Source: Lyngbya aestuarii BL J (GTDB taxonomy: Bacteria > Cyanobacteriota > Cyanobacteriia > Cyanobacteriales > Microcoleaceae). From it: a DNA stretch of 64,000 bases. Both the position numbers and the translations under genes were made by a program. Every line of letters starts with the position of its first letter. Position 1 is the first letter of the stretch. The stretch lies in assembly GCF_000478195.2 (NCBI RefSeq), contig NZ_AUZM01000004.1:1-64000 (forward strand), given 5' to 3'. A model generated the notes under the pieces. It was not told the origin of the DNA. It worked only from the letters and a program-made list of their open reading frames with translations, and did not search any database. This document shows positions 1-64,000 of this stretch, piece by piece.

Positions 1-284
1 CATCTTCTCAAAAAAATAATACCTACGAGTACAAATCCCCTGTCGATGATATTCCTGACCCTTGCGACTGGATACAGGAACATCATTCCCTAGCTTGTGT
101 TGCCGAAACTCTCAATCTTCTCAACCAAACCCCAAATAACGGCATTCAAGCAGGCGAAGACTTTTCTTATACCCCTGAAGGAGAATTAGTAATTGGTGTC
201 AAAACCCGAGATATTTTGAAAGCCCATTGTGGAGATCAGCACTGGCAATATGTGCGGAATTATTTACCTATCGAAAAAGGATAA
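1..284 (+). CDS. C-terminal fragment of an unrecognised protein
   Basis: An open frame enters from the left edge (codons begin at base 3) and stops at TAA 282-284, giving about 94 residues without a start. The visible part has a segment rich in Asp, Cys, His and Trp (DWIQEHHSLACVAETL) and ends NYLPIEKG. No signal peptide, membrane segment or known motif is visible. It converges on the DUF99 gene, 29 bases away. I do not recognise the family, and only the missing upstream part could define it. Confidence 0.5.
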   Translation, partial: SSQKNNTYEYKSPVDDIPDPCDWIQEHHSLACVAETLNLLNQTPNNGIQAGEDFSYTPEGELVIGVKTRDILKAHCGDQHWQYVRNYLPIEKG

Positions 285-313
285 GTTTTTGACCTCAGTT
301 GAGTCTCTATCAA

Positions 314-898
314 TTAAGCTTGGCTGCCGCTTTCTCCTGTGATCACAGCCGCACCAATTAAATGAGCCAAACGCAGAGCTTCTGGAACTTTACCACAATC
401 TGTCAACCGCTCTAAAGCGTGAGCGATCACCAACGGTTCTTCACCGCAAACCTGAAAAAAAAAGGGCGGATAAGCATGAATTTGACCCGCACGGCGCAAA
501 ATTTGCAGTCGTTTGTCTGCATCAGGTAAACGTCGTAGCGCCTGTTCTATCTTGCTTAAATTGGGGGGACGACGCATCACAGCAACACAAGGCCTTTCTA
601 ATCGACTCGCCAACTCCGGTAAATCGATTAAATTAAACCCTCCAAAACCAATCCCATCAATTAAAACCAGGTGCAACTGATCTAAAAACTTACCGCCAAT
701 CAGTAAGTGACAAAGGGTGTCTGTCGCATCCCACCCATCCGGTTGCACTTGTCCCCAAACCACCCCCTCAAAGCGAGTTCCGCCACAAACGACACCTGCA
801 ATGGAGACAGGTTCACCGCTATGGCGCTCAAAGGGAGCATCATCAAAACCAATTACCCGAATGACACGATTGAGTTTAAGTAGGGTTTCGAGGTTCAC
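314..898 (-). CDS. DUF99 (UPF0215) family protein
   Basis: This 194-residue soluble protein has the DUF99 pattern: N-terminal RVIGFDDAPF, then GVVCGGTRFEGVVWG, the hydrophobic core HLVLIDGIGFGGFNLIDL, and PCVAVMRRPPN. DUF99 proteins occur in archaea and some cyanobacteria and resemble endonuclease V-like folds, but their reaction is not established. The start is GTG, with an AGGG-like ribosome binding site a few bases upstream. It begins 6 bases after the stop of the 337-residue membrane protein on the same strand, so the two are probably co-transcribed. Family assignment is firm; function is unknown. Confidence 0.8.
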   Translation of the reverse strand: MNLETLLKLNRVIRVIGFDDAPFERHSGEPVSIAGVVCGGTRFEGVVWGQVQPDGWDATDTLCHLLIGGKFLDQLHLVLIDGIGFGGFNLIDLPELASRLERPCVAVMRRPPNLSKIEQALRRLPDADKRLQILRRAGQIHAYPPFFFQVCGEEPLVIAHALERLTDCGKVPEALRLAHLIGAAVITGESGSQA

Positions 899-904
899 TT
901 GTCC

Positions 905-1918
905 CTATTGGGGCGCACCTGCGGCGCGTTGAAGGGCAATTTCACGGTTGGCTTGGTATTCCGTAACTTTTTGTTGAGCGGTTTGATAGTTGTCACTCGA
1001 CTCGGGAACCTGTCCCATCAGTTCCGAGGCTTGTCTCCATTGGCTGGCGACGTTCTCCCACTCAGTTCGAGATTGAGCCGTTTGAGCCAGGTTTGCCGCA
1101 CTAATTGCAGTCCGAACCGCTTCCGCCCACGGATCAGCAGCAGGGGTTTCTGCGGTGGGAGGGGGTTCAGAAGTTTCAGGGGTTAAGGTTTCGACTTCTT
1201 CAGACTCAGAATCTCCGCCACTTAGAAAAGGAAGGGGATAAATCCCACTCAAGTGTAAACCGGCAACGGCGGCGATCGCCAACAAAATCAGCAGTCCGAC
1301 AAACAGCAGTATTTTACCCTTATTGTCTGACTGGACTGGTTGGGGTTCTGCTTCTAAGTCGTCGTCTAAGTCGTCGTCTTCTTCCGGGTTGTAGTTCACC
1401 CCGATATTGTCATCAATGTCTTCTTCGTCAATACTTTCATCATCAAAATCATAGTATTCAGCCTCCTCGTCAGAAACGATCACATCTTCGGGAAGCACTT
1501 CTTCAGGAATATCATCTTCGTTCAAATAGTCCTCCTCATCCTGATCAATTGCAAGCTGTGGTACAGGAGGAATCAATTCTTCCTCAAAGTCCAATGATTC
1601 TTCGGGAAAGTCTTTGAGAATAATTTGATCTTCCCAAGCGGGTAAATCATCCCCAAATTCTCGTCCGTAAATTTTGACGGTGTGTACAGAGTCAATGTCC
1701 AGCTTTTTCATCCCGTTCTCAATAAAGCTGACTAAGGCTTTTTGATGATTGGGGACTTGTTCGCCTTCAAGCATGACATGAAGACAGTCATTCTCCCGCA
1801 TGACATCGGCGCTAATGCCTTTCGGTTTCAGGGAATGGTTGATCGCCGTGGCGATCGCTTTGGGATCACCTTGTTTAGCGAGTTGTTTAGGGAGGTCGCG
1901 TTGGTTTTCGTCTGGCAT
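905..1918 (-). CDS. Conserved cyanobacterial membrane protein with acidic linker
   Basis: The 337-residue protein has three parts. Residues 1-100 form a folded domain containing HVMLEGEQVPNHQKAL and VKIYGREFGDDLPAWED. Residues about 105-195 are a very acidic, probably disordered linker full of Glu and Asp. One transmembrane helix follows at about 203-222 (LLFVGLLILLAIAAVAGLHL), then a Pro/Thr/Glu-rich stretch and a C-terminal helical segment rich in Ala and Gln. This fits a cytoplasmic domain tethered to a membrane with a helical domain on the other side. I recognise the architecture as typical of unnamed cyanobacterial proteins but know no function. It is the upstream gene of the DUF99 pair. 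Confidence 0.7.
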   Translation of the reverse strand: MPDENQRDLPKQLAKQGDPKAIATAINHSLKPKGISADVMRENDCLHVMLEGEQVPNHQKALVSFIENGMKKLDIDSVHTVKIYGREFGDDLPAWEDQIILKDFPEESLDFEEELIPPVPQLAIDQDEEDYLNEDDIPEEVLPEDVIVSDEEAEYYDFDDESIDEEDIDDNIGVNYNPEEDDDLDDDLEAEPQPVQSDNKGKILLFVGLLILLAIAAVAGLHLSGIYPLPFLSGGDSESEEVETLTPETSEPPPTAETPAADPWAEAVRTAISAANLAQTAQSRTEWENVASQWRQASELMGQVPESSDNYQTAQQKVTEYQANREIALQRAAGAPQ

Positions 1919-2045
1919 GGCTATCCCTGTGTTGGGGTAACTGGCAATTCAATGATACTATCTGTTTTTGTAAGCTGTGTAACCTGATTTGGCAAGACAC
2001 TCAAAGGGTCGAACCGAGTGGGAAATGTCATAATGATCCCAGTGT

Positions 2046-3041
2046 CTAACCTCTACTTGGAGATTGAAATAGGGTACACAGAGCGATTACGTGGGTTTGT
2101 AAGGTTGAGATTTCATCAGCACCGCGTTTGAGTTGGGTTTCTAACTCTAACAATAGCGGTAAGGTGGACTGGAGTTGTAGAACTGAAAGTGATTGTACCT
2201 CTTGACGCAGAAAATAGATGCGCTTAGGATTACCAATTTCTGCGGCAATGGCTATTTCTCGCTCATCTTTGACTCGCCGATCAATCATCAATTTCACCCA
2301 CAACCAAGTCCGAAATTGACCCACCAATGTAGCCACAATTTTGAGTGAGGGTTCGTTGTGATCGATCAAAGCTGCTATTAATTCTAAAGCCTGATCGGTA
2401 TTTCCGGCTTTAATTGCTTGGGCGAGTTTGAGGCTGTTTTGAGTATTGGACTGAACTAAGGTGGCGATCGCTTCGAGTTTTAATGCTTCGGAGTTGTTTC
2501 CGGCATAGAGTTTCAGTTTTTCCAATTCGTTGTAGAGTTGTTGCGTATCGTTGCCCACGGCTTCGGCTAACAGTTGAACTCCGGGTGAGGTGAGTCTGAC
2601 TCCGACTTCGGCGGCGACTTGTTTGACTCGCTGTTCGAGTTGATCGGTTTTCCAAGGCGAAATTCGCGAAAATTCTTTAACGGTGGCGTGACGTTGCAGT
2701 AGTTTGGTAGACTTTAGTCGGCCATCGGGTTTGTTGGTTGTTGTCAGTAACAGGGTTGTGGTTTCTGGAAGGACAGCAAGGGTTCGTTCTAATTCTTGTA
2801 AGACTTCCCCAGAACACTGTTGAGTGATCGATGTATTGACTAACCAAACAAAACGGTTTCCCATGCCAAACGGCGGGGTCATCGCCTGATTTAGGCCGGA
2901 AATAACAGGATTTGCCGAATCGGGTAGAATTTTGTCAAAATTGAATGTAGACCAGCTAGGATCGAGAATGGACTCGCGCAGAGCATCTACAGCTTTGGCA
3001 AGAGAAAATTCATCATCTCCCCAGTAGAGGTAAACTGGCAT
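2046..3041 (-). CDS. holA: DNA polymerase III, delta subunit
   Basis: This is the clamp-loader subunit that opens the beta sliding clamp. From ATG 3041 it is 331 residues, normal for HolA. The N-terminus MPVYLYWGDDEF matches the diverged nucleotide-fold start of the family, followed by an NPVISGLNQAMTPPFG segment and the later helical collar (VGQFRTWLWVKLMI). I prefer ATG 3041 over an upstream in-frame start at 3092, because homologues begin with the PVYLYWGDDEF strand and the longer version would crowd the divergent gene. It is single and divergent from the 2H phosphoesterase with about 75 bases between starts. Confidence 0.88.
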   Translation of the reverse strand: MPVYLYWGDDEFSLAKAVDALRESILDPSWSTFNFDKILPDSANPVISGLNQAMTPPFGMGNRFVWLVNTSITQQCSGEVLQELERTLAVLPETTTLLLTTTNKPDGRLKSTKLLQRHATVKEFSRISPWKTDQLEQRVKQVAAEVGVRLTSPGVQLLAEAVGNDTQQLYNELEKLKLYAGNNSEALKLEAIATLVQSNTQNSLKLAQAIKAGNTDQALELIAALIDHNEPSLKIVATLVGQFRTWLWVKLMIDRRVKDEREIAIAAEIGNPKRIYFLRQEVQSLSVLQLQSTLPLLLELETQLKRGADEISTLQTHVIALCTLFQSPSRG

Positions 3042-3116
3042 TGGTGACGGTTTCTGAACAAGAGGCGAAAAAGATTGGACGATACTTACCAAGTTTACGT
3101 GAATCGGGTGGCGCGG

Positions 3117-3854
3117 ATGACGCTGCCAGAAACTTATAATTCTCAGTTAGATCACATCCAGGAGTCTCCCAAGTATAAACCACTTCCCGAGGGCGGACGT
3201 CAAGCGGTTCGGTTTCCTGGTTATACCATCATTGCACCTCCGGCTCCTGATGATCCAGACAATCGCGGTTTTTATGACGATCTGCAAGCTTGTCAGCAAC
3301 AACTCGCGGAAAAATTAGATCCCCAGTTTTGGGTTCCGGTTCCCCCCGATAGTCTACACTTGACTTTAGCTGATTTGATCTGGAATGATGCTTATCGGGA
3401 TGCTTGTCAAGACCCTGAGTTTGAACACAAGTTACAAGGGGCGATCGCTGAATCTTTTTCAGCTTTTAAAGCGAATTTAATCGATCAGCCGATTCGTTGG
3501 CAAGTTCTGGGAATGATTGTGATGACTCGTGCTATTGGTGTTTGTTTAGCACCCCGAGATGAAGCTTCCTATGAGGAAATTTTACAATTTCGGCGAGCTA
3601 TTTATCAAAATCCGAGTTTTAGGGCTTTGGGTATTGAACAGCAATATCATTTTACTGCTCATATTACCTTTGGCTATTTTGGGACGATTCCATCGGATTT
3701 AGATCGGAACCATCTCAATACGGTTTTGTCGGATTTTAATCATCAATGGATAGACTCACCCCAAGAACTCGTCATCAAACGGGCTGAACTTCGCAAATTT
3801 GATGATATGACGAACTATTATCGCTCTGAAAGTTGGCCTGTTTTGGAGTTTTGA
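3117..3854 (+). CDS. DUF1868 family 2H phosphoesterase-like protein
   Basis: The 245-residue product carries the two H-x-T/S-type motifs of the 2H phosphoesterase (2'-5' RNA ligase-like) fold: HLTLADL near residue 80 and HFTAHITFGYF near residue 182. It also has the DUF1868 N-terminal pattern (GGRQAVRFPGYTIIAP). Members act on, or are thought to act on, 2'-5' or cyclic phosphodiester bonds, but the substrate of this subfamily is not known. ATG 3117 is chosen because the translated sequence from there (MTLPETYNSQLD) looks like the natural N-terminus. An in-frame start at 3075 would extend it into the holA upstream region. The methyltransferase gene begins 21 bases after its stop. Confidence 0.75.
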   Translation: MTLPETYNSQLDHIQESPKYKPLPEGGRQAVRFPGYTIIAPPAPDDPDNRGFYDDLQACQQQLAEKLDPQFWVPVPPDSLHLTLADLIWNDAYRDACQDPEFEHKLQGAIAESFSAFKANLIDQPIRWQVLGMIVMTRAIGVCLAPRDEASYEEILQFRRAIYQNPSFRALGIEQQYHFTAHITFGYFGTIPSDLDRNHLNTVLSDFNHQWIDSPQELVIKRAELRKFDDMTNYYRSESWPVLEF

Positions 3855-3875
3855 AGGTTTGTCTATTTGAGTCTG

Positions 3876-4829
3876 ATGAGAGTTGTTGATTTATTTGCCG
3901 GGTGTGGAGGTTTATCACTCGGCTTACAACAGGCTGGCTTTAATATAGTCGCCGCTTTTGATCATTGGGAAAGTGCGATTAAAGTTTATCAAAAAAACTT
4001 CGCTCATCCCATTTTTTCTGGCGACCTTCAAGATGTTCAAACTGCGGTGAATTTAATCAAACCTTTTACCCCTAATATAATTGTGGGCGGGCCTCCTTGT
4101 CAAGATTTTTCCAGTGCGGGAAAACGAGATGAAAATTTAGGACGGGGTGATTTGACTCTCGCCTTTACTGATATTATTACCAGAATTCAACCCCAATGGT
4201 TTATTCTTGAAAATGTAGCCTTATTTAAAAAAAGTCGTCAATATACTCAAGCAAAAGTATTATTTAAACAGTCGGGTTATGGACTCACTGAAAAGGTTTT
4301 TGATGCGAGTTTATGCGGGGTTCCTCAAAAAAGAAAGCGGTTTTTCTGGGTGGGAGAACTTCACGGAAAAGATAATCGTTTTTTGAGTTATTTTGAATCA
4401 AAATTATCCTCAAAACCAACAACGGTTCGAGATTATTTGGGGGATAAATTGGGATTAAACTATTATTACAGACATCCTAGAAGTTATCAACGTCGAGGAA
4501 TATTTAGCATTGACGAACCCAGTCCAACTGTTAGGGGGGTTAACCGTCCTATTCCGAAAACCTACAAAAAACATCCCAAAGATCCGGTAGAAATCACTCC
4601 GAATATTCGTCCGTTAACCACAATAGAAAGAAGCTATATTCAGACTTTCCCCGAAACGTTTATTTTTGAGGGTTCTAAAACCGATCTCGAACAAATGATC
4701 GGAAATGCTGTTCCGGTTAAATTGGCGGAATTTGTGGGAAAATGTATGATTGAGTCAGTAGAAAACAGTCACTTCAAAATATCTAAACCAGAAAGCGACT
4801 ATCAGCAACTCTCACTCAATTTAACTTAA
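3876..4829 (+). CDS. DNA (cytosine-5-)-methyltransferase, solitary
   Basis: The 317-residue enzyme has the C5-methyltransferase motifs in canonical order: motif I DLFAGCGGLSLGL (residues 5-17), motif IV GGPPCQDFSSAG with catalytic Cys75, motif VI ENV (112-114), motif VIII QKRKRFFWVG, a short target-recognition region, and motif X IGNAVPVKLAEFV. All key residues are present, so it should be active. ATG 3876 gives the usual MRVVDLFAGCGG start; an in-frame TTG lies 9 bases earlier. No restriction endonuclease gene is adjacent, as the neighbours are a 2H phosphoesterase and cobH, so it is probably an orphan methyltransferase. The recognition sequence cannot be read from the protein. Confidence 0.9.
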   Translation: MRVVDLFAGCGGLSLGLQQAGFNIVAAFDHWESAIKVYQKNFAHPIFSGDLQDVQTAVNLIKPFTPNIIVGGPPCQDFSSAGKRDENLGRGDLTLAFTDIITRIQPQWFILENVALFKKSRQYTQAKVLFKQSGYGLTEKVFDASLCGVPQKRKRFFWVGELHGKDNRFLSYFESKLSSKPTTVRDYLGDKLGLNYYYRHPRSYQRRGIFSIDEPSPTVRGVNRPIPKTYKKHPKDPVEITPNIRPLTTIERSYIQTFPETFIFEGSKTDLEQMIGNAVPVKLAEFVGKCMIESVENSHFKISKPESDYQQLSLNLT

Positions 4830-4855
4830 TTTATAACTTAAGATTTGACTGAACT

Positions 4856-5470
4856 ATGATTCAACAACTCGATGGAACAATCACTCAAAAATCCTTTGAA
4901 ATCATTGATCGTGAAATCGGCGAACATTCCTTTACAGCAAACGAATATGCGATCGTTCGTCGAGCCATTCACGCTACCGCAGACTTTGAACTCGCCCAAC
5001 TGATTCGTTTTAGTCCAGGTGCAATTGAGCAGGGAATTGCCAGCATAGCTAATCGTAAGCCTATTATTACAGATGTCAGCATGGTCAAGCAAGGAATTGC
5101 CGGAATGATCGCCAAAACCTTTCAAAATCCCCTGATTTGCGCCATTGAACACGTCTCAAACCCCCTTCCCGGCAAAACCCGCACCGAAACCGGACTCTTA
5201 AAGGTTGCAGAAGAATTTCCTGATGGAATTTTTGTGATTGGTAACGCGCCAACTGCTTTATTATCGTTATGTTCACAGGTGAGTCAAGGTTTGGTTAAAC
5301 CGTCGTTAATTATTGGTGTTCCTGTCGGGTTTGTTTCTGTTGTAGAATCAAAAAAGGTACTGGCTCAAACTTCGATTCCCCAAATTAGAATAGAAGGGCG
5401 AAAAGGGGGATCTCCTGTTGCTGCGGCGATTTTAAATGCTTTAATGGTGTTGGCGTTTTGTAACGGATAG
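4856..5470 (+). CDS. cobH: Precorrin-8X methylmutase
   Basis: The 204-residue enzyme moves the C11 methyl group of precorrin-8X to C12 to give hydrogenobyrinate (CobH/CbiC) in corrin ring synthesis. Family marks are the RRAIHATADFELA segment with the catalytic His39, the central ITDVSMVKQGI, the FVIGNAPTALLSL strand and the C-terminal VGFVSVVESK...GRKGGSPVAAA motif. The length is standard. It begins 26 bases after the methyltransferase stop and is followed, after a tandem repeat, by the bifunctional precorrin methyltransferase gene, so it belongs to a small cobalamin cluster. The cobH or cbiC naming depends on whether the aerobic or anaerobic route applies. Confidence 0.92.
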   Translation: MIQQLDGTITQKSFEIIDREIGEHSFTANEYAIVRRAIHATADFELAQLIRFSPGAIEQGIASIANRKPIITDVSMVKQGIAGMIAKTFQNPLICAIEHVSNPLPGKTRTETGLLKVAEEFPDGIFVIGNAPTALLSLCSQVSQGLVKPSLIIGVPVGFVSVVESKKVLAQTSIPQIRIEGRKGGSPVAAAILNALMVLAFCNG

Positions 5471-5581
5471 GTTAATGCTAGGTTTTTTGGATTTATGCTT
5501 TTTGTAAACGGATATTCTAACGGATGGGTTGATGTTTGGTGATTTTGGGTTTATGCTTTTTTAACGGATATGGTAACGGAT
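5461..5581. repeat. Imperfect ~57-bp tandem duplication with TAACGGAT units
   Basis: Two diverged copies lie head to tail at 5461-5517 and 5518-5573. Each opens with TAACGGAT and contains GGTT(A/G)ATG and TTTATGCTTTTT. A third TAACGGAT starts at 5574, and AAACGGAT occurs inside copy 1 at 5506. The first copy overlaps the last codons of cobH, so the duplication started from the cobH 3' end. It fills the spacer up to the TTG start of the next gene. Confidence 0.75.
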
Positions 5582-5596
5582 GGCTAGTGAGATAAA

Positions 5597-6886
5597 TTGA
5601 CGATACAGGTGGTTGGAATTGGTTTGGATGGAGAAGCAGGACTAAGCGAGTCTGTGCGACAAATTGTTGATCAAGCAACAGTTTTAGTAGGAAGTGATCG
5701 CCATCTTCGTTATTTTCCTAATCATCGAGCATCTCGAATAATACTACAAGATTTAACCGAAACTTTAGTTGAAATTCAGCAATATTTACTAGCCTTTGAA
5801 ACAAATACGCCAGACATTGATCCGATTGTCGTTGTGTTGGTATCTGGTGATCCGCTATTCTTTGGGTTAGGACGGTTATTATTAGCAAAATTTCCCCCGG
5901 AAAAATTAACTTTTCATCCTCATATAAGTTCAATTCAATTGGCATTTAATCGGGTAAAAGTTCCTTGGCAGGATGCTCAGATTATTAGTACACATGGACG
6001 TTCTTTTGATCAACTGACTCAAGCCCTACAACAAGGAGCAGAAAAAATTGCCATTCTCACAGATACTACTTATCATACCCCAAATGCGATCGCTTGTCTA
6101 CTATCTTCTCTGGATTTAGCAACCGCTTATCAGTTTTGGGTTTGTGAAAATTTGGGGGGGACGGATGAGCGAGTTCAACACTGGTCATTTGCGGCTATTT
6201 CGACTCAGAAATTTGCGCCATTAAATGTGGTTGTGTTGTTAAGAGAGTCTAGTGTTTCTCGGAGTTTAGATTTATCTCAAGTTCCGTTTTTAGGAATACC
6301 AGACTCTTTGTTTTGTAGTTTTAGCGATCGCCCTGGGCTAATGACCAAACGAGAAGTGAGAACGTTAATATTAGGAGAACTAGCATTACAACCGGAGCAA
6401 ATTATTTGGGATATTGGGGCGGGAACAGGTTCAGTTTCGATAGAAATTGCGCGTTTATTTCCGAGTTCTACGCTATATTCGGTGGAAAAAACTGCCGCCG
6501 GAACAGCATTAATTGAGCAGAATAGAGAACGATTTAAAACTCATAATGTGATTTCAATTCATGGGGAAGCACCTGCTATTTTGCATCGTTTACGCGCCCC
6601 TCACCGGATTTTTATTGGCGGAAGTGGAGGAAACTTAGAGGAAATTTTAGGGTTATCTAGTCTGCGGCTAATTTCAGGAGGAGTCATTGTTTTAGCTTTG
6701 GCGACATTAGAACATTTGAATTTAGCCCTCAGTTGGTTAGAAGAACGAATTAGAGTTGAACCTACTTGGCGCTATCAGTTGTTACAAGTTCAGTTATCCC
6801 GTTCAGTTCCGATTAGCAATTTAACTCGATTTTCTCCTTTAAATCCGGTGACGATTATCACTATTCATCATCTCCCTAATCTTTAA
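5597..6886 (+). CDS. cobL: Bifunctional precorrin-6Y C5,15-methyltransferase (decarboxylating), CbiE-CbiT fusion
   Basis: The 429-residue protein fuses CbiE (residues 1-210, opening VVGIGLDGEAGL with LVGSDRHL and LVSGDPLFFGLG) to CbiT (about 225-429, with the SAM loop IWDIGAGTGSVSIEIAR and IFIGGSGGNLEEIL). It methylates C5 and C15 of the corrin macrocycle and decarboxylates the C12 acetate. The frame opens with TTG at 5597, directly followed by the conserved N-terminus, and no better upstream start is visible. A TTG start with a weak ribosome binding site, behind a tandem repeat, may lower translation. It follows cobH on the same strand and is probably co-transcribed. Confidence 0.9.
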   Translation: MTIQVVGIGLDGEAGLSESVRQIVDQATVLVGSDRHLRYFPNHRASRIILQDLTETLVEIQQYLLAFETNTPDIDPIVVVLVSGDPLFFGLGRLLLAKFPPEKLTFHPHISSIQLAFNRVKVPWQDAQIISTHGRSFDQLTQALQQGAEKIAILTDTTYHTPNAIACLLSSLDLATAYQFWVCENLGGTDERVQHWSFAAISTQKFAPLNVVVLLRESSVSRSLDLSQVPFLGIPDSLFCSFSDRPGLMTKREVRTLILGELALQPEQIIWDIGAGTGSVSIEIARLFPSSTLYSVEKTAAGTALIEQNRERFKTHNVISIHGEAPAILHRLRAPHRIFIGGSGGNLEEILGLSSLRLISGGVIVLALATLEHLNLALSWLEERIRVEPTWRYQLLQVQLSRSVPISNLTRFSPLNPVTIITIHHLPNL

Positions 6887-6900
6887 AGATTTAGAGCGTT

Positions 6901-8406
6901 TTATAATGATGTTGCAATTGCACAATTACGACCTTTATTTTTAGCTTTATAAAGAGCTTCATCAGCAACTCGAATTAAAGTTTTGGGGGAAAGCTCTAAA
7001 TGAGGAATGGTAGTGGAAACTCCTAAACTCACGGTTACAAAAGAATCTACAGTAGATTTTGCATGAAGAATTTTGAGCTTTTTAACTGCTTGGCGGATTA
7101 AATTTGCAACTTTTAAACCTCCAATTAATGTAGTATTGGGTAAAACAATCACAAATTCTTCGCCACCATAACGAGCGACTAAATCCGCCGGACGCCTTGC
7201 TGCTCGGGAAATCGCTTGAGCAATTTCTTTTAAACAATTATCGCCGGCTGGATGTCCATAAAAATCATTATAAAGTTTGAAACAATCGACATCACATAAA
7301 ATTAGAGATAAAGGTTGTTTTTCACGAGCGAGTCGTTTCCATTCTCGTTCCAAATATTCATCAAAATAACGACGATTAGCAATTTGAGTCAGACCATCAA
7401 TTTTAGCTAAACGTTCTAATTCTATGTAAGCAGTTCGTAAGGCTTCTTCTGCTTTTTTCTGTAGAACTAAAGCCCCCAGTTGCGCCGCCACTCCACTCAC
7501 CAGTTTGATCACATGAGGATTGGCTAATATTGCCTCTTTTTTAAAAAAGACCAACACGGCTAAAAAATTGTTACCAAACATCATGGGTACTGCAAAAGCT
7601 GCTTTTAATCCTATTTTTTTAGCCATTTGAAAGCGAACAAATATTTCCTCAGATTCTAAGGAAATATCCTCAATCCACTCAGAGTTTTGAGAGAACCATA
7701 CCCGCCCAACTAATCCTACATTGGAAGCAAACTCTAACTTCATACTATACTTTTGAAATTCTTGAATTAACCCATCTGTACAACAATGAATTTGACTAGC
7801 TTTGTAAACGATGACAGAATCTTTAGGAATCCAAGCCTCTCCATAGTCCCAATTAATCGCCTGACAAACTTCAGCCAAAGTGACTTCCAAAGCGGTTTCA
7901 AAATCCCAGGCTTCACTGACCGCTTGAGTCATTTTTAATAAGAACTGAATTTCTGCTTCTGCTTTTTGGCGATCGCGAATTTCTTGTTTAAGTTGTTGAT
8001 TTTGTTTGATTAAAAGTTGTTTTTGTCGCTTAATTGTCAATTGATTTTTTACTCGTGCTAGCACTTCATCCACTTGAAAAGGTTTAGTAATGTAGTCATT
8101 TCCTCCGACTTGAAAGCTTTTTACTTTATCAAAAGTGGTTTCAAGCGCACTAATAAAAATCACAGGAATTTCACAAGTTTCGGGGTTGGCCTTGAGTTGA
8201 CGACAAACTTCATAGCCGCTCATGTCAGGCATTTTGATATCTAAAAGAATGAGATCGGGTAAACTAACTTTAACAGTTTCTAATGCAATCGATCCGCTCC
8301 GGGCTTTTCTAACTTGATATCCTCTCTGGCTGAGTAAAGTTGATAGCATTCGGAGATTATTAAGATGATCATCAATGATCAAAATATTTACTGAATCTTC
8401 AGACAT
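6901..8406 (-). CDS. Response regulator diguanylate cyclase, REC-GAF-GGDEF
   Basis: This 501-residue protein makes cyclic di-GMP under phosphorelay control. The REC domain spans residues 5-125, with phospho-acceptor Asp56 in LLDIKMP and the switch lysine in YITKPF. A coiled coil (125-155) leads to a GAF domain (about 157-315). The GGDEF domain (about 335-501) has an active GGEEF signature at 414-418 and an allosteric I-site RPAD at 405-408, so activity and product inhibition are both expected. GAF ligand residues could not be assigned. It stands alone and converges on cobL with a 14-base gap. The same REC style recurs at 20004-20525 and 36687-37820, pointing to recent paralogues. Confidence 0.9.
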   Translation of the reverse strand: MSEDSVNILIIDDHLNNLRMLSTLLSQRGYQVRKARSGSIALETVKVSLPDLILLDIKMPDMSGYEVCRQLKANPETCEIPVIFISALETTFDKVKSFQVGGNDYITKPFQVDEVLARVKNQLTIKRQKQLLIKQNQQLKQEIRDRQKAEAEIQFLLKMTQAVSEAWDFETALEVTLAEVCQAINWDYGEAWIPKDSVIVYKASQIHCCTDGLIQEFQKYSMKLEFASNVGLVGRVWFSQNSEWIEDISLESEEIFVRFQMAKKIGLKAAFAVPMMFGNNFLAVLVFFKKEAILANPHVIKLVSGVAAQLGALVLQKKAEEALRTAYIELERLAKIDGLTQIANRRYFDEYLEREWKRLAREKQPLSLILCDVDCFKLYNDFYGHPAGDNCLKEIAQAISRAARRPADLVARYGGEEFVIVLPNTTLIGGLKVANLIRQAVKKLKILHAKSTVDSFVTVSLGVSTTIPHLELSPKTLIRVADEALYKAKNKGRNCAIATSL

Positions 8407-8618
8407 ATTTTTGTTAAATTTATACTACACAGTAAAGCTCTATTATTGATATTTTCTCAAACAATCTCGTTTTCTTCCCACAAAACAGAATATTAACAGC
8501 TTACTCACCCAGTTTGATGAATTTTGCCCACTTTACCATTGACGGATGATCAGGGCTGCGATTTTCTATACAATGTTAAGTAAGATTAAGTAGTCATGCA
8601 AATACTGAATTAAAACTT

Positions 8619-9287
8619 ATGGGACTATTTGGATTTAACAAAAAAGTGGCGATGCCGAAGCCAGAAGATGCTCTACCCGGACGTTCGCAACCGATGCCAG
8701 TACCGGAGAATCACTTCGTCAATGGCAACCCTCTACAACCTCCCTATCCCGAAAACATGGAAAAGGCAATGTTTGGGATGGGTTGCTTTTGGGGTGCTGA
8801 ACGCAAATTTTGGCAGCAACCGGGGATTTATATCACGGCTGTCGGTTATGCAGCAGGAGCCACGCCTAACCCAACTTACCAAGAGGTTTGTACAGGTTTA
8901 ACGGGTCATAATGAGGTGGTGTTGGTGGTTTATGATCCGAATGTGATCAGTTTTGAAAAGTTGCTGAAAGTGTTCTGGGAAAGCCATAATCCGACTCAAG
9001 GAATGCGTCAAGGCAATGATGTCGGAACTCAGTATCGCTCTGGAATTTATGTCTATTCTGACAAGCAACGAAGCGCTGCGGAAGCCTCACGGGATGCCTA
9101 TCAGCAGGAGCTTTCTAAGTCAGGATATGGAGAAATTACAACTGAGATTATCGAAGCTCCTGAGTTGTATTTTGCTGAAAGTTATCATCAGCAATACTTG
9201 GCAAAAAATCCGAATGGATATTGTGGTTTGGGTGGAACAAAAGTTCAGTTACCTGAATCAACGGCTGCGTTTTCTGTAGAGAGTTAA
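8619..9287 (+). CDS. msrA: Peptide-methionine (S)-S-oxide reductase
   Basis: The 222-residue enzyme reduces methionine-S-sulfoxide in proteins. The catalytic GCFWG motif lies in [15 protein letters not shown] (Cys near residue 52), followed by [26 protein letters not shown] and the [11 protein letters not shown] segment, in normal MsrA order. A 40-residue N-terminal extension ([21 protein letters not shown]) precedes the core, as is common in cyanobacterial MsrA. The gene has its own terminator and converges on galT, so it is likely monocistronic. Confidence 0.93.
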
Positions 9288-9299
9288 CGATTTCACGGG

Positions 9300-9352
9300 G
9301 GCGGGTTTACCAAAATGTTTTTACAAAAAATCTAAATAAACCCGCCTTTATT
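9300..9352 (+). terminator. Probable Rho-independent terminator of msrA
   Basis: A perfect 10-bp stem GGCGGGTTTA (9300-9309) pairs with TAAACCCGCC (9337-9346) across an A/T-rich loop. It is followed by TTTATT, 13 bases after the msrA stop. The long loop is atypical. The T-run lies on the plus side only, so it serves msrA rather than galT. Confidence 0.6.
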
Positions 9353-9391
9353 GTGAGGAATGAATGATTTACTTACATATTTTTGAAGGAG

Positions 9392-10459
9392 TTAATGTCG
9401 CAGATAAACTAAATTATCATTATTAAAATCATCATCATCAGAATTTTCATCATGGGGAATCGTAACGTTTCGCAAAAATTCTGCACTTTCTTCAGGTAAA
9501 GCGGTATTAATATACATTCCACTGCCTAACTCAAACCCGGCTGATAGCGAAACTCGTGGCACAACAGCAATATACCAATGAAAATATTCTGCATACTTAT
9601 CAGAAGTTGGAATAGAGCGAATTGTATAGTTGTAATCTGGATTTTGTAACCCATAATAAAGTTTTGCTAAAACGACTTTGAGAGTTCGAGATAAATCGGT
9701 AATTTCTCCATTCGTAATCTCATCAAAAGAGGAAGAATGACGACGGGGAAAAATCCAAATATGAAAGGGAGAAAGAGCCGCATAGGGAATAAAGGCGACA
9801 AAATATTGACTCTCGAAAACAATCCGTTCTTGGGTGTTTAGTTCCTCTTGTAAGGTATGACAAAAAATACATTCTCCAGTATCATCGTAATAGCGAATTG
9901 CTTCTTGAGTGCGATCGCGCCATTGATAAGGTACAATAGGTAAAGCAGCAATTTGGGAGTGAGGATGTTCCAGAGATGTACCTGCTCCTCGTCCATGATT
10001 TTTAAAAATTACAATGGTTTCAATTCGAGAATCTTGACGTAAATCTGAGTATCTTTTCCGGTAAACTCGGAGAATACTTGAAATGTCTTCAATACTCATT
10101 AAAGCGGTGGTTAAATCATGGCGAGAATGTTCAATAATGACTTCGTGACAACCGACACCCGATAAGGAGCGAAAAATACCGTCAATATTTCTAATTCGTT
10201 CTCCAGTTTGAGATAAAGCAGGATATTTATTACCCACAACTCGTACTTTCCAATCACTTCCTACGCCTTCACAAAGTCGCAAAGATTCAGGGGTTCCGGT
10301 TAGATGTTCGTTACCCAAACAAAACGGACAATCTGAACGATACACAGGAATTTTCAGAGTGGGGATTTCATTTTGAGTAAATTCATGGGGACGTTTTGCT
10401 CGTTCAGTGGCAATAATCACCCAATCTCTTGTAATCAAATTTTGTCTTAACTCAGTCAT
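9392..10459 (-). CDS. galT: Galactose-1-phosphate uridylyltransferase (HIT superfamily)
   Basis: The 355-residue enzyme exchanges UMP between UDP-glucose and galactose-1-phosphate. It shows zinc-type pairs CPFC and CIFCH, the GalT segment FKNHGRGAGTSLEHPHSQIAALP with the HPHSQ active site, and a second HIT-like region HIWIFPRRHSSSFDE. ATG 10459 gives MTELRQNLITRDWVIIATERAKRP, the usual start of this family; an in-frame start at 10504 adds an unlikely Ser/Leu-rich prefix. The last 20 residues are rich in Asp and Asn (DENSDDDDFNNDN). Close relatives may act on other sugar phosphates, so the exact substrate is inferred. Confidence 0.82.
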   Translation of the reverse strand: MTELRQNLITRDWVIIATERAKRPHEFTQNEIPTLKIPVYRSDCPFCLGNEHLTGTPESLRLCEGVGSDWKVRVVGNKYPALSQTGERIRNIDGIFRSLSGVGCHEVIIEHSRHDLTTALMSIEDISSILRVYRKRYSDLRQDSRIETIVIFKNHGRGAGTSLEHPHSQIAALPIVPYQWRDRTQEAIRYYDDTGECIFCHTLQEELNTQERIVFESQYFVAFIPYAALSPFHIWIFPRRHSSSFDEITNGEITDLSRTLKVVLAKLYYGLQNPDYNYTIRSIPTSDKYAEYFHWYIAVVPRVSLSAGFELGSGMYINTALPEESAEFLRNVTIPHDENSDDDDFNNDNLVYLRH

Positions 10460-10536
10460 AAAATTAGATAGAGAAAGAAAAGTTATTAAATTAGAATTCT
10501 GCAATCAGACTTCAGTTTCAGAATTCTGAGAAAATC

Positions 10537-11571
10537 TTAATGATTGTGCATTGGTAATCCTCGCTTTGTCGTCAGGTAAATCGCAAAACTGCCTAACCAA
10601 TGACTCCCACTGTAGTCAACCGCAGAGACTAAATTTAAACCGATTTCTCGATGCACCCAAGCAACGGCTTCTAGGGCGGGTATACGAGCATCAGAACTTG
10701 GTAATTTTGAAATAATACCTTCTAACATCCAAGCCCGACTTAAGTTTAAACCATCAAAATGAGATTGGGCATAATCGTGGGGATTTTCTACAGAAAGAGG
10801 CGGCAACCAATCGGTTTGTTTTTCAGTGGGAAGTTTAGGTAAAAACTGAGTTAACCAAGTGGCAAAAGCATCCGGAGAAAGAAGGCGTCGCATTAAGTCG
10901 GCTTCGGCTAATGTTGGTGAGAGAAAATCATATCCCCAGGGTTCTAAATGTAGAGGATGATTACAATCATTGAGATAAAATTGACGGATTTTTTGCTCAA
11001 TTTCTGGGATTAAAGTGGGGTGATGAGCGCTTGCCCAATCCCAAATTAAACCGAAAGCAAATGCTGTTTGAGCGTGGCTACCTGTACGGTTAGGATAGGA
11101 TAAATTTTGCCACCATTTTTGTAGATTTTGGACAGCAACGGTTTCTAAGGGTTGGAGAATTTCCAGCCATTTTTTGCCTTGAATATCTTGCCATTCTCTT
11201 AATTCACTGGTGAGTTGTAAAAGCCATACTAAACCGTAAGGACATTCAAACCGAGGCTGAGATTGTAAATGGTTAACTTCGGTGTTAATCTGTTCAGAGG
11301 TAATATTTTGGGCAATTGCTTCTCGGGCTGTCTGATTAAATGAAGCATGAGGAAATAAATGGATTAACCGCACAAGCATCCAATGATTATGAACGGCTGA
11401 ATGCCAGTCTAAACAGCCATAAAATGCCGGAGTGAGTTGGCGATGAGGAATAAAATCTTCACCATTGTCTAGCCAATATAATTGAACGTGTGGATATTCT
11501 CGCAAGACACATCCCAAAGCAAACTGGGCAAATTGACTCGCCATTTTGAGGTCAAGTTGATCGGGTTTCAC
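10537..11571 (-). CDS. DUF2891 family protein
   Basis: This 344-residue soluble protein has the DUF2891 signatures: HRQLTPAFYGCLDWHSAVHNHWMLVRLIHLFP near residues 43-75, then WLLQLTSELREW, and SHFDGLNLSRAWMLEGI near 267. The conserved His/Trp motifs and regular alpha-helical repeats resemble (alpha/alpha)6-barrel carbohydrate-active folds, but no reaction is established for the family. It lies upstream of galT on the same strand (about 77 bases between coding parts), so a shared transcript and a sugar-related role are plausible but inferred. Confidence 0.8.
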   Translation of the reverse strand: MKPDQLDLKMASQFAQFALGCVLREYPHVQLYWLDNGEDFIPHRQLTPAFYGCLDWHSAVHNHWMLVRLIHLFPHASFNQTAREAIAQNITSEQINTEVNHLQSQPRFECPYGLVWLLQLTSELREWQDIQGKKWLEILQPLETVAVQNLQKWWQNLSYPNRTGSHAQTAFAFGLIWDWASAHHPTLIPEIEQKIRQFYLNDCNHPLHLEPWGYDFLSPTLAEADLMRRLLSPDAFATWLTQFLPKLPTEKQTDWLPPLSVENPHDYAQSHFDGLNLSRAWMLEGIISKLPSSDARIPALEAVAWVHREIGLNLVSAVDYSGSHWLGSFAIYLTTKRGLPMHNH

Positions 11572-11698
11572 AGCAGAAAATGGGGTAACTTGAACTGAGA
11601 AACAAAAGATGAGAGGTTTTAAGTTTAAATCCTAACCTAAAATTTCCAAATTATCAGTAATTGTCACACTTCTTTTCAAAGATAAACTCTAAATTTAC

Positions 11699-13018
11699 TT
11701 AATTTAAAGGACTGGCTGCTTTTGCGGCTTTGGCTTGTTCGACATTAACACCTGCTAAAATGATTAAACCCAGAATAAAGAAAATAATTAAGGAGAGAAT
11801 AGAAGTGCGGGCGGTTCCTGTAATTTGACGAATTAAAGCAAAAACTAATGGCCCAATAATTGCTGATCCTTTATTAAAAACTGAGTAAAATCCATAAAAT
11901 TCAGCCGCAGCGTGAACGGGAATAATTGAACCATAAAAAGATCGACTCAGAGATTGAGATCCGCCTTGAACTAATCCGACAATTCCCCCTAAGATAAAAT
12001 ATTCAGTTGGGGTGGTCAAAAAGTAAGCATAAATCACCACAAATGACCAACCCACTAAACTCACCATTAAGGCTTTTTTAGCGGATATTTTCTCGGCTAA
12101 CTTACTAAATGCCAATGCACCTCCAACACTCACAAACTGAATGACTAACAAGGTAATCATCAAAACATTTGTTGAGAATTTTAATTCTTCAGTTCCATAA
12201 ATTGTTGCCATGACAACAACAGTTTGAATACCATTATTATAAATCATATAGGCAATCAAAAAGGATAATAACTGTTTAAAATATTGCAGTTTTCTCAGGG
12301 TAACAACAGTTCTAATCAGTCCCACTTTTAGATAAGCAATTCCAGAGGGAAGATGACGATATTCTACAGGTAATCTCTCCAGTGTAGGGGCTTCTTTAAG
12401 ATACAAAAAGGTAAAAATTGAAAAGCCACCCCACCAGAATCCCGCCATTAAAATTGCTAATCTAGCCGCCAGTTCAGCAGAAATTCCTAAAGCTTGATGT
12501 CCTGCAATTAACCCGAGTGAAAGGGCAAATTGTAACCCTCCTCCGACATAACCATAAGCAAATCCTTTCCCTGAAATCCAATCCATTTGATCTTCAGAAG
12601 CTAGACTGGGTAGGAAAGCATCATAAAAAATGTTAGCACTCACAAAACAGACTTGAGCAATGAGAAGTAAAATGATAGTCTGAACTAAATCCCCGGCTTG
12701 TGAAAAGAATAATAAACAAGTCGCAAAACTGCCACTATAGCAAAATGCCATGAGAAACTTCTTTTTAGAAGCTGAGAAGTCTGAAATCGCTCCCATCACC
12801 GGAGCAATTAAAAAAACAATAAAAGCTGATAAACTAATCAGAAATCCCCAAATTGTGGTTGCACTATAAAGGGTTCCACCAAAGGAAATCCCCCCTTTCG
12901 GCACGACAACAGCAGCGAAATAGGCGGGTAATACAGCAACAACAACAGTGGTGATATAGGCAGAATTTGCCCAGTCATACATCAGCCAGCCGAAAATTTG
13001 CTTTTGATTGTTAGACAT
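11699..13018 (-). CDS. MFS transporter, UMF1 / Atg22-like family
   Basis: The 439-residue membrane protein has about 12 hydrophobic segments and begins with the family signature FGWLMYDWANSAYITTVVVAVLPAYFA. The MFS loop 2 region is present as APVMGAISDFSASKKKFL, and the second half contains GLVQGGSQSLSRSFYGSIIP, typical of the Atg22/UMF1 group. Relatives export amino acids from yeast vacuoles; the bacterial substrate is unknown. It is divergent from the helicase gene, with a strong hairpin in the 125-base spacer. Confidence 0.85.
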   Translation of the reverse strand: MSNNQKQIFGWLMYDWANSAYITTVVVAVLPAYFAAVVVPKGGISFGGTLYSATTIWGFLISLSAFIVFLIAPVMGAISDFSASKKKFLMAFCYSGSFATCLLFFSQAGDLVQTIILLLIAQVCFVSANIFYDAFLPSLASEDQMDWISGKGFAYGYVGGGLQFALSLGLIAGHQALGISAELAARLAILMAGFWWGGFSIFTFLYLKEAPTLERLPVEYRHLPSGIAYLKVGLIRTVVTLRKLQYFKQLLSFLIAYMIYNNGIQTVVVMATIYGTEELKFSTNVLMITLLVIQFVSVGGALAFSKLAEKISAKKALMVSLVGWSFVVIYAYFLTTPTEYFILGGIVGLVQGGSQSLSRSFYGSIIPVHAAAEFYGFYSVFNKGSAIIGPLVFALIRQITGTARTSILSLIIFFILGLIILAGVNVEQAKAAKAASPLN

Positions 13019-13056
13019 CGTTAAATTTAGTGTTAATCATTAAAATAGATGTTTAA

Positions 13057-13099
13057 GTCACAGATTACTCCGCCGTAAAACGACGGAGCCTGCTGTGAC
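13057..13099. repeat. Two-tier inverted repeat (hairpin) upstream of the helicase
   Basis: The outer arms GTCACAG (13057-13063) and CTGTGAC (13093-13099) are perfect. The inner arms CTCCGCCGT (13068-13076) and ACGACGGAG (13080-13088) pair with one mismatch around AAA. It sits in the spacer between divergent promoters, where a terminator for either gene is not expected. It could be a 5' leader structure, a protein site, or an end of a lost IS200/IS605-type element. Confidence 0.65.
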
Positions 13100-13143
13100 C
13101 GTTGGTCAATTCTTTCCACCCTTCACTGATAGCGATAAATCTT

Positions 13144-14670
13144 ATGCCTCGCACTCCAATTTTATCCTTTGATCGCGGTACCCTGATTTTGCATCCTCCT
13201 CCAAAAGGAAAAGCCTGGATTGACTTTGCAACTTGGGATGATCGGGTAGAAAAATTTCGCATTCCGGCAATTTATTATCGTTCTTTAATCAAATCATTAG
13301 AAGCTGAAAATGTCAATTTTGTTGATCAGGCGGAAGATTTTAAATCTTTGGAATTTGTTCCGAGCGTGGAGATGAAACCCTATACTCATCAACAGGAAGC
13401 TTTAACAGCATGGCAACAAGCCCAAAGTCAAGGAGTGGTAATTTTGCCAACGGCTTCGGGAAAAACTTATCTGGCTCAAATGGCAATGCAAGCGACATCA
13501 AACAGCACTTTAATTGTTGTTCCGACTTTGGATTTAATGCACCAATGGTATGCTCATTTAAAGGCGGCTTTTCCGGATTTGGAGATTGGTTTATTAGGGG
13601 GAGGTTCACGAGATAAAACCCCGATTTTAGTGGCAACTTATGATAGTGCAACGATTCATGCTGAGACAATTGGGAATAAATATGGGTTGTTAGTGTTTGA
13701 TGAATGTCATCATTTACCCACGGATTTTTATCGGGTTATTGCTGAATATGCAATTGCTCCTTATCGTTTGGGTTTAACGGCAACTCCAGATCGTTCGGAT
13801 GGAAAACATAGTGATTTACATTATTTAATTGGGCCTAATGTTTATCATAAAACACCGGAACAACTTGCCGGAGTTGCATTGGCTGAACATAAAAATGTCC
13901 AGATTTTCGTGCGCCTTTCTCCACAAGAACAGAAGGTTTATCAGGAGCAAATTAAGATTAGAAATGATTTCCTTAAAGACAATAAGATTAGATTGGGGAG
14001 TTTAGAAGGCTGGAAAAATTTTGTGATGATTAGTTCGCGCTCTCCAACGGGAAGACGGGCGATGTTAGCCCATCGTCAAGCGAAAGAAATTGCACTGTGT
14101 ACTGAGGGAAAACTGCGAGTATTGACAAATTTACTCTCTCAACATTATCCAGAACGAATCTTGATTTTTACCGGGGATAATGCGACTGTTTATCGGATTT
14201 CTCAGGATTTTTTAATTCCAGCAATTACTCATCAAACTCCGGTTAAAGAACGTCATCAAATCTTATCTAAGTTTCGCCAAGGAGAATATAAAACTTTAGT
14301 GGCGTCTCATGTGTTGAATGAAGGGGTTGATGTTCCTGACGCTCGGATTGCAATTATTTTATCGGGAACGGCTTCCCAACGAGAATATATTCAACGTTTA
14401 GGGCGTGTTTTACGAAAGGGAAGTAAAGCCAATAAACAGGCTATTTTGTATGAAGTTGTGACTGAAAATACAGCCGAAGAACGAACATCACAACGGCGAA
14501 AAGGTCAGAACAAGTATTCAGTTGATCAGAATAAATATCAATCCCAACCTCAACAGTTAGAACTGCTAAAATATGGAACAAAACCCCAACCGACAAAACG
14601 AGCTGCGGAATCTTCTGGAAAGTGGGGAGAAGATCATCCTAAATCACCCGGAAACAAAGAAGAAGAATGA
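13144..14670 (+). CDS. XPB-like superfamily 2 DNA helicase
   Basis: From ATG 13144 the protein is 508 residues. It shows an N-terminal domain (MPRTPILSFDRGTLILHPPPKG), Walker A PTASGKT (about 102-108), the motif II variant DECHH, motif III GLTATPDR and motif VI QRLGRVLRKGS. These fit the XPB/Rad25-like SF2 group that unwinds DNA in repair or transcription-linked processes. The C-terminus (after about 460) is polar, rich in Lys, Gln and Ser, and probably disordered. Archaeal XPB is usually followed by the nuclease Bax1 (DUF790), and similar pairs are known in bacteria. No DUF790 gene follows here; the next gene is a 72-residue protein. An in-frame start at 13102 is less likely. Confidence 0.85.
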   Translation: MPRTPILSFDRGTLILHPPPKGKAWIDFATWDDRVEKFRIPAIYYRSLIKSLEAENVNFVDQAEDFKSLEFVPSVEMKPYTHQQEALTAWQQAQSQGVVILPTASGKTYLAQMAMQATSNSTLIVVPTLDLMHQWYAHLKAAFPDLEIGLLGGGSRDKTPILVATYDSATIHAETIGNKYGLLVFDECHHLPTDFYRVIAEYAIAPYRLGLTATPDRSDGKHSDLHYLIGPNVYHKTPEQLAGVALAEHKNVQIFVRLSPQEQKVYQEQIKIRNDFLKDNKIRLGSLEGWKNFVMISSRSPTGRRAMLAHRQAKEIALCTEGKLRVLTNLLSQHYPERILIFTGDNATVYRISQDFLIPAITHQTPVKERHQILSKFRQGEYKTLVASHVLNEGVDVPDARIAIILSGTASQREYIQRLGRVLRKGSKANKQAILYEVVTENTAEERTSQRRKGQNKYSVDQNKYQSQPQQLELLKYGTKPQPTKRAAESSGKWGEDHPKSPGNKEEE

Positions 14671-14801
14671 ATTTTGAAAGACTTTTTAAGTTTTCTTGTA
14701 TTTTGAACCTTGATGCGATAAGATAACTATTAATATAAAACTCCAGTTTGAACTTTACGGTTTCCAAAATAAGTAGGATTGTGATCGCTAACAGAAAATC
14801 A

Positions 14802-15020
14802 ATGTCTATCTCAAAACAAGAAGCAAAACAAAAACTTGAACGTTTAATTTTTTATGATGAGTCTTCCTCTGAGTGGGTTCAGGATGTTTGGGATATGAGT
14901 CCAACATTAGGAGAAGGTGCTGCAAAATTAGTAGAAGCTTTTGATTCGTTAATTGATTATTGTCCTGAAGCTCAACTTGAAAAAATGTTACAAACTTTAT
15001 ACAAAGATCATCTAGAGTAA
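14802..15020 (+). CDS. Small hypothetical protein
   Basis: The 72-residue product from ATG 14802 (MSISKQEAKQKLERLIFYDESSSEW...) is soluble, acidic and mostly helical. An in-frame start at 14748 would add 18 residues of different, basic character and is less likely. No family is recognised. It follows the helicase by about 130 bases on the same strand and might share its transcript. The codon pattern and Glu/Lys balance look like real coding sequence, but evidence is limited to the frame itself. Confidence 0.5.
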   Translation: MSISKQEAKQKLERLIFYDESSSEWVQDVWDMSPTLGEGAAKLVEAFDSLIDYCPEAQLEKMLQTLYKDHLE

Positions 15021-15034
15021 TCTCACCCCAATGT

Positions 15035-15285
15035 CATGTAAGAGACGGGTTAACCGCACAACAAGTGCTGGTGATGTCTAAATGGATAGTCTTCCGTCGG
15101 ATAGTTGTTCTCCTGGCTTCTAGATGACTGAGGAAAGGGAAACTTAGACGAACCCCCTCAAACCTATGAGTCAGAAGGAAAGTGAAATCCCACAAAGCAG
15201 ATGATATTGGGTTAACTCAGGGAATTGAGGAATGTTTGTGATAAACTCCTTAGCTGTAAGGAAATAGTCAGTTGAACAAATAGGA
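15035..15285. other. Non-coding stretch, possibly a structured RNA or group II intron remnant
   Basis: This spacer has no long frame and is less A/T-rich than its surroundings. It contains short segments such as GGGTTAACCGCACAACAAG, GGCTTCTAGATGACTGAGG and CTATGAGTCAGAAGGAAAG that remind me of domain I of cyanobacterial group II introns. No maturase gene or domain V hairpin was identified. The resemblance is from memory and is weak. Confidence 0.25.
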
Positions 15286-15288
15286 AGA

Positions 15289-15753
15289 ATGAATTCTGAA
15301 GGTTTTGGATTTGAGGTATCAGAGGCGGCAAAAGAGCTACTTTCTCCTGAGAAATTAGAACAACTCAAACAATCCTTTGCTCAAATTGATAGCAATCACG
15401 ATGGTAAAATCGTGCTAGAGGAATATTTGCAATATCTGCTAGAGCAAGAGAAAGAAAAGTTAATCAAGCAGTTTAAACACCTTGATGCGAATCAAGATGG
15501 CTGTATTGAGTTTGAAGAATTTTTGATGGCAATAGAGCCAGATTATAATATTCTCAAAAAATTTCGAGAATTTGATACAGATGGCGATGGTTTACTGTCA
15601 TTTCAGGAAGCATTAAAAATTGCTGATCAGTTGTATTTACCTGTGGAGACAGAGGAACTCAAAGTTCTTTTACAGCAAGCCGATCAAAATGGAGATGAAC
15701 AAGTTACCTTTTATGAATTTTTAGGAGCCATTATCCAGTTTGGTTTCCAATAG
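15289..15753 (+). CDS. Four-EF-hand calcium-binding protein
   Basis: The 154-residue soluble protein carries four EF-hand loops, each with Asp at position 1 and Glu at position 12: residues 34-45 (DSNHDGKIVLEE), 66-77 (DANQDGCIEFEE), 96-107 (DTDGDGLLSFQE) and 132-143 (DQNGDEQVTFYE). The fourth has Glu instead of the usual Gly at loop position 6 and may bind more weakly. The paired layout resembles calmodulin or calerythrin. Cyanobacterial EF-hand proteins have been linked to calcium signalling and filament traits; the partner here is unknown. The gene is isolated between an unexplained 270-base spacer and an opposing gene. Confidence 0.9.
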   Translation: MNSEGFGFEVSEAAKELLSPEKLEQLKQSFAQIDSNHDGKIVLEEYLQYLLEQEKEKLIKQFKHLDANQDGCIEFEEFLMAIEPDYNILKKFREFDTDGDGLLSFQEALKIADQLYLPVETEELKVLLQQADQNGDEQVTFYEFLGAIIQFGFQ

Positions 15754-15931
15754 TTTGTCTGATCGGTTTATCTGGGTTCGAGAGTATTTTTTATTGAATT
15801 AACGAAGAACTCAGATGATCCTAGCCAACTCAATACATTGCTTGAACATTTGCTTGGGTTGGCTGACTCTATATTGATTCAAATTGAACCCAAACTGATC
15901 AAGACTCACAATGAATAAAGACATCAAGAGA

Positions 15932-16348
15932 TTAATTTTTAGAGGCGAGAATTTGAGAGAGTTCAGCGTGCATAAACGCAATATCTGGATCGCGTTGAAT
16001 CGCTTCAAAATAGCGTTTTTCTCGAACATTTCCATTTTCTGAAGGGCGAAGCAAAACTTGAGCTTCTTCTAAGAGGTGATTGACTTGTTGTAGAGTAACT
16101 GGCTCATCTTTCGCTGCCATCACTTCATCAATTTGAGCGATTAATTGAGAAAAGGGACGCAACCAACTAAACATTTCGTCTCCAAGCACCAGTTGAAAAA
16201 ATTCTCCCCGAGAACGAATTGGGCCATTAACTTTTTCGTACTCAATTTTTTCAGATTCTAACAGTGCTTTATGAAGGCGTAATAGTTTAGTTCGTACATT
16301 CCGCAAACGCCTAAAGGGAAAATCGAGAGAAGCAGGATTTGAAGACAT
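15932..16348 (-). CDS. Conserved hypothetical helical protein
   Basis: The 138-residue product is predicted helical and soluble: FRRLRNVRTKLLRLHKALLESEKIEYEKVNGPIRSRGEFFQLVLGDEMFSWLRPFSQLIAQIDE. The segment RSRGEFFQLVLGDEMFSWLRPFS looks like a conserved motif and I have the impression of homologues across bacteria, without a function. It sits between the EF-hand gene (opposite strand) and a Uma2 gene on the same strand about 90 bases away. No signal peptide or metal motif is visible. Confidence 0.6.
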   Translation of the reverse strand: MSSNPASLDFPFRRLRNVRTKLLRLHKALLESEKIEYEKVNGPIRSRGEFFQLVLGDEMFSWLRPFSQLIAQIDEVMAAKDEPVTLQQVNHLLEEAQVLLRPSENGNVREKRYFEAIQRDPDIAFMHAELSQILASKN

Positions 16349-16439
16349 TGATCAAAATTGCGGTTGCTACTTAATCTATTGTGTCATATGAAGCTGATTT
16401 TTGAAAGACAACCTCGCTACGGATTGAGAAAAACAATCT

Positions 16440-17003
16440 TTATTCTAACAACCAATCAAAGACTTGACCTAACGTGAGTTGTAGTTCATGGGCAAACTCA
16501 GGAACTGGAAGTAGTTGTTCGGGTTCATCAAAGACTGCGGGTGCTTGTGTGGGAAGATAAACAAATATTGTTTTTTCTTCTGGGTCAATTAACCAGCCCA
16601 TTTGAGTTTCAAATTTAAAACAATTTAAGATTTTTTTCGTTACTTTTGTTTGACTTTGATTAGGTGAAAGGATTTCAATAATCCAATCTGGAGCTAATGG
16701 AAATATATTAGCGATTTCACCTCTTTCATCACGAGATATTCGACTCTGTATAAATACAGAAATATCTGGTACTATTGAGCTTTGACTAAACGTACATCGC
16801 AACTCTGAAAAAGCCCTAGCAATTTTTTGTGGTTTTAATACAGTATTAATTGCAGTTGATAATTCGGTTTGAATAGTGCTATGTTTTCCTTGTGGCATTG
16901 GTTTTTGAATAATCTCTCCATCAATATACTCACTTGCAGGTTCAGTTTCTTCTAACTGTATAAATTCATCTAGCGTTATTTTTTTTGTCTGTATTTGTAC
17001 CAT
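16440..17003 (-). CDS. Uma2 family (DUF820) restriction endonuclease-like protein
   Basis: The 187-residue protein has the Uma2/DUF820 pattern: ITLDEFIQLEETEPASEYIDGEIIQKP, then LRCTFSQSSIVPDISVF and PDWIIEILSPNQSQTKVTKKIL. These include the PD-(D/E)XK-like core with PDI, E-I-L-S and the downstream lysine. The family is greatly expanded in cyanobacteria, often near transposons, and its biological role is unknown. The C-terminal ELQLTLGQVFDWL is typical, so it looks full length. Confidence 0.88.
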   Translation of the reverse strand: MVQIQTKKITLDEFIQLEETEPASEYIDGEIIQKPMPQGKHSTIQTELSTAINTVLKPQKIARAFSELRCTFSQSSIVPDISVFIQSRISRDERGEIANIFPLAPDWIIEILSPNQSQTKVTKKILNCFKFETQMGWLIDPEEKTIFVYLPTQAPAVFDEPEQLLPVPEFAHELQLTLGQVFDWLLE

Positions 17004-17055
17004 TTTTATTATTGATTTAATTTCAAAAAGGTGTTTTTATTTCAGTCTGAAAATG

Positions 17056-17074
17056 AGGTGGGCATTGCCCACCT
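17056..17074 (-). terminator. Hairpin downstream of dapL
   Basis: A perfect 8-bp stem AGGTGGGC/GCCCACCT with a 3-base loop lies 10 bases after the dapL stop on the minus strand. Only a weak T-run follows, so termination may be partial. The GGTGGGCATTGCCCACC core is also a common dispersed repeat in cyanobacteria. Confidence 0.5.
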
Positions 17075-17084
17075 AATCTTAATA

Positions 17085-18320
17085 CTAAACCTTAAACTTC
17101 TCCGTAATTCGTTTCATCGCCTCATTGACATTTTCTCGGCTATTAAAAGCAGAAATACGGAAATATCCTTCACCTGCCGCCCCAAATCCAGAACCCGGTG
17201 TGCCAACAACATTACAAGTTTGGAGCAACTTATCAAAGAAATCCCAACTCGATAAACCATGAGGTGTTTTCACCCAAACATAGGGCGCATTAACACCACC
17301 ATAAACAGATAAACCAGCCGCTTTTAATTGTTCACAAATAATCGTGGCATTTTCCATGTAGAAGTCAATTAACGCCCTGACTTGTGCTTTTCCCTCAGTG
17401 CTATAAACGGCTTCTGCGCCCCGTTGAACCCCATAAGAAACCCCGTTAAACTTCGTAGACTGACGACGGTTCCACAACTTCCAAATCTCCACATCTGAAC
17501 CATCAGATGCCTTCGCCGTTAAGGTTTTGGGAACCACTGTTAAAGCACAACGAGTTCCGGTAAATCCGGCATTTTTAGAAAAAGATCGAAACTCAATCGC
17601 ACAATCTCGCGCCCCGTCTATTTCATAGATAGAATGAGGTAAACTGGAATCAGTAATAAATGCTTCATAAGCCGCATCAAAGAAAATAATTGCGCCGTTT
17701 GCTTTGGCGTAATCAACCCAAGTTTTTAGATAGTCTTTAGTCGCTGTTGCGCCTGTAGGATTATTGGGAAAACACAAGTAAATTAAATCAACTTTTTGAC
17801 TAGGAATTTCTGCCGTAAAGTTATTTTCTGCGGTGATCGGAAGATAAACTAAACCGTCAAATTCACCTCGTTCATTGACCGAACCTGTATGACCCGCCAT
17901 GACATTTGTATCGACATAGACCGGATATACGGGGTCAGTAACCGCAATGATATTATCTTTACCAAAAATGTCAAGAATGTTGCCTGTATCGCATTTAGAA
18001 CCATCAGAAATGAAGATTTCCGACGCATCAATATCGCATCCTCTGGCTTGAAAATCCTCTTGAGCAATTTTTTCCCGTAGCCACGCATAACCCTGTTCGG
18101 GGCCATAACCTTTAAAGGTATTGCGATCGCCCATTTCTTCAACCGCTTTAATCATCGCCGTGCGACAGGCTTCGGGTAGAGGTTCGGTGACATCGCCAAT
18201 TCCGAGTTTAATAATTTTGGCGTCAGAATTTGCTTCGATAAAGCTATTCACCCGTCGGGCGATTTCAGGAAAGAGGTAGCCTGCTTTGAGTTTGAGGTAG
18301 TTGTCGTTAATCGTTGCCAT
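17085..18320 (-). CDS. dapL: LL-diaminopimelate aminotransferase
   Basis: The 411-residue PLP enzyme converts tetrahydrodipicolinate directly to LL-diaminopimelate in lysine and peptidoglycan synthesis, the route used by cyanobacteria and plants. Signatures are the N-terminus [30 protein letters not shown], the conserved CFPNNPTGA segment, and the PLP-lysine motif [13 protein letters not shown]. Length and both ends match the family. It is monocistronic, with a terminator-like hairpin downstream and a 220-base spacer upstream. Confidence 0.95.
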
Positions 18321-18482
18321 TTTGAATCCTTACAAATGCTGTCAAACAGCTTACAGCCAACTGTTGCCTATTCGTCAAAAATATTCTTTTTCCGCAACTC
18401 TGCGGTCAGTTGGGCGCTGATTTGTACTATTGTGCCATGCCAAGCTACCTCTAGTTTCAGCGATCGCCAATTTTTAGGGGAA

Positions 18483-18504
18483 ATGAGTCATAATTATGAC
18501 TCAT
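18483..18504. repeat. Perfect 22-bp palindrome between dapL and the bacterioferritin-like gene
   Basis: ATGAGTCATAA (18483-18493) is followed directly by its exact reverse complement (18494-18504), with no spacer. It lies 38 bases past the stop of the ferritin-like gene and about 160 bases upstream of the dapL start. It could act as a terminator hairpin for the former or as an operator for dapL; the loop-free symmetry favours a dimeric protein site. Confidence 0.7.
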
Positions 18505-18541
18505 AAAATTAGCGACCGCCTTCTCTATTAATCTCTAAAAA

Positions 18542-18976
18542 CTAGGCAAAGTCTCGTAACATTTTTTTGATTTCTATGCTATGCAATTCTTCTTGACCAA
18601 TCAATGTCCGAGCATATTCTTCGATATAAATACTGGAATTTTCTACAACATCCAGCAAGTCTTTATAGAGTGAAAGTGCTTTTTTCTCATGGCTGAGGCT
18701 TTCCTGTAAAATATCTTTGACTGTATGCTGAAATGTTTCCTCAATGGGAGCAATTTTTTGGCTCGGGTGTCCTTCTAAACCGGTAAGAATTTCTCCCGCT
18801 TGTTGAGCATGAAGTAGAGATTCTGTAGCTTGTGCTTGGAAAAATTGTACAATAGACAAACGATTTGGCCCTGTTACCATTAAAGAATAATGTGTGTAGC
18901 GGACAACACCTGCAAGTTCAAATTCCATGATGGTATTGAGCAGGTTGATTGTTTTTTCTGTGTCAAGTTCTCTCAT
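18542..18976 (-). CDS. Bacterioferritin-like (ferritin fold) protein
   Basis: The 144-residue protein has the four-helix ferritin layout. Likely di-iron ligands are Glu20 (MEFELAG), His56 (LLHAQQAGE), Glu97 and Glu129-x-x-His132 (EELH). When HAQQAGEILTGLEG is aligned with the standard Bfr helix, the expected Glu (third residue before His) is Ser53 and the haem Met is Leu54. Either the site is incomplete or the ligand has shifted to Glu52. In cyanobacteria paired Bfr subunits are known to split haem and ferroxidase residues, so this may be the partner of another subunit. A role in iron storage or detoxification is inferred. Confidence 0.78.
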   Translation of the reverse strand: MRELDTEKTINLLNTIMEFELAGVVRYTHYSLMVTGPNRLSIVQFFQAQATESLLHAQQAGEILTGLEGHPSQKIAPIEETFQHTVKDILQESLSHEKKALSLYKDLLDVVENSSIYIEEYARTLIGQEELHSIEIKKMLRDFA

Positions 18977-19254
18977 TAGTCTTGTTTAGTTTGGGTGTAC
19001 TGCAAGTTATTGCAAATTTTTTCAATCATAGGCTGAATTTTCCCTCGTAAGCAGTGGTCTATGATACGAGCAGAAAATACGAGCAGTTGAGGCTAAATTT
19101 GCTAGACTCTACCTATAGAAATGATTTATCACGCTTTGAGATTTTTTGCTCAAAATATAATAAAGTCTTAATAGAATATCTGAACTTTCAACTTTTTTTC
19201 AACCAATAAGTCGTCATTTATCCCCAGCCTTTAACTTTAATTTGTCCACGTTTC

Positions 19255-19371
19255 TCAAATAAATATTTTACGTTCTAATTCGGCGCTGGCTCTCGCTGCA
19301 AAAATCTTTAAAACAAGCTGTCGTGTTTCATCATCAATCATCGGTTGGCTATCTAATACCGCTGTTAACAT
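19255..19371 (-). pseudogene. GAF-domain remnant
   Basis: A 38-codon minus-strand frame (MLTAVLDSQPMIDDETRQLV...FAARASAELERK...) reproduces the last helix of a GAF domain. It closely resembles the [12 protein letters not shown] end of the first GAF in the hybrid kinase at 20554-23649. No other part of the domain survives, and the frame stops right after it. It lies just downstream of the GGDEF gene, so it is probably debris of a decayed sensor gene from the same cluster. Confidence 0.55.
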
Positions 19372-19445
19372 CGGGTTAAAATCAAATTATTAAAGCATTA
19401 AAAGTAGTTGTATTGAATGATATCACGACTAATTTTTAGCTTTGA

Positions 19446-19964
19446 CTAATAGCAGGAAGGCTTATAAACTTGATATCGATCTTTTCCTAAATATTTCGCT
19501 TGTAACAGAGCTTTATCAGCATCTCTAAGAATATCATTCGCAGTTTTATAGGGTGATAAATCGACGAGAATACCCAAACTAAATGAGATCACAAAATCTC
19601 TGTTTTGAATAAAAAATTTAGTCCTAAAATTTTCAAAAATACGTTCTGCAACTTTAAGCGGAACATGAGAATTTTCAATATTAGGGAGTAAAATCACAAA
19701 CTCATCATCTCCTAAACGGGCAATAAAATCATTTTGACGTATAGCCAATTTCAAGCGTTGACAAATTGAAATGAGTAATTGATCACCTACAGCATAACCA
19801 AAAGAATCATTAATATTTTTATAGCCATCACAATCAAGATAAAATAAAGCAAATTTAGCATTGGGATACATCTGCTGTTGCTTTAAGACTTCTTCGAGTC
19901 GCTTGATCAAAAAAGTTCGGTTGGGAAGTTCGGTGAGTGAATCATGTAATACCACTTTAAACAA
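19446..19964 (-). CDS. GGDEF domain protein, probably the detached end of a REC-GGDEF gene
   Basis: The 172-residue frame is a lone GGDEF domain. It starts at the HDSLTELPNRTFLIKRLEE motif that normally follows a PAS or coiled-coil linker, so it has no N-terminal sensor. The signature is GDDEF (second Gly replaced by Asp) and an RQND I-site is kept. The only available starts are TTG 19964 or GTG 19955, with no ribosome binding site. It lies 39 bases downstream of the REC gene in the same reading frame, separated from it by three in-frame TAA codons. It is best read as the 3' half of a broken response-regulator diguanylate cyclase. Expression as a separate protein is doubtful. Confidence 0.65.
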   Translation of the reverse strand: MFKVVLHDSLTELPNRTFLIKRLEEVLKQQQMYPNAKFALFYLDCDGYKNINDSFGYAVGDQLLISICQRLKLAIRQNDFIARLGDDEFVILLPNIENSHVPLKVAERIFENFRTKFFIQNRDFVISFSLGILVDLSPYKTANDILRDADKALLQAKYLGKDRYQVYKPSCY

Positions 19965-20003
19965 TTTGAAATGAGAAGGTTATAAAGTAGCTTAAATGTA
20001 GTT

Positions 20004-20525
20004 TTAAACCTGTTGTTCTATTTGCTGTTTGAGTTGAAGAATAGTTTTGTGAGCGGTAATAATTTTGATCTGATGTGTGATTCTAGCTAAGACTTCTTCC
20101 ACATAAAAAGGCTTGGTAATGTAATCTGCCCCCCCAACTTTAAAAGCCTTTGCTTTGTCTTCAATCTCATTTGTTGCACTCAAGAAAATAATCGGAATAT
20201 GAGCAGTTTTAGGATTAGATTTAAGTTGTTTGCAGATTTCATAACCACTCATCTTTGGCATTCTAATATCAAGTAAAATCAGAGTCGGTTCAATACTTTT
20301 AACGGCTCTCAATGCCATCACACCATTGGTTGCTTTTCGAGTTGGGTATCCATGATCTGCCAAAATACTGGACAACAGACGAATATTTTCGGGTACATCA
20401 TCCACAATCAAAATATCAACAGTTATTTCGACTAAAAGGTTGTCATCACCCATCTTAATCTCATTAGATACTTCTTTTGAAATTAATGGAAATAAATCTT
20501 GATTGAGTTGAGTTGAATATTGCAT
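20004..20525 (-). CDS. Single-domain response regulator (REC) with truncated coiled coil
   Basis: The 173-residue protein has one REC domain (about 34-155) with phospho-acceptor Asp in LLDIRMPKMSGYEIC and the switch lysine in YITKPFYVEEVLARI. It ends inside a coiled coil (TILQLKQQIEQQV) at TAA 20004-20006. In relatives this coiled coil continues into an output domain, and the GGDEF frame downstream is in the same phase. It starts 28 bases after the stop of the ethylene-receptor-like hybrid kinase, so it is likely its co-transcribed partner. Without an output domain it could act only as a phosphate sink or relay. Confidence 0.85.
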   Translation of the reverse strand: MQYSTQLNQDLFPLISKEVSNEIKMGDDNLLVEITVDILIVDDVPENIRLLSSILADHGYPTRKATNGVMALRAVKSIEPTLILLDIRMPKMSGYEICKQLKSNPKTAHIPIIFLSATNEIEDKAKAFKVGGADYITKPFYVEEVLARITHQIKIITAHKTILQLKQQIEQQV

Positions 20526-20553
20526 AAGTTTTCCTTCAATACGTTCTCCAGGC

Positions 20554-23500
20554 TTACGAATGAATTAATAACATAATTTCGTCAAATTGATAAGATTCCA
20601 CTAAAGCGGCTAACTCTTGAATCAATACCGAGTGTTCAGAGGGAATTTGCTTAATCAGATTTAAACAGATATCATCACTACCTTGAGCAGCAGCCTGGTA
20701 AAATTGATCAATCCATTCTGAGGACATAATCGCAAAATCTGTTCTTTTTAACGGGTGATCAGATTGATTTTGGGTAGACTCTGACGTAGACTCTATCTGA
20801 TCTTTTTCGGTCTGATTATAACAATATTCTGCCCCTAGATAAAGGCTTAATATTTCTAACAGTTCTTCTCGCTGAAAGGGCTTACTGATAAAGTCATCAC
20901 AACCCAAAGTTAAACATTGATCTCGCTGTTCAGAAAAGGTACTGGCGGTAATTGCAATAATGGGGATATGAGGACTATCTGGTGTGAATTCTTTCTCAAA
21001 TTCCCTGATTTTTTGAGTCGCTTCATAACCATTCATAATGGGCATTTGCATATCCATAAAAATCAAATTTGGATGCCACTCTTGCCAAATCTTAATCCCT
21101 TCTTGACCCTGTTCAGCGACTTTGACATCAAAACCAATTTCACTTAATAAAGTCAATAATAAAAGACGATTGACTGGATGATCTTCCACAATCAAAATCC
21201 GATAATTGGGTTGTCCCAGTGCTAAACCTGAGACCTGACTAATATCAGGAGATGGAACGGTTGGGGTGGTTTCAACGACAGAAATAGGAAGCACAAAGCT
21301 AAAACAACTCCCTTTTCCGACTTCACTCTCAATGGTGATTTTACCGCCCATCATCTGCACAAAATTCTGTGAAATTCGCAACCCTAAACCCGTACCCTCT
21401 TGGGATTCTCGGCCAATTTTTGTTTGTTTAAACGCCTTAAATAAATCCTGAATTTCTTCTGGGGAAATTCCTGGCCCTGTATCTTCGACCGCAAAAATCA
21501 GAGTATTAAGCTGTTCTGATTTATGATGCCTAACTCGCAGGGTAACATGACCTTTGTTTGTAAACTTAATTGCATTCCCTAGAAGATTAATCAAAACCTG
21601 ACGAAGTTTACTTTCATCGTTTTTAATAAATGGAGGAATCTGAGAATCAATTTCAAATTTAAGAGATAATTTTTTGGCTTGAGCTTTAAGTTTCAACATG
21701 GTTTCTAGGGAACAGAGCAACTGATAGAGATCAAACTCTGTTTCATTTAAGGTGGTGCGTCCGGCTTCGATTTTAGACAGTTCTAATACATCATTAATTA
21801 ACCCGAGTAAATGTTCACCACTTTTGTTGACAATCTTGATATATTGTTGGTGTTCAGCTTTTAAAGAAGCATCTCGCTGCATCAGTTGAGTGAAGCCCAA
21901 AATAGCATTGAGAGGAGTACGGAGTTCGTGACTCATATTGGCTAAAAACTCACTTTTGGCTTGATTCGCCGCATCCGCTGTTTCTTTTGCTTGTTTGAGT
22001 TCTTCGGCTTGGTGTTGAGTGTGAGCAAACAGTTCGGCTTGTTGTACTGCTACCCCCAGTTGATTACTAATTTGGGTAATAATCTTTACTTCTTTTTCTT
22101 GCCAAGCGCGGGGATTGCTATTTTGATAAACCCCTAACATTCCCCAAAGTTTATCACCACAAAATATCGGTGTAATTGTATAGGATCGGGCTTTTAATTG
22201 TTCTAAAAATCCTATATAACAAGCGTCAAATCCGGCTTGATAAATATCAGGAACCCAGCAATAATTGTTTTTTATACGATCAATTCCGCCTTGATTGTTT
22301 TGTAGATAGGTGTCTTGAATGAGTCCATCAGAACCTTGAAATTTAGCCGCTGCACAATTGTCTTGATTGACTGTAATTTGAGTCAGTTCAGGGGTATTTG
22401 CCTGGGTATGAAATAACCTCTTCCAACCCGGAGCAACCGACTCGGAAACGATATTTCCGCTCCAGTCAGAATTAAAACGATAAATCAATACCCGATCACA
22501 GGCAATTGCCTGACGTAGCTCTGCTGTCGTGACCTGAAAAATAGTTTCTAAATCTAGAGTTTGACGCATTTTAGAAATGATATGAGTGGTTGCCTTCTCT
22601 CGTTGTACCATTAATTGGATCGCTGCTTCTACTGCAATTCTTTCTCTAATTTCGGTTTCAAGAGTTGTATTCGCGGCCACCAGTTCTGCGGTTCGTTCCT
22701 CTACTCGAAATTCTAACTGTTCATAAGCACGACGTTTGTCTTCCTCTGCCCATTTGCGTTGCAATTCAGTCGCCGCACGTGCTGCAAAAACAGACATAAT
22801 GGCTCGGGTTCGTTTATCTGTCTTTAGGGGGTTGACATCAAGAATAGATAAGTTACCAATTACCTTTTGATCGTTATCAAACAAAGGAACACCCATGTAG
22901 CTGTCGGCGTTGAGTTGTTTGAGTAATGAATTATTGGGGAAAAACTGTTGCAAATCTTTCGGATAGTAACAAAGTTGTTGAGTTTTGATGACAATATTGC
23001 AAGGTGTCTCGTTGTTGTATTCAAAATTATTGCTTAGATGATCTCCAGACCAAAATGCAACGCTACGCAACCCCTGTCTCGGTTCATTAACTTTCTCACA
23101 GACAAACACATAGGGAACATTTAATGCGGTGGCGAGGTTCTCCACCAAAGCTGGAAAAAAATCTTCCCCAGTCACTGAAGCGGTTCCCGATAAGATACTT
23201 TGCAGAGTTTCATCAATTTGTTGTCGTTCGGCAATTTCCTGTTCTAACTGTATATTAAGGATTTCCAGTTGTTCAGGCGATCGCAAAGCGAGAAATTTCG
23301 GTAATAATTCCACTAATTGTAAAGCGGTGTATACAGAAACAAACGCCGTCAAAGCCCGTTCTAGCCCCGATATCCAATAATATGGATACCAAAGCGTCCA
23401 AATATCGAGTAAATGCCCGATACCGCAGAGAATGATAAAAGCACTGAATAAGACAAAAACGCTGGAAAAAGGCAGATCACTCCGTTTACGAACAAAGTAG

Positions 23501-23649
23501 ATCAGCATCGCGGGAATCGAAAAATAAGCAATGGCGATCAGCGCATCACTCACCAAATGCAGTCCCACAAGAGGAGTCTGCCAAAGGTAACAATGACCGT
23601 GTGGTATGTAAGAATGGGCAGATAGAAGATTTTCTAACCCCTGTAACAC
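20554..23649 (-). CDS. Ethylene-receptor-like hybrid histidine kinase with bilin-type GAF
   Basis: This 1031-residue membrane sensor opens with an ethylene-binding domain like plant ETR1 and Synechocystis SynEtr1/UirS (residues 20-120, three helices). [13 protein letters not shown] matches ETR1 [13 protein letters not shown] (Asp35), and [12 protein letters not shown] keeps the copper ligands Cys75 and His79. A GAF domain follows (about 150-295), then a phytochrome-like GAF (about 345-540) with Cys477 in [14 protein letters not shown], at the bilin-attachment position of cyanobacteriochromes but in a CY rather than CH dipeptide. HisKA (His574 in [10 protein letters not shown]), HATPase (GTGLGL near 754), REC (Asp866 in FMDMQMP) and a helical tail complete it. 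Combined ethylene and light sensing is inferred. REC and GGDEF genes follow. Confidence 0.9.
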
Positions 23650-24117
23650 TGTTGTCTTCTCCTTAAAGATTCTTTCAAGTTATATCAATGCAAACGGCTG
23701 AAACGTTTTGGATATCCACACCCCTTTATTTCTAGTCTTCAACGCTAATGCTATTCTAGCGTGGCATTGAAAAATGCTAATGACCATCCCAGATGGAACT
23801 TTAAGTCGGAAACTTAAGTATTAAATCATGATCATACCGATGGGAGAGTCAGAAATTTGTACAATTCATCTCAATTAAATTTACATCAATCTCCTTTTAA
23901 TGTCGGGTTACTGATTACGTTACCCCCTGAACCCGATCATGCTAAACTTTGCCAAAGAATCAACAAAAAAGACTAGGAATTTCTCTCCACCATCTCCCCC
24001 TAAACCTCATCTCCCTCTGAACTCTATTAATCCTCTGTAGCAAATAATCACCAATTTTCTATACCCCAAGCAGACTTCGTGAGACAATGGTGAGAGACAA
24101 AACTGGGAAATGCTCAA
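23650..24117. other. Intergenic region
   Basis: This 468-base spacer lies between the divergent sensor kinase and cyanoP genes and should hold both promoters. Apart from a small TTAAGT/ACTTAA inverted repeat near 23803-23820, no gene or clear element was found. Confidence 0.5.
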
Positions 24118-24660
24118 ATGTTGAAACGAATTACAGCTATACTTTTTGTCATTATCAGCCTTACTCTCGGTGGCTGTGTTTCAATCGGTGCCGCCGGGTT
24201 AAATTCTTTTGTCGATACTGGGGATGGCTACGAGTTTCTTTACCCCAACGGTTGGGTTCAGGTGAATGTTTCTGATGGGCCGGATGTCGTGTTTCACGAT
24301 ATGATCGAACAAACTGAAAATGTCAGTGTTGTTATTAGTCCCATTCCCGATCAAAAAGCACTTGATGAATTGGGGACAGCGACTGATGTGGGATACAAAC
24401 TGAGTAAAAATGCGATCGCACCTCCGGGATCAGGGCGGGAAGCAGAATTAATTAACGCAGAATCTCGTCAAAAGGGCGATCAAACTTACTATTTATTGGA
24501 ATATGCGGTGACACTTCCCAATCAAAAACGCCATGATTTTGCGAGTGTTACGGTGAGTCGAGATCAACTCTTTACTTTAAATGTTTCAGCCACAGAAAAA
24601 CGCTGGCAAAAAGCCCACGATAAACTCGAACAAATGGTTAAGTCTTTTAATGTCTATTAA
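24118..24660 (+). CDS. CyanoP, PsbP-like photosystem II lipoprotein
   Basis: The 180-residue protein starts with a lipoprotein signal (LFVIISLTLGGC, lipobox LGGC, lipidated Cys20), which places it on the lumenal face of the thylakoid membrane. The mature part has the PsbP fold marks: DTGDGYEFLYPNGWVQVNV, GPDVVFHDMIEQTENVSVVISP, and the C-terminal RHDFASVTVSRDQLFTLNVSATEKRW. CyanoP helps photosystem II assembly. A hairpin terminator follows 22 bases after the stop, so it is probably transcribed alone. Confidence 0.9.
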   Translation: MLKRITAILFVIISLTLGGCVSIGAAGLNSFVDTGDGYEFLYPNGWVQVNVSDGPDVVFHDMIEQTENVSVVISPIPDQKALDELGTATDVGYKLSKNAIAPPGSGREAELINAESRQKGDQTYYLLEYAVTLPNQKRHDFASVTVSRDQLFTLNVSATEKRWQKAHDKLEQMVKSFNVY

Positions 24661-24682
24661 TTTAAACATTTTTTGATTCCTC

Positions 24683-24703
24683 AGACGTTCCTTGTGAACG
24701 TCT
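24683..24703 (+). terminator. Hairpin terminator after cyanoP
   Basis: A perfect 8-bp stem AGACGTTC/GAACGTCT with loop CTTGT lies 22 bases past the cyanoP stop. The following T-run is weak (AAACTCTTTAT), so termination may be incomplete and maf may be read through. Confidence 0.55.
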
Positions 24704-24742
24704 AAACTCTTTATAAAATTTAGAATCAAAAGTTTTCAGCAG

Positions 24743-25429
24743 ATGGCAACGGAAAATCAGATCACCTTTATTTTAGCTTCTGCTTCCCCTGCCCGTCGCC
24801 GTTTATTACAAAATCTTGGCATTCCAGCGAGAGTTTGTCCGAGTGGTTTTGATGAGTCACAAATTCAGTTAAATAATCCGGCTGAATTAGTCAAAACTCT
24901 CGCTCGTTGTAAGGCGGAAGCGGTAGCCAATCTACTCACAACAACATTATCAGATTCGATTCCTCATTCAAACTCTGCTTTGATTTTAGGCTGTGATTCG
25001 GTTTTAGAAGTAGATGGGGAAATCTACGGAAAACCTGAAAATAAAACAGAAGCGATTGCCCGTTGGAAAGTTATGCGATCTCATTATGGTAGACTGTTTA
25101 CAGGTCATGCGTTAATTGATTTCGGACAACAAAAAACTATCGTTTATTCTCGGGTGACAACGGTTTATTTTGCTGAAGTTAGTGATGCCGAAATAGAGGC
25201 TTATGTCGCCACAGAAGAACCTCTAAATTGTGCCGGATGTTTTGCGATCGAAGGAAAAGGAGGGGTGTTTATTGAGAAAATAGAGGGCTGTCACACCAAT
25301 GTTATTGGCTTGAGTTTGCCTTTACTGCGAAAAATGTTGCAGGAATTAGGACATGATGTGACTCAGTTTTGGCAAGCTGAAAACTCAGAGAAATTCTACA
25401 CGTCTAACGGTGATCCACAGTTTGATTGA
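24743..25429 (+). CDS. maf: Maf family nucleoside triphosphate pyrophosphatase
   Basis: The 228-residue protein hydrolyses non-canonical or excess nucleoside triphosphates to monophosphates. Motifs are the N-terminal phosphate loop [37 protein letters not shown] and the C-terminal [14 protein letters not shown]. It is slightly longer than bacterial Maf proteins through a short insertion ([14 protein letters not shown]) and C-terminal tail. It follows cyanoP by 82 bases on the same strand. Confidence 0.92.
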
Positions 25430-25491
25430 TGCGCTTTTTTCTGGAGAAACAGCCCTACCTTGAAACAGTGGGGGAGATCGCTGTCAAAGCG

Positions 25492-26487
25492 TTATCCGAA
25501 TAAACAAGCGAGGGGAAACAGAAAATATTCCAAGAAAAACAGCTTCCAAATAAACTGATAAAAATCAGCAATGGCTTCTTTTTTTTCGAGATCAACTTTT
25601 GTACTCTGCCACCACAATAACGCTAAGATAACAACATGACTACTGACTAAAAAGATCGAATTCACCCAATTTTGTAAAAAGATCGGCGAGAAGATGATCC
25701 CGAGATAACAGACTGTTAACACCCAACGGGATAAATTAAAAACGGCAACTGTTCCTAAACGGATGGTAAAAGTGGTAATTTTATATTGGCGATCGCCTTC
25801 GATATCGGGAATATCTTTGAAAATGGCGATCGCAAAGGTGAAGACTAAAATAAACAGCGTTAATGTTAAAATGGGGGGGCTGATATCGGGAATTTCTCCG
25901 GTGATTCTTCCGGATAAAACCCAACTCAAATGCAAATAAAGCCCTAAGTTGACAATTACACCCCGCACGGTAAAAATACACAACGCTGCCCAAAACGGAA
26001 ATCGTTTGAGGCGAATCGGTGGTAAGGAATAAGCGGTTCCCAGGGTGAGGCTAATTCCGACTGTTGCTAAGAGAAATTTGCCTTGTAACGCGGCTAAAAT
26101 AATCGCGAGTATTCCGGTGGTGATGATGATTGCTTTGGCTTGAAAGGGCGAATATTCACCGGATGCTAAGGGTAAATGAGGCTTATTAATACGGTCTATT
26201 TCAACGTCTTCGAGTTGGTTGAGTCCCACAATATAAATATTGCCACACACACAAGCTAACCAACTTAAAATCACACTCACGAGGAGAGTGGATACAATAT
26301 CTCCATATTCCCATGTTCCATTAATTTTATCACTCCAGGCAACAAGAGTCAATCCCAACACACTAAAACTGGTTCCAATAATTGTATGAGGGCGAGAAAA
26401 TTTCCAGAAGGAATAAAGCCAAGGCGTGTATTTTTGGACTAGATTAACGTTAGAAATAGTCAAGGTTGGCTTAGAACTTTCGGCCAT
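25492..26487 (-). CDS. Homogentisate phytyl/prenyltransferase (UbiA family)
   Basis: This 331-residue multi-pass membrane protein has about 8-9 hydrophobic segments and both aspartate motifs of UbiA prenyltransferases: NQLEDVEIDRINKPHLPLASG and KDIPDIEGDRQYKITT. The N-terminus YSFWKFSRPHTIIGTSFSVLGL matches the Synechocystis slr1736 type that joins homogentisate to phytyl diphosphate, the committed step of tocopherol synthesis. Related plant enzymes use solanesyl or geranylgeranyl donors, so donor specificity is inferred. It converges on maf with about 60 bases between stops. Confidence 0.9.
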   Translation of the reverse strand: MAESSKPTLTISNVNLVQKYTPWLYSFWKFSRPHTIIGTSFSVLGLTLVAWSDKINGTWEYGDIVSTLLVSVILSWLACVCGNIYIVGLNQLEDVEIDRINKPHLPLASGEYSPFQAKAIIITTGILAIILAALQGKFLLATVGISLTLGTAYSLPPIRLKRFPFWAALCIFTVRGVIVNLGLYLHLSWVLSGRITGEIPDISPPILTLTLFILVFTFAIAIFKDIPDIEGDRQYKITTFTIRLGTVAVFNLSRWVLTVCYLGIIFSPIFLQNWVNSIFLVSSHVVILALLWWQSTKVDLEKKEAIADFYQFIWKLFFLEYFLFPLACLFG

Positions 26488-26677
26488 AATTGAGTGATGA
26501 TTTAAAGAACTGAACCTAGATACTATAGCTCATGTTCTACTTAATGTATAGTCAACTTTATATACAATGATCAAGAATCTCAACCCTAAAGACACAAAAA
26601 ACAATTAAGATCCCATCTTTTCTGTCTTGGTATCTTGGTGATGATTCTCCAGATCAAAACAATGTTATCATCCGACT

Positions 26678-27238
26678 TTATTCCGCCACCGCCCCTAAAA
26701 ATATTTCCTTGACTTGATTATTTTGAAACTCAAAAATCAACCCGCCATACACTGAACCTGCAACGAAATAATCAGACGAAATTGGTGCGGCTGCATCTTC
26801 TTCTGGGGCGTATACTTGTTTAACTTTTGCTGAATAATCCCCAATACCAACACCTCGCTTGGTTTGCAGTTGAGAAGGGGCTTGAACTCGAATAGAACTC
26901 ACAACAGCAGAACCTTCTTCGGTTTCGGCTGCCATATTTAAGGTAATTCCTTGTCGGGGATAATTCCAGTTTTGATGATACAAACCATCCGCCCCCCAAA
27001 ACTTTTGCTCTCCTTTGCTTCCTACTTCTCCCAAGATTTGCGTGACTTCGGCTGCGGTTAAACCAATTTTCAATTCTCCAAATCCTTCCAAGTTGAGTAA
27101 ATCAAAATTTTGAGAAATTTGATACTCTAAATGAGACGATAATGCCAGAGTCTTTAAGGCTAAAGCTGTCGATATTCCTAAAAAAAAGCTGGTTTCTGCG
27201 AACAAAAATACAGTCATTAAAGTCGAAAACTTTTTCAT
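26678..27238 (-). CDS. Secreted hypothetical protein with SmpA/BLIP-like motif
   Basis: From ATG 27238 the product has 186 residues with a signal-like hydrophobic N-terminus (MKKFSTLMTVFLFAETSFFLGISTALA). The segment LEGFGELKIGLTAAEVTQILGEVGSKGEQKFWGADG has the kIGMT-x-x-V-x-x-x-LG pattern of small SmpA/BLIP-like folds. It starts 1 base after the trmB stop (TAA C ATG), so the two are translationally coupled. The reason for the pairing is not obvious and no function is assigned. Confidence 0.65.
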   Translation of the reverse strand: MKKFSTLMTVFLFAETSFFLGISTALALKTLALSSHLEYQISQNFDLLNLEGFGELKIGLTAAEVTQILGEVGSKGEQKFWGADGLYHQNWNYPRQGITLNMAAETEEGSAVVSSIRVQAPSQLQTKRGVGIGDYSAKVKQVYAPEEDAAAPISSDYFVAGSVYGGLIFEFQNNQVKEIFLGAVAE

Positions 27239-27239
27239 G

Positions 27240-27872
27240 TTAACACCGTTCAAATAAAATACGATAAACAGGTTCTCCCCGAGAGATAGTCGAACGTTCT
27301 CGTTCAGAGGGAAGGGGAAGGGGATTTTCAGACAGCCAATCTTTGCCTAAACGTTGAAACGCTGAATGTTCAGAAAATAAATCGCACATTTGTTCAACAA
27401 CTTCTTTGACATCTGACTGAATAAAGACTTCACCGCCAAGTGTAAGATAATCGGCAATTTCTGCCACTAACTCGGGTTGAACAATGCGGCGGCGTTGATG
27501 ACGTCGTTTGAACCAAGGATCAGGAAATTGAATACTCACTCGCTGAAAAATTCCCGCAGGTAAAGTGTCGAGAATCGGTTTTAAAGAATTATTAGCATTA
27601 CAAAATAAATAATGTAAATTCGTTAATCCTTGTTCATCTCGCCATTGATTGGCTTCATCAACTAACGGTTCTCGAATTTCAAGCCCGAGATAGTTCCAAC
27701 TGGGTTCGATTTGTGCTAAATTCCACAGTAACCGCCCTCGACCACAACCGAGATCCAGATGTAAAGGCTGATGAACTTTAGCATAAATTTTCGTCCAGTC
27801 GGGCGGATCAATCGGAACTTGATATTTTTGAGCTAAGGGATTAACGTGTTCACGAACTCGAACTCTTCCCAA
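27240..27872 (-). CDS. trmB: tRNA (guanine(46)-N(7))-methyltransferase
   Basis: The 210-residue SAM enzyme makes m7G46 in tRNA variable loops. Motifs are [17 protein letters not shown] (SAM site), [14 protein letters not shown], the family mark [16 protein letters not shown], and [10 protein letters not shown]. The start is TTG 27872: it is the only initiator 8 bases behind a strong GGAGG site (27881-27885), and the ATT one base upstream leads to a stop. The downstream secreted protein is coupled to it. The spacer on its 5' side is a heptamer repeat array. Confidence 0.93.
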
Positions 27873-27880
27873 TGGTTACA

Positions 27881-27885
27881 CCTCC
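27881..27885 (-). promoter_or_regulatory. Strong ribosome binding site deciding the trmB TTG start
   Basis: GGAGG on the minus strand stands 8 bases before TTG 27872, fixing the start at this unusual codon. Confidence 0.75.
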
Positions 27886-27892
27886 AAATAAA

Positions 27893-28027
27893 AAAAGGCA
27901 AAAGGCAAAAGGCAAAAGGCAAAAGGCAAAAGGCAGAAAGTAAGAGAAAAGAGTTTTTAAAACTAAGGCAAAAGGGGAAAGGGGAAAGGGGAAAGGCAGA
28001 AAGTAAGAGAAAAGAGTTTTTAAAACT
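27893..28027. repeat. AAAAGGC heptamer array plus a 33-bp direct repeat
   Basis: Six exact copies of AAAAGGC run from 27893 to 27934. A 33-bp unit beginning GGCAGAAAGTAAGAG occurs at 27932-27964 and again at 27995-28027. Between the copies are three AAAGGGG-like units. This is the style of short tandemly repeated repetitive (STRR) sequences of filamentous cyanobacteria. It lies between trmB and the four-helix-bundle gene. Confidence 0.85.
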
Positions 28028-28061
28028 TCAGTTTGTTAACAAGAGTATAAATCATCCGAGT

Positions 28062-28382
28062 TTATTCTTGAAGCAAATAAATGATTGATTCAATATCTTT
28101 GTCTTCGCAAAGCCCCACCCTTTGAGATAAGAGAAGATGCGTTTTCAGTTCGTTAATCGAACCTTGAGCAATATTTAGGAATCTAGCATAATCTCCCGAG
28201 CTTCGTCTTCCATAACCTTCCGCAATATTGGCGGGGATGGATGCTGATGATTTTCTAATCTGTTGAACCATACTATAGAGTTCTTCTTTGGGGAAAGATT
28301 TAGTAAGATAATAACACTTTTCAGTAATCTCCATGCCTTTTTGCCAAATGATAAGGTCTTGAAAGTCTTTGATTTCTGACAT
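28062..28382 (-). CDS. Four-helix bundle protein (23S rRNA intervening-sequence type)
   Basis: The 106-residue protein matches the S23/IVP family: KDFQDLIIWQKGMEITEKCYYLTKSFPKEELYSMVQQIRKSSASIPANIAEGYGRRSSGDYARFLNIAQGSINELKTHLLLS is the full family core. Known members form pentameric four-helix bundles, and some are encoded in insertions of 23S rRNA; their role is unclear. The C-terminus (IESIIYLLQE) ends some 10 residues earlier than usual. Tandem repeats flank it on both sides, which suggests that it travels or is rearranged as a unit. Confidence 0.88.
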   Translation of the reverse strand: MSEIKDFQDLIIWQKGMEITEKCYYLTKSFPKEELYSMVQQIRKSSASIPANIAEGYGRRSSGDYARFLNIAQGSINELKTHLLLSQRVGLCEDKDIESIIYLLQE

Positions 28383-28417
28383 TTTTAATCCCTCTATTTT
28401 CTGGGTTTTACCTTCTA

Positions 28418-28464
28418 CCTATTGCAAGATTGCCTATTGCTAGCTTGCCTATTGCTAGCTTGCC
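28418..28464. repeat. 15-bp tandem repeat TTGCCTATTGCTAGC
   Basis: Two exact copies (28430-28444, 28445-28459) are followed by a partial TTGCC and preceded by a diverged copy (28418-28429). It occupies the spacer between csaB and the four-helix-bundle gene. Confidence 0.8.
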
Positions 28465-28470
28465 TTTTCC

Positions 28471-29517
28471 CTACAAAAAAGCGGAATACAAAACTTCTTG
28501 ATGAATTTGCGATCGCTCGATGAGAAATTCTATTTTAGCGGTTGAGAGTGCATCGCCGTTAGCATAACATTCAAGCCAGGTTTTACAGATCGCATTTGCA
28601 TCTTGGGGGAGTTGGGAGAGTTCCCATCCCGGAAATTCTAATTCTTCCATTAACTGCGTGACTTTGGGATCATAACTGAGGGCAAAACATCGACATTCTT
28701 GTGTGGCTGCCATAATTAAACTATGAAATCGCATTCCAATTACCATTTCTACACCCCGAAAAACACCCTTGAGTTGACGTGGATCTTCTAAGGTGAGAAT
28801 TTGACTATGATTGGGAAGGGCGCGATGAAATAATTTAGCGATCGCTAAATCTTGACTGGGTTGAAAGGGAAGGAGTAAAATAAAAGCTTGGGTTGCTTTT
28901 TGAAACGAAACTAAAGCTTGAGTTAGAAGACTTAAACGTTCAGGCGTGAATTGGGGATGAGGACGCAACGTTAAAGCAACACGAGGAGCGGGTAAATCCC
29001 ATAAACCCGGAACAGGCTGAGAGTCCAATGCCCAAACCGGATCAGGGGCAATTGTAAACGGAATTTGCCAGTCTGATAATAACTGTGCCGAAGCGCGATC
29101 GCGAACGCTAATCGTGGTACAATTAGAAAAACAACGTTGAGCTAATTTACGGGTGATCGAACGTTGTAAAGGGCCGATACCTTGCGCCCAAGCAATTGTT
29201 TTCAAGCCCATTTGTTGCGCCAAACCCATTAATCCACCATAATAAAAAGGGCTAATAGCGCTGGTGACATCCTGAATTAAACTTCCACCCCCCCAAATCA
29301 AAGCATCTGCCCCTCGCAGAACCTGGAACACTTCCAAAGCATTCATGCGATCATAACTCGCCACCTGATAACGCTCTTGGGTTTGGGTGGGGTTTCCCGA
29401 CAGTACGAGGGGTTCAACAGAAGGGGGTAACATCTGTAATAAGGATGCGAGTAATGCCTCATCTCCACCGTTTCCTTTGCCATAATACCCACTACAAACG
29501 ACCCTTTCCATATTCAA
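28471..29517 (-). CDS. csaB: Polysaccharide pyruvyl transferase CsaB
   Basis: The 348-residue enzyme is of the CsaB type that adds pyruvate ketals to cell-wall polysaccharides, anchoring SLH-domain proteins. Family marks are CSGYYGKGNGGDEALLASLLQML at the N-terminus, GADALIWGGGSLIQDVTS, KTIAWAQGIGPLQRSITRKLAQRCF, SVRDRASAQLL and the C-terminal GMRFHSLIMAATQECRCFALSYDPKV. The product is complete. The 15-bp repeat array starts just past its stop. Confidence 0.9.
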   Translation of the reverse strand: MNMERVVCSGYYGKGNGGDEALLASLLQMLPPSVEPLVLSGNPTQTQERYQVASYDRMNALEVFQVLRGADALIWGGGSLIQDVTSAISPFYYGGLMGLAQQMGLKTIAWAQGIGPLQRSITRKLAQRCFSNCTTISVRDRASAQLLSDWQIPFTIAPDPVWALDSQPVPGLWDLPAPRVALTLRPHPQFTPERLSLLTQALVSFQKATQAFILLLPFQPSQDLAIAKLFHRALPNHSQILTLEDPRQLKGVFRGVEMVIGMRFHSLIMAATQECRCFALSYDPKVTQLMEELEFPGWELSQLPQDANAICKTWLECYANGDALSTAKIEFLIERSQIHQEVLYSAFL

Positions 29518-29684
29518 ATTTATGACGACGAGATTTTCAACCCAAAGTTAATTCTCAACACCAAACCCGTAACCCATCGGGGTGAAACCAAAAAAAACAG
29601 CAGTTGAGATTTAGATGTTAGACTACCATAAATGAAGCATTGATAGCAGAGTAAATTGGCAGTCAACTTGGCTAAAATTCTATT

Positions 29685-29990
29685 ATGCACGCACTTTCAA
29701 TTCCCACCTGGATCATTCACGTTTCCAGTGTTCTCGAGTGGATGGCAGCAATTTGGTTTATTTGGAGGTATGGTGAAGTGACTCAGAATAAAGCATGGTG
29801 GGGACTTTCGGTGGCAATGTTACCCGCCCTTGTCAGCGCCATGTGTGCTTGTACCTGGCATTATTTTGATAATCCCCCTTCCTTTGAGTGGATGGTCACG
29901 CTTCAGGCGGCGATGACGGTACTCGGGAATGTTACCCTCTGTATTGCGGCTTGGTACATCTGGCGCAGTTTTCGATCCGTTAAAGAGTAA
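29685..29990 (+). CDS. DUF2499 (Ycf49-like) membrane protein
   Basis: The 101-residue protein has three hydrophobic helices and the DUF2499 signature WIIHVSSVLEWMAAIWFIWRYGE, then WWGLSVAMLPALVSAMCACTWHYFDN. The family is found in cyanobacteria and as Ycf49 in some plastids; its function is unknown. It heads an operon: DUF3593 starts 18 bases later, and a WD40 gene overlaps the end of that. Confidence 0.88.
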   Translation: MHALSIPTWIIHVSSVLEWMAAIWFIWRYGEVTQNKAWWGLSVAMLPALVSAMCACTWHYFDNPPSFEWMVTLQAAMTVLGNVTLCIAAWYIWRSFRSVKE

Positions 29991-30007
29991 CATCAGCAGC
30001 TAGAACA

Positions 30008-30301
30008 ATGTTATCAAAAGACACCCTCTTTGCCCTTTCTTTATTTCCCTATTTAGGTTTTTTGTGGTTTCTGACTCGTTCAGGACAGACACCCCGCTTG
30101 GCATTAATTGGATTTTATGGCACGTTAGTATTTGTGGGAGTTACGATTCCGGCTGGCATCTATGCCAAAATGGTCTATCACGACACTTTGGCGAATATTG
30201 ATTGGTTACATGGAGGTGCAGAGATTTTCCTGACGCTATCAAATATTCTTGTTGTGTTAGGGTTCAGACAAGCAGTCATCAGCAAACAGTCCTCACGATA
30301 A
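30008..30301 (+). CDS. DUF3593 membrane protein
   Basis: The 97-residue protein has three predicted helices (FALSLFPYLGFLWFLTRSG, LALIGFYGTLVFVGVTIPAGIYA, GGAEIFLTLSNILVVLGF). The pattern LFPYLGFLWFLTRSGQTPRLALIGFYGTLVFV is that of DUF3593, which in cyanobacteria and plants usually accompanies DUF2499. Such a conserved pair suggests a two-subunit membrane complex, possibly photosynthetic, but no function is proven. Its stop overlaps the start of the WD40 gene by one base (TAATG). Confidence 0.85.
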   Translation: MLSKDTLFALSLFPYLGFLWFLTRSGQTPRLALIGFYGTLVFVGVTIPAGIYAKMVYHDTLANIDWLHGGAEIFLTLSNILVVLGFRQAVISKQSSR

Positions 30302-31215
30302 TGGAGAATCTTACCTTAAGTGGTCACGCCGACGGTGTAAAATCGGTCGCAGTTAGTCCGGATGGAAAAATCCTGATTAGTGCCTCTGAAGACGGTAAGA
30401 TTAAAGTCTGGAACTTCAAAACCGGAGACTGTTTACTCACTTTGGGAGGTCATCCCTTTGGGGTGAAAAATGTCGCCGTCAGTCCCGATGGTGAATTTTT
30501 TGCGACCGGTGGCGGAGATGGAACCATCAAAATTTGGAGTCTGAAAAACGGTAAACTGCTGCGAACTTTGATAACGGGTTATTCTCGCCTCGACTCTGGA
30601 TTTATGCCCGTTGCCATTGTTCCCAATGCTAAAACAATTATCAGTCATAGCAGTAGTTATAGTCAAACGGTGCGGTTGTGGGATGTGGAAACCGGACAAC
30701 TGAAAGGGACGCTAACGGGTCATGCGGGTTCGGTGAAGACTTTTAGTATCTCTCCCAAAGGGGATATCCTGGCAAGTGATGGTGCTGATAATAGCATTCG
30801 GTTGTGGAAATTGCAAAATGAGGAATTAATTGGCACCCTGGAAGGACATACAGGCGGAGTTTTGACCTTAACCGTCAGTCCAGATGGTGAAACCCTCGTC
30901 AGTGGGGGAAAAGACGAAACCATTAGAATTTGGCAAATTCGCACTCAGAAGCTATTGCGAACCCTCTCCGGTCATTCCTATGCAGTGAATTCCGTTAAAA
31001 TTAGTCCGAATGGTCATATTCTCGCCAGTGGAGGCTACGACAGTTTGATTAAGCTACGGGAATTAGGCACCGGAGATTTACTCAATTTACTTTCAGGACA
31101 TTCAGGGGCAGTCAATACCGTTACCTTTAGTCCCGATGGTAAAACCTTGGTCAGTGGGAGTGAGGATAAAAGCATTAAACTGTGGAATTTGGATGAGATT
31201 CTGAATTATCATTAG
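30301..31215 (+). CDS. WD40 repeat protein, single seven-blade propeller
   Basis: The 304-residue protein consists of seven WD40 repeats from residue 3 to the end, enough for one closed beta-propeller. Repeats start at about LTLSGHADG, LGGHPFG, RTLITGYSR (degenerate), GTLTGHAGS, GTLEGHTGG, RTLSGHSYA and NLLSGHSGA. Repeat 6 has KLREL in place of the usual LW-D/N. The start at ATG 30301 overlaps the DUF3593 stop by one base, so translation is coupled. There is no signal peptide or membrane helix, so it is a cytoplasmic scaffold. An earlier in-frame start inside DUF3593 is rejected. Confidence 0.9.
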   Translation: MENLTLSGHADGVKSVAVSPDGKILISASEDGKIKVWNFKTGDCLLTLGGHPFGVKNVAVSPDGEFFATGGGDGTIKIWSLKNGKLLRTLITGYSRLDSGFMPVAIVPNAKTIISHSSSYSQTVRLWDVETGQLKGTLTGHAGSVKTFSISPKGDILASDGADNSIRLWKLQNEELIGTLEGHTGGVLTLTVSPDGETLVSGGKDETIRIWQIRTQKLLRTLSGHSYAVNSVKISPNGHILASGGYDSLIKLRELGTGDLLNLLSGHSGAVNTVTFSPDGKTLVSGSEDKSIKLWNLDEILNYH

Positions 31216-31369
31216 ATTTTTATTATATTATACCATTAAACTGGGTTGATTTTTGTGTCTGAGAAACTCAAAAGAACGCTAAATAATCCTTAAGATTTTT
31301 CTCGATTGCACTCAATACCCTTCATACTAGAAGACACAAATTCAGTGTTAGACTGCTCATGCTGTGCTT

Positions 31370-33490
31370 ATGAGCTACTGCTTTAACCCCGATTGCAATA
31401 AACCTGAGAATGGTCACAAGATCGACATTTGTCAAACCTGTGGTTCAACTTTGCTCCTGCAAAAACGGTATCAGGCGAGGCAAGAAATTGGCTTAGGTGG
31501 AATGAGTCGTACCTTCTTAGGTATTGACCTGGGAAATCAAAAAAAACCCTGCATTATCAAACAATTTTCCTCTCACGGATACAAAACAGTTAAGCTACAA
31601 AAAGCGATTGAATTATTTCATCAAGAAGCCTTACGGTTACAAGAGTTGGGAGAACATGATCGCATTCCCTCTCTATTGGCTTCCTTTGAACAAGAAGGCT
31701 GTTTATATTTGGTGGAAGAATACATTCCTGGACAAAATTTAGCCGAAGAACTTGCAGAACAAGGGCCTTTTAGTGAACCTAAAATTCAAGAACTTTTAAT
31801 TGACATTCTTCCCATTTTAGCCTTTCTTCACAACCATCATATTATTCATCGTGATCTCAAACCGGAAAATATTATTCGACGACAAAAAGATCGAAAATTT
31901 GTCTTAGTTGATTTTGGGATTGCCAAACAAAATCAGAATATTTTTCAACCCCAAACCGGCACCATTACCGGAACAGTTGGCTACGCCCCTCTCGAACAAA
32001 TTCGCGGTGGAAAAGCCTATCCCGCCAGCGATCTTTACAGCTTAGGCGTGACTTGTATTCACCTATTAACCCAAGTTCCTCCCAATCAACTCTTTGACTG
32101 TTTTACCGGAGAATTAATTTGGCAATCTCATCTACTGAAAACCGGAAACACGATTAGCGATCAACTCGCTACAATCTTAGATAAACTGCTACAAGACTTA
32201 GTACAAAATCGCTATCAATCGGCCGAAGAAGTCTTGAAAAAACTAACAGAATCAAGCCCGACTTTATCTGAATGTTGTCAACACGAAACAACACTTAAAT
32301 TTATTAGCAATACCGAAATAGAGGCAGAAAAACTCGTCTCTAACTTTAAACAAAACTGGATTGAATTAGCTTTAGTCTCTCAACCTGAAAATCATCCCAG
32401 TTTTTCCAATTTAATCGCCAGTCAATCGATCAAATTTATTCCTAATGCTCCCGCTCAAACCCATTCAATTTTGTCTTTTAAATCCGGAAGAAATAAAAAT
32501 AATAATTCTGAAGAAAACGTCAGTCAACTGAGTCAAAATCTCCAGCATTTACAGGGTCATTCTGCACCCGTTAGATCCCTAGCAATTGGCCCAAAAGGTT
32601 ATATTTTAGTGAGTGGTAGTGCAGATTGTAGTATCCGACTTTGGAACTTAAAAACTGGACAACTTTTACATCGATTTTTAGCCCATCGAGATCTCGTAAA
32701 TACCGTTGCAATTCACCCGAATGGTCATAGATTAGTCAGTGGAAGTTTTGATCGAACGATACTCGCTTGGAATTTAAAAAATCGCACCATGGCAGATCGG
32801 TTTTTTAGTCATTCGGGATCACCCTATAGTCATCGTGGTGGTGCCGTTTATGCTGTTGCTTATAGTCCTGATGGTTGTATTATTGCCAGTGCAAGTGAAG
32901 ATAAAACCTTAAAATTGTGGAATCAAAGAAATGGTGAATTACTTTATCGACTCGATGAACATTCAGATCAAGTTTTATGCGTTACCTTTGGTCAAAATAA
33001 CAGAAATTTAGCCTCCTTAAATCATAATTATAATTATGAACCTCATCCTCAAAATAGTTTATTTGCCAGTGGTAGTGCAGATGGATTGATTAAAATTTGG
33101 CAGTTTGGTCACTTAAAAAGTCTTTATACTTTAGTAGGACATTCAGATCGAGTTTATAGTTTAGCATTTAGTCCAGATCAAAAAATGTTAGCCAGTGGAA
33201 GCGGTGATCAGACCATCAAATTATGGAACTTTTACACAGGAGAAACTCTACATACACTCAAGGGACATGATGATGAAATCCTTTCAATTGCCATTAGCTC
33301 GAATGGTAAATTATTAGCCAGTGCGAGTCGAGAAGGTATCGTGAAACTGTGGGATATTAGCGCTCGCCATCCCTTGGGACGATTATTAAAAACTCTAGCC
33401 GCTTATCCTCCCGTGGCGTTTACTCCAGATAGTCAAACCTTAGTTACAGGCGGAAAAAACGGTGATATATTAGTGCAAAAATTGAGATGA
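31370..33490 (+). CDS. Ser/Thr protein kinase with zinc ribbon and WD40 propeller
   Basis: The 706-residue cytoplasmic protein has three parts. The N-terminal four-cysteine ribbon is CFNPDCNKPENGHKIDICQTCG (residues 3-24). The Hanks-type kinase domain (about 33-295) has a glycine loop IGLGGMSRTFLG, Lys in CIIKQF, HRDLKPENI and DFG, all intact, so it should be active. Seven WD40 repeats (about 400-706) form one propeller; the fourth holds an insertion (NHNYNYEPHPQ). The ATG at 31370 is preferred to a GTG 6 bases upstream. Such kinases are typical of filamentous cyanobacteria. It lies about 155 bases after the WD40-only gene, so the two propellers may be related by duplication. Confidence 0.92.
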   Translation: MSYCFNPDCNKPENGHKIDICQTCGSTLLLQKRYQARQEIGLGGMSRTFLGIDLGNQKKPCIIKQFSSHGYKTVKLQKAIELFHQEALRLQELGEHDRIPSLLASFEQEGCLYLVEEYIPGQNLAEELAEQGPFSEPKIQELLIDILPILAFLHNHHIIHRDLKPENIIRRQKDRKFVLVDFGIAKQNQNIFQPQTGTITGTVGYAPLEQIRGGKAYPASDLYSLGVTCIHLLTQVPPNQLFDCFTGELIWQSHLLKTGNTISDQLATILDKLLQDLVQNRYQSAEEVLKKLTESSPTLSECCQHETTLKFISNTEIEAEKLVSNFKQNWIELALVSQPENHPSFSNLIASQSIKFIPNAPAQTHSILSFKSGRNKNNNSEENVSQLSQNLQHLQGHSAPVRSLAIGPKGYILVSGSADCSIRLWNLKTGQLLHRFLAHRDLVNTVAIHPNGHRLVSGSFDRTILAWNLKNRTMADRFFSHSGSPYSHRGGAVYAVAYSPDGCIIASASEDKTLKLWNQRNGELLYRLDEHSDQVLCVTFGQNNRNLASLNHNYNYEPHPQNSLFASGSADGLIKIWQFGHLKSLYTLVGHSDRVYSLAFSPDQKMLASGSGDQTIKLWNFYTGETLHTLKGHDDEILSIAISSNGKLLASASREGIVKLWDISARHPLGRLLKTLAAYPPVAFTPDSQTLVTGGKNGDILVQKLR

Positions 33491-33507
33491 AATTGAGATA
33501 AAAAATT

Positions 33508-34008
33508 ATGCAAATCCCAACTCATCGTCTTATTCTCAGAGAATATCAACCGGATGATTTAGATAAGATTCTCAGCATTTTATCCGAACCGAAAACTATG
33601 AGTTATTGGCCGCAACCGTTCAATCAATCCCAAGTTGAAGCTTGGATAAAACGCACTTTAGAGAGTTATAAACTCAACGGATTTGGTCGTTATTTAGTTC
33701 TATTAAAAGATACAGAAACAATAATCGGAGATGCAGGAATTTTAAAATCAAAAGTTGCCAATGAATGGGTTAACGATTTGGGTTATATTATTCATTATCC
33801 CTATTGGGGAAACGGATATGCAACCGAAATTGCAACAGCACTCAAAGACTATGCTTTTACGGTTTTAAAATTAGATCATCTTCATATTAATATGCCCAAA
33901 AATCATCCAGCCTCTCGCCGTGTTGCAGAGAAAATAGGCTTGAAATTTATTCGAGAATTTAACAATGAAAAAAATCGTAATCTCAAAACATTACTGTATG
34001 GAATTTGA
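33508..34008 (+). CDS. GNAT family N-acetyltransferase (RimJ/RimL type)
   Basis: The 166-residue enzyme has the acetyltransferase-3 pattern: TDRLILRE-like THRLILREYQPDDL, IIGDAGILKSK, the acetyl-CoA loop YWGNGYATEIATAL, and HLHINMPKNHPASRRVAEKIGLKFI. It should transfer acetyl from acetyl-CoA to an amine; the target is not predictable. It starts 17 bases after the WD40 kinase and is probably co-transcribed with it. It ends against the opposing hybrid kinase, 2 bases apart. Confidence 0.9.
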   Translation: MQIPTHRLILREYQPDDLDKILSILSEPKTMSYWPQPFNQSQVEAWIKRTLESYKLNGFGRYLVLLKDTETIIGDAGILKSKVANEWVNDLGYIIHYPYWGNGYATEIATALKDYAFTVLKLDHLHINMPKNHPASRRVAEKIGLKFIREFNNEKNRNLKTLLYGI

Positions 34009-34010
34009 CA

Positions 34011-36668
34011 TTATTTCTGGATTTTTGAAGTCAATTCAATGATCACATCATATCGAAAATCATTCACTAATTGGGTTAATATTTTGGCTAGAGAAGCATG
34101 AGTTTCAGGAATTTGAGCGATAACTTCAGTGATTAACTTACTATTGAGTTTAGTCGCGGCTTGATGCAAGGCTTGTATCCAGGCTTCAGGCATTGCAGCT
34201 AACACTTCAGAGGTGAGTTGAGAGGGGTCAGTTATTTCTATTTTTTGAGGAAGTTGAGTATTTCCACATTCATCAACATCGGGAGTTTCTTCATACAAAA
34301 ACTTTACCCCTAAATGTTTAGAGATTTTTTCAAACAACACTTCAACTCGAAAAGGTTTGCGAACAAAATCATCACAACCTGCGGATAAAATCACCGTTCT
34401 ATCTTGTTGAAAAACACTAGCCGTTAAAGCAATAATCACGGTAGCTTGACCCTGCAAATGTTGTTTAATATATTGAGTCGCTTCATACCCATCCATCACA
34501 GGCATTCGCATATCCATAAAAATTAAATGGGGTTGCCATTTTTCCCAGATTGAAATTGCTTCTTGACCATTGTCTGCTTCTTGAACTTCAAATCCGAGCG
34601 GTTTCAACAATTTCACCACCAGTTGTCGATTAGTCCAGTTGTCATCAACTACTAAAATTCGATAATTCGGTTTATTTTCGGCTAATCCAATGACTTGTTT
34701 ACTCGCAGGTTTTGAGGAAATTTGAGAAGTATGAGCAGGTTTAAAATTAATATTAAATCTAAAGCAAGTTCCCTGACCCAATTGACTGCTAACCGTAATT
34801 TTCCCTCCCATAAGCTTGATAAATTTTTGGCTAATAGATAAACCTAAACCCGTACCTTGTTGAGATTTTCGTCCTGTTTCCGTTTGAATAAAGGGTTGAA
34901 AAACATATTGAAGTTCTTCTGGAGAAATACCTGATCCTGTATCTTCAACTTCAAAAATGAGCCGATTAGCTTTTGAATTTTTAACAGTTTTAGCCCGTAA
35001 AATAATACAGCCTGTATCTGTAAATTTAATCGCATTTCCCAATAAATTAATTAAAACTTGACGGAGTTTACTTTCATCGGTTTGAATATGCTGAGGAACA
35101 TCTGAGTCAATTTCAAATAGTAATTCTAATCCTTTTGATTGAGCTTTTAACTCTAACATATCTCGCAGAGAATGTAGCAATTTAAGTAAGTCAAAGTGGA
35201 TAGAATTGAGCGAAATCTGACCCGCTTCAATTTTTGACATTTCCAAGACATCATTAATCAGATTTAATAAATGTTCGCCACTTCGACCAATAATTTCTAA
35301 ATGTTCTTGATGATCTTGCAATAAAACTGATTGTTTCCGTTTCAAATCACGATTCATTAGTTGAGTAAAACCCAAAATTGCATTTAACGGTGTGCGAAGT
35401 TCGTGACTCATTCGGGCTAAAAATTCACTTTTAGAACGGTTGGCGGTTTCTGCGGCTTCTTTGGCTTGTTGTAAGACAATTTCAGTCTGTTTGCGTTCGC
35501 TAATATCTCGCACCACAGCACAACCATATTCTTTATTATTATATTCTAAATAACTTAAAGTAATTTCGACGCTAATATGTTCACCTGACTTCATTTTATG
35601 AATAGATTCAAAGGTAAATGAACCTTGTTGTCTTAAATTTTCCCAAGAGATAGACCATTGATTTTCAGACGCATTTGGATCAATATCCTTCACCTGCATT
35701 TGCAAAAATTCATCCCGAGAATATCCGAGGGTTTTTGTCGCCGCTTCATTGGTATAAAAAAAACGAGCATTGATATCAGTAAACAGCACATAATCCCTTG
35801 ATTTGTCTATCGAAAACTGAGTCAGTCGCAGTTTTTCATCAATCTCTTTTTGTTCGGTAATATCTTCTAAAACACCAATAATCCCGATTACATATCCATC
35901 AGTATCTAACATCGGGACTCGACTGATATCTAGCCAAATTTGTCTACCATCAGTCGTTAGTTTTTGTTTGGGTGCAATCACATTTAACTCGGGTTTTTTT
36001 GATGCCATAACTCGGCGATCTTGACGGCGATAAAATTCAGCAACTTCCCAATTTTTAAACAGATCATAGTCCGTTTTTCCAATCACAGATTCTGCACTTT
36101 CTAACTGAGCGTATTCAGCCCATTTTTTATTACATCCTTTAAAGACTAAATTAGTATCTTTCCAAAAGACTTGTTGAGGAATATTATCTAAAACCAAACG
36201 TAGATATTCTTTCTGTTGTTTGAGATCTTCTTCAATTTTTTTGTATTCAGTAATATCCTGAACTTGTGTAATCACCGAAAATGGATTTCCGACTGGATCG
36301 AGTCTCAGATAGCAGTGTAGAATTCCATAAACCCAATGCCCTTCTTTGTGGCGATAGCGTTTTTCGAGGTTATATTGCTTAAATTCTCCCTGAATCAATC
36401 GAGAAAAATAATCCATACTCACATCTCGATCATGGGGGTGTGTAATCTGATTAAATCCCCGTTGCATAAGTTCTTTTTTACTGTATCCAATAAACTCACA
36501 AAAGGATGAATTGACCTCTAAAAACTGCCCATCTAGCGACACTTCTGCCATGCCAATTGGGGCTAAATGAAACAAATCTCGAAAGCGATTTTCACTTTCT
36601 AAAAGAGCGGTTTCTGTTTGTTTGAGTTTTTCAGTCAGGGTTTGAATAGTTAAGTTTTCTGAGTTCAT
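34011..36668 (-). CDS. Hybrid histidine kinase, PAS-PAS-PAS-HisKA-HATPase-REC
   Basis: This 885-residue soluble sensor has three PAS domains (about 20-140, 155-270, 285-395), a HisKA domain with His in [13 protein letters not shown] (about 418), HATPase with TGSGIS and GTGLGLS, and a REC domain with Asp in HLIFMDMRMPVMDGYEAT (about 737). The roughly 65-residue C-terminal tail (MPEAWIQALHQAATKLNSKLI...) resembles the tail of the ethylene-receptor-like kinase ([15 protein letters not shown]...), an HPt-like helical piece without a clear phospho-histidine. The input signal is unknown. The REC-kinase gene lies 18 bases upstream on the same strand, so the two likely form one relay. Confidence 0.92.
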   Translation of the reverse strand: MNSENLTIQTLTEKLKQTETALLESENRFRDLFHLAPIGMAEVSLDGQFLEVNSSFCEFIGYSKKELMQRGFNQITHPHDRDVSMDYFSRLIQGEFKQYNLEKRYRHKEGHWVYGILHCYLRLDPVGNPFSVITQVQDITEYKKIEEDLKQQKEYLRLVLDNIPQQVFWKDTNLVFKGCNKKWAEYAQLESAESVIGKTDYDLFKNWEVAEFYRRQDRRVMASKKPELNVIAPKQKLTTDGRQIWLDISRVPMLDTDGYVIGIIGVLEDITEQKEIDEKLRLTQFSIDKSRDYVLFTDINARFFYTNEAATKTLGYSRDEFLQMQVKDIDPNASENQWSISWENLRQQGSFTFESIHKMKSGEHISVEITLSYLEYNNKEYGCAVVRDISERKQTEIVLQQAKEAAETANRSKSEFLARMSHELRTPLNAILGFTQLMNRDLKRKQSVLLQDHQEHLEIIGRSGEHLLNLINDVLEMSKIEAGQISLNSIHFDLLKLLHSLRDMLELKAQSKGLELLFEIDSDVPQHIQTDESKLRQVLINLLGNAIKFTDTGCIILRAKTVKNSKANRLIFEVEDTGSGISPEELQYVFQPFIQTETGRKSQQGTGLGLSISQKFIKLMGGKITVSSQLGQGTCFRFNINFKPAHTSQISSKPASKQVIGLAENKPNYRILVVDDNWTNRQLVVKLLKPLGFEVQEADNGQEAISIWEKWQPHLIFMDMRMPVMDGYEATQYIKQHLQGQATVIIALTASVFQQDRTVILSAGCDDFVRKPFRVEVLFEKISKHLGVKFLYEETPDVDECGNTQLPQKIEITDPSQLTSEVLAAMPEAWIQALHQAATKLNSKLITEVIAQIPETHASLAKILTQLVNDFRYDVIIELTSKIQK

Positions 36669-36686
36669 AGTTACTTTTAAGTTTAC

Positions 36687-37820
36687 TTAAATAGGGAGGG
36701 TAAAGTAAAAAGTTGTTCCGACACCAAACTCGGATTCAACCCAGATTTTTCCGCCATGACGTTCAACAATTTTCTTACAAATCGCTAATCCGATTCCAGT
36801 ACCTGGATAGTCTTGAACGGTATGTAAGCGTTGAAAGACTTGAAAAATTCGCTCAAAGTAATCGGATTTTATGCCAATACCATTATCTTGAATGATAAAG
36901 ATCCATTCTTGGGGTTTTTGTTCCGCCGAAATCGTGACTTGAGGAATAACACCAGGACGACAATATTTAATCCCATTACTAATCAAGTTTTGTAATAATT
37001 GTCCGAGTTGAATTTTATCAGCTTTGACTGTCGGTAAGGTTTGATGAGTAATAATTGCCTGACTTTTTTCAATCGAATGATGAATATTTTTTAAGGTTTC
37101 TGCTAAAATTATATTACAATCAATGGGTTGCAGTTCTTGACGTTTGGTTCCCACTCGACTGTATTCTAATAAATTTTTGATCAATCCCTGCATCCGAATT
37201 CCTTCTTCTAAAATCGGAGTCACATATTCGTCGGCTTCTTCTTCTAAAATAATTTCTGATTTTAAAGATAGAAGTAATTCAGCAAACCCGGTAATCGTTT
37301 GTAGCGGTTGTTGTAAATCGTGAGAAGCAATATAGGCAAATTGTTCAAGTTCTTGGTTAGAATGAGCTAAGTCTTGATTGAGTTGATGGAGCTTTAAGTT
37401 TTGGGCGTGTAGTTGTTTCTGTAGCCGACAAATCGTGAGTTGATTTTCGACTCTCGCTAACACTTCTTCAACTTGAAAGGGTTTAGTAATGTAGTCTACT
37501 CCTCCCACACGAAACGCTTTAACCTTATCAAAAACATCATCTAAAGCACTCAAAAAAATCACTGGAATATTTGATGTATTGACTTGAGACTTGAGTTCAG
37601 CACAAACTTCATAGCCATCAAGTCCTGGCATTTTAATATCGAGTAAAATCAAATCAGGAGGGGCATTTTGAACAGCCATTAATGCAAGTTTTCCATTAAT
37701 CGCACACTGAACTTCATAGCCGCGATCGCTTAATGTCTCTGATAAAAGACGTAAGTTATCCGGTAAATCATCAACAATTAAAATATTTCCCTTCTGTTGG
37801 CTCGCAAAATCGCTGTTCAT
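36687..37820 (-). CDS. REC-linked sensor histidine kinase
   Basis: The 377-residue protein has an N-terminal REC domain (about 12-130) with Asp in LLDIKMPGLDGYEVC and KPF, a coiled coil, then a histidine kinase core: HisKA FAYIASHDLQQPLQTITGFAELL, HATPase with LISNGIKYCR, DNGIGI and GTGIGLAIC. Because the REC precedes the kinase, it can receive phosphate from another kinase and control its own output. The HDLQQPL type is common for cyanobacterial bacteriophytochrome-like kinases. It is the first gene of the two-gene relay with the PAS hybrid kinase. Confidence 0.92.
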   Translation of the reverse strand: MNSDFASQQKGNILIVDDLPDNLRLLSETLSDRGYEVQCAINGKLALMAVQNAPPDLILLDIKMPGLDGYEVCAELKSQVNTSNIPVIFLSALDDVFDKVKAFRVGGVDYITKPFQVEEVLARVENQLTICRLQKQLHAQNLKLHQLNQDLAHSNQELEQFAYIASHDLQQPLQTITGFAELLLSLKSEIILEEEADEYVTPILEEGIRMQGLIKNLLEYSRVGTKRQELQPIDCNIILAETLKNIHHSIEKSQAIITHQTLPTVKADKIQLGQLLQNLISNGIKYCRPGVIPQVTISAEQKPQEWIFIIQDNGIGIKSDYFERIFQVFQRLHTVQDYPGTGIGLAICKKIVERHGGKIWVESEFGVGTTFYFTLPI

Positions 37821-37972
37821 AAGATATCCGATATTCAGGTTAGACTCAAAACCCCTCTATTTTACGACCCAGAGTCGTTTATGAATCTAATCCATTGTAG
37901 CGGACAGAAGACCTCTTTTGCTGATTTTTTTATGTTAAGAAGCTTTTCAGATCTTCTTGACGATTTTGGGAA

Positions 37973-38821
37973 TTACATCAGACGTTGTACAACCTCCTGA
38001 TAAGCCGCACTATTCATCCCAACTCCTCTTTCAGCTAAACGAGGATCGAGGTATTGTTGTAGGTTATAAATTCGATCTGAAGTCGCCGGATGAGTGCTTA
38101 AAATCGTGGGTGGAGAACCACTTCCGAGTAATTTTCCCATAAAATCTAAAGCGGCTTGTTGAGCATATCCCGCCTTTCCTAAAGTAATGATTCCTAAGCG
38201 ATCTGCTTCATACTCTGCCTCTCGACTTTTCGGACGTCTTAATGCCAATTCTACCCCAATTTGTACAGCTAAATTATTATCTAATCCTGCGGCTGAAGCC
38301 ACTCCTTGAGCAATCGCAATTTGACGCATTTGTTTGAGAGAATGTTCTCCGACAATATGAGAAATTTCGTGAGCAATAACACTCGCTAGTTCTGCTTCAT
38401 TATCTGCTGCTAAAATTAACCCTTTATGAATATAGACAAAGCCGCCCATAGTCGCAAAAGCATTCACTTTATCATCATTAACCACTTGAAAAGTATACGG
38501 AATGTCTGAACGTTCACTCGCTTTAACTAATCGCTGACCAATTAAATCAATATACTGAGTTAAAGCTGGACTCGGATATAGTTTAAATTCACGACCTACC
38601 ATGCGATCATTAATCTGTTTTCCGAGTGCAACTTCCTGACGATCAGAAATCGTAGAAAGCTGAAGAATTCTTACACCATGAAAAATGATTTTCTCAATCG
38701 GAATCGCTTGTACAGCAGGAAGTGAATTGATCCAAAATGTTAATGCAGTACAGATAGAGAGTACAGGATAAAACCAGCGACGAGGAAACCATTTCGGCTT
38801 GAATAACAAGAGTTTAGACAT
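37973..38821 (-). CDS. M48 family zinc metalloprotease
   Basis: The 282-residue protein has an N-terminal membrane or signal segment (FYPVLSICTALTFWINSLPAVQA), so it acts outside the cytoplasm. The zinc site is HEISHIVGEHSL (HExxH), the third ligand Glu is in REAEYEADRLGI, and STHPATSDRI follows, as in bacterial BepA/YfgC-type M48 proteases that clear misfolded envelope proteins. It lacks the TPR tail of BepA. It stands alone between regulatory genes. Confidence 0.9.
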   Translation of the reverse strand: MSKLLLFKPKWFPRRWFYPVLSICTALTFWINSLPAVQAIPIEKIIFHGVRILQLSTISDRQEVALGKQINDRMVGREFKLYPSPALTQYIDLIGQRLVKASERSDIPYTFQVVNDDKVNAFATMGGFVYIHKGLILAADNEAELASVIAHEISHIVGEHSLKQMRQIAIAQGVASAAGLDNNLAVQIGVELALRRPKSREAEYEADRLGIITLGKAGYAQQAALDFMGKLLGSGSPPTILSTHPATSDRIYNLQQYLDPRLAERGVGMNSAAYQEVVQRLM

Positions 38822-38975
38822 GATTAATCCTTTTATATTAAATTGATATTTTGGGAAAATAAAACCTACCCACTATTTTATTAAGCTTTAAAAGGCTATA
38901 AAAAATTACAACTTAATTAAAAAAACTGAGCTTTTTAATGGTTTGAAGCAATATAGACTTATCGCATTATCCTTT

Positions 38976-39809
38976 CTAAAATAATCGATTTAAGTTCATT
39001 TTATTGGGCTGACAAAGATAATAACCTTGAGCATAATCCAAACCTAATGCTTTTACTTCATTAAAAATTTCTTCATTTTCAACTCCTTTAGCAATCACCT
39101 GTAACCCCATTCTCTGACCCAGATAATTAATCAGTTCTACAATTGCTTTATCTGTAATATCTTGACCCATATTTTTGATAAAGCGTTCGGAAATCTTTAA
39201 ATAATCAACAGGAAGATATTTAAGATAATGAAAAGAGGACATATTGCTGCCACAATTGTCTAAAGCACAACAATAACCACGAGTTTGTAAATCAGTAATG
39301 ACATCAGAAGCCAGCCTTAAGTTTTCCAGTGCTAAACGCTCTGAAATTTCAAAGCAGATTAGATCAGGAGACAGTTCAAACTCACTCACTTGACCATGAA
39401 TATACTCAAACAAGCGCTCATCTCTTAAGTAAGCAGGGGATAAGTTGATTGAAAAGCGATGGTTCTCTAAAATATGAGTAGGAGCTTGGGCTAACTGTTC
39501 AAATAAAGTCGTAATTACCCGTTGCTCAATTTGTGAACTGAGATTATAATGTTCTGCAATCCCTAGAAAACGAGCAGGTGAAATGAGTTGATTATTCTCT
39601 GTTCTCAAACGAAGTAACACTTCAGAAAATCGACGATAATCTAATGTTGTTAGTGGAGTAATTTCTTGTAGATATAAACAAAAACGATTCTCAGATAAGG
39701 CTTGCTTAATTTGCTTAACCCATTGCCAATCACTTAAAAAATGAACAACATTTTGATGGGTCTGTGTTCGGGGGAAAGTCCGAGTTTTTTTCCAGCTCAT
39801 AGAAACCAT
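38976..39809 (-). CDS. EAL domain protein, probably catalytically inactive
   Basis: The 277-residue protein is a lone EAL domain. The EAL signature is EVLLRL (Glu63), and Asn122 (INLSP), Glu154 (CFEISE), Asp184 and Lys205 (DYLKISERF) are kept. The paired metal-binding DDFG motif is DNCG (second Asp replaced by Asn185), and the AEGVE motif is AKGVE, with Lys241 in place of a catalytic Glu. Loss of both residues suggests that it cannot cleave cyclic di-GMP and may instead bind it or a partner. An in-frame ATG at codon 4 is an alternative start. No linked GGDEF gene. Confidence 0.85.
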   Translation of the reverse strand: MVSMSWKKTRTFPRTQTHQNVVHFLSDWQWVKQIKQALSENRFCLYLQEITPLTTLDYRRFSEVLLRLRTENNQLISPARFLGIAEHYNLSSQIEQRVITTLFEQLAQAPTHILENHRFSINLSPAYLRDERLFEYIHGQVSEFELSPDLICFEISERLALENLRLASDVITDLQTRGYCCALDNCGSNMSSFHYLKYLPVDYLKISERFIKNMGQDITDKAIVELINYLGQRMGLQVIAKGVENEEIFNEVKALGLDYAQGYYLCQPNKMNLNRLF

Positions 39810-40036
39810 TCTTACACTCCTGCGAATCCAAAAAGTTTAGACTTTGTTCTATTCCCAGACTAACCCTAGACTGTAAGCTACCGATGAACGTTATATGAGA
39901 GTTTTCTTAAACAAATAAATCAGGCTTCTGTATGAACACTAAAAATAATGCAGATGTCAGTCAATCTGCACTTTATTAGTAATTGCAGCAGGTGTTTATG
40001 CACCCATCCGCAACATCCAATAAGTTTAACGAATGT

Positions 40037-40198
40037 TTACCGAATGTTAAAGTTTTGAAACATCACAATTCTCAACAGTTCCACTTGAGGGGCTTGTACT
40101 CGCAATTGTAAGAGATTAACCGGATTAGACCACTCAATCTTTGCATTCAGATAAAGAGAAAGTGTGAGGATAGCCGCTAGCAGTAGTTTTTCAAACAT
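40037..40198 (-). CDS. 53-residue secreted or membrane-anchored small protein
   Basis: A short minus-strand frame starts at ATG 40198, only 6 bases after an exact GGAGGAG ribosome binding site (40205-40211), one of the best in the window. The N-terminus MFEKLLLAAILTLSLYLNA is a clear hydrophobic signal or anchor. The rest (KIEWSNPVNLLQLRVQAPQ...) is short, with Leu/Val repeats, and it ends at TAA 40037. No family is recognised. It lies alone in a 685-base gap between the EAL gene and ycf66. The RBS and signal peptide argue for a real gene. Confidence 0.6.
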   Translation of the reverse strand: MFEKLLLAAILTLSLYLNAKIEWSNPVNLLQLRVQAPQVELLRIVMFQNFNIR

Positions 40199-40204
40199 AA
40201 TCAA

Positions 40205-40211
40205 CTCCTCC
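40205..40211 (-). promoter_or_regulatory. Strong ribosome binding site of the 53-residue protein
   Basis: GGAGGAG on the minus strand, 6 bases from ATG 40198. It is the main evidence that the small frame is translated. Confidence 0.65.
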
Positions 40212-40494
40212 AAAAAAAAATTCTACTGCACCGAACTTTGGTGTATGCAAAGATAATACAAAATCTGACTAAAATTCTAAATGATTTAACACAATATTCA
40301 AGATGACCTAATTAACGCATTGATTGTGATGCAGGTCACACCCCTCGCCAATTTAGGGGATTTCAGAGCAAACAAAAGGGATAATATCTGATCAATTCGA
40401 GTTTCAACCAATTATTTCAATAAACCGATCACGGGAGCGACCTCTGCCTTGTAAAATATATCAGTAGAGATTTGTCGATAGGCTGGAGGATACA

Positions 40495-41751
40495 ATGCTG
40501 GCACATATTCTGGCGATTGCTGTTGGTTTGGGGAGCTTCGCCGTTTACATGGCCGCTTTCTTTTTTCCAGAAGTTCATCGCAAAAATGACTTCTTCTGGA
40601 GTGGCGTGGGATTTTTTTATGCACTGATTTTGTGGGTCTGTGCCGGACGTATCACGGGAGCTGTCCTCCTGGGTCAAATCGCGAGTGTCGCTTTACTCGG
40701 TTGGTTTGGCTTACAAACTCTGTATTTGCGACGAGTCGTCACTCCGATATCACAAAAAACCCCTGTTCCCGCAAAACTGCAAGAACAAGTCGAGGGTTTA
40801 TTTGCCGTTAAAGCCCAGGAACCCCAGGTTATCCCCGTCCCCAAAGTTGACAATTTTGACCAAGATGGCGCTCTCCCCGTTGCACCGCCAGCAACCCCCG
40901 AGCCTGTTGGTGTTGAATCTCCACCTGAAACCGTTACAACGGAACCCCAAATTCCAGTTTCCTCAGAAATTCCCTCAGAAATTCCTGAAGTTATTGAAGA
41001 CGTTTCACCGTCTGCCGAACCAGAATTGACTTCTGAAACAGCAATTGAATCGGAAGATGAACCTGTCATTGATAAACCCGAAACTGAACCTATTTCAGCA
41101 ACAAAAATTGAATGGGAAGACGAAGTAGACGAAGAAATAGAAAAAGAAACAGAAGAAGAAACAGAAACAATTTCTCAACCCCAAACCCCATCACCCCCTG
41201 CATCTCAGCCTAAACGATTATCACGAGTATTTCGCTCGATTACAGGTTTATTTAATCGGCGTAAAAACCCACCTTCTTCTCCTGTTTCCCCTGTCAAAAC
41301 TTCACAAGAAAATCAAACAGAAGCAGCCCAAGTTGAACCGGAAACTGAAGAAACGCCAACTCTAGAAACCGTTGTTGCTCAAGAAGATGTCACTCCCCCA
41401 ACTGAACAATCAGAAACCTCAGCAGTAGCGGAAATAGAAGCAATAGATCTAACAGAAATCGATTCTGCACCGGGATTAGAAACACCATCCGAAGACGAAT
41501 TTCAAGAAATTACAGTCACTGTTGAACCGGATATTTCTTCAGCCAGTCCCTTTGAACAAATGATATCTGCTTCTGAAGAATCCGAAATCGTTCAATCCGA
41601 AGATTCTGCCGAAGAAATAGTCTCAGAATCCTCTACCCAAAATCCCTCGCCCCCCGATGAAAATCAAAATCTGAAGCGGCCTAATCCTCCTGATCCTAAT
41701 TTAAAAGAAGCCGCTAAAAAACAAAAAAAATCAACCGACTCCGAACATTAA
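40495..41751 (+). CDS. Ycf66 family protein with long disordered tail
   Basis: The 418-residue protein begins with the Ycf66 domain: three membrane helices in the first 80 residues (ILAIAVGLGSFAVYMAAFFFPEVHRKNDFFWSGVGFFYALILWVCAGRITGAVLLGQ). The remaining 330 residues are Glu-, Pro-, Thr- and Ser-rich and probably unstructured, with a small basic patch in the middle (KRLSRVFRSITGLFNRRK). Ycf66 is conserved in cyanobacteria and some plastids without a known function. The tail is much longer than the plastid form. The YkgJ gene follows 34 bases later. Confidence 0.88.
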   Translation: MLAHILAIAVGLGSFAVYMAAFFFPEVHRKNDFFWSGVGFFYALILWVCAGRITGAVLLGQIASVALLGWFGLQTLYLRRVVTPISQKTPVPAKLQEQVEGLFAVKAQEPQVIPVPKVDNFDQDGALPVAPPATPEPVGVESPPETVTTEPQIPVSSEIPSEIPEVIEDVSPSAEPELTSETAIESEDEPVIDKPETEPISATKIEWEDEVDEEIEKETEEETETISQPQTPSPPASQPKRLSRVFRSITGLFNRRKNPPSSPVSPVKTSQENQTEAAQVEPETEETPTLETVVAQEDVTPPTEQSETSAVAEIEAIDLTEIDSAPGLETPSEDEFQEITVTVEPDISSASPFEQMISASEESEIVQSEDSAEEIVSESSTQNPSPPDENQNLKRPNPPDPNLKEAAKKQKKSTDSEH

Positions 41752-41785
41752 ACGTTGAAAACATCCTTAATTTTAATCAATTATT

Positions 41786-42139
41786 ATGGCAACTTGGCAA
41801 TGTGTTAAAAACTGTGGGGCTTGCTGTTATCTCGAACCCTCAGAACGTCCAGAATTAGATGAATATCTCGGCTCAGAGGAGTTAGAATTGTATTTGAGTT
41901 TAGTCGGAGAAGATGGATGGTGCATTCACTACAACCACCAAAACCGAGAATGTAGCATCTACTCTAACCGTCCTCGCTTCTGTCGAGTTCAACCGGAAGT
42001 GTTTACAGAAATGTTCGGGATAGAACCTCCAGAGTTGAACGACTTTGCGATTGATTGTTGTCAGCAGCAAATTGAAGGGGTTTATGGGGCTGACTCAACT
42101 GAAATGAAGCAGTATAATGATCAGGTGGGATGGGTGTGA
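41786..42139 (+). CDS. YkgJ family cysteine-cluster protein
   Basis: The 117-residue protein has the zinc- or iron-chelating CxxCGACCY motif at the N-terminus (CVKNCGACCYLEPSERPEL), then GWCIHYNHQNRECSIYSNRPRFCRVQPE and a C-terminal CCQQQI. These eight or so cysteines match the YkgJ/DUF cluster that likely holds an Fe-S cluster or zinc. Function is not known. It is 34 bases after ycf66 on the same strand. Confidence 0.88.
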   Translation: MATWQCVKNCGACCYLEPSERPELDEYLGSEELELYLSLVGEDGWCIHYNHQNRECSIYSNRPRFCRVQPEVFTEMFGIEPPELNDFAIDCCQQQIEGVYGADSTEMKQYNDQVGWV

Positions 42140-42243
42140 AGAACCTGAAAATATCACCTCTTGAACCGATAGGCTTGCATCTTTGGGGCAAATCTGAAAA
42201 GATTATGATTGAATCAGTAGAACAGACTATTTTTTGATAAACT

Positions 42244-42681
42244 GTGACACCATCTTCTGAGTTATTCCCTTCGTCTAACCAACCCTCAAACTTCTCTAAC
42301 GAGAGTTCTCCTGAACTCCCGGTCAAGGAAACAACAGAACCAACATCATCTCTAGTTCAAGACTCTCCGATTTCTCAACCTACTCAGCCCCGCAAACCTA
42401 AAAATGCTTGGGCAATTTTTGCCTCTACTTTTGTAACAATTTTTCTCGCGGAAATTGGTGATAAAACTCAATTAACAACGCTGTTAATGACAGCAGAATC
42501 TCATCAGCCTTGGGTTGTTTTTGCCGGTGCCGGAAGCGCCCTTATTCTGACCAGTTTACTGGGGGTATTAGTCGGGCGATGGTTAGCCAGTCGTATTGAA
42601 CCCAAAACCCTCGAACGGGCAGCCGGAATCAGTTTACTGGTGATTTCAGGTTTGTTGTTTTGGGAAGTTTTTCACTTCTGA
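42244..42681 (+). CDS. Half-size TMEM165/GDT1 (UPF0016) cation transporter
   Basis: The 145-residue protein has a polar, probably disordered 55-residue N-terminus and three hydrophobic helices with one E-x-G-D-[KR]-[ST] motif: LAEIGDKTQLTTLL, then ALILTSLLGVLVGRWLASRI. Full-length UPF0016 proteins, such as the cyanobacterial manganese exporter, contain two such motifs in six helices. Half-size versions normally come as two adjacent genes. No second half lies next to this one, so a partner must be elsewhere or it works as a homodimer. The start is GTG 42244. Transport of Mn or Ca is inferred from the family. Confidence 0.88.
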   Translation: MTPSSELFPSSNQPSNFSNESSPELPVKETTEPTSSLVQDSPISQPTQPRKPKNAWAIFASTFVTIFLAEIGDKTQLTTLLMTAESHQPWVVFAGAGSALILTSLLGVLVGRWLASRIEPKTLERAAGISLLVISGLLFWEVFHF

Positions 42682-42733
42682 TGCTCAGAACTATCCGGAT
42701 CAGGATTTGTGATCAATCTCCCAGTTGATCCGT

Positions 42734-44902
42734 TTATTTTAACTGTTGAATTTGATATTGAGCATCTCGATATCCTCCAGTTAATCCCTGTTCTAAATAA
42801 AGTTGTCCGGCGGTACGAAAATCATTAATTGCACCGCTTTTATCCCCTAAAGCCACTCGCACAATTCCTCGTCCGTAGAAGGCATTGGGATAATCGGGTT
42901 TGAGACGAATGGCTTGAACATAATCCGCGATCGCCTGATTATAATCTTGAAGTTCATAGTAAGCAACAGCGCGATTGCTGTAAGATTGAGCATCATTTGG
43001 GTTGAGTTCAATCGCTTTTGTATAGTCTGCGATTGCTGCTTGAAAGTCTTGTTGGGCAACTTGAACCATACCCCGATTACTATAAGCTTTGTGATCAGTT
43101 GGTGTCAGTTCAATGGCTTTGGTACAGTCGGCTAAAGCGTTTTCAAGTTCGGATATATTCAAATAAGCAACACAGCGATTATTATAAGCCACAGCGTTCG
43201 GTTCGAGTTGGATCGCTTTGGTACAATCATCGATAGCGGCTTGATGTTTGCTTAAATTAATTTGGGTACTACAGCGATTTCCGTAAACAGAACTGTTATC
43301 AGGTTGCAGTTCAATTACCCGATCATAATCGGCAAGGGCGCCTTGATAATCTCCTAAATGAAAGCGTGTTCGACCCCGATCATAGTAGGCTAAAAAATTT
43401 TTAGAATCCAGTCGAATAGCCTCGGTATAATCGGCTAATCCGCTTTGCAAATCCCCTGAATTGACTCGGGCTATTCCTCGGGAACGATAAGCCAGGGGAT
43501 GATCCGATTGTATCCGAATGACTTCGCTATAGTCTTCGATCGCCTTTTGATAATTTTCGAGGGAATAGTGAGCGAGTCCTCGCTTATAATAAGCATCAAC
43601 ATCACTAGGTTCTAACTCGATGACTTTAGAATAGTCTGCGATCGCGCCTGATAAATCTTGAGCATCATAACGGGCTAATCCGCGATTAAAATAAGCATTA
43701 GTGTAGTTAGGATTGAGTTGAATGGCTTGAGTATAATCTTCGATCGCGTTTTGATATTGTTCGAGATCATAGTAGGCATTTCCCCGTTGATGGTAGGCTT
43801 CAGGATTGTCTGGATTATAGTTGATCGCTTGAGTTAGGGTTCTCACTGCGGCTTGAGGATTTCCTTTTTCTAGCTTTTCTACCCCTTGAGAAAAAGCCAC
43901 TTTTGCTTTAACCGGATCAGGACGATTAAAAGCTTTAATTAATCCAAAAACTACTAATAATCCGACTAATCCCGTTGCCGTTAATCCTACAATTTTTCCC
44001 CAATTGGTTATCCTTTTATCGGGATTTAAAGAAGCCGAATTCGGAATATAGGTAAAATCAGATCGTCCGGTTATTTTCCTTAAATCTGAGATTACATCAT
44101 TACAAGCTAGATAACGTTTTCCATGATAATGATGTACCATTTTATCAATAATTTTCGCTAAACCTGCACTCACCCGAGCGCGATTTCGCCAGGTTATATC
44201 ATCTGGGTTAGAGAGATTTGGATCTTGAAGTTTGGGTAAATCTGAAGCTTCTAACCCGGTAATGGCTTGAATAGCAATCATTCCCACGGCATACAGATCA
44301 CTATTATATTGAGGATTCCCTTGAAACTGTTCAATCGGCATATAAGACGGGGTTCCAGTCGCAATCGTCCGCATGGATTGATTGTTCCCATTTAAGAATT
44401 GATGACTCACTTCTTTGACTGAACCAAAGTCAATTAAAACTAATTTTTTATCCGAACGACGACGAATAATATTAGACGGATTAACATCTCGATGAATTAC
44501 CCCTTGTTCATGAACAAAGAGAAGAATTTCTAATATTTCTTCTAATAACTTGATTACTCTTTCTTCTGGCCAAGGAGTACCCGGAACCAGTTCTTTACTA
44601 AGAGAATGTCCTTCGATATATTCTTCCACCAAGTAAAAATTACTTTGTTCTTTAAAGTAGGCTAAAAGCAGAGGGATTTGATTATGTCGTCCTAACTTTT
44701 CTAAAATTTCTGCTTCTTTTTCAAATAATCGTAACGCCGTTTTCAGAATTTTAGAATTATTATTCGGAGGACGAAGCTGTTTAACCACACATTGAGGATG
44801 ACCTGGGCGACGAGTATCAGCCGCAAGATAAGTTTGTCCAAATGCCCCTGAACTGAGTATTTGAACAATGCGATACCGTCTATCTAAAAGTTGACCAATC
44901 AT
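42734..44902 (-). CDS. Ser/Thr kinase with transmembrane helix and 11 TPRs
   Basis: The 722-residue protein has a Hanks-type kinase domain (residues 8-275: RYRIVQILSSGAFGQTYLA, VVKQL, DFGSVKE), one membrane helix (about 306-328, WGKIVGLTATGLVGLLVVFG), and 11 consecutive TPRs (about 335-715) after it. The catalytic loop reads HRDVNPSNII: the usual Lys after HRDx is Asn, while the catalytic Asp and Mg-binding Asn are kept, so activity may be altered. The TPR part would lie on the far side of the membrane if the kinase is cytoplasmic. ATG 44902 is chosen (another ATG is 6 bases upstream). It converges on the GDT1-like gene. Confidence 0.9.
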   Translation of the reverse strand: MIGQLLDRRYRIVQILSSGAFGQTYLAADTRRPGHPQCVVKQLRPPNNNSKILKTALRLFEKEAEILEKLGRHNQIPLLLAYFKEQSNFYLVEEYIEGHSLSKELVPGTPWPEERVIKLLEEILEILLFVHEQGVIHRDVNPSNIIRRRSDKKLVLIDFGSVKEVSHQFLNGNNQSMRTIATGTPSYMPIEQFQGNPQYNSDLYAVGMIAIQAITGLEASDLPKLQDPNLSNPDDITWRNRARVSAGLAKIIDKMVHHYHGKRYLACNDVISDLRKITGRSDFTYIPNSASLNPDKRITNWGKIVGLTATGLVGLLVVFGLIKAFNRPDPVKAKVAFSQGVEKLEKGNPQAAVRTLTQAINYNPDNPEAYHQRGNAYYDLEQYQNAIEDYTQAIQLNPNYTNAYFNRGLARYDAQDLSGAIADYSKVIELEPSDVDAYYKRGLAHYSLENYQKAIEDYSEVIRIQSDHPLAYRSRGIARVNSGDLQSGLADYTEAIRLDSKNFLAYYDRGRTRFHLGDYQGALADYDRVIELQPDNSSVYGNRCSTQINLSKHQAAIDDCTKAIQLEPNAVAYNNRCVAYLNISELENALADCTKAIELTPTDHKAYSNRGMVQVAQQDFQAAIADYTKAIELNPNDAQSYSNRAVAYYELQDYNQAIADYVQAIRLKPDYPNAFYGRGIVRVALGDKSGAINDFRTAGQLYLEQGLTGGYRDAQYQIQQLK

Positions 44903-44908
44903 TTGCAT

Positions 44909-45927
44909 AGGAGGGTTTAGCGTCTAAAACAATCGGTTTTATCAAATTCAACAGCAGTCAATGGGAATAAGGTTCTGATTTTAAATTCACATTTTTCCAA
45001 GTTAAGAAAATGATTCTTTGAGGAAAAACAGAGGTTTTTGATGAAAAAAATAAGAATGAGATTGAGAGTCTATAGGTATATTTTAAATTAACTTATGGTG
45101 CTTTTCTCACTCATTATCCAATTGATGTAACCTTGTCAAAATCAAGCTTAGTGTCGCAGAACCTAGTCATTGATCACTATTGCACTAGACATAGACTGTG
45201 CTGTAACACAACAGAGCGTTTAAGTTAATTGTGGCACAGAATCCGGATCTACGAACGAGTCTGACTAGAAATTCATTCACAGAGGATAGGTTCTGACTCG
45301 CCCCTGACCCCGTTTGAGAAGATTAAGTCGGCTTTGACAATCAACTTCTGACGCACGATCTAATTTTGTTTAAGTCGTTTCTATTGAATAGAATATTTGG
45401 CTGATTTTAACTTGAAGCTTATCTAAATGGAGTTCTCAAATCCCATCTCTAAACACATTTTAATTAAACCTGTTGTCTTTTGGCAATTAAATCAAACCCC
45501 CTCAAGTCATTCAAACACACAATTTAATTTTAATTAAACTTAAAACCCCAAAATTATTCCTGTTGTTGGATAAGTCGTTAATGGAGACTGCTGCAAACTC
45601 ACCCTTCACTTCAGAGAAACCCATCAAAATAAACAGCAAGACTCTACACATAAACTTCAAGTTTAAAATACTCGCAATTGTGCGGATACAGTTTCCTCAA
45701 GTGCCTTTATGGAAAGTTTTTCAGCAATTCAACTAAAATCAATCCACTCAAAATCTGAAGAAAAACTAAAGTCACCGAGGACAGTAAGTCATAGAGTTAA
45801 TGGCAAGAATGTAACCATTCATGGCTTGTTTTTGACCAATCTTGCTATCTGTTTCACGAAACTTCACAAATAAACCAAGTTCTACTTGGCCTAACATCAG
45901 ATTCGGTACTAATGCACGAAAGTCATT
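44909..45927. other. 1-kb intergenic region
   Basis: This A/T-rich spacer separates the divergent TPR kinase and cydA genes. It contains many stop codons in all frames and no convincing gene or terminator. TTTTAATTAAAC-like runs near 45458-45540 occur twice. It presumably holds the promoters of both genes, and a small RNA cannot be excluded by eye. Confidence 0.5.
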
Positions 45928-47367
45928 ATGCAATTTTTGTCCGACACACTTGTACTTTCACGAATGCAGTTTGCGTTAACTGCGACCTTCCATATGCTGT
46001 GGCCTATCCTCACTACAGGAATGGGAGTTTACCTCGTTATCGTAGAAGGTTTTTGGCTGAAAACCCGCAATCCGCAATACTACTATCACGCCCGCTTTTG
46101 GTCAAAACTCTACATTCTCAACTTTGGGATTGGGGTAGCCAGTGGAATTCCGATGGAGTTTCAATTCGGAACCAATTGGGCACCGCTTTCGGAGGCAATT
46201 GGTAACTTCTTTGGAAGTATTATCGGCTTTGAAGCATCTATGGCATTTATGCTAGAAGCCGCTTTTTTAGGCATTATGGTGTTTGGTTGGCAACGGGTTA
46301 ATCCCTACATTCACTATATGGCAACAATTCTTGTCGCATTTGGGGCAAATTTATCCAGTTTTTGGATATTAGTTGCCAACTCTTGGTTACAAACTCCAGC
46401 CGGAGGAGAATTTGTAGACGGGAAGTTTATTGTCCAAGACTATTTTCAAGCGATTTTCAACCCCTATATGCCCAATAGTGTGATGCACATGGTGTTAGCA
46501 ACTTGGGAAACTACACTATTTGTAATTGGGGGAATTAGTGCTTGGTACATTCTCAAAAAACGCCATGAAGCTTTCTTTGCCACTTCGTTAAAAATTGTCT
46601 TGGCTGCGGCGATTTTAATTGCCCCATTACAACTCTACGTCGGACACCTCAGCGGCGAACAGGTTTATCGTTATCAACCGACAAAATTAGCGGCAATGGA
46701 AGCCCAATGGGAAACGATTCCTGCCGGGGTTGCTGCTGACTGGAGTATGCTCGCCATTCCCAATGAAAAAACGCAGCAAAATGATTGGGAAGTCAAAGTT
46801 CCGAATGCTTTGGGCTACATTTTAGAATTCAAAAAAGAACTCTCTGAACCTGTTCAAGGGTTAAAAGAATGGACTCCAGAAAATCGTCCTCATTTGTTGG
46901 GACTAATTTATTACAGTTTCCGGATAATGATTGCGATTGGGTTTTACTTTGCGGGGTTAATGTTCGTGAGTATCATTCAATGGCTACGGGGTCAATTTTC
47001 GGCTGAAAATATTACTCAACAATCTTGGTTAATGTGGGGCTGGATTTTAGCCGCGCCGTTGGGATATATTGCCGTAGAATGTGGCTGGACAGTGCGTTGT
47101 GTCGGACGTCAACCCTGGACGGTTTATAACTATATTCGCACCACAGATGCCGTTTCTAATTTACCACCCGGAGATGTATTAACAACGCTCATTAGTTTTG
47201 CCAGCGTTTATGCCGTTCTATTATTTGCGGCGTTTTATTTCGGAAGTAGAATTATTAGAAAAGGGCCTGATTTTGATCTTCCGCTTCCGGGTGAAGAACA
47301 ACCTGCTGTTGATACAAAACCGGGGGAGTTTATTCCGGATGAACGTCCTGTAGAAGCCCAACAATAA
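45928..47367 (+). CDS. cydA: Cytochrome bd quinol oxidase, subunit I
   Basis: The 479-residue membrane protein oxidises quinol and reduces oxygen without pumping protons. It has the haem-ligand region ATFHMLWPILTTGMG, the KLAAMEAQWET motif of the quinol loop and the family signature CVGRQPWTVYNYIRT. The Q-loop is short, as in cyanide-insensitive CioA types, and is not the long E. coli form. ATG 45928 gives MQFLSDTLVLSRMQFA, the normal N-terminus. cydB follows 10 bases later behind AGGAGAGG. The enzyme sits in the thylakoid or plasma membrane. Confidence 0.94.
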   Translation: MQFLSDTLVLSRMQFALTATFHMLWPILTTGMGVYLVIVEGFWLKTRNPQYYYHARFWSKLYILNFGIGVASGIPMEFQFGTNWAPLSEAIGNFFGSIIGFEASMAFMLEAAFLGIMVFGWQRVNPYIHYMATILVAFGANLSSFWILVANSWLQTPAGGEFVDGKFIVQDYFQAIFNPYMPNSVMHMVLATWETTLFVIGGISAWYILKKRHEAFFATSLKIVLAAAILIAPLQLYVGHLSGEQVYRYQPTKLAAMEAQWETIPAGVAADWSMLAIPNEKTQQNDWEVKVPNALGYILEFKKELSEPVQGLKEWTPENRPHLLGLIYYSFRIMIAIGFYFAGLMFVSIIQWLRGQFSAENITQQSWLMWGWILAAPLGYIAVECGWTVRCVGRQPWTVYNYIRTTDAVSNLPPGDVLTTLISFASVYAVLLFAAFYFGSRIIRKGPDFDLPLPGEEQPAVDTKPGEFIPDERPVEAQQ

Positions 47368-47377
47368 AGGAGAGGAA

Positions 47378-48391
47378 ATGGAAACTTTAACCTATTTCTT
47401 GCCTCAAATTTGGTTTGGAATCTTAGCCCTGTTTCTATTGCTTTATGTGATGTTAGATGGCTTTGACTTGGGGGTGGGAATTTTATCTCTCACGTCTTCT
47501 AGCGAAGAACGTCGGGGCATTTTGATGACGAGTTTGAGCAATATTTGGGATGCGAACGAGACTTGGTTGGTGTTGATGGGAGGGGCTTTATTTGGAGCGT
47601 TTCCCCTGGCTTATGGTACAATTCTCAACGCCCTTTATATCCCGATTTTTTTAATGATTTTTGGCTTTATTTTTCGAGGGGTGGCGTTTGAGTTTCGTGA
47701 ACAAGCCCGCAACAAGTTTATCTGGAATGTGTCTTTTGGAGTGGGAAGTTTTCTAGCAGCTATGGGTCAAGGATTTGCTTTGGGCGGGGTGTTAGAAGGG
47801 ATTAAAGTTGATGCTGCGGGTCATTTTATTGGCGGTCATTTTGATTGGTTAACTTGGCAAACAATGTTAATCACATTAACTTTAATTCAAGGGTATGTTT
47901 TGATTGGTTCAACTTATCTGATTTGGAAAACAGAAGGAGAACTGCAAAATATCCATTATGCAACCGCTAAATTGTCTGCGGTGACGACTTTAGTGGGTGC
48001 GGTTATTATTACCATTGGTACTCCAATTTTCTCAGATTTTGCCCGCGAACGCTTGTTTTCTAAGCCGTTGGTTTATCTTTTTGCGGTGATTCCCGTGTTA
48101 GCTGTGGTCTTGATTTGGCAGTTAATTCGCAGCCTGAACAATGAAGCCGAGAGAACGCCGTTTATTTGGACAATTTTGTTGTTTGTGTTGACATTTTTCG
48201 GCCTGGGTTTGGTTGTTTTCCCCTATATTATCCCCACTCAAATCACCATTTATGAGGCGGCGGCTGACCCAAGTTCGTTGGTGTTTATGCTGATTTTTAT
48301 CGGGGCTTTAATTCCGGTGATGTTGTTTTACAATATTTACCAGTATTTTGTGTTTCGAGGAAAAGTCACCAACGCCCATTACGGTGAATAG
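47378..48391 (+). CDS. cydB: Cytochrome bd quinol oxidase, subunit II
   Basis: The 337-residue subunit has about 8-9 transmembrane helices and the CydB signatures LYVMLDGFDLGVGIL, IWDANETWLVLMGGALFGAFPLAYG and FRGVAFEFRE. It stabilises the di-haem site of CydA. A clear AGGAG site precedes ATG 47378, 10 bases behind the cydA stop, so the pair is one operon. No cydX-like small ORF or cydCD gene was identified nearby. A 490-base spacer separates it from the next respiratory operon. Confidence 0.94.
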   Translation: METLTYFLPQIWFGILALFLLLYVMLDGFDLGVGILSLTSSSEERRGILMTSLSNIWDANETWLVLMGGALFGAFPLAYGTILNALYIPIFLMIFGFIFRGVAFEFREQARNKFIWNVSFGVGSFLAAMGQGFALGGVLEGIKVDAAGHFIGGHFDWLTWQTMLITLTLIQGYVLIGSTYLIWKTEGELQNIHYATAKLSAVTTLVGAVIITIGTPIFSDFARERLFSKPLVYLFAVIPVLAVVLIWQLIRSLNNEAERTPFIWTILLFVLTFFGLGLVVFPYIIPTQITIYEAAADPSSLVFMLIFIGALIPVMLFYNIYQYFVFRGKVTNAHYGE

Positions 48392-48881
48392 AATCGTCGG
48401 ATACGGGAGAACAGGAAACCAGAAAAATCAGTAGCGATAGAGACATTAAGAGACAAAGATGCGCTCTTGGTGTCTCGGGGGTTCGTGTCTCCCTGATTCG
48501 GGGAGGCGTAAGTCTGAAACTGTTGAAGAAAAAATTAAGAATGAGGCAGTTTGATACTTTTCGTGAAAATAAAAAACTTTTGCGGTAAGATTAGAGAGCT
48601 GATTGTCTCTGTAAACTGAGGAGAAGTCGTCAAAAACCCCATTAAGTCAGAGGATAGCAGCTTCTGTTTAAATTGTTACAGTTGATCAATTCTAATCTCA
48701 TCAAAATACTGACAGTCTGTCAATATTTCAGAATGTTAACCTTGATACTGTCAAAAGTCCAGATTGTCCTTAAAAATTTGTAATAGAAATATTCAAGCAT
48801 TAGTTGTGTCTCGATACATTATTGCAAGCCTTTACTTGTGAGGTGTGACCGAGGTTTAGTACGGATGCCGAGGAGAATACC
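48392..48881. other. Intergenic region between cydB and the second oxidase operon
   Basis: No gene is seen. An inverted CTCCC/GGGAG element (about 48491-48507) is a weak terminator candidate for cydAB. The rest should contain the promoter of the DUF2231/ARTO operon. Confidence 0.45.
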
Positions 48882-49382
48882 ATGTTCGAGTCTCTATTTA
48901 CCTCATTGAACGATCACAATTTACCCTATCCCGACACGATGCACCCCATCGTTGTGCATTTTGTGATTGCAATGGTATTGTTTGCTGTTTTGTGCGATGT
49001 GATTGGCTATTTCACACGCAATACACGTCTGTATGAAGTGAGTTGGTGGAATCTGTTTTTCGCTACAATTTCTATCTTTATCGCCATTATTTTTGGTCAG
49101 GCGGAAGCCGGGTTAGCCTTACCGTACAACGCAGTCGAACAGACTCTCAATTTACATACATTAATTGGCTGGTCGTTAGCGGGAATTCTTGCTGCGATTA
49201 CAGGTTGGCGGTATGTTATTCGCCTGAAAAATCCCCAAAAGTTACCAATATCTTATCTAGCACTTGGACTGTCGCTATGTCTGTTAGTCGGCTTCCAGGT
49301 CTATCTCGGCGATGAACTTGTTTGGGTATACGGACTCCATACAGTTCCCGTTGTTGAAGCGATTAAGGAGGGTATTCTATAA
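48882..49382 (+). CDS. DUF2231 membrane protein, first of a pair
   Basis: The 166-residue protein has four predicted helices and the DUF2231 mark MHPIVVHFVIAMVLFAVLCDVIGYF, with further histidines at LHTLIGW and LHTVPVVE. Paired helical histidines suggest b-type haem, but that is inference. Its TAA overlaps the ATG of the second DUF2231 gene by one base (TAATG at 49380-49384). It starts the operon leading to the A2-type oxidase, so it probably helps assembly or electron entry. Confidence 0.88.
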   Translation: MFESLFTSLNDHNLPYPDTMHPIVVHFVIAMVLFAVLCDVIGYFTRNTRLYEVSWWNLFFATISIFIAIIFGQAEAGLALPYNAVEQTLNLHTLIGWSLAGILAAITGWRYVIRLKNPQKLPISYLALGLSLCLLVGFQVYLGDELVWVYGLHTVPVVEAIKEGIL

Positions 49383-49984
49383 TGGATGCTGAACTAATGA
49401 ACCAATTACAATCGCTAGGAGCAAACGGCTTACCCTATGCGATTCCCATTCACCCTAACTTAGTGCATCTTACCTTAGGTTTATTCATTATTGCGATCGC
49501 CTTTGATTTTGTTGGAGTTTTGTATCCGTTTGAAAAACCCGTCTTCAAATTTTTAGCGATTCCGGCAGCCCGGGCGAGCTTTTTTGATGTCGGTTGGTAC
49601 AATATGCTAGCATCCGCCATTATTACCATCTTCACCGTCGCAGCAGGCTTTTATGAAATCATGCTTGCAAATCCCTATACTGATGTTAAAAGTGCTTGGG
49701 GAATGCAAGCAATGGAAACCATGCTGTGGCATGGTGTTGGGGGTGTCTTCCTGTTTGCTTTCATGGTTGGAATGACAATTTGGCGAGGGTTTCAACGGTT
49801 TTACTGGCGCAAAGACAGAACCCGCCAAGTCCAGTGGAGTTATTTGATGGCAGGAGTCGCTATCTTATTGGTGATGTTTGTTCACGGAACATTAGGGGCG
49901 CAACTGGCGGCTGAATTCGGAGTTCACAACACCGCTGACCAACTCTTAAGAATGGGTGAAAATCCGAATATTGTGCTGCGATAA
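49382..49984 (+). CDS. DUF2231 membrane protein, second of a pair
   Basis: The 200-residue protein has four to five helices and the same DUF2231 pattern IPIHPNLVHLTLGLFIIAIAFDFVGV, with further His in MLWHGVGG and FVHGTLGA. It is related to the preceding gene and translationally coupled to it, so the two likely form a heterodimer. The oxidase subunit II gene follows after a 218-base spacer of degenerate repeats. Confidence 0.88.
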   Translation: MDAELMNQLQSLGANGLPYAIPIHPNLVHLTLGLFIIAIAFDFVGVLYPFEKPVFKFLAIPAARASFFDVGWYNMLASAIITIFTVAAGFYEIMLANPYTDVKSAWGMQAMETMLWHGVGGVFLFAFMVGMTIWRGFQRFYWRKDRTRQVQWSYLMAGVAILLVMFVHGTLGAQLAAEFGVHNTADQLLRMGENPNIVLR

Positions 49985-50202
49985 ATTCAGTAAACAGGGA
50001 ACAGGTTACAGGAAACAGTTTTTCAGTCAATAGTGAACAGCGCAAACTGGAGACTCAGCAGCAGTTGACGGCGAGGCTTAGTTCGTGCATAGAGTGACCC
50101 GTGAACCGAAAATTTTAATCACTGTCAACACTGATAACTGCTAACTGCTAACTGTAAAAACTGGTCGCTGGTTACTGTTAACTGTAAAAGAGGTTTATTC
50201 CT
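49985..50202. repeat. Degenerate AACAGGGAACAG / TAACTGCTAACTGT repeat cluster
   Basis: The spacer contains AACAGGGAACAG, ACAGGAAACAG, several TAACTGC/TAACTGT heptamers (about 50130-50190) and TTACTGTTAACTGT. Similar short units occur in the following spacers (51150-51200, 52921-52990, 53668-53765). Such repeats decorate intergenic DNA in filamentous cyanobacteria. Confidence 0.6.
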
Positions 50203-51144
50203 ATGTCTGGTGATTTAACAGGAGGGTCAACCCCTCAAAATTCGACTCGCAAGTGGTTAATTTTAACGGTAATTGCGATTGTTTTAGCCGTTATTAGTAT
50301 AGGAATTGGAAAACTTTCCTATTCCTGGCTACCCCCCCAAGCGGCAGCAGAATCTATCCTGGTCGATGATTTATTTAGTTTCTTAGTGACTCTCGGTGCC
50401 TTCATCTTTTTGGGAGTCACTGGAACCATTATCTATTCCGTTATTTTCCATCGGGCAGCTAAATATGACATGAGCGACGGCCCTCATATTGAAGGGAATG
50501 TCACCTTAGAAATAATTTGGACTGCAATTCCAATTTTATTGGTGTTTTGGATTGCCGGATATAGCTACCAAGTCTACCAAAAAATGGCAATCAAAGGGCC
50601 GATGGAAGTGGTTCATTTGCATATGCCAGTCGGGGTGGAAGCCGCCTATGCCGCGCCCGTAGCCTCAACGGGGGAACCCATAGAAGATATCGAAGTGATT
50701 GGTAAACAATGGGCTTGGGTATTTCGTTATCCGGAAGACAACATCACCAGTACCGAACTTCACTTACCCACCCATAAAAGAGTTCGACTGGCATTAAAAT
50801 CAGAAGACGTTCTCCACGGATTTTACATTCCAGCATTTCGTCTCAAACAAGATATCATCCCCAGCAAGACCATCAACTTTGAATTTACCCCCATTCGTGA
50901 GGGGACTTATCAACTGACTGATTCTCAATTTAGCGGTACCTATTTCGCCACAATGACAGCAAACGTAGTGGTGGAATCTCTTGACACCTATCAACAATGG
51001 TTAGCAAATGCGGCAAGTCAACCCCCCACAGCAGCCCCCAACCAAGCCGCTGCTGAATACGCCGAAGAAAAAAACGAAGCCATTAAAGTCGGTTGGCCGA
51101 CGATTAAACCCGCCCCAGCCCCTCTCGTTAACTATCACAACTAA
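50203..51144 (+). CDS. ctaC2: Terminal oxidase subunit II lacking the CuA site (ARTO)
   Basis: The 313-residue protein has an N-terminal anchor region with helices at about 18-43, 57-83 and 103-125, then a periplasmic cupredoxin domain with KQWAWVFRYPEDN and VLHGFYIPAFRLKQDIIPSK. In the CuA loop the standard C-x-E-x-C-x3-H-x2-M is YQLTDSQFSGTYFATM: the cysteines become Asp240 and Ser244, Glu becomes Gln242 and His becomes Phe248; His205 and Met251 remain. CuA is therefore absent, as in quinol oxidases and in cyanobacterial ARTO. It should accept electrons from plastoquinol. It precedes subunits I and III in order. Confidence 0.9.
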   Translation: MSGDLTGGSTPQNSTRKWLILTVIAIVLAVISIGIGKLSYSWLPPQAAAESILVDDLFSFLVTLGAFIFLGVTGTIIYSVIFHRAAKYDMSDGPHIEGNVTLEIIWTAIPILLVFWIAGYSYQVYQKMAIKGPMEVVHLHMPVGVEAAYAAPVASTGEPIEDIEVIGKQWAWVFRYPEDNITSTELHLPTHKRVRLALKSEDVLHGFYIPAFRLKQDIIPSKTINFEFTPIREGTYQLTDSQFSGTYFATMTANVVVESLDTYQQWLANAASQPPTAAPNQAAAEYAEEKNEAIKVGWPTIKPAPAPLVNYHN

Positions 51145-51225
51145 ATACAGTCAACAGGTGACAAGCAAAAGAACTGACAACTGATAACTGTTAACGGAAA
51201 GAATATACATTAGGAAAATTCATCA

Positions 51226-52920
51226 ATGAGTAGTACCCCCCTCGAAAATAAACCTGCTGCGGGTCATTCGCACGCAGAAACAGTAACCACTTGGAAAACC
51301 TACTTTAGCTTTAGTACCGACCATAAGGTGATTGGCATTCAATACCTGGTGACGTCGTTTTTCTTCTTTTTAATTGGCGGCATCTTAGCCATGATTATTC
51401 GGGGTGAATTAATGACCCCTGAATCCGATTTAATCGAACGCAGCTTCTATAACGGAATGTTCACAATGCACGGCACCATCATGCTGTTTTTGTGGACGTT
51501 TCCCGCCTTAGCCGGGATGGCAAACTATCTCGTTCCGATTATGATTGGGGCGCGAGATATGGCGTTTCCGAGGCTGAATGCGGCCGCATTTTGGATGATT
51601 CCAGTTGTCGGGATTCTGACAATGGCAAGTTTCTTCCTGCCTTCGGGTTCAGCACAATCAGGTTGGTGGTCTTATCCCCCCGTGAGTACCCAAGTTCCGT
51701 TAGGATTTTGGCTGAATGGTCAGGCGGTTTGGATTCTTGCCGTTGCCATTTCCGGGGTTTCCTCGATTATGGGTGCTTTGAATATTGTCACCACCATTGT
51801 CAAAATGCGGGCGCCGGGAATGACCTATTTTCGGATGCCTGCCTATGTTTGGACGGTCTGGGCGGCACAAATTATTCAACTTTTTGGACTGCCTGCCTTA
51901 ACGGCCGGGGCGGTAATGTTGCTGTTTGATGTAACGGTTGGTACCAGCTTTTTTGACCCCGCAGATGGTGGAAATCCGATTATCTTCCAACACCTGTTTT
52001 GGTTCTATTCTCACCCGGCGGTTTATGTGATTATTCTGCCTGTCTTTGGTATTTTTTCCGAGATTTTCCCCGTTTATTCTCGTAAGCCCTTATTTGGCTA
52101 TAAAGTCGTCGCCGTTTCCTCGATGATTATCGCCGGGGTTAGCGGTTTGGTTTGGGTGCATCATATGTATGCCAGTGGAACTCCCGGTTGGATGCGGTTG
52201 ATTTTCATGCTGTCAACCATGTGTGTTTCAGTACCGACCGGAATTAAAGTGTTTGCTTGGGTGGCAACCATCTGGGGCGGTAAACTGCGTCTGAATACAC
52301 CGATGCTGTTTGCTTTAGGGGCGCTGGTGATGTTTGTGTTTGCGGGAATTACAGGCATTATGTTGTCCTCAGTTCCCGTCGATATTCACGTCAACAATAC
52401 TTACTTCGTGGTGGGTCATTTCCATTACGTTCTGTTTGGTACCGTGACGATGGGGCTATATGCTGGCATCTATCACTGGTTCCCGAAAATGACCGGGCGG
52501 ATGTATTACGAAGGTTTGGGTCAGTTGCATTTCTGGTTAACGTTTATCGGTACAAACCTCAACTTTTTACCGATGCACCCGTTAGGCTTAAATGGAATGC
52601 TGCGTCGGGTGTCTTCCTACGACCCTGAATATACCTTCTGGAACGTGATTGCCAGTTTGGGGGGGTTTTTGTTGGGGATGTCAACCTTGCCGTTTATTCT
52701 CAATATGGTCAGTTCATGGACGCAAGGTAAACCCGCTCCTGCTAACCCTTGGCAGGCGATAGGTTTAGAATGGTTAGTCCCTTCTCCACCTCCGGTTGAG
52801 AACTTTGAATCTATCCCCATTGTGATTAATGAACCCTACGGTTATGGGAAGTCTGAACCGTTAACCGCTAATGACCCCAATGTGAAATTACCCTCACCTG
52901 CCCCTGAACCCGTTGAGTAG
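51226..52920 (+). CDS. ctaD2: Haem-copper oxidase subunit I, A2 type (ARTO)
   Basis: The 564-residue, 12-helix protein carries all haem and CuB ligands: TMHGTIM, the FYSHPAVYV helix VI motif with His and the cross-linked Tyr, VWVHHMYASG, and VVGHFHYVLFG. The K-channel and haem-a3 regions look intact. Helix VI has YSHPAVY where A1 oxidases have GHPEVY; the D-channel glutamate is missing and the YS pair marks the A2 subfamily. It is the proton-pumping catalytic subunit. It starts 81 bases after subunit II, and a perfect 13-bp hairpin follows the stop. Confidence 0.94.
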   Translation: MSSTPLENKPAAGHSHAETVTTWKTYFSFSTDHKVIGIQYLVTSFFFFLIGGILAMIIRGELMTPESDLIERSFYNGMFTMHGTIMLFLWTFPALAGMANYLVPIMIGARDMAFPRLNAAAFWMIPVVGILTMASFFLPSGSAQSGWWSYPPVSTQVPLGFWLNGQAVWILAVAISGVSSIMGALNIVTTIVKMRAPGMTYFRMPAYVWTVWAAQIIQLFGLPALTAGAVMLLFDVTVGTSFFDPADGGNPIIFQHLFWFYSHPAVYVIILPVFGIFSEIFPVYSRKPLFGYKVVAVSSMIIAGVSGLVWVHHMYASGTPGWMRLIFMLSTMCVSVPTGIKVFAWVATIWGGKLRLNTPMLFALGALVMFVFAGITGIMLSSVPVDIHVNNTYFVVGHFHYVLFGTVTMGLYAGIYHWFPKMTGRMYYEGLGQLHFWLTFIGTNLNFLPMHPLGLNGMLRRVSSYDPEYTFWNVIASLGGFLLGMSTLPFILNMVSSWTQGKPAPANPWQAIGLEWLVPSPPPVENFESIPIVINEPYGYGKSEPLTANDPNVKLPSPAPEPVE

Positions 52921-52929
52921 GGGAATTGT

Positions 52930-52973
52930 GACAGTAACCCGTGAATGTTGAGAATTGCTGACGGGTTACTGTC
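52930..52973 (+). repeat. Perfect 13-bp stem hairpin between subunits I and III
   Basis: GACAGTAACCCGT (52930-52942) pairs exactly with ACGGGTTACTGTC (52961-52973) around an 18-base loop, 9 bases after the ctaD2 stop. No T-run follows, so it is more likely an mRNA-stabilising or partial-readthrough structure, or a repeat copy, than a terminator. Confidence 0.7.
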
Positions 52974-53046
52974 GAACTGTTAACTGTCCACATACGACCA
53001 ATAAACAACAAGGGCATATACCATAGGCCTCTACGGAGAAAGAATT

Positions 53047-53667
53047 ATGACAACGAATAGTTCCTTAACTTCTCAACAGCTAGAAGAATATTTGCACGAG
53101 GCAGTGGGTGAACACGTTCACGACGAAGAAGCCAATAGTATGTTTGGCTTTGTGGTGTTCCTACTGTCAGAAAGTATTATTTTCTTGAGTTTCTTTGCGG
53201 CTTATATCGCCTACAAAACAACGACAGTAGACTGGCTACCCGCTGGAGTTGAGGGGTTAGAAGTTAGAGAACCTGCAATTAATACTGTCGTTCTGGTTTC
53301 CAGTAGTTTTGTCATTTACTTTGCTGAACTCGCCCTCAAACGCCATAATTTAAGTTTGTTTCGTTTGTTTCTTTTTGCAACAATGGCGATGGGAAGTTAC
53401 TTTTTAGCCGGACAAGCGATTGAATGGAGTGCCTTAGAATTTGGCTTTACCAGTGGTGTTTATGGCGGAATGTTTTACCTGTTAACGGGTTTTCACGGCT
53501 TACACGTTTTAACAGGCGTTTTGTTACAAGGGATTATGTTAGGACGGTCTTTCTATCCCGGTAACTATGATAAAGGTCATTTCGGTTTTGAAGCAACTTC
53601 GTTATTTTGGCACTTTGTTGATGTGATTTGGATTGTCTTATTTCTCCTCATCTACATCTGGCAATAA
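53047..53667 (+). CDS. ctaE2: Haem-copper oxidase subunit III (ARTO)
   Basis: The 206-residue, five-helix protein is the short subunit III form. It has FGFVVFLLSESIIFLSFFAAYIAYK, GGMFYLLTGFHGLHVLTGVLLQGIM and FEATSLFWHFVDVIWIVLFLLIYIWQ, with the conserved Glu and HVxxG-like histidines. It probably stabilises proton uptake by subunit I. It follows the hairpin and a 126-base spacer and precedes the GMC gene. Confidence 0.93.
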   Translation: MTTNSSLTSQQLEEYLHEAVGEHVHDEEANSMFGFVVFLLSESIIFLSFFAAYIAYKTTTVDWLPAGVEGLEVREPAINTVVLVSSSFVIYFAELALKRHNLSLFRLFLFATMAMGSYFLAGQAIEWSALEFGFTSGVYGGMFYLLTGFHGLHVLTGVLLQGIMLGRSFYPGNYDKGHFGFEATSLFWHFVDVIWIVLFLLIYIWQ

Positions 53668-53683
53668 GCAAACAGGGAACAGT

Positions 53684-53707
53684 AGGGGCAATCTATAAAA
53701 TTGCCCT
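53684..53707 (+). repeat. Inverted repeat GGGCAAT/ATTGCCC after subunit III
   Basis: A 7-bp perfect stem with a 7-base loop (CTATAAA) lies 19 bases past the ctaE2 stop. No T-run follows. It may be an attenuator before the GMC gene or a further repeat copy. Confidence 0.5.
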
Positions 53708-53774
53708 GACCAGAAGAAAGTGAATACTGATACTAAGCCCTAAACCCTAATAACTGAAATTACGGATTACTCCT

Positions 53775-55271
53775 ATGATTATCGACGACCAACACTACGA
53801 CGTTATTATCATTGGTACAGGTGCAGGTGGCGGCACTTTAGCTCAAAAACTTGCACCGACAGGAAAGAAAATTCTCATCCTTGAACGGGGTGATTTCATG
53901 CCTTTAGAGGAGCAGAATAGAGCCGAAGTTGATATTTTCAAAAAAGCTCGATATCGTGCGCCTGAACGCTGGTACGACCCGGAGGGTGAATCTTTTTCTC
54001 CCTTAATGAACTATGCAGTCGGTGGCAATACCAAGATTTACGGCGCTGCATTACTCAGAATGCGTGAACGGGATTTTGAAGAAGTCAAACACCAAGAAGG
54101 CATCTCTCCCGAATGGCCTGTAAAATATAATGACTTTGAACCCTATTACACAGAAGCCGAACAGCTTTATCAGGTTCATGGTCAAGTCACAAACGACCCC
54201 ACAGAACCGCCTCACAGTGCAGACTATCCTTATCCCGCGATTAGTCACGAACCTTGTATTCAAAAGCTGGTTGATGCTGTTGCCCAAAAAGGTCTACATC
54301 CGACTTCTCTACCGATGGGATGGACGCGCCAAGAAGATGACCCCACAAGTGATTCTCAGGTTTATGGGATTGATTTGGCCCTCAAACATCCGAATGTGAC
54401 GCTGAAAACTGGTGCAAAGGCGGTTCGCTTACTGACGAATGCTTCGGGAACCGAAGTTAAAGCTGTAGAAGTAGAAATTAACGGACAATCCTGTTTGATT
54501 TTTGCGGATATTATCGTCCTGGCTTGTGGCGCGATTAATTCAGCCGTATTATTGTTGCGGTCTGCCAATGAAAAATACCCAACAGGACTCGCCAATCGTT
54601 CTGACCAGGTGGGCCGGAATTTAATGAAACACCAAATGACGGCAATTGTCCAATTGGATGCCGCCCCGAATTCGGGTCAGTTTCCTCGGTCTGTTGCGGT
54701 GAATGATTTCTATTGGGGGGATGAGAATTTTTCCTATCCCATGGGTCACATTTACAATACAGGTGGATTGTTACAAGATGTGATTTTTGCAGAGTCTCCC
54801 CCGATTTTTTCTGTGTTGACGAAAGCAATACCCCAGTCTGGATTAAAACAGTTAGCCATGCGTTCTATTGGCTGGTGGGCGCAAACAGAGACGTTACCCG
54901 ATGCCAATAACAGAGTACGGGTGTCGGAAAATAAGCTTTATCTTGATTATACTTCTAATAATGCAGAAGCCCATGACCGTCTTGTTTATCGCTGGCTAGA
55001 GGTGTTGAAATCTATTGACAAACAACGGGCGAATGTTTATCCTCGGGGTGAAGTTCCGGTTCAAGTGATGGCAAATCAGTGCGGAACTTGTCGGTTTGGT
55101 GAAGACCCGAATACTTCTGTTTTGAACTCCAATTGTCGGACTCACGATGTTGAGAATTTGTATGTCGTTGATAGTAGTTTCTTCCCCTCTGGTTCGGGTG
55201 TGATGCCTGCTTTAACGGTGATTGCGAATGCCCTGCGGGTCGGCGATCATCTCATCAGTATACTGAATTAA
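53775..55271 (+). CDS. GMC family FAD oxidoreductase
   Basis: The 498-residue flavoprotein starts with the FAD-binding Rossmann motif DVIIIGTGAGGGTLAQKLAPTGKKILILERGD (residues 9-40) and has the GMC blocks MNYAVGGNTKIYGAALLRM and C-terminal NLYVVDSSFFPSGSGVMPALTVIANALRVGDHL, with NQCGTCRFGEDP before it. It has no signal peptide. Substrate is unknown; the group includes alcohol and sugar dehydrogenases. It lies 107 bases after ctaE2, on the same strand, so it may deliver electrons to the quinone pool next to a quinol oxidase. A hairpin terminator follows, which supports it as the last operon member. Confidence 0.9.
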   Translation: MIIDDQHYDVIIIGTGAGGGTLAQKLAPTGKKILILERGDFMPLEEQNRAEVDIFKKARYRAPERWYDPEGESFSPLMNYAVGGNTKIYGAALLRMRERDFEEVKHQEGISPEWPVKYNDFEPYYTEAEQLYQVHGQVTNDPTEPPHSADYPYPAISHEPCIQKLVDAVAQKGLHPTSLPMGWTRQEDDPTSDSQVYGIDLALKHPNVTLKTGAKAVRLLTNASGTEVKAVEVEINGQSCLIFADIIVLACGAINSAVLLLRSANEKYPTGLANRSDQVGRNLMKHQMTAIVQLDAAPNSGQFPRSVAVNDFYWGDENFSYPMGHIYNTGGLLQDVIFAESPPIFSVLTKAIPQSGLKQLAMRSIGWWAQTETLPDANNRVRVSENKLYLDYTSNNAEAHDRLVYRWLEVLKSIDKQRANVYPRGEVPVQVMANQCGTCRFGEDPNTSVLNSNCRTHDVENLYVVDSSFFPSGSGVMPALTVIANALRVGDHLISILN

Positions 55272-55332
55272 GGTTAAATTTTGGCGATCGCCAAGGACTT
55301 GTTAAGGGTTGAAAAACTAAAAACGATTACTA

Positions 55333-55351
55333 GGGTAGGCAGTGCTTACCC
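55333..55351 (+). terminator. Probable terminator of the GMC gene
   Basis: GGGTAGGC/GCTTACCC pairs over 8 positions (one G-T wobble) with a 3-base loop and is followed by GATTTTTAT, about 60 bases past the GMC stop. Confidence 0.55.
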
Positions 55352-55409
55352 GATTTTTATGATGTTTAAAGAATTGCTGAAATGTTATATCAAATACCGA
55401 AGCACCGAT

Positions 55410-55484
55410 GCTACATATCTTTTTTCTCCCTATCTCCCTATCTCCCTATCTCCCCATCACCCTATCAATCCAATCGTATGTAGC
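55410..55484. repeat. CTCCCTAT octamer array flanked by inverted 8-mers
   Basis: Three exact CTCCCTAT copies (55426-55449) are followed by two variants, CTCCCCAT and CACCCTAT (to 55465). The array lies between GCTACATA (55410-55417) and its inverse TATGTAGC (55477-55484), so it can form a hairpin with the array in the loop. Confidence 0.7.
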
Positions 55485-55948
55485 AAATATTTAAGTATTG
55501 GATGTTATTCTGGGGGGCAATCATTCAGTAAAATTACCGATGATTCCATCTAGCTTGCTGATTATCAGCTTTTACTGCTATCTGGACGGGGGTTAAAGTT
55601 GACTTTTCTCGATTGATGGTGTACAGGTAAAGCTTACAGAAATTGATCATCTAATCCTCATCCTAGACCCCTTCAATTCAACTCAAAATTTTGTTGATCG
55701 CTTTACATAACCCCCCCAGATATAAAGATAAAAGGGATTGTTATTGCCAATATTGTAAAGCTTCTGTTAAAACAGACTAAAAGTGTTGCTGCATATATTC
55801 TAGCTAGACTACCATTTTCAGTATAAACTTTATAAATCTTCACTGACTTTGGTTGGGCTAGAGGGTTAAAGTTTATACACTGGGGGGAAAGCAATCACAA
55901 ATTATGGAGCCTTTTGAACTGATATTGACCTTTTTTTAGGAAAAACTT

Positions 55949-56188
55949 GTGAATTGTCAAAGCATCTTCCGAAAAATTTATCTGATTACAGCTACATTGA
56001 TCTATATGGTCGCTGTTGCTCTAGTTCTGGTTGGCATCGTTGTATTTGCAATATTAAATGAAACCTCCAAACTAATTCAACCCTCCAAAAAATATAGACA
56101 ACCAATACAAAGAAAGTTAGAGTATACTAAATTCAAACCCATGAAAGCTTCTGCTGTATCTTCAAAAGAAAAGCACTTATTGAGCTAA
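55949..56188 (+). CDS. Small hypothetical membrane protein
   Basis: The 79-residue frame starts at GTG 55949, about 9 bases after an AGGA-like site (TTTTTAGGAAAAACTTGTG). It has one long hydrophobic helix (IYLITATLIYMVAVALVLVGIVVFAIL, residues 10-36) followed by a basic, Lys/Gln-rich tail. No family is recognised. It lies between repeat DNA and the IS element, so it may be a local cyanobacterial small protein or a chance frame. The helix and plausible RBS favour the former. Confidence 0.5.
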   Translation: MNCQSIFRKIYLITATLIYMVAVALVLVGIVVFAILNETSKLIQPSKKYRQPIQRKLEYTKFKPMKASAVSSKEKHLLS

Positions 56189-56391
56189 TCGACAAGACAA
56201 ACCCGTTACAGTATTGACCAGTATTGAGAGTAAACTCAAATTCTAGAAATTGATCTGCGATCGCTGTTGCCTCAAATTAATCTGTTTTTTTAGGGTTTAG
56301 AGGGGTGAAGTCCCCTAACTGACTGTGCTGAAGTTGGGGCTTCACTCCAAATTAGGAATAAAGACAATCTTATCTTAATGTTCGGAGAAGA

Positions 56392-56411
56392 CCCTCACTT
56401 TTAGTGATGGG
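56392..56411. repeat. Left-end hairpin of the IS element
   Basis: CCCTCAC and GTGATGGG pair with one bulged T around TTTTA. The tnpA stop codon (TTA on plus, 56401-56403) lies in the loop. Confidence 0.55.
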
Positions 56412-56835
56412 ATGAATCCGGACAATCTTGATTTTGAACGTAGATTTTAAGTTGCTCAATCGTAACACCACCACAACTGGCAACAAAATAAGAACCTGTC
56501 CAGAGAACCCGTTTTCTATAAATTTTAGCTAGCTCTGATTCAAATTCACGCCACAGTGTCTTAGATGCTGTGGCTTTTAAATTAGCAATCTTATTGCTCA
56601 ATAACTTGTGAGGAGGGTAACTAAGTAACAAATGAACATGGTCAGACTCCCCATTGAATTCAATAATCTTAGAATCCCATTTTTGAGCAACAGAGCTAAA
56701 TACCTCACTCAATCTACATATCATGATTTCACTAAATACCTTGCGTCGGTACTTTGTCACAAAAACTAGATGTACAGTGAGATTGTATACAGCTCTACAA
56801 CTGTTATTGTAGTTAGGCAATTTTGTAGTTGACAT
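56401..56835 (-). CDS. tnpA: IS200/IS605 transposase TnpA (HUH tyrosine type)
   Basis: The 144-residue transposase is complete. It has VYNLTVHLVFVTKYRRKVFSE, the metal-binding HUH motif in SDHVHLLLSYPPH, the VASCGGVTIEQLKIYVQNQ segment with the nucleophilic Tyr, and the conserved KRVLWTGSYF. It cuts and joins single-stranded DNA at subterminal hairpins. It is divergent from tnpB, with about 50 bases between starts. Confidence 0.92.
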   Translation of the reverse strand: MSTTKLPNYNNSCRAVYNLTVHLVFVTKYRRKVFSEIMICRLSEVFSSVAQKWDSKIIEFNGESDHVHLLLSYPPHKLLSNKIANLKATASKTLWREFESELAKIYRKRVLWTGSYFVASCGGVTIEQLKIYVQNQDCPDSSHH

Positions 56836-56887
56836 TTGTACAGTTAAATAAATATAATGAGTTTAGCAGTATTTAAAAGGTCGATAA

Positions 56888-58097
56888 ATGCTAGTCTACG
56901 AATTTAAGATTAAAGCGCATAAGCATCAGTTGTTGGCAATAGACGAAGCAATACGCATAGGACAATTCATCCGTAATAAATGTTTAAGATACTGGATGGA
57001 TGCACCTAGAGAAGATCATGTTAATCGATTTTCTCTCTTAATAAGTATTGCCAAGTCTTAGCTGATAATCCGGAACTACCTTTTGTAGCTAAGTTAAACT
57101 CGATGGCTACGTGCTTCGCACACGCTTCGCGAACGGCAGTCAATGGCTGAAAGAGCTTGGGCCAGCATTAGTCGATTTTATGAAAACTGCAAGAAAAGAA
57201 TTCCAGGTAAAAAGGGATATCCAAAGTTCAAAAAATTTAGTCGCTCTGTCGAATACAAAACCAGTGGGTGGCGGGTTTCTGAAAACAGAAAAATCCTGAC
57301 TATTACAGATAAAACTGGGATAGGTAAACTTAAACTTGTAGGCTCAAGAGACTTAAACTGCTACCAAAGCAAACAAATTAAGCGTATTAGATTAGTTTGT
57401 CGAGCCGATGGTTACTATGCTCAGTTTTGTATTGAGATTGAGCGGAAAGAATCTGTCGAATTCACAGGTAAAGAGTTAGGGTTAGATGTCGGGCTAAATC
57501 ACTTCTACACGGATTCTGAAGGTAATCAAATAGAAAACCCAAGGTATCTAAGAAAAGATGAGAAGGCCTGAAAACGCCTACAAAAAAAACTTTCTAGAAA
57601 ACACAAGAGAGGTCAACCGCAGTCGAAGAGATATCACAAGAATCGCATCAAGCTAGGAAGAAAACACTTAAAGATTTCAAGGCAGCGTAAAGACCATGCT
57701 GTGAAGTTAGCACGGTGCGTATGTCAATCTAATGATTTGATAGCTTACGAGGATTTGAGTGTAAAAAATCTAGTGAAAAACCACTGTTTAGCAAAGTCTA
57801 TATCGGACGCAGGCTGGACTCAATGCCCGAGAATGGTTAGAATATTTTGCTCGACTCTTTGGGAACTTGTGGTAGCTGTTGCTCCTAACTACACTTCCCA
57901 AGACTGCTCAAATTGTGGTCAAAGAGTCAAAAAATCTCTATCAGTTAGGACTCATGTTTGTAGTTGCGGAACAATTCTCGTGATTAGATGAAAACGCAGC
58001 AAGAAATATCAAAGCTTTGGCAATACAAATACTGTCGGGCGGACAGGAATTAACGCTCAGGGAGAGAAGAACCTCTGTCAAAGATAAGGAGACTTAG
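56888..58097 (+). pseudogene. tnpB: IS605-type tnpB, disrupted by several lesions
   Basis: TnpB is the RNA-guided nuclease ancestral to Cas12. ATG 56888 opens MLVYEFKIKAHKHQLLAIDEA, but the frame is lost near 57041 by a one-base deletion (the next frame continues YCQVLADNPELPFVAKLNSMA). It is shifted again by a 25-bp insertion (57109-57133), stops at TGA 57569-57571 where homologues have Leu, is shifted over about 57825-57865, and shifts once more near 57980 before DENAARNIKALAIQ. Catalytic parts are recognisable (GLDVGLN, AYEDLSVKNL, DENAARN) and so is the zinc ribbon CSNCG...CSCG. It cannot yield a functional protein. Confidence 0.9.
57109..57133. repeat. 25-bp TTCGC-rich insertion inside tnpB
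   Basis: Bases 57109-57133 interrupt tnpB between SMA and RQSMAERAWAS. The block contains GCTTCGC twice, a GTGC-TTC-GCAC hairpin and the palindrome TTCGCGAA. Removing exactly 25 bases restores the coding frame on both sides. ATGGCT precedes it (57103-57108) and recurs at 57143-57148. It looks like a short mobile or highly iterated palindromic repeat. Confidence 0.65.
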
Positions 58098-58128
58098 CTT
58101 TGGTAAGTTCGCTCAAAGAACTGAGAAT

Positions 58129-58147
58129 CCTTCGCTTTTAGCGAGGG
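58129..58147. repeat. Right-end hairpin of the IS element
   Basis: CCTTCGC pairs with GCGAGGG (one wobble) around TTTTA, about 30 bases past the tnpB stop. In active relatives the tnpB 3' end and this region form the guide RNA (omega/reRNA). Confidence 0.6.
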
Positions 58148-58400
58148 AGCGTCAATCGTCCTCACTTTCAGGTAATCGATTCATAATTCATAACCTTTTT
58201 TTACCCAGTTTGAACGGGATCAGAAAAAATCTCTCTAACGGGCAGAATCACACTCCATAACCGATTTTGTTCTGATTTTACGGTAAGATCAACTCGATTG
58301 ATTCAACGATCTAGAGAAAATTATCAAACGATCGCGTATTGTGTTCCCTTATAGGCAGACATTAGAATAGGAACCGTAACCATAGTTACAATTATTAAAA
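58148..58400. other. Intergenic region before acs
   Basis: This short spacer holds no gene. A CATTAGAATAGGAACCG stretch near 58360-58376 may include the acs promoter, but no confident -35/-10 pair was found. Confidence 0.4.
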
Positions 58401-60368
58401 ATGTCACAACCCACGATTGAATCGATATTACAGGAAAAACGCCTCTTTCATCCGGGAGCGGAATTTTCCCAAAATGCTCACATTAAAAGCTTAGACGAGT
58501 ATAAACAACTCTACGAAAAAGCCCAAGCCGACCCCGAAGGATTTTGGGCAGAACTCGCCGAAAAAGAACTAGACTGGTTTGAGAAATGGAATCAAGTCTT
58601 AGACTGGCAACCGCCCTTTGCCAAATGGTTTGTCGGCGGTAAAATCAATATCTCCTACAACTGCCTCGATCGCCATTTAACCACACCGCGCCGCAACAAA
58701 GCTGCTTTAATTTGGGAAGGTGAACCCGGAGACTCTCGTACCCTCACCTATGGGGAACTGCATCGAGAAGTCTGTCAGATGGCGAACGTGATCAAACAAC
58801 TGGGCGTCAAAAAAGGCGATTGCGTGGGAATCTATATGCCCATGATACCGGAAGCCGCGATCGCCATGCTCGCCTGTGCCAGAATTGGCGCCGCCCATAC
58901 GGTGGTTTTTGGGGGATTTAGTGCAGAAGCGTTAAAAGATCGTTTAGAAGACGCCGAAGCCAAACTCGTTATTACCGCAGACGGGGGATGGCGAAAAGAT
59001 GCGATTGTCCCCTTAAAAGAACAAGTCGATAAAGCCTTACAAACAGGTGCATCCAGCGTGGATAACGTCTTAGTCGTCAAACGCACCGCCCAAAATATCC
59101 ACATGGAACCCGGACGAGATCATTGGTGGCATGATCTCCAACAAGGCGCTTCCGGTAAATGTCCGGCTGAACCGATGGATAGTGAAGATATGCTATTCAT
59201 CCTCTACACCAGCGGCACCACCGGAAAACCCAAAGGGGTTGTTCACACTACAGGCGGTTATAACCTCTACAGCCACGTTACCCTAAAATGGGCGTTTGAT
59301 CTCCAAGAAACCGATATTTACTGGTGTACGGCCGATGTGGGCTGGATCACGGGTCATAGTTATATTGTCTACGGGCCGTTATCGAATGGGGCTACCACGT
59401 TAATGTATGAAGGGGTTCCCCGGCCATCGAACCCTGGCTGTTTGTGGGATGTGGTGGAAAAATACGGCGTGAATATTTTTTATACTGCCCCAACTGCCAT
59501 TCGCGCTTTAATGAAGATGGGTGAACATCATCCCAACGCCCGTGATTTATCTTCGTTGCGACTATTAGGAACTGTGGGCGAACCGATTAACCCAGAAGCT
59601 TGGATCTGGTATCATCGGGTGATAGGCGGGAATCGTTGTCCGATTGTCGATACCTGGTGGCAAACCGAAACGGGTGGGTTTATGATTACACCGTTACCGG
59701 GGGCGACACCAACCAAACCGGGTTCAGCAACGTTACCCTTTCCCGGAATTATTGCTGATATTGTCGATGCTGAGGGTGAAGCGGTTACGAACCAAAGTGG
59801 CGGATATTTGGTGGTCAAACATCCCTGGCCGGGAATGATGCGGACGGTGTATAAAGATCCTGAACGCTTCAAACAGACGTATTGGGAACATATTCGACCC
59901 AAAAACGGTGAATATATCTATTTTGCTGGAGATGGCGCTCACAAAGATGAAGACGGCTATTTCTGGGTGATGGGTCGGGTGGATGATGTGATTAATGTTT
60001 CTGGCCACCGTCTGGGTACGATGGAGATTGAGTCGGCGTTGGTTTCTCATCCCATGGTTGCAGAAGCCGCAGTGGTTGGTAAGCCGGATGAGGTTAAAGG
60101 TGAGGATATTGTTGCTTTTGTGACCTTAGAAGGGGAACATCAACCCAGTGAAGCGTTAAGCAAGGAGTTGAAACAACACGTCGTTAATGAAATTGGGGCG
60201 ATCGCCCGTCCGAGTGAAATTCGGTTTACGGATGATTTACCAAAAACCCGATCAGGTAAAATTATGCGGCGTCTGTTGCGAAATTTGGCAGCAGGTCAAG
60301 AAATTAGTGGCGATACTTCGACCTTACAAGATCGCACCGTGTTAGAAAAATTGCGGGGCGGTGCATAG
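58401..60368 (+). CDS. acs: Acetyl-CoA synthetase (AMP-forming)
   Basis: The 655-residue enzyme activates acetate to acetyl-CoA through acetyl-AMP. The AMP-binding core is [20 protein letters not shown] (about 271-290), with [27 protein letters not shown] and the hinge [23 protein letters not shown]. The regulatory/catalytic Lys is in [14 protein letters not shown] near residue 622, the acetylation site of this family. Length and ends are normal. The gene is single, with a repeat-rich 3' spacer. Confidence 0.96.
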
Positions 60369-60630
60369 AGTTTTACCCCCACCAACCTCCCCCTAAAAGC
60401 AGAAGGCCAATTTCTTCTCCCCTCGCTATTGATCAACAGTCCCGCGAGGGACACCTTTTCCCTCTCCTACTAATAAATAGTCCCTTCGGGACACGATTTT
60501 CCCCCTCTCCTTGTAGGAGAGGGCTGGGGAGAGGTAGGAGAGGGGTTGGGGGAGAGGTTATTCATTCTCCCCTCGCCTCGTAGGAGAGGGTTAGGGAGAG
60601 GTCAAAATAATTTGATTTCTAAAAAATGCC
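60369..60630. repeat. Repeat-rich spacer after acs (GGGAGAGG / TCCC(G/T)..GGGA units)
   Basis: The spacer contains two TAGGAGAGGG(C/T)T(G/A)GGGAGAGGT blocks, an exact hairpin CCCTCTCCT/AGGAGAGGG (60503-60523), and two short AGTCCC...GGGAC palindromes (about 60438 and 60478). These are degenerate copies of a dispersed, hairpin-forming repeat. No T-run marks a clear terminator. Confidence 0.7.
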
Positions 60631-61143
60631 ATGAAACTTTTTAAATTCATTCCTCTTGTTTTGATGGCGACCTTAACTGCAACTCCGGCTTTGGGTCAAC
60701 AACAATGTAATACTTTTGTGATTTACGATCGCAATGATACTTTTGTTAATGTGAGAACCGCACCGAATGGTAATGTTATTCGAGGAATTCCTAACGGGTC
60801 TAAAACTTCTGTAACGGGTGAACAAAATGGCTGGTATAAAGTGACTTTTGATAGTCGCTTTGATGATATTACCGGATTTATGAAAAAGGAATTATTGTGG
60901 CGAAGTACAAGAGATTATGCGATGGACTCGAAAGATACTTATGTGAATTTGCGAGAGTCTCCCAATGGATCTGTTATTCGTCAAGTTCGTAATGGAACTC
61001 CTTTGACTTTTATAGAAGGAAACAGAAACCAATGGTCAAAAGTTCGTTTAGAAGATGGTAGCGGTACGGTAGGATATATGTATGCTCCGTTAGTTGCCGA
61101 TCCTTCTTGTAACCCCGATGGAACTTTTGTCGGGCCTAGATGA
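60631..61143 (+). CDS. Secreted protein with two SH3b domains
   Basis: The 170-residue protein has a cleavable signal peptide (MKLFKFIPLVLMATLTATPALG, cut near residue 22). Two bacterial SH3 domains follow: residues about 27-85 (TFVNVRTAPNGNVIRGIPNGSKTSVTGEQNGWYKVTF) and about 95-155 (TYVNLRESPNGSVIRQVRNGTPLTFIEGNRNQWSKVRL). SH3b domains commonly bind peptidoglycan or other wall polymers. There is no catalytic domain. It is separate from acs, with the repeat spacer between. Confidence 0.85.
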   Translation: MKLFKFIPLVLMATLTATPALGQQQCNTFVIYDRNDTFVNVRTAPNGNVIRGIPNGSKTSVTGEQNGWYKVTFDSRFDDITGFMKKELLWRSTRDYAMDSKDTYVNLRESPNGSVIRQVRNGTPLTFIEGNRNQWSKVRLEDGSGTVGYMYAPLVADPSCNPDGTFVGPR

Positions 61144-61219
61144 TAGAATTGCTATTGTTCTTGCTCATCTATCATTTTAACAGAACTTATAGGCGGGTCA
61201 GCGTTGCGCCGAAAAATGT

Positions 61220-61645
61220 CTATTGATCGGTTTGAGAAGATAAATGAGTTAACAATTCACCTGCGGTTAAAATCTCAACAGCAGCATCTAAAAATCCCTG
61301 CATATTCCGAGTTACAATAGCATCCAAACTTTCGGAAACTGCACAAGCTAACTGCACCGCATCCTCAAAATCATCGGAATTTGATGCAATAGCAGCTTCT
61401 AGAATTTTACGGTTAACTGGACATATTTCCAAGGAAGTGAGAATTCTTTGAACAGCTTGTTTAGCAATTGACGTACCTTTCGCTTTTTTGGAAATATAGA
61501 ATATATCAGTTACAGTTGTTGCTGAAACATAACCTTGAACTTCCCCTGATTCTATCAACTCAAACAAAGTACGAGCATCATCCGAAAAAGGCTTTCTATC
61601 AAGAAAAGCATCTAAAAAAATATTCGTATCAATTAAAACTCTCAT
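61220..61645 (-). CDS. PIN domain toxin
   Basis: The 141-residue ribonuclease-like protein has the PIN acidic residues: Asp6 in MRVLIDTNIFLDAFL, Glu29 to Glu35 region, Asp95 in SDDFEDAVQLACAVS, and the C-terminal IVTRN motif. Its ATG overlaps the antitoxin stop by 4 bases (ATGA, 61642-61645), the standard type II arrangement. As a VapC-like toxin it would cleave RNA, probably tRNA; the target is not known. Confidence 0.87.
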   Translation of the reverse strand: MRVLIDTNIFLDAFLDRKPFSDDARTLFELIESGEVQGYVSATTVTDIFYISKKAKGTSIAKQAVQRILTSLEICPVNRKILEAAIASNSDDFEDAVQLACAVSESLDAIVTRNMQGFLDAAVEILTAGELLTHLSSQTDQ

Positions 61646-61932
61646 TGGAGATATTTTTCCTCAAGTCTTTCATCCAAAATCGCCTCAATTTCTTCATCTG
61701 TCGGGGGTGGATTATCTGTTTTTAGAATTCCGATTAATTCTGTTAATCCTCCTTTTGTTGGTGAAGGTTCATCTGTTTTGAGTCCTCCTCGCAAACGTTC
61801 CCAGACTTCATCGGGTATGGGTTCTTTTGGTCGAAGTTCATTAGAAAGTGAACGAATAATGGCTTCAACCAATAACAAACGTTCATACACGGGTAAATTA
61901 TCAGCTTCTTTCCGTAATTCCTGCCAATTCAT
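61642..61932 (-). CDS. Antitoxin of the PIN pair
   Basis: The 96-residue protein begins MNWQELRKEADNLPVYERLLLVEAIIRSL, an N-terminal helix pair seen in small cyanobacterial antitoxins (addiction module/DUF2281-like). The C-terminal half is acidic and Pro-rich (KTDEPSPTKGG, KTDNPPPTDEE), typical of toxin-wrapping tails; these two blocks look like an internal duplication. It is the upstream gene of the pair and overlaps the toxin by 4 bases. Its DNA-binding fold is not clear to me. Confidence 0.75.
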   Translation of the reverse strand: MNWQELRKEADNLPVYERLLLVEAIIRSLSNELRPKEPIPDEVWERLRGGLKTDEPSPTKGGLTELIGILKTDNPPPTDEEIEAILDERLEEKYLQ

Positions 61933-61979
61933 ATTTTTAACTCCTAATCTTTTATCCTATAATAGCGCGAAATTAAAAG

Positions 61980-63149
61980 TTAAACTCGTTCTAGCCATTT
62001 TTCTAAGGCTAAGTCAATTAAGAAGTCTAAACTTTTATAAGGTGAAGGTATTATCTTTATTCCTTTTCCTGTGTCTTCTTCAGAGAATTTTGAATAATCT
62101 TCTAATAACTTGACATCTTCATAAGTTAAAGGTTTTCGATTTTGTAAACTTTTAAAAGTATTCCAAACTGCCGATCTATATTTTGCCATTGTTTTACTCT
62201 TGATCGGTGAAAAGTTATATCTAAATTGAGTTGGATCTTCTAATTGAAGCTTCTTCCACTCTCTCCCCACTCTTATTGTGCCATTTAAATCCATTATCGC
62301 TTTTTTCCTTTTATTAATTTGCAGCCCTATCCCACTCGCAATATAACCCTCAATTAACGCCTGTTCATTCCAATCACTCCAAATTCTCGCCCGTCCAATA
62401 CGGCTACTTTCACCGCCTTTAAACGGTATCCACAAAAACAACACCAGAGAATACTTTTTATCTAAAAGAAACTCAGCACAATATTTACTATTTTTAGCAG
62501 TACCATTTCCATATTTAATACTTCCTACACTTGAAAACTCTTGTATACTAGAATCAAAGCTGAGAATCTTCTCTCTTATTCTCAAAATTGTCTCTTTTTT
62601 ACTCGGTGGAAAATCCGTCATAAACTTCCGAAGTCTTTGAGGTTGACTGGGAAGATTACTTTCTCTCGCATCCTCATAAAAAATTTGAATTTGTGAAGTT
62701 TTCTGGCTATCAATATCTTTCAAAATGAGATAAAACTTGTTATCCTCTTGAACAATAGAAAACTGAAAAAACTCAAATTTGAGATGATGATATTGGCGAT
62801 CAATTAAATTATCTCGGTGAAAACTGGGTGCGATCGCCACCAAATTCACAGGTTTGTCATAATCAATGCGATCGCCAAAGGGCTTGTCTTCAAGCAAAGC
62901 ATGGTAATATCGAGTCAGCTGCTGAACAATGCCTCTATCTTCAACATTTTTTAACTCAATCACCACCAAGCGTCCGGTTTTGTCTGTAGCCAAAAGATCA
63001 CAACGTTGATTATTAACAATATATTGACGTTGGATAACCGTCCAACCCAGTATTTGATCGAGATGAGAAAACAGAAAATCTTCTAACGCTTCCTCACTCT
63101 CAAATTCCCAACATGAGCCAGTTTTCCTTAAAGTGACAAAACTTTGCAT
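61980..63149 (-). CDS. NucS/DUF91-like PD-(D/E)XK nuclease with DUF5655-like tail
   Basis: The 389-residue protein has an N-terminal nuclease core: ESEEALEDFLFSHLDQILGW, then RCDLLATDKTGRLVVIELKN with Asp51 and Glu65-x-Lys67, and QQLTRYYHALL with the downstream Gln. This is the endonuclease-NucS/DUF91 type. From about residue 190, RLRKFMTDFPPSKKETILRIREKILSFDSSIQEFSSVGSIKYGNGT...EFLLDKKYSLVLFLW resembles DUF5655, often paired with restriction or repair nucleases. A DNA repair or defence role is inferred. It lies 48 bases upstream of the antitoxin on the same strand. Confidence 0.75.
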   Translation of the reverse strand: MQSFVTLRKTGSCWEFESEEALEDFLFSHLDQILGWTVIQRQYIVNNQRCDLLATDKTGRLVVIELKNVEDRGIVQQLTRYYHALLEDKPFGDRIDYDKPVNLVAIAPSFHRDNLIDRQYHHLKFEFFQFSIVQEDNKFYLILKDIDSQKTSQIQIFYEDARESNLPSQPQRLRKFMTDFPPSKKETILRIREKILSFDSSIQEFSSVGSIKYGNGTAKNSKYCAEFLLDKKYSLVLFLWIPFKGGESSRIGRARIWSDWNEQALIEGYIASGIGLQINKRKKAIMDLNGTIRVGREWKKLQLEDPTQFRYNFSPIKSKTMAKYRSAVWNTFKSLQNRKPLTYEDVKLLEDYSKFSEEDTGKGIKIIPSPYKSLDFLIDLALEKWLERV

Positions 63150-63226
63150 TTCCGTTGCAGGGTTCAGATTAAAATTATGATATCATAGCCATCACTTAAA
63201 CCTAGAATTTTTGTATTTAAAGAACA

Positions 63227-64000
63227 GTGGGAACTTGGATTAAAGACTTACAAGTTACGAAAGTTGTTGATGGAGATACCCTCAAAGTATTGTTGAATGG
63301 TAAACGAGAATTTTTGAGGCTGCACTGTGTTGACACCGAAGAATCGTTTCCCTGTGGAACAAAACCCGTTACAAATGCGGGAATTGCATCTTCAGAAATG
63401 GCAATCCAATACTTTACGAATTCTGATGGTGAACTGACGCAGGTTGATGTAGAATTTGATGGGGACGAACCCGTTGAAGTCTGTCTAGAAAAATACCGAG
63501 ATAGTCACGGTCGGATTATTTGCTATATTCATAAAGACGGTGAAAACTATAATACTTGGTTGATTAGAGAAGGTTGGAGTCCGTATTTTATTAAATATGG
63601 TCGTTCTATATTTTATCATCAACAAATGATGGAAGCTGAAGCCGAAGCCCAAGCTTATCATCGGATTATTTGGAACGCTCATACCAATCAAAATGGGGCT
63701 TTCCGCAACTACGAATTATTAATGTCTTGGTGGACACTACGAGACTCAATTATTCAAGATTATCGCCTCAATGGAATTCGGGCGGGAGTGCTTTCGGTAC
63801 GTTTAGATTACCCTAAAATTATCGCCGCCGCAGCAAAAGAAGAATGGATTACCATCTTTTGTGATTTACAAGATGGCGTGACCAAATGGATTGGAAGCGG
63901 GGCGTTGATTCATACAGGTTCAAAAGATCATATCTTAAAATTGTGGATTCCCGAAGCTAAAAACGATAAAAATGCACCCCTAGCTCAACTCATTCAAAAA
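63227..64000 (+). CDS. Staphylococcal nuclease-like protein, 3' end outside window
   Basis: The frame starts at GTG 63227, three codons after an in-frame stop, and runs off the right edge (258 codons visible). The N-terminal 140 residues match the SNase (thermonuclease) domain: VTKVVDGDTLKVLLNGKREFLRLHCVDTEES with the active-site Arg and Asp/Glu, and YRDSHGRIICYI with the second Arg. An unrecognised domain follows (residue 160 onward, SWWTLRDSIIQDYRLNGI...). It has no signal peptide, so it may act inside the cell. Divergent from the NucS-like gene, with 77 bases between starts. Confidence 0.8.
   Translation, partial: MGTWIKDLQVTKVVDGDTLKVLLNGKREFLRLHCVDTEESFPCGTKPVTNAGIASSEMAIQYFTNSDGELTQVDVEFDGDEPVEVCLEKYRDSHGRIICYIHKDGENYNTWLIREGWSPYFIKYGRSIFYHQQMMEAEAEAQAYHRIIWNAHTNQNGAFRNYELLMSWWTLRDSIIQDYRLNGIRAGVLSVRLDYPKIIAAAAKEEWITIFCDLQDGVTKWIGSGALIHTGSKDHILKLWIPEAKNDKNAPLAQLIQK

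Follow-up and report, generated by a model that had tools for sequence, protein, structure and literature searches.

Behind an ethylene-receptor-like hybrid kinase in the window (the whole analysed stretch of 64,000 nucleotides), a receiver (REC) frame and a GGDEF frame follow each other on the minus strand, which raises the question of whether they represent one broken gene, two separate genes or a regulator that is changing its form. The earlier note had read them as one gene split by stop codons. The stops do split the frame; however, the REC half is conserved and stand-alone RECs are found at 12 of 40 orthologous kinase loci, and for these two reasons a simple breakage explains the locus less well than a conversion to a single-domain regulator. 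We consider it probable that this is a recurrent conversion of a regulator of c-di-GMP turnover into a single-domain receiver, caught half-way in the window, with the GGDEF piece as a probable relic. The features of the locus are as follows.

20554 to 23649, minus strand: intact hybrid sensor kinase of 1031 aa, ETR1_N-GAF-GAF-HisKA-HATPase-REC-HPT-like C-terminus by Pfam
20004 to 20525, minus strand: stand-alone REC ORF of 173 aa with a shortened coiled coil at its end, the part of the response regulator that was kept
19965 to 20006, minus strand: former coiled-coil linker, now a spacer of 14 codons (42 bases including the first stop) with three in-frame TAA
19446 to 19964, minus strand: open GGDEF frame of 172 aa with the letters GDDEF, an I-site-like RQND and TTG/GTG starts, a probable relic
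19264 to 19362, minus strand: fossil of 33 codons from the end of a GAF domain, in which 23-29 residues agree with those of nine REC-GAF-cyclase proteins
19191 to 19262, minus strand: fossil of the C-terminal tail of an adenylate/guanylate cyclase, interrupted by one in-frame TAA and lying in a frame that differs from that of the GAF fossil

Analysis of the open reading frames confirmed the coordinates and the shared frame that had been given for the two halves. The REC ORF (20525-20004) starts with ATG, directly preceded by a plausible ribosome-binding site, GAAGGAAAAC, as judged by eye. It is followed by in-frame TAA codons at 20006-20004, 19994-19992 and 19982-19980, and the GGDEF frame (19964-19446) continues in the same reading frame. 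Pfam identified Response_reg in the REC ORF (E 9.6e-29) and GGDEF in the GGDEF frame (E 3.8e-40). The claim that the GGDEF frame has only TTG or GTG starts and lacks a ribosome-binding site also held: the whole domain is preserved only from TTG (19964) or GTG (19955), an in-frame ATG appears first at 19871, already within the domain, and inspection by eye found no ribosome-binding-like sequence ahead of the TTG and GTG starts. Between 18900 and 20700, promoter-like sites (8 versus 7.5 in shuffles) and terminator-like sites (0 versus 0.8) were at shuffle level.

That the two frames derive from one ancestral gene was supported by 31 proteins with intact ORFs, which align with the window through REC, linker and GGDEF; the six that were scanned contain REC, GGDEF and EAL by Pfam. 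These orthologs were chosen for intact ORFs and are uninformative about how often such genes break. Intact REC-GGDEF-EAL genes of 602-617 aa directly follow the orthologous kinase at 5 of the 40 loci (L149, L151, L154, L155 and L184), with EAL confirmed in the two that were scanned, L149 and L184. These regulators occupy the same position behind the kinase as the window genes and are homologous to them in REC and GGDEF through the linker, whereas the window has stops in the linker, a GDDEF signature and no EAL. The ancestor was thus a single response-regulator gene beside an ETR1_N kinase, as the earlier note had proposed, but it carried a C-terminal EAL domain in addition to REC and GGDEF. 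Since the orthologous genes are REC-GGDEF-EAL, the window has lost a whole EAL (phosphodiesterase) domain of about 250 residues. The frame from REC through the linker is interrupted by the three TAA, and after GGDEF it stops. A tblastn search of 18977-20006 with two REC-GGDEF-EAL proteins gave no EAL match better than E 0.056, and that match (23% identity) lies within the GGDEF stretch.

A REC-GGDEF-EAL ancestor means that the former output may have been the breakdown of c-di-GMP as well as its synthesis. This widens the earlier suggestion that the c-di-GMP output had been lost or rerouted, of which loss at this locus is most probably the correct part. The genome contains 52 GGDEF matches, including the intact REC-GGDEF-EAL paralogs L097 and L098, and c-di-GMP signalling as such is therefore retained. 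As a separate observation, a REC frame with an in-frame TAA is located behind a REC-GGDEF-EAL gene at L007/L141 (G015:C1:2789580-2789981).

Orthologous loci were collected with the 540 N-terminal residues of the kinase as query; only matches that reached the end of the query were counted and shorter ones were dropped. The search recovered 33 orthologs besides the window in 388 genomes of the order and another 7 in 217 genomes of family f33, giving 40 loci. The contigs of L168 and L177 end before the next gene, and those of L165 and L170 end within the following region. Directly downstream of the kinase we found a REC-GGDEF-EAL gene (5 loci), a stand-alone REC (12), a REC-GAF-cyclase gene (4), a REC protein of 426-478 aa (13, with a kinase-domain match in 9), a REC protein of 284 aa (1), nothing related (3) or the contig end (2). 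The earlier note had counted the same two-gene layout in close relatives as evidence against its reading. REC and GGDEF as two adjoining ORFs were seen at 0 of the 40 loci, two of which end right after the kinase and none of which belongs to a genus-mate.

The window kinase (20554 to 23649) contains an H-box, two G-box motifs and the receiver Asp motif, as found by string search. Its presumed ethylene sensing rests on the ETR1_N match in Pfam and on what is generally known of SynEtr1. No obvious HPT histidine motif was visible by eye in the HPT-like C-terminus (20554-20850, minus strand). The nearest relatives of the kinase (22030-23649, minus strand) are in families f32, f33 and f8 with 62-68% identity, as compared to 57% in its own family, which may reflect gene transfer or loss in its own family. 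A DNA search of the 388 order genomes placed the best non-self matches to the stretch in family f33 and not in the family of the window. A first kinase tree, built from a small set, joined the window kinase to the g10 kinases (support 100), which have no such response regulator behind them; the grouping was not retained in a tree with 37 sequences.

The stand-alone RECs behind the kinase are found in family f33 at five loci (L150, L152, L153, L182 and L183; 158 or 239 aa) and in family f8 at seven (L156, L162, L165, L167, L169, L170 and L171; 138-142 aa). For the four of these 12 proteins that were analyzed with Pfam, REC was the only family above the cut-off. As in the window, they consist of REC only and sit right behind the kinase, and the 158-aa proteins of f33 end near the position of the window's stop. 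Both states occur within a single genus, g132, where L184 keeps REC-GGDEF-EAL and L150, L152, L182 and L183 have the 158-aa REC with its coiled coil ending near the same point. The gaps at nine of these loci, two of them shorter than 100 bases, gave no GGDEF or EAL match better than E 0.1. The next gene is of REC-HK type in f33 and, where enough sequence is available, a REC-GAF-cyclase gene in f8, whereas the window has only fossils of a REC-GAF-cyclase gene.

The window REC is intact. It is changed at 0 of 42 otherwise invariant columns, the worst of 22 other sequences, drawn from the 31 orthologs, being changed at 3 of 45, and at 0 of 32 when the nearest orthologs are added. Its terminal branch is 0.30. 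The dN/dS ratio against f33 was 0.07-0.13 in four of five pairs and the fifth was saturated, with dS near or beyond saturation in several of the REC and GGDEF pairs. With REC as its only domain, its own start and stop and a conserved sequence, it has the features of a single-domain response regulator. All eight computed pairs of stand-alone RECs had dN/dS of 0.17-0.28, as compared to 0.05-0.14 in three pairs of RECs from REC-GGDEF-EAL proteins. The trimmed stand-alone RECs compared are thus under purifying selection, although less strictly than the RECs of the full-length regulators.

These values bear on the reading that the whole regulator, REC included, is a recent pseudogene and that the kinase is turning into an orphan. 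We regard this reading, which overlaps with the conversion to a single-domain receiver, as quite unlikely. Both g10 genomes have no response-regulator gene after the orthologous kinase, and the second regulator downstream in the window has already been destroyed, as such a course would predict. However, the REC starts with ATG behind a plausible ribosome-binding site, all of its invariant sites are unchanged, its dN/dS against f33 is low in the four pairs given above, and stand-alone RECs are maintained at other loci. The likelihoods that we attach to the different readings overlap and do not sum to one.

The trees suggest that the conversion has occurred repeatedly. The window REC falls together with those RECs of f33 and f8 that sit behind orthologous kinases, but the trees give no branching order among the three. 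In the REC tree, where the f33 clade has a support of 97, L153 joins L149/L151 (91) and L150/L152 form a pair of their own (92), so that both lie among the f33 RECs of REC-GGDEF-EAL proteins. The kinase tree instead joins L153 to L154/L155 (100) and L150/L152 to L149/L151 (77). The two trees disagree on the placement of L153, but both separate it from L150/L152, and at least two independent truncations within f33 are therefore likely. With L184 added and fewer outgroups, support for the nesting in the REC tree was 62-79.

The GGDEF piece carries a different record, one of relaxation. The signature had been taken as GGDEF in the earlier note, but the actual letters are GDDEF; 30 of the 31 orthologs have GGDEF and one has SGDEF. 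Including this change, 8 of 38 otherwise invariant columns are altered in the window (worst of 22 others, 4 of 42), and 7 of 35 when the nearest orthologs are added. The terminal branch is 1.04; its excess over that of REC is modest, because GGDEF branches are longer than REC branches in the f33 clade too. The dN/dS of the piece against five f33 orthologs was 0.23-0.39, as compared to 0.10-0.22 in four pairs within f33, again with dS near or beyond saturation in several window pairs. The RxxD I-site lies five residues before the GGDEF signature. Judged by sequence, GDDEF departs from the signature of active diguanylate cyclases, GG(D/E)EF or a close variant, and the RQND of the window agrees with the I-site of degenerate GGDEF domains that act as c-di-GMP receptors. 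Only 1 of the 31 orthologs carries RxxD; chance is a fair explanation for RQND, since many orthologs have the D and a change of one residue suffices.

The frame itself has remained open, without a stop or a frameshift in 172 codons, and its GC content by codon position (0.47/0.27/0.23) has the periodicity of coding sequence. There are 88 one-step paths to a stop in the GGDEF frame and 7 in each of the three ortholog linkers computed. We simulated neutral change under one mutation model (kappa 3, 33% GC, no indels) from 11 of the 31 orthologs as starting sequences for GGDEF and 8 for the linker. Simulations that reached the divergence of the GGDEF piece accumulated 1.0-4.1 stops on average; the probability of zero stops was 0.00-0.07 for 9 of the 11 starting sequences, but rose to 0.33 and 0.42 when the simulation began from the two that are most divergent. 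Thus, either the decay is recent or the frame was under selection for some time.

A gene fission in which both halves have been kept, with the GGDEF ORF translated from TTG or GTG by re-initiation behind the REC stop and its active site altered, draws on the same data, and we find it unlikely. The stops are confined to the 14-codon spacer, with none in GGDEF despite its 88 paths, the codon periodicity is retained, the simulations are mostly unfavourable to a chance absence of stops, and the I-site is rare among the orthologs. On the other hand, the frame lacks both an ATG from which the whole domain would be made and a ribosome-binding-like site visible by eye, promoter-like sites are at shuffle level, GDDEF is accompanied by further changes at otherwise invariant sites, a separate GGDEF gene follows REC at none of the 40 loci, and EAL has already been lost together with the gene that came next. 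The more specific prediction that the products would be a REC switch and a catalytically dead GGDEF receptor for c-di-GMP, with its I-site and freed from EAL, is in our estimate very unlikely. If true, it would mean that the c-di-GMP enzyme of an ethylene-receptor-like pathway became a receiver and a c-di-GMP sensor.

The spacer is more eroded than the GGDEF piece. Its length, 14 codons, is close to the 13 of the shorter-linker orthologs, which include those of f33; some other orthologs have longer linkers. The linker of type (Q/K)ERTxQLExAN, conserved with variations in the 31 orthologs, is lost in the window, where 19965 to 20006 has 24% GC and no codon periodicity. Identity to the orthologs is 0.12, as compared to 0.45-0.65 among the ortholog linkers. 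Of six ortholog linkers compared, two clearly resemble the spacer, a likeness reached by 0 and 8 of 500 shuffles; with the other four, at 55-275 of 500, there is little or no likeness. In the simulations, d was 0.42-0.79 for the spacer versus 0.06-0.23 for GGDEF, showing the spacer to be more eroded, and the spacer acquired 0.7-1.1 stops on average, with a probability of 0.03-0.11 for three or more; the three observed thus exceed the expectation.

Programmed read-through or frameshifting could in principle yield a full REC-GGDEF protein, as the two halves share one frame and the spacer length is near normal. We rejected this reading as exceedingly improbable on account of the three TAA within 27 bases, a linker that is not conserved (identity 0.12 versus 0.45-0.65) and the missing EAL. 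A sequencing or assembly error that split an intact gene might be suspected in a draft genome of 437 contigs, but it was rejected with equal firmness: three separate stops without a change of frame, an eroded linker, the loss of EAL and decayed fossils downstream are more than one base error can produce.

Capture of the GGDEF piece from another GGDEF protein by recombination was set aside, because the piece follows REC in frame at a near-normal spacing and aligns with f33 REC-GGDEF-EAL proteins at 43-46%. The piece may nevertheless have such an origin: a GGDEF-only tree did not join the window with f33, and the PAS-GGDEF-EAL paralog G000:C40 of the same genome matches it at 47%, slightly above most hits in the family (best 48%). 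A scan of genome contigs with the GGDEF protein matched 16 loci, all for remotely related GGDEF proteins and one with a cyanobacterial title, and the corresponding scan of viral contigs gave no match.

Further downstream, the fossils of a GAF domain and of a cyclase tail show that the locus formerly had a second response regulator, now nearly all deleted. The genes of the nine REC-GAF-cyclase proteins that match the GAF fossil come either directly after an orthologous kinase or after its stand-alone REC; the protein at L156, the only one scanned with Pfam, is REC-PAS-GAF-cyclase. The GAF fossil shows no measurable decay and the cyclase tail shows some. The spacer looks far more eroded than expected from a recent split while the GAF fossil has no measurable decay, and the timeline is thus inconsistent. 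Either the GGDEF piece was kept for a while once the gene had been split, or the split is recent, the GGDEF piece had diverged earlier and a local event altered the spacer.

In the conversion to a single-domain receiver, the ancestral operon would have consisted of an ETR1-like hybrid kinase, a REC-GGDEF-EAL regulator and a REC-GAF-cyclase regulator. No relative among the 40 loci has the two regulators together behind the kinase, and we therefore infer rather than observe the three-gene operon. The first regulator would have lost EAL and had its linker cut by stops, and the second would have been almost wholly deleted, in an order that we reconstruct only tentatively. The kinase and the REC are still intact. 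The REC would then most likely act as a single-domain receiver that takes phosphate from the kinase, directly or via the kinase's own receiver, and that either passes it on or serves as a sink or a protein-protein switch, and c-di-GMP would no longer be changed. As to the GGDEF piece, it is most likely a relic that is either not translated or without function.

The evolution of response regulators is usually discussed as a swap or gain of output domains. Here, a single regulator at a fixed place behind its kinase has apparently lost GGDEF as well as EAL in several lineages of cyanobacteria, at least two in number, with the receiver under selection. The window represents an in-between stage, with relics of both the c-di-GMP and the cyclase outputs, and the two states within genus g132 provide a natural comparison for an ethylene-receptor-like kinase without second-messenger output. 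This is not a categorically new system; it is a variant of known truncation events, set apart by its recurrence at a single locus, where what stays behind is a single-domain regulator under selection. Passages of a review (PMC10333796) describe how c-di-GMP genes have been truncated or have exchanged domains, in E. coli and elsewhere. As in the window, a natural truncation at a domain border alters the output of a c-di-GMP turnover protein in YcgG and YciR of E. coli, but these retain a catalytic domain, whereas the window retains the receiver and has lost the catalytic domains (PMC10333796). PopA and PelD, like the window, have a degenerate GGDEF with an RxxD site; they are listed in the same passages as c-di-GMP receptors, whereas the GGDEF piece is at most a candidate (PMC10333796). 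In literature on ethylene receptors including SynEtr1, degenerate GGDEF domains, gene fission involving GGDEF and lone receivers, neither this locus nor its truncation appeared in the titles and opening abstract lines of the matches listed, and GDDEF occurred in two passages as an apparent misspelling of GGDEF.

Interrupted ETR1_N frames were also observed elsewhere. In the same genome, outside the window, another ETR1_N-encoding frame contains an in-frame TAG (G000:C33:38671-39066). In two relatives, the ETR1_N kinase genes L038 (G023:C1:85630-86676) and L040 (G013:C379:8164-9231) each have three in-frame stops in the matched stretch, and decay of ETR1_N kinases thus occurs elsewhere in the family.
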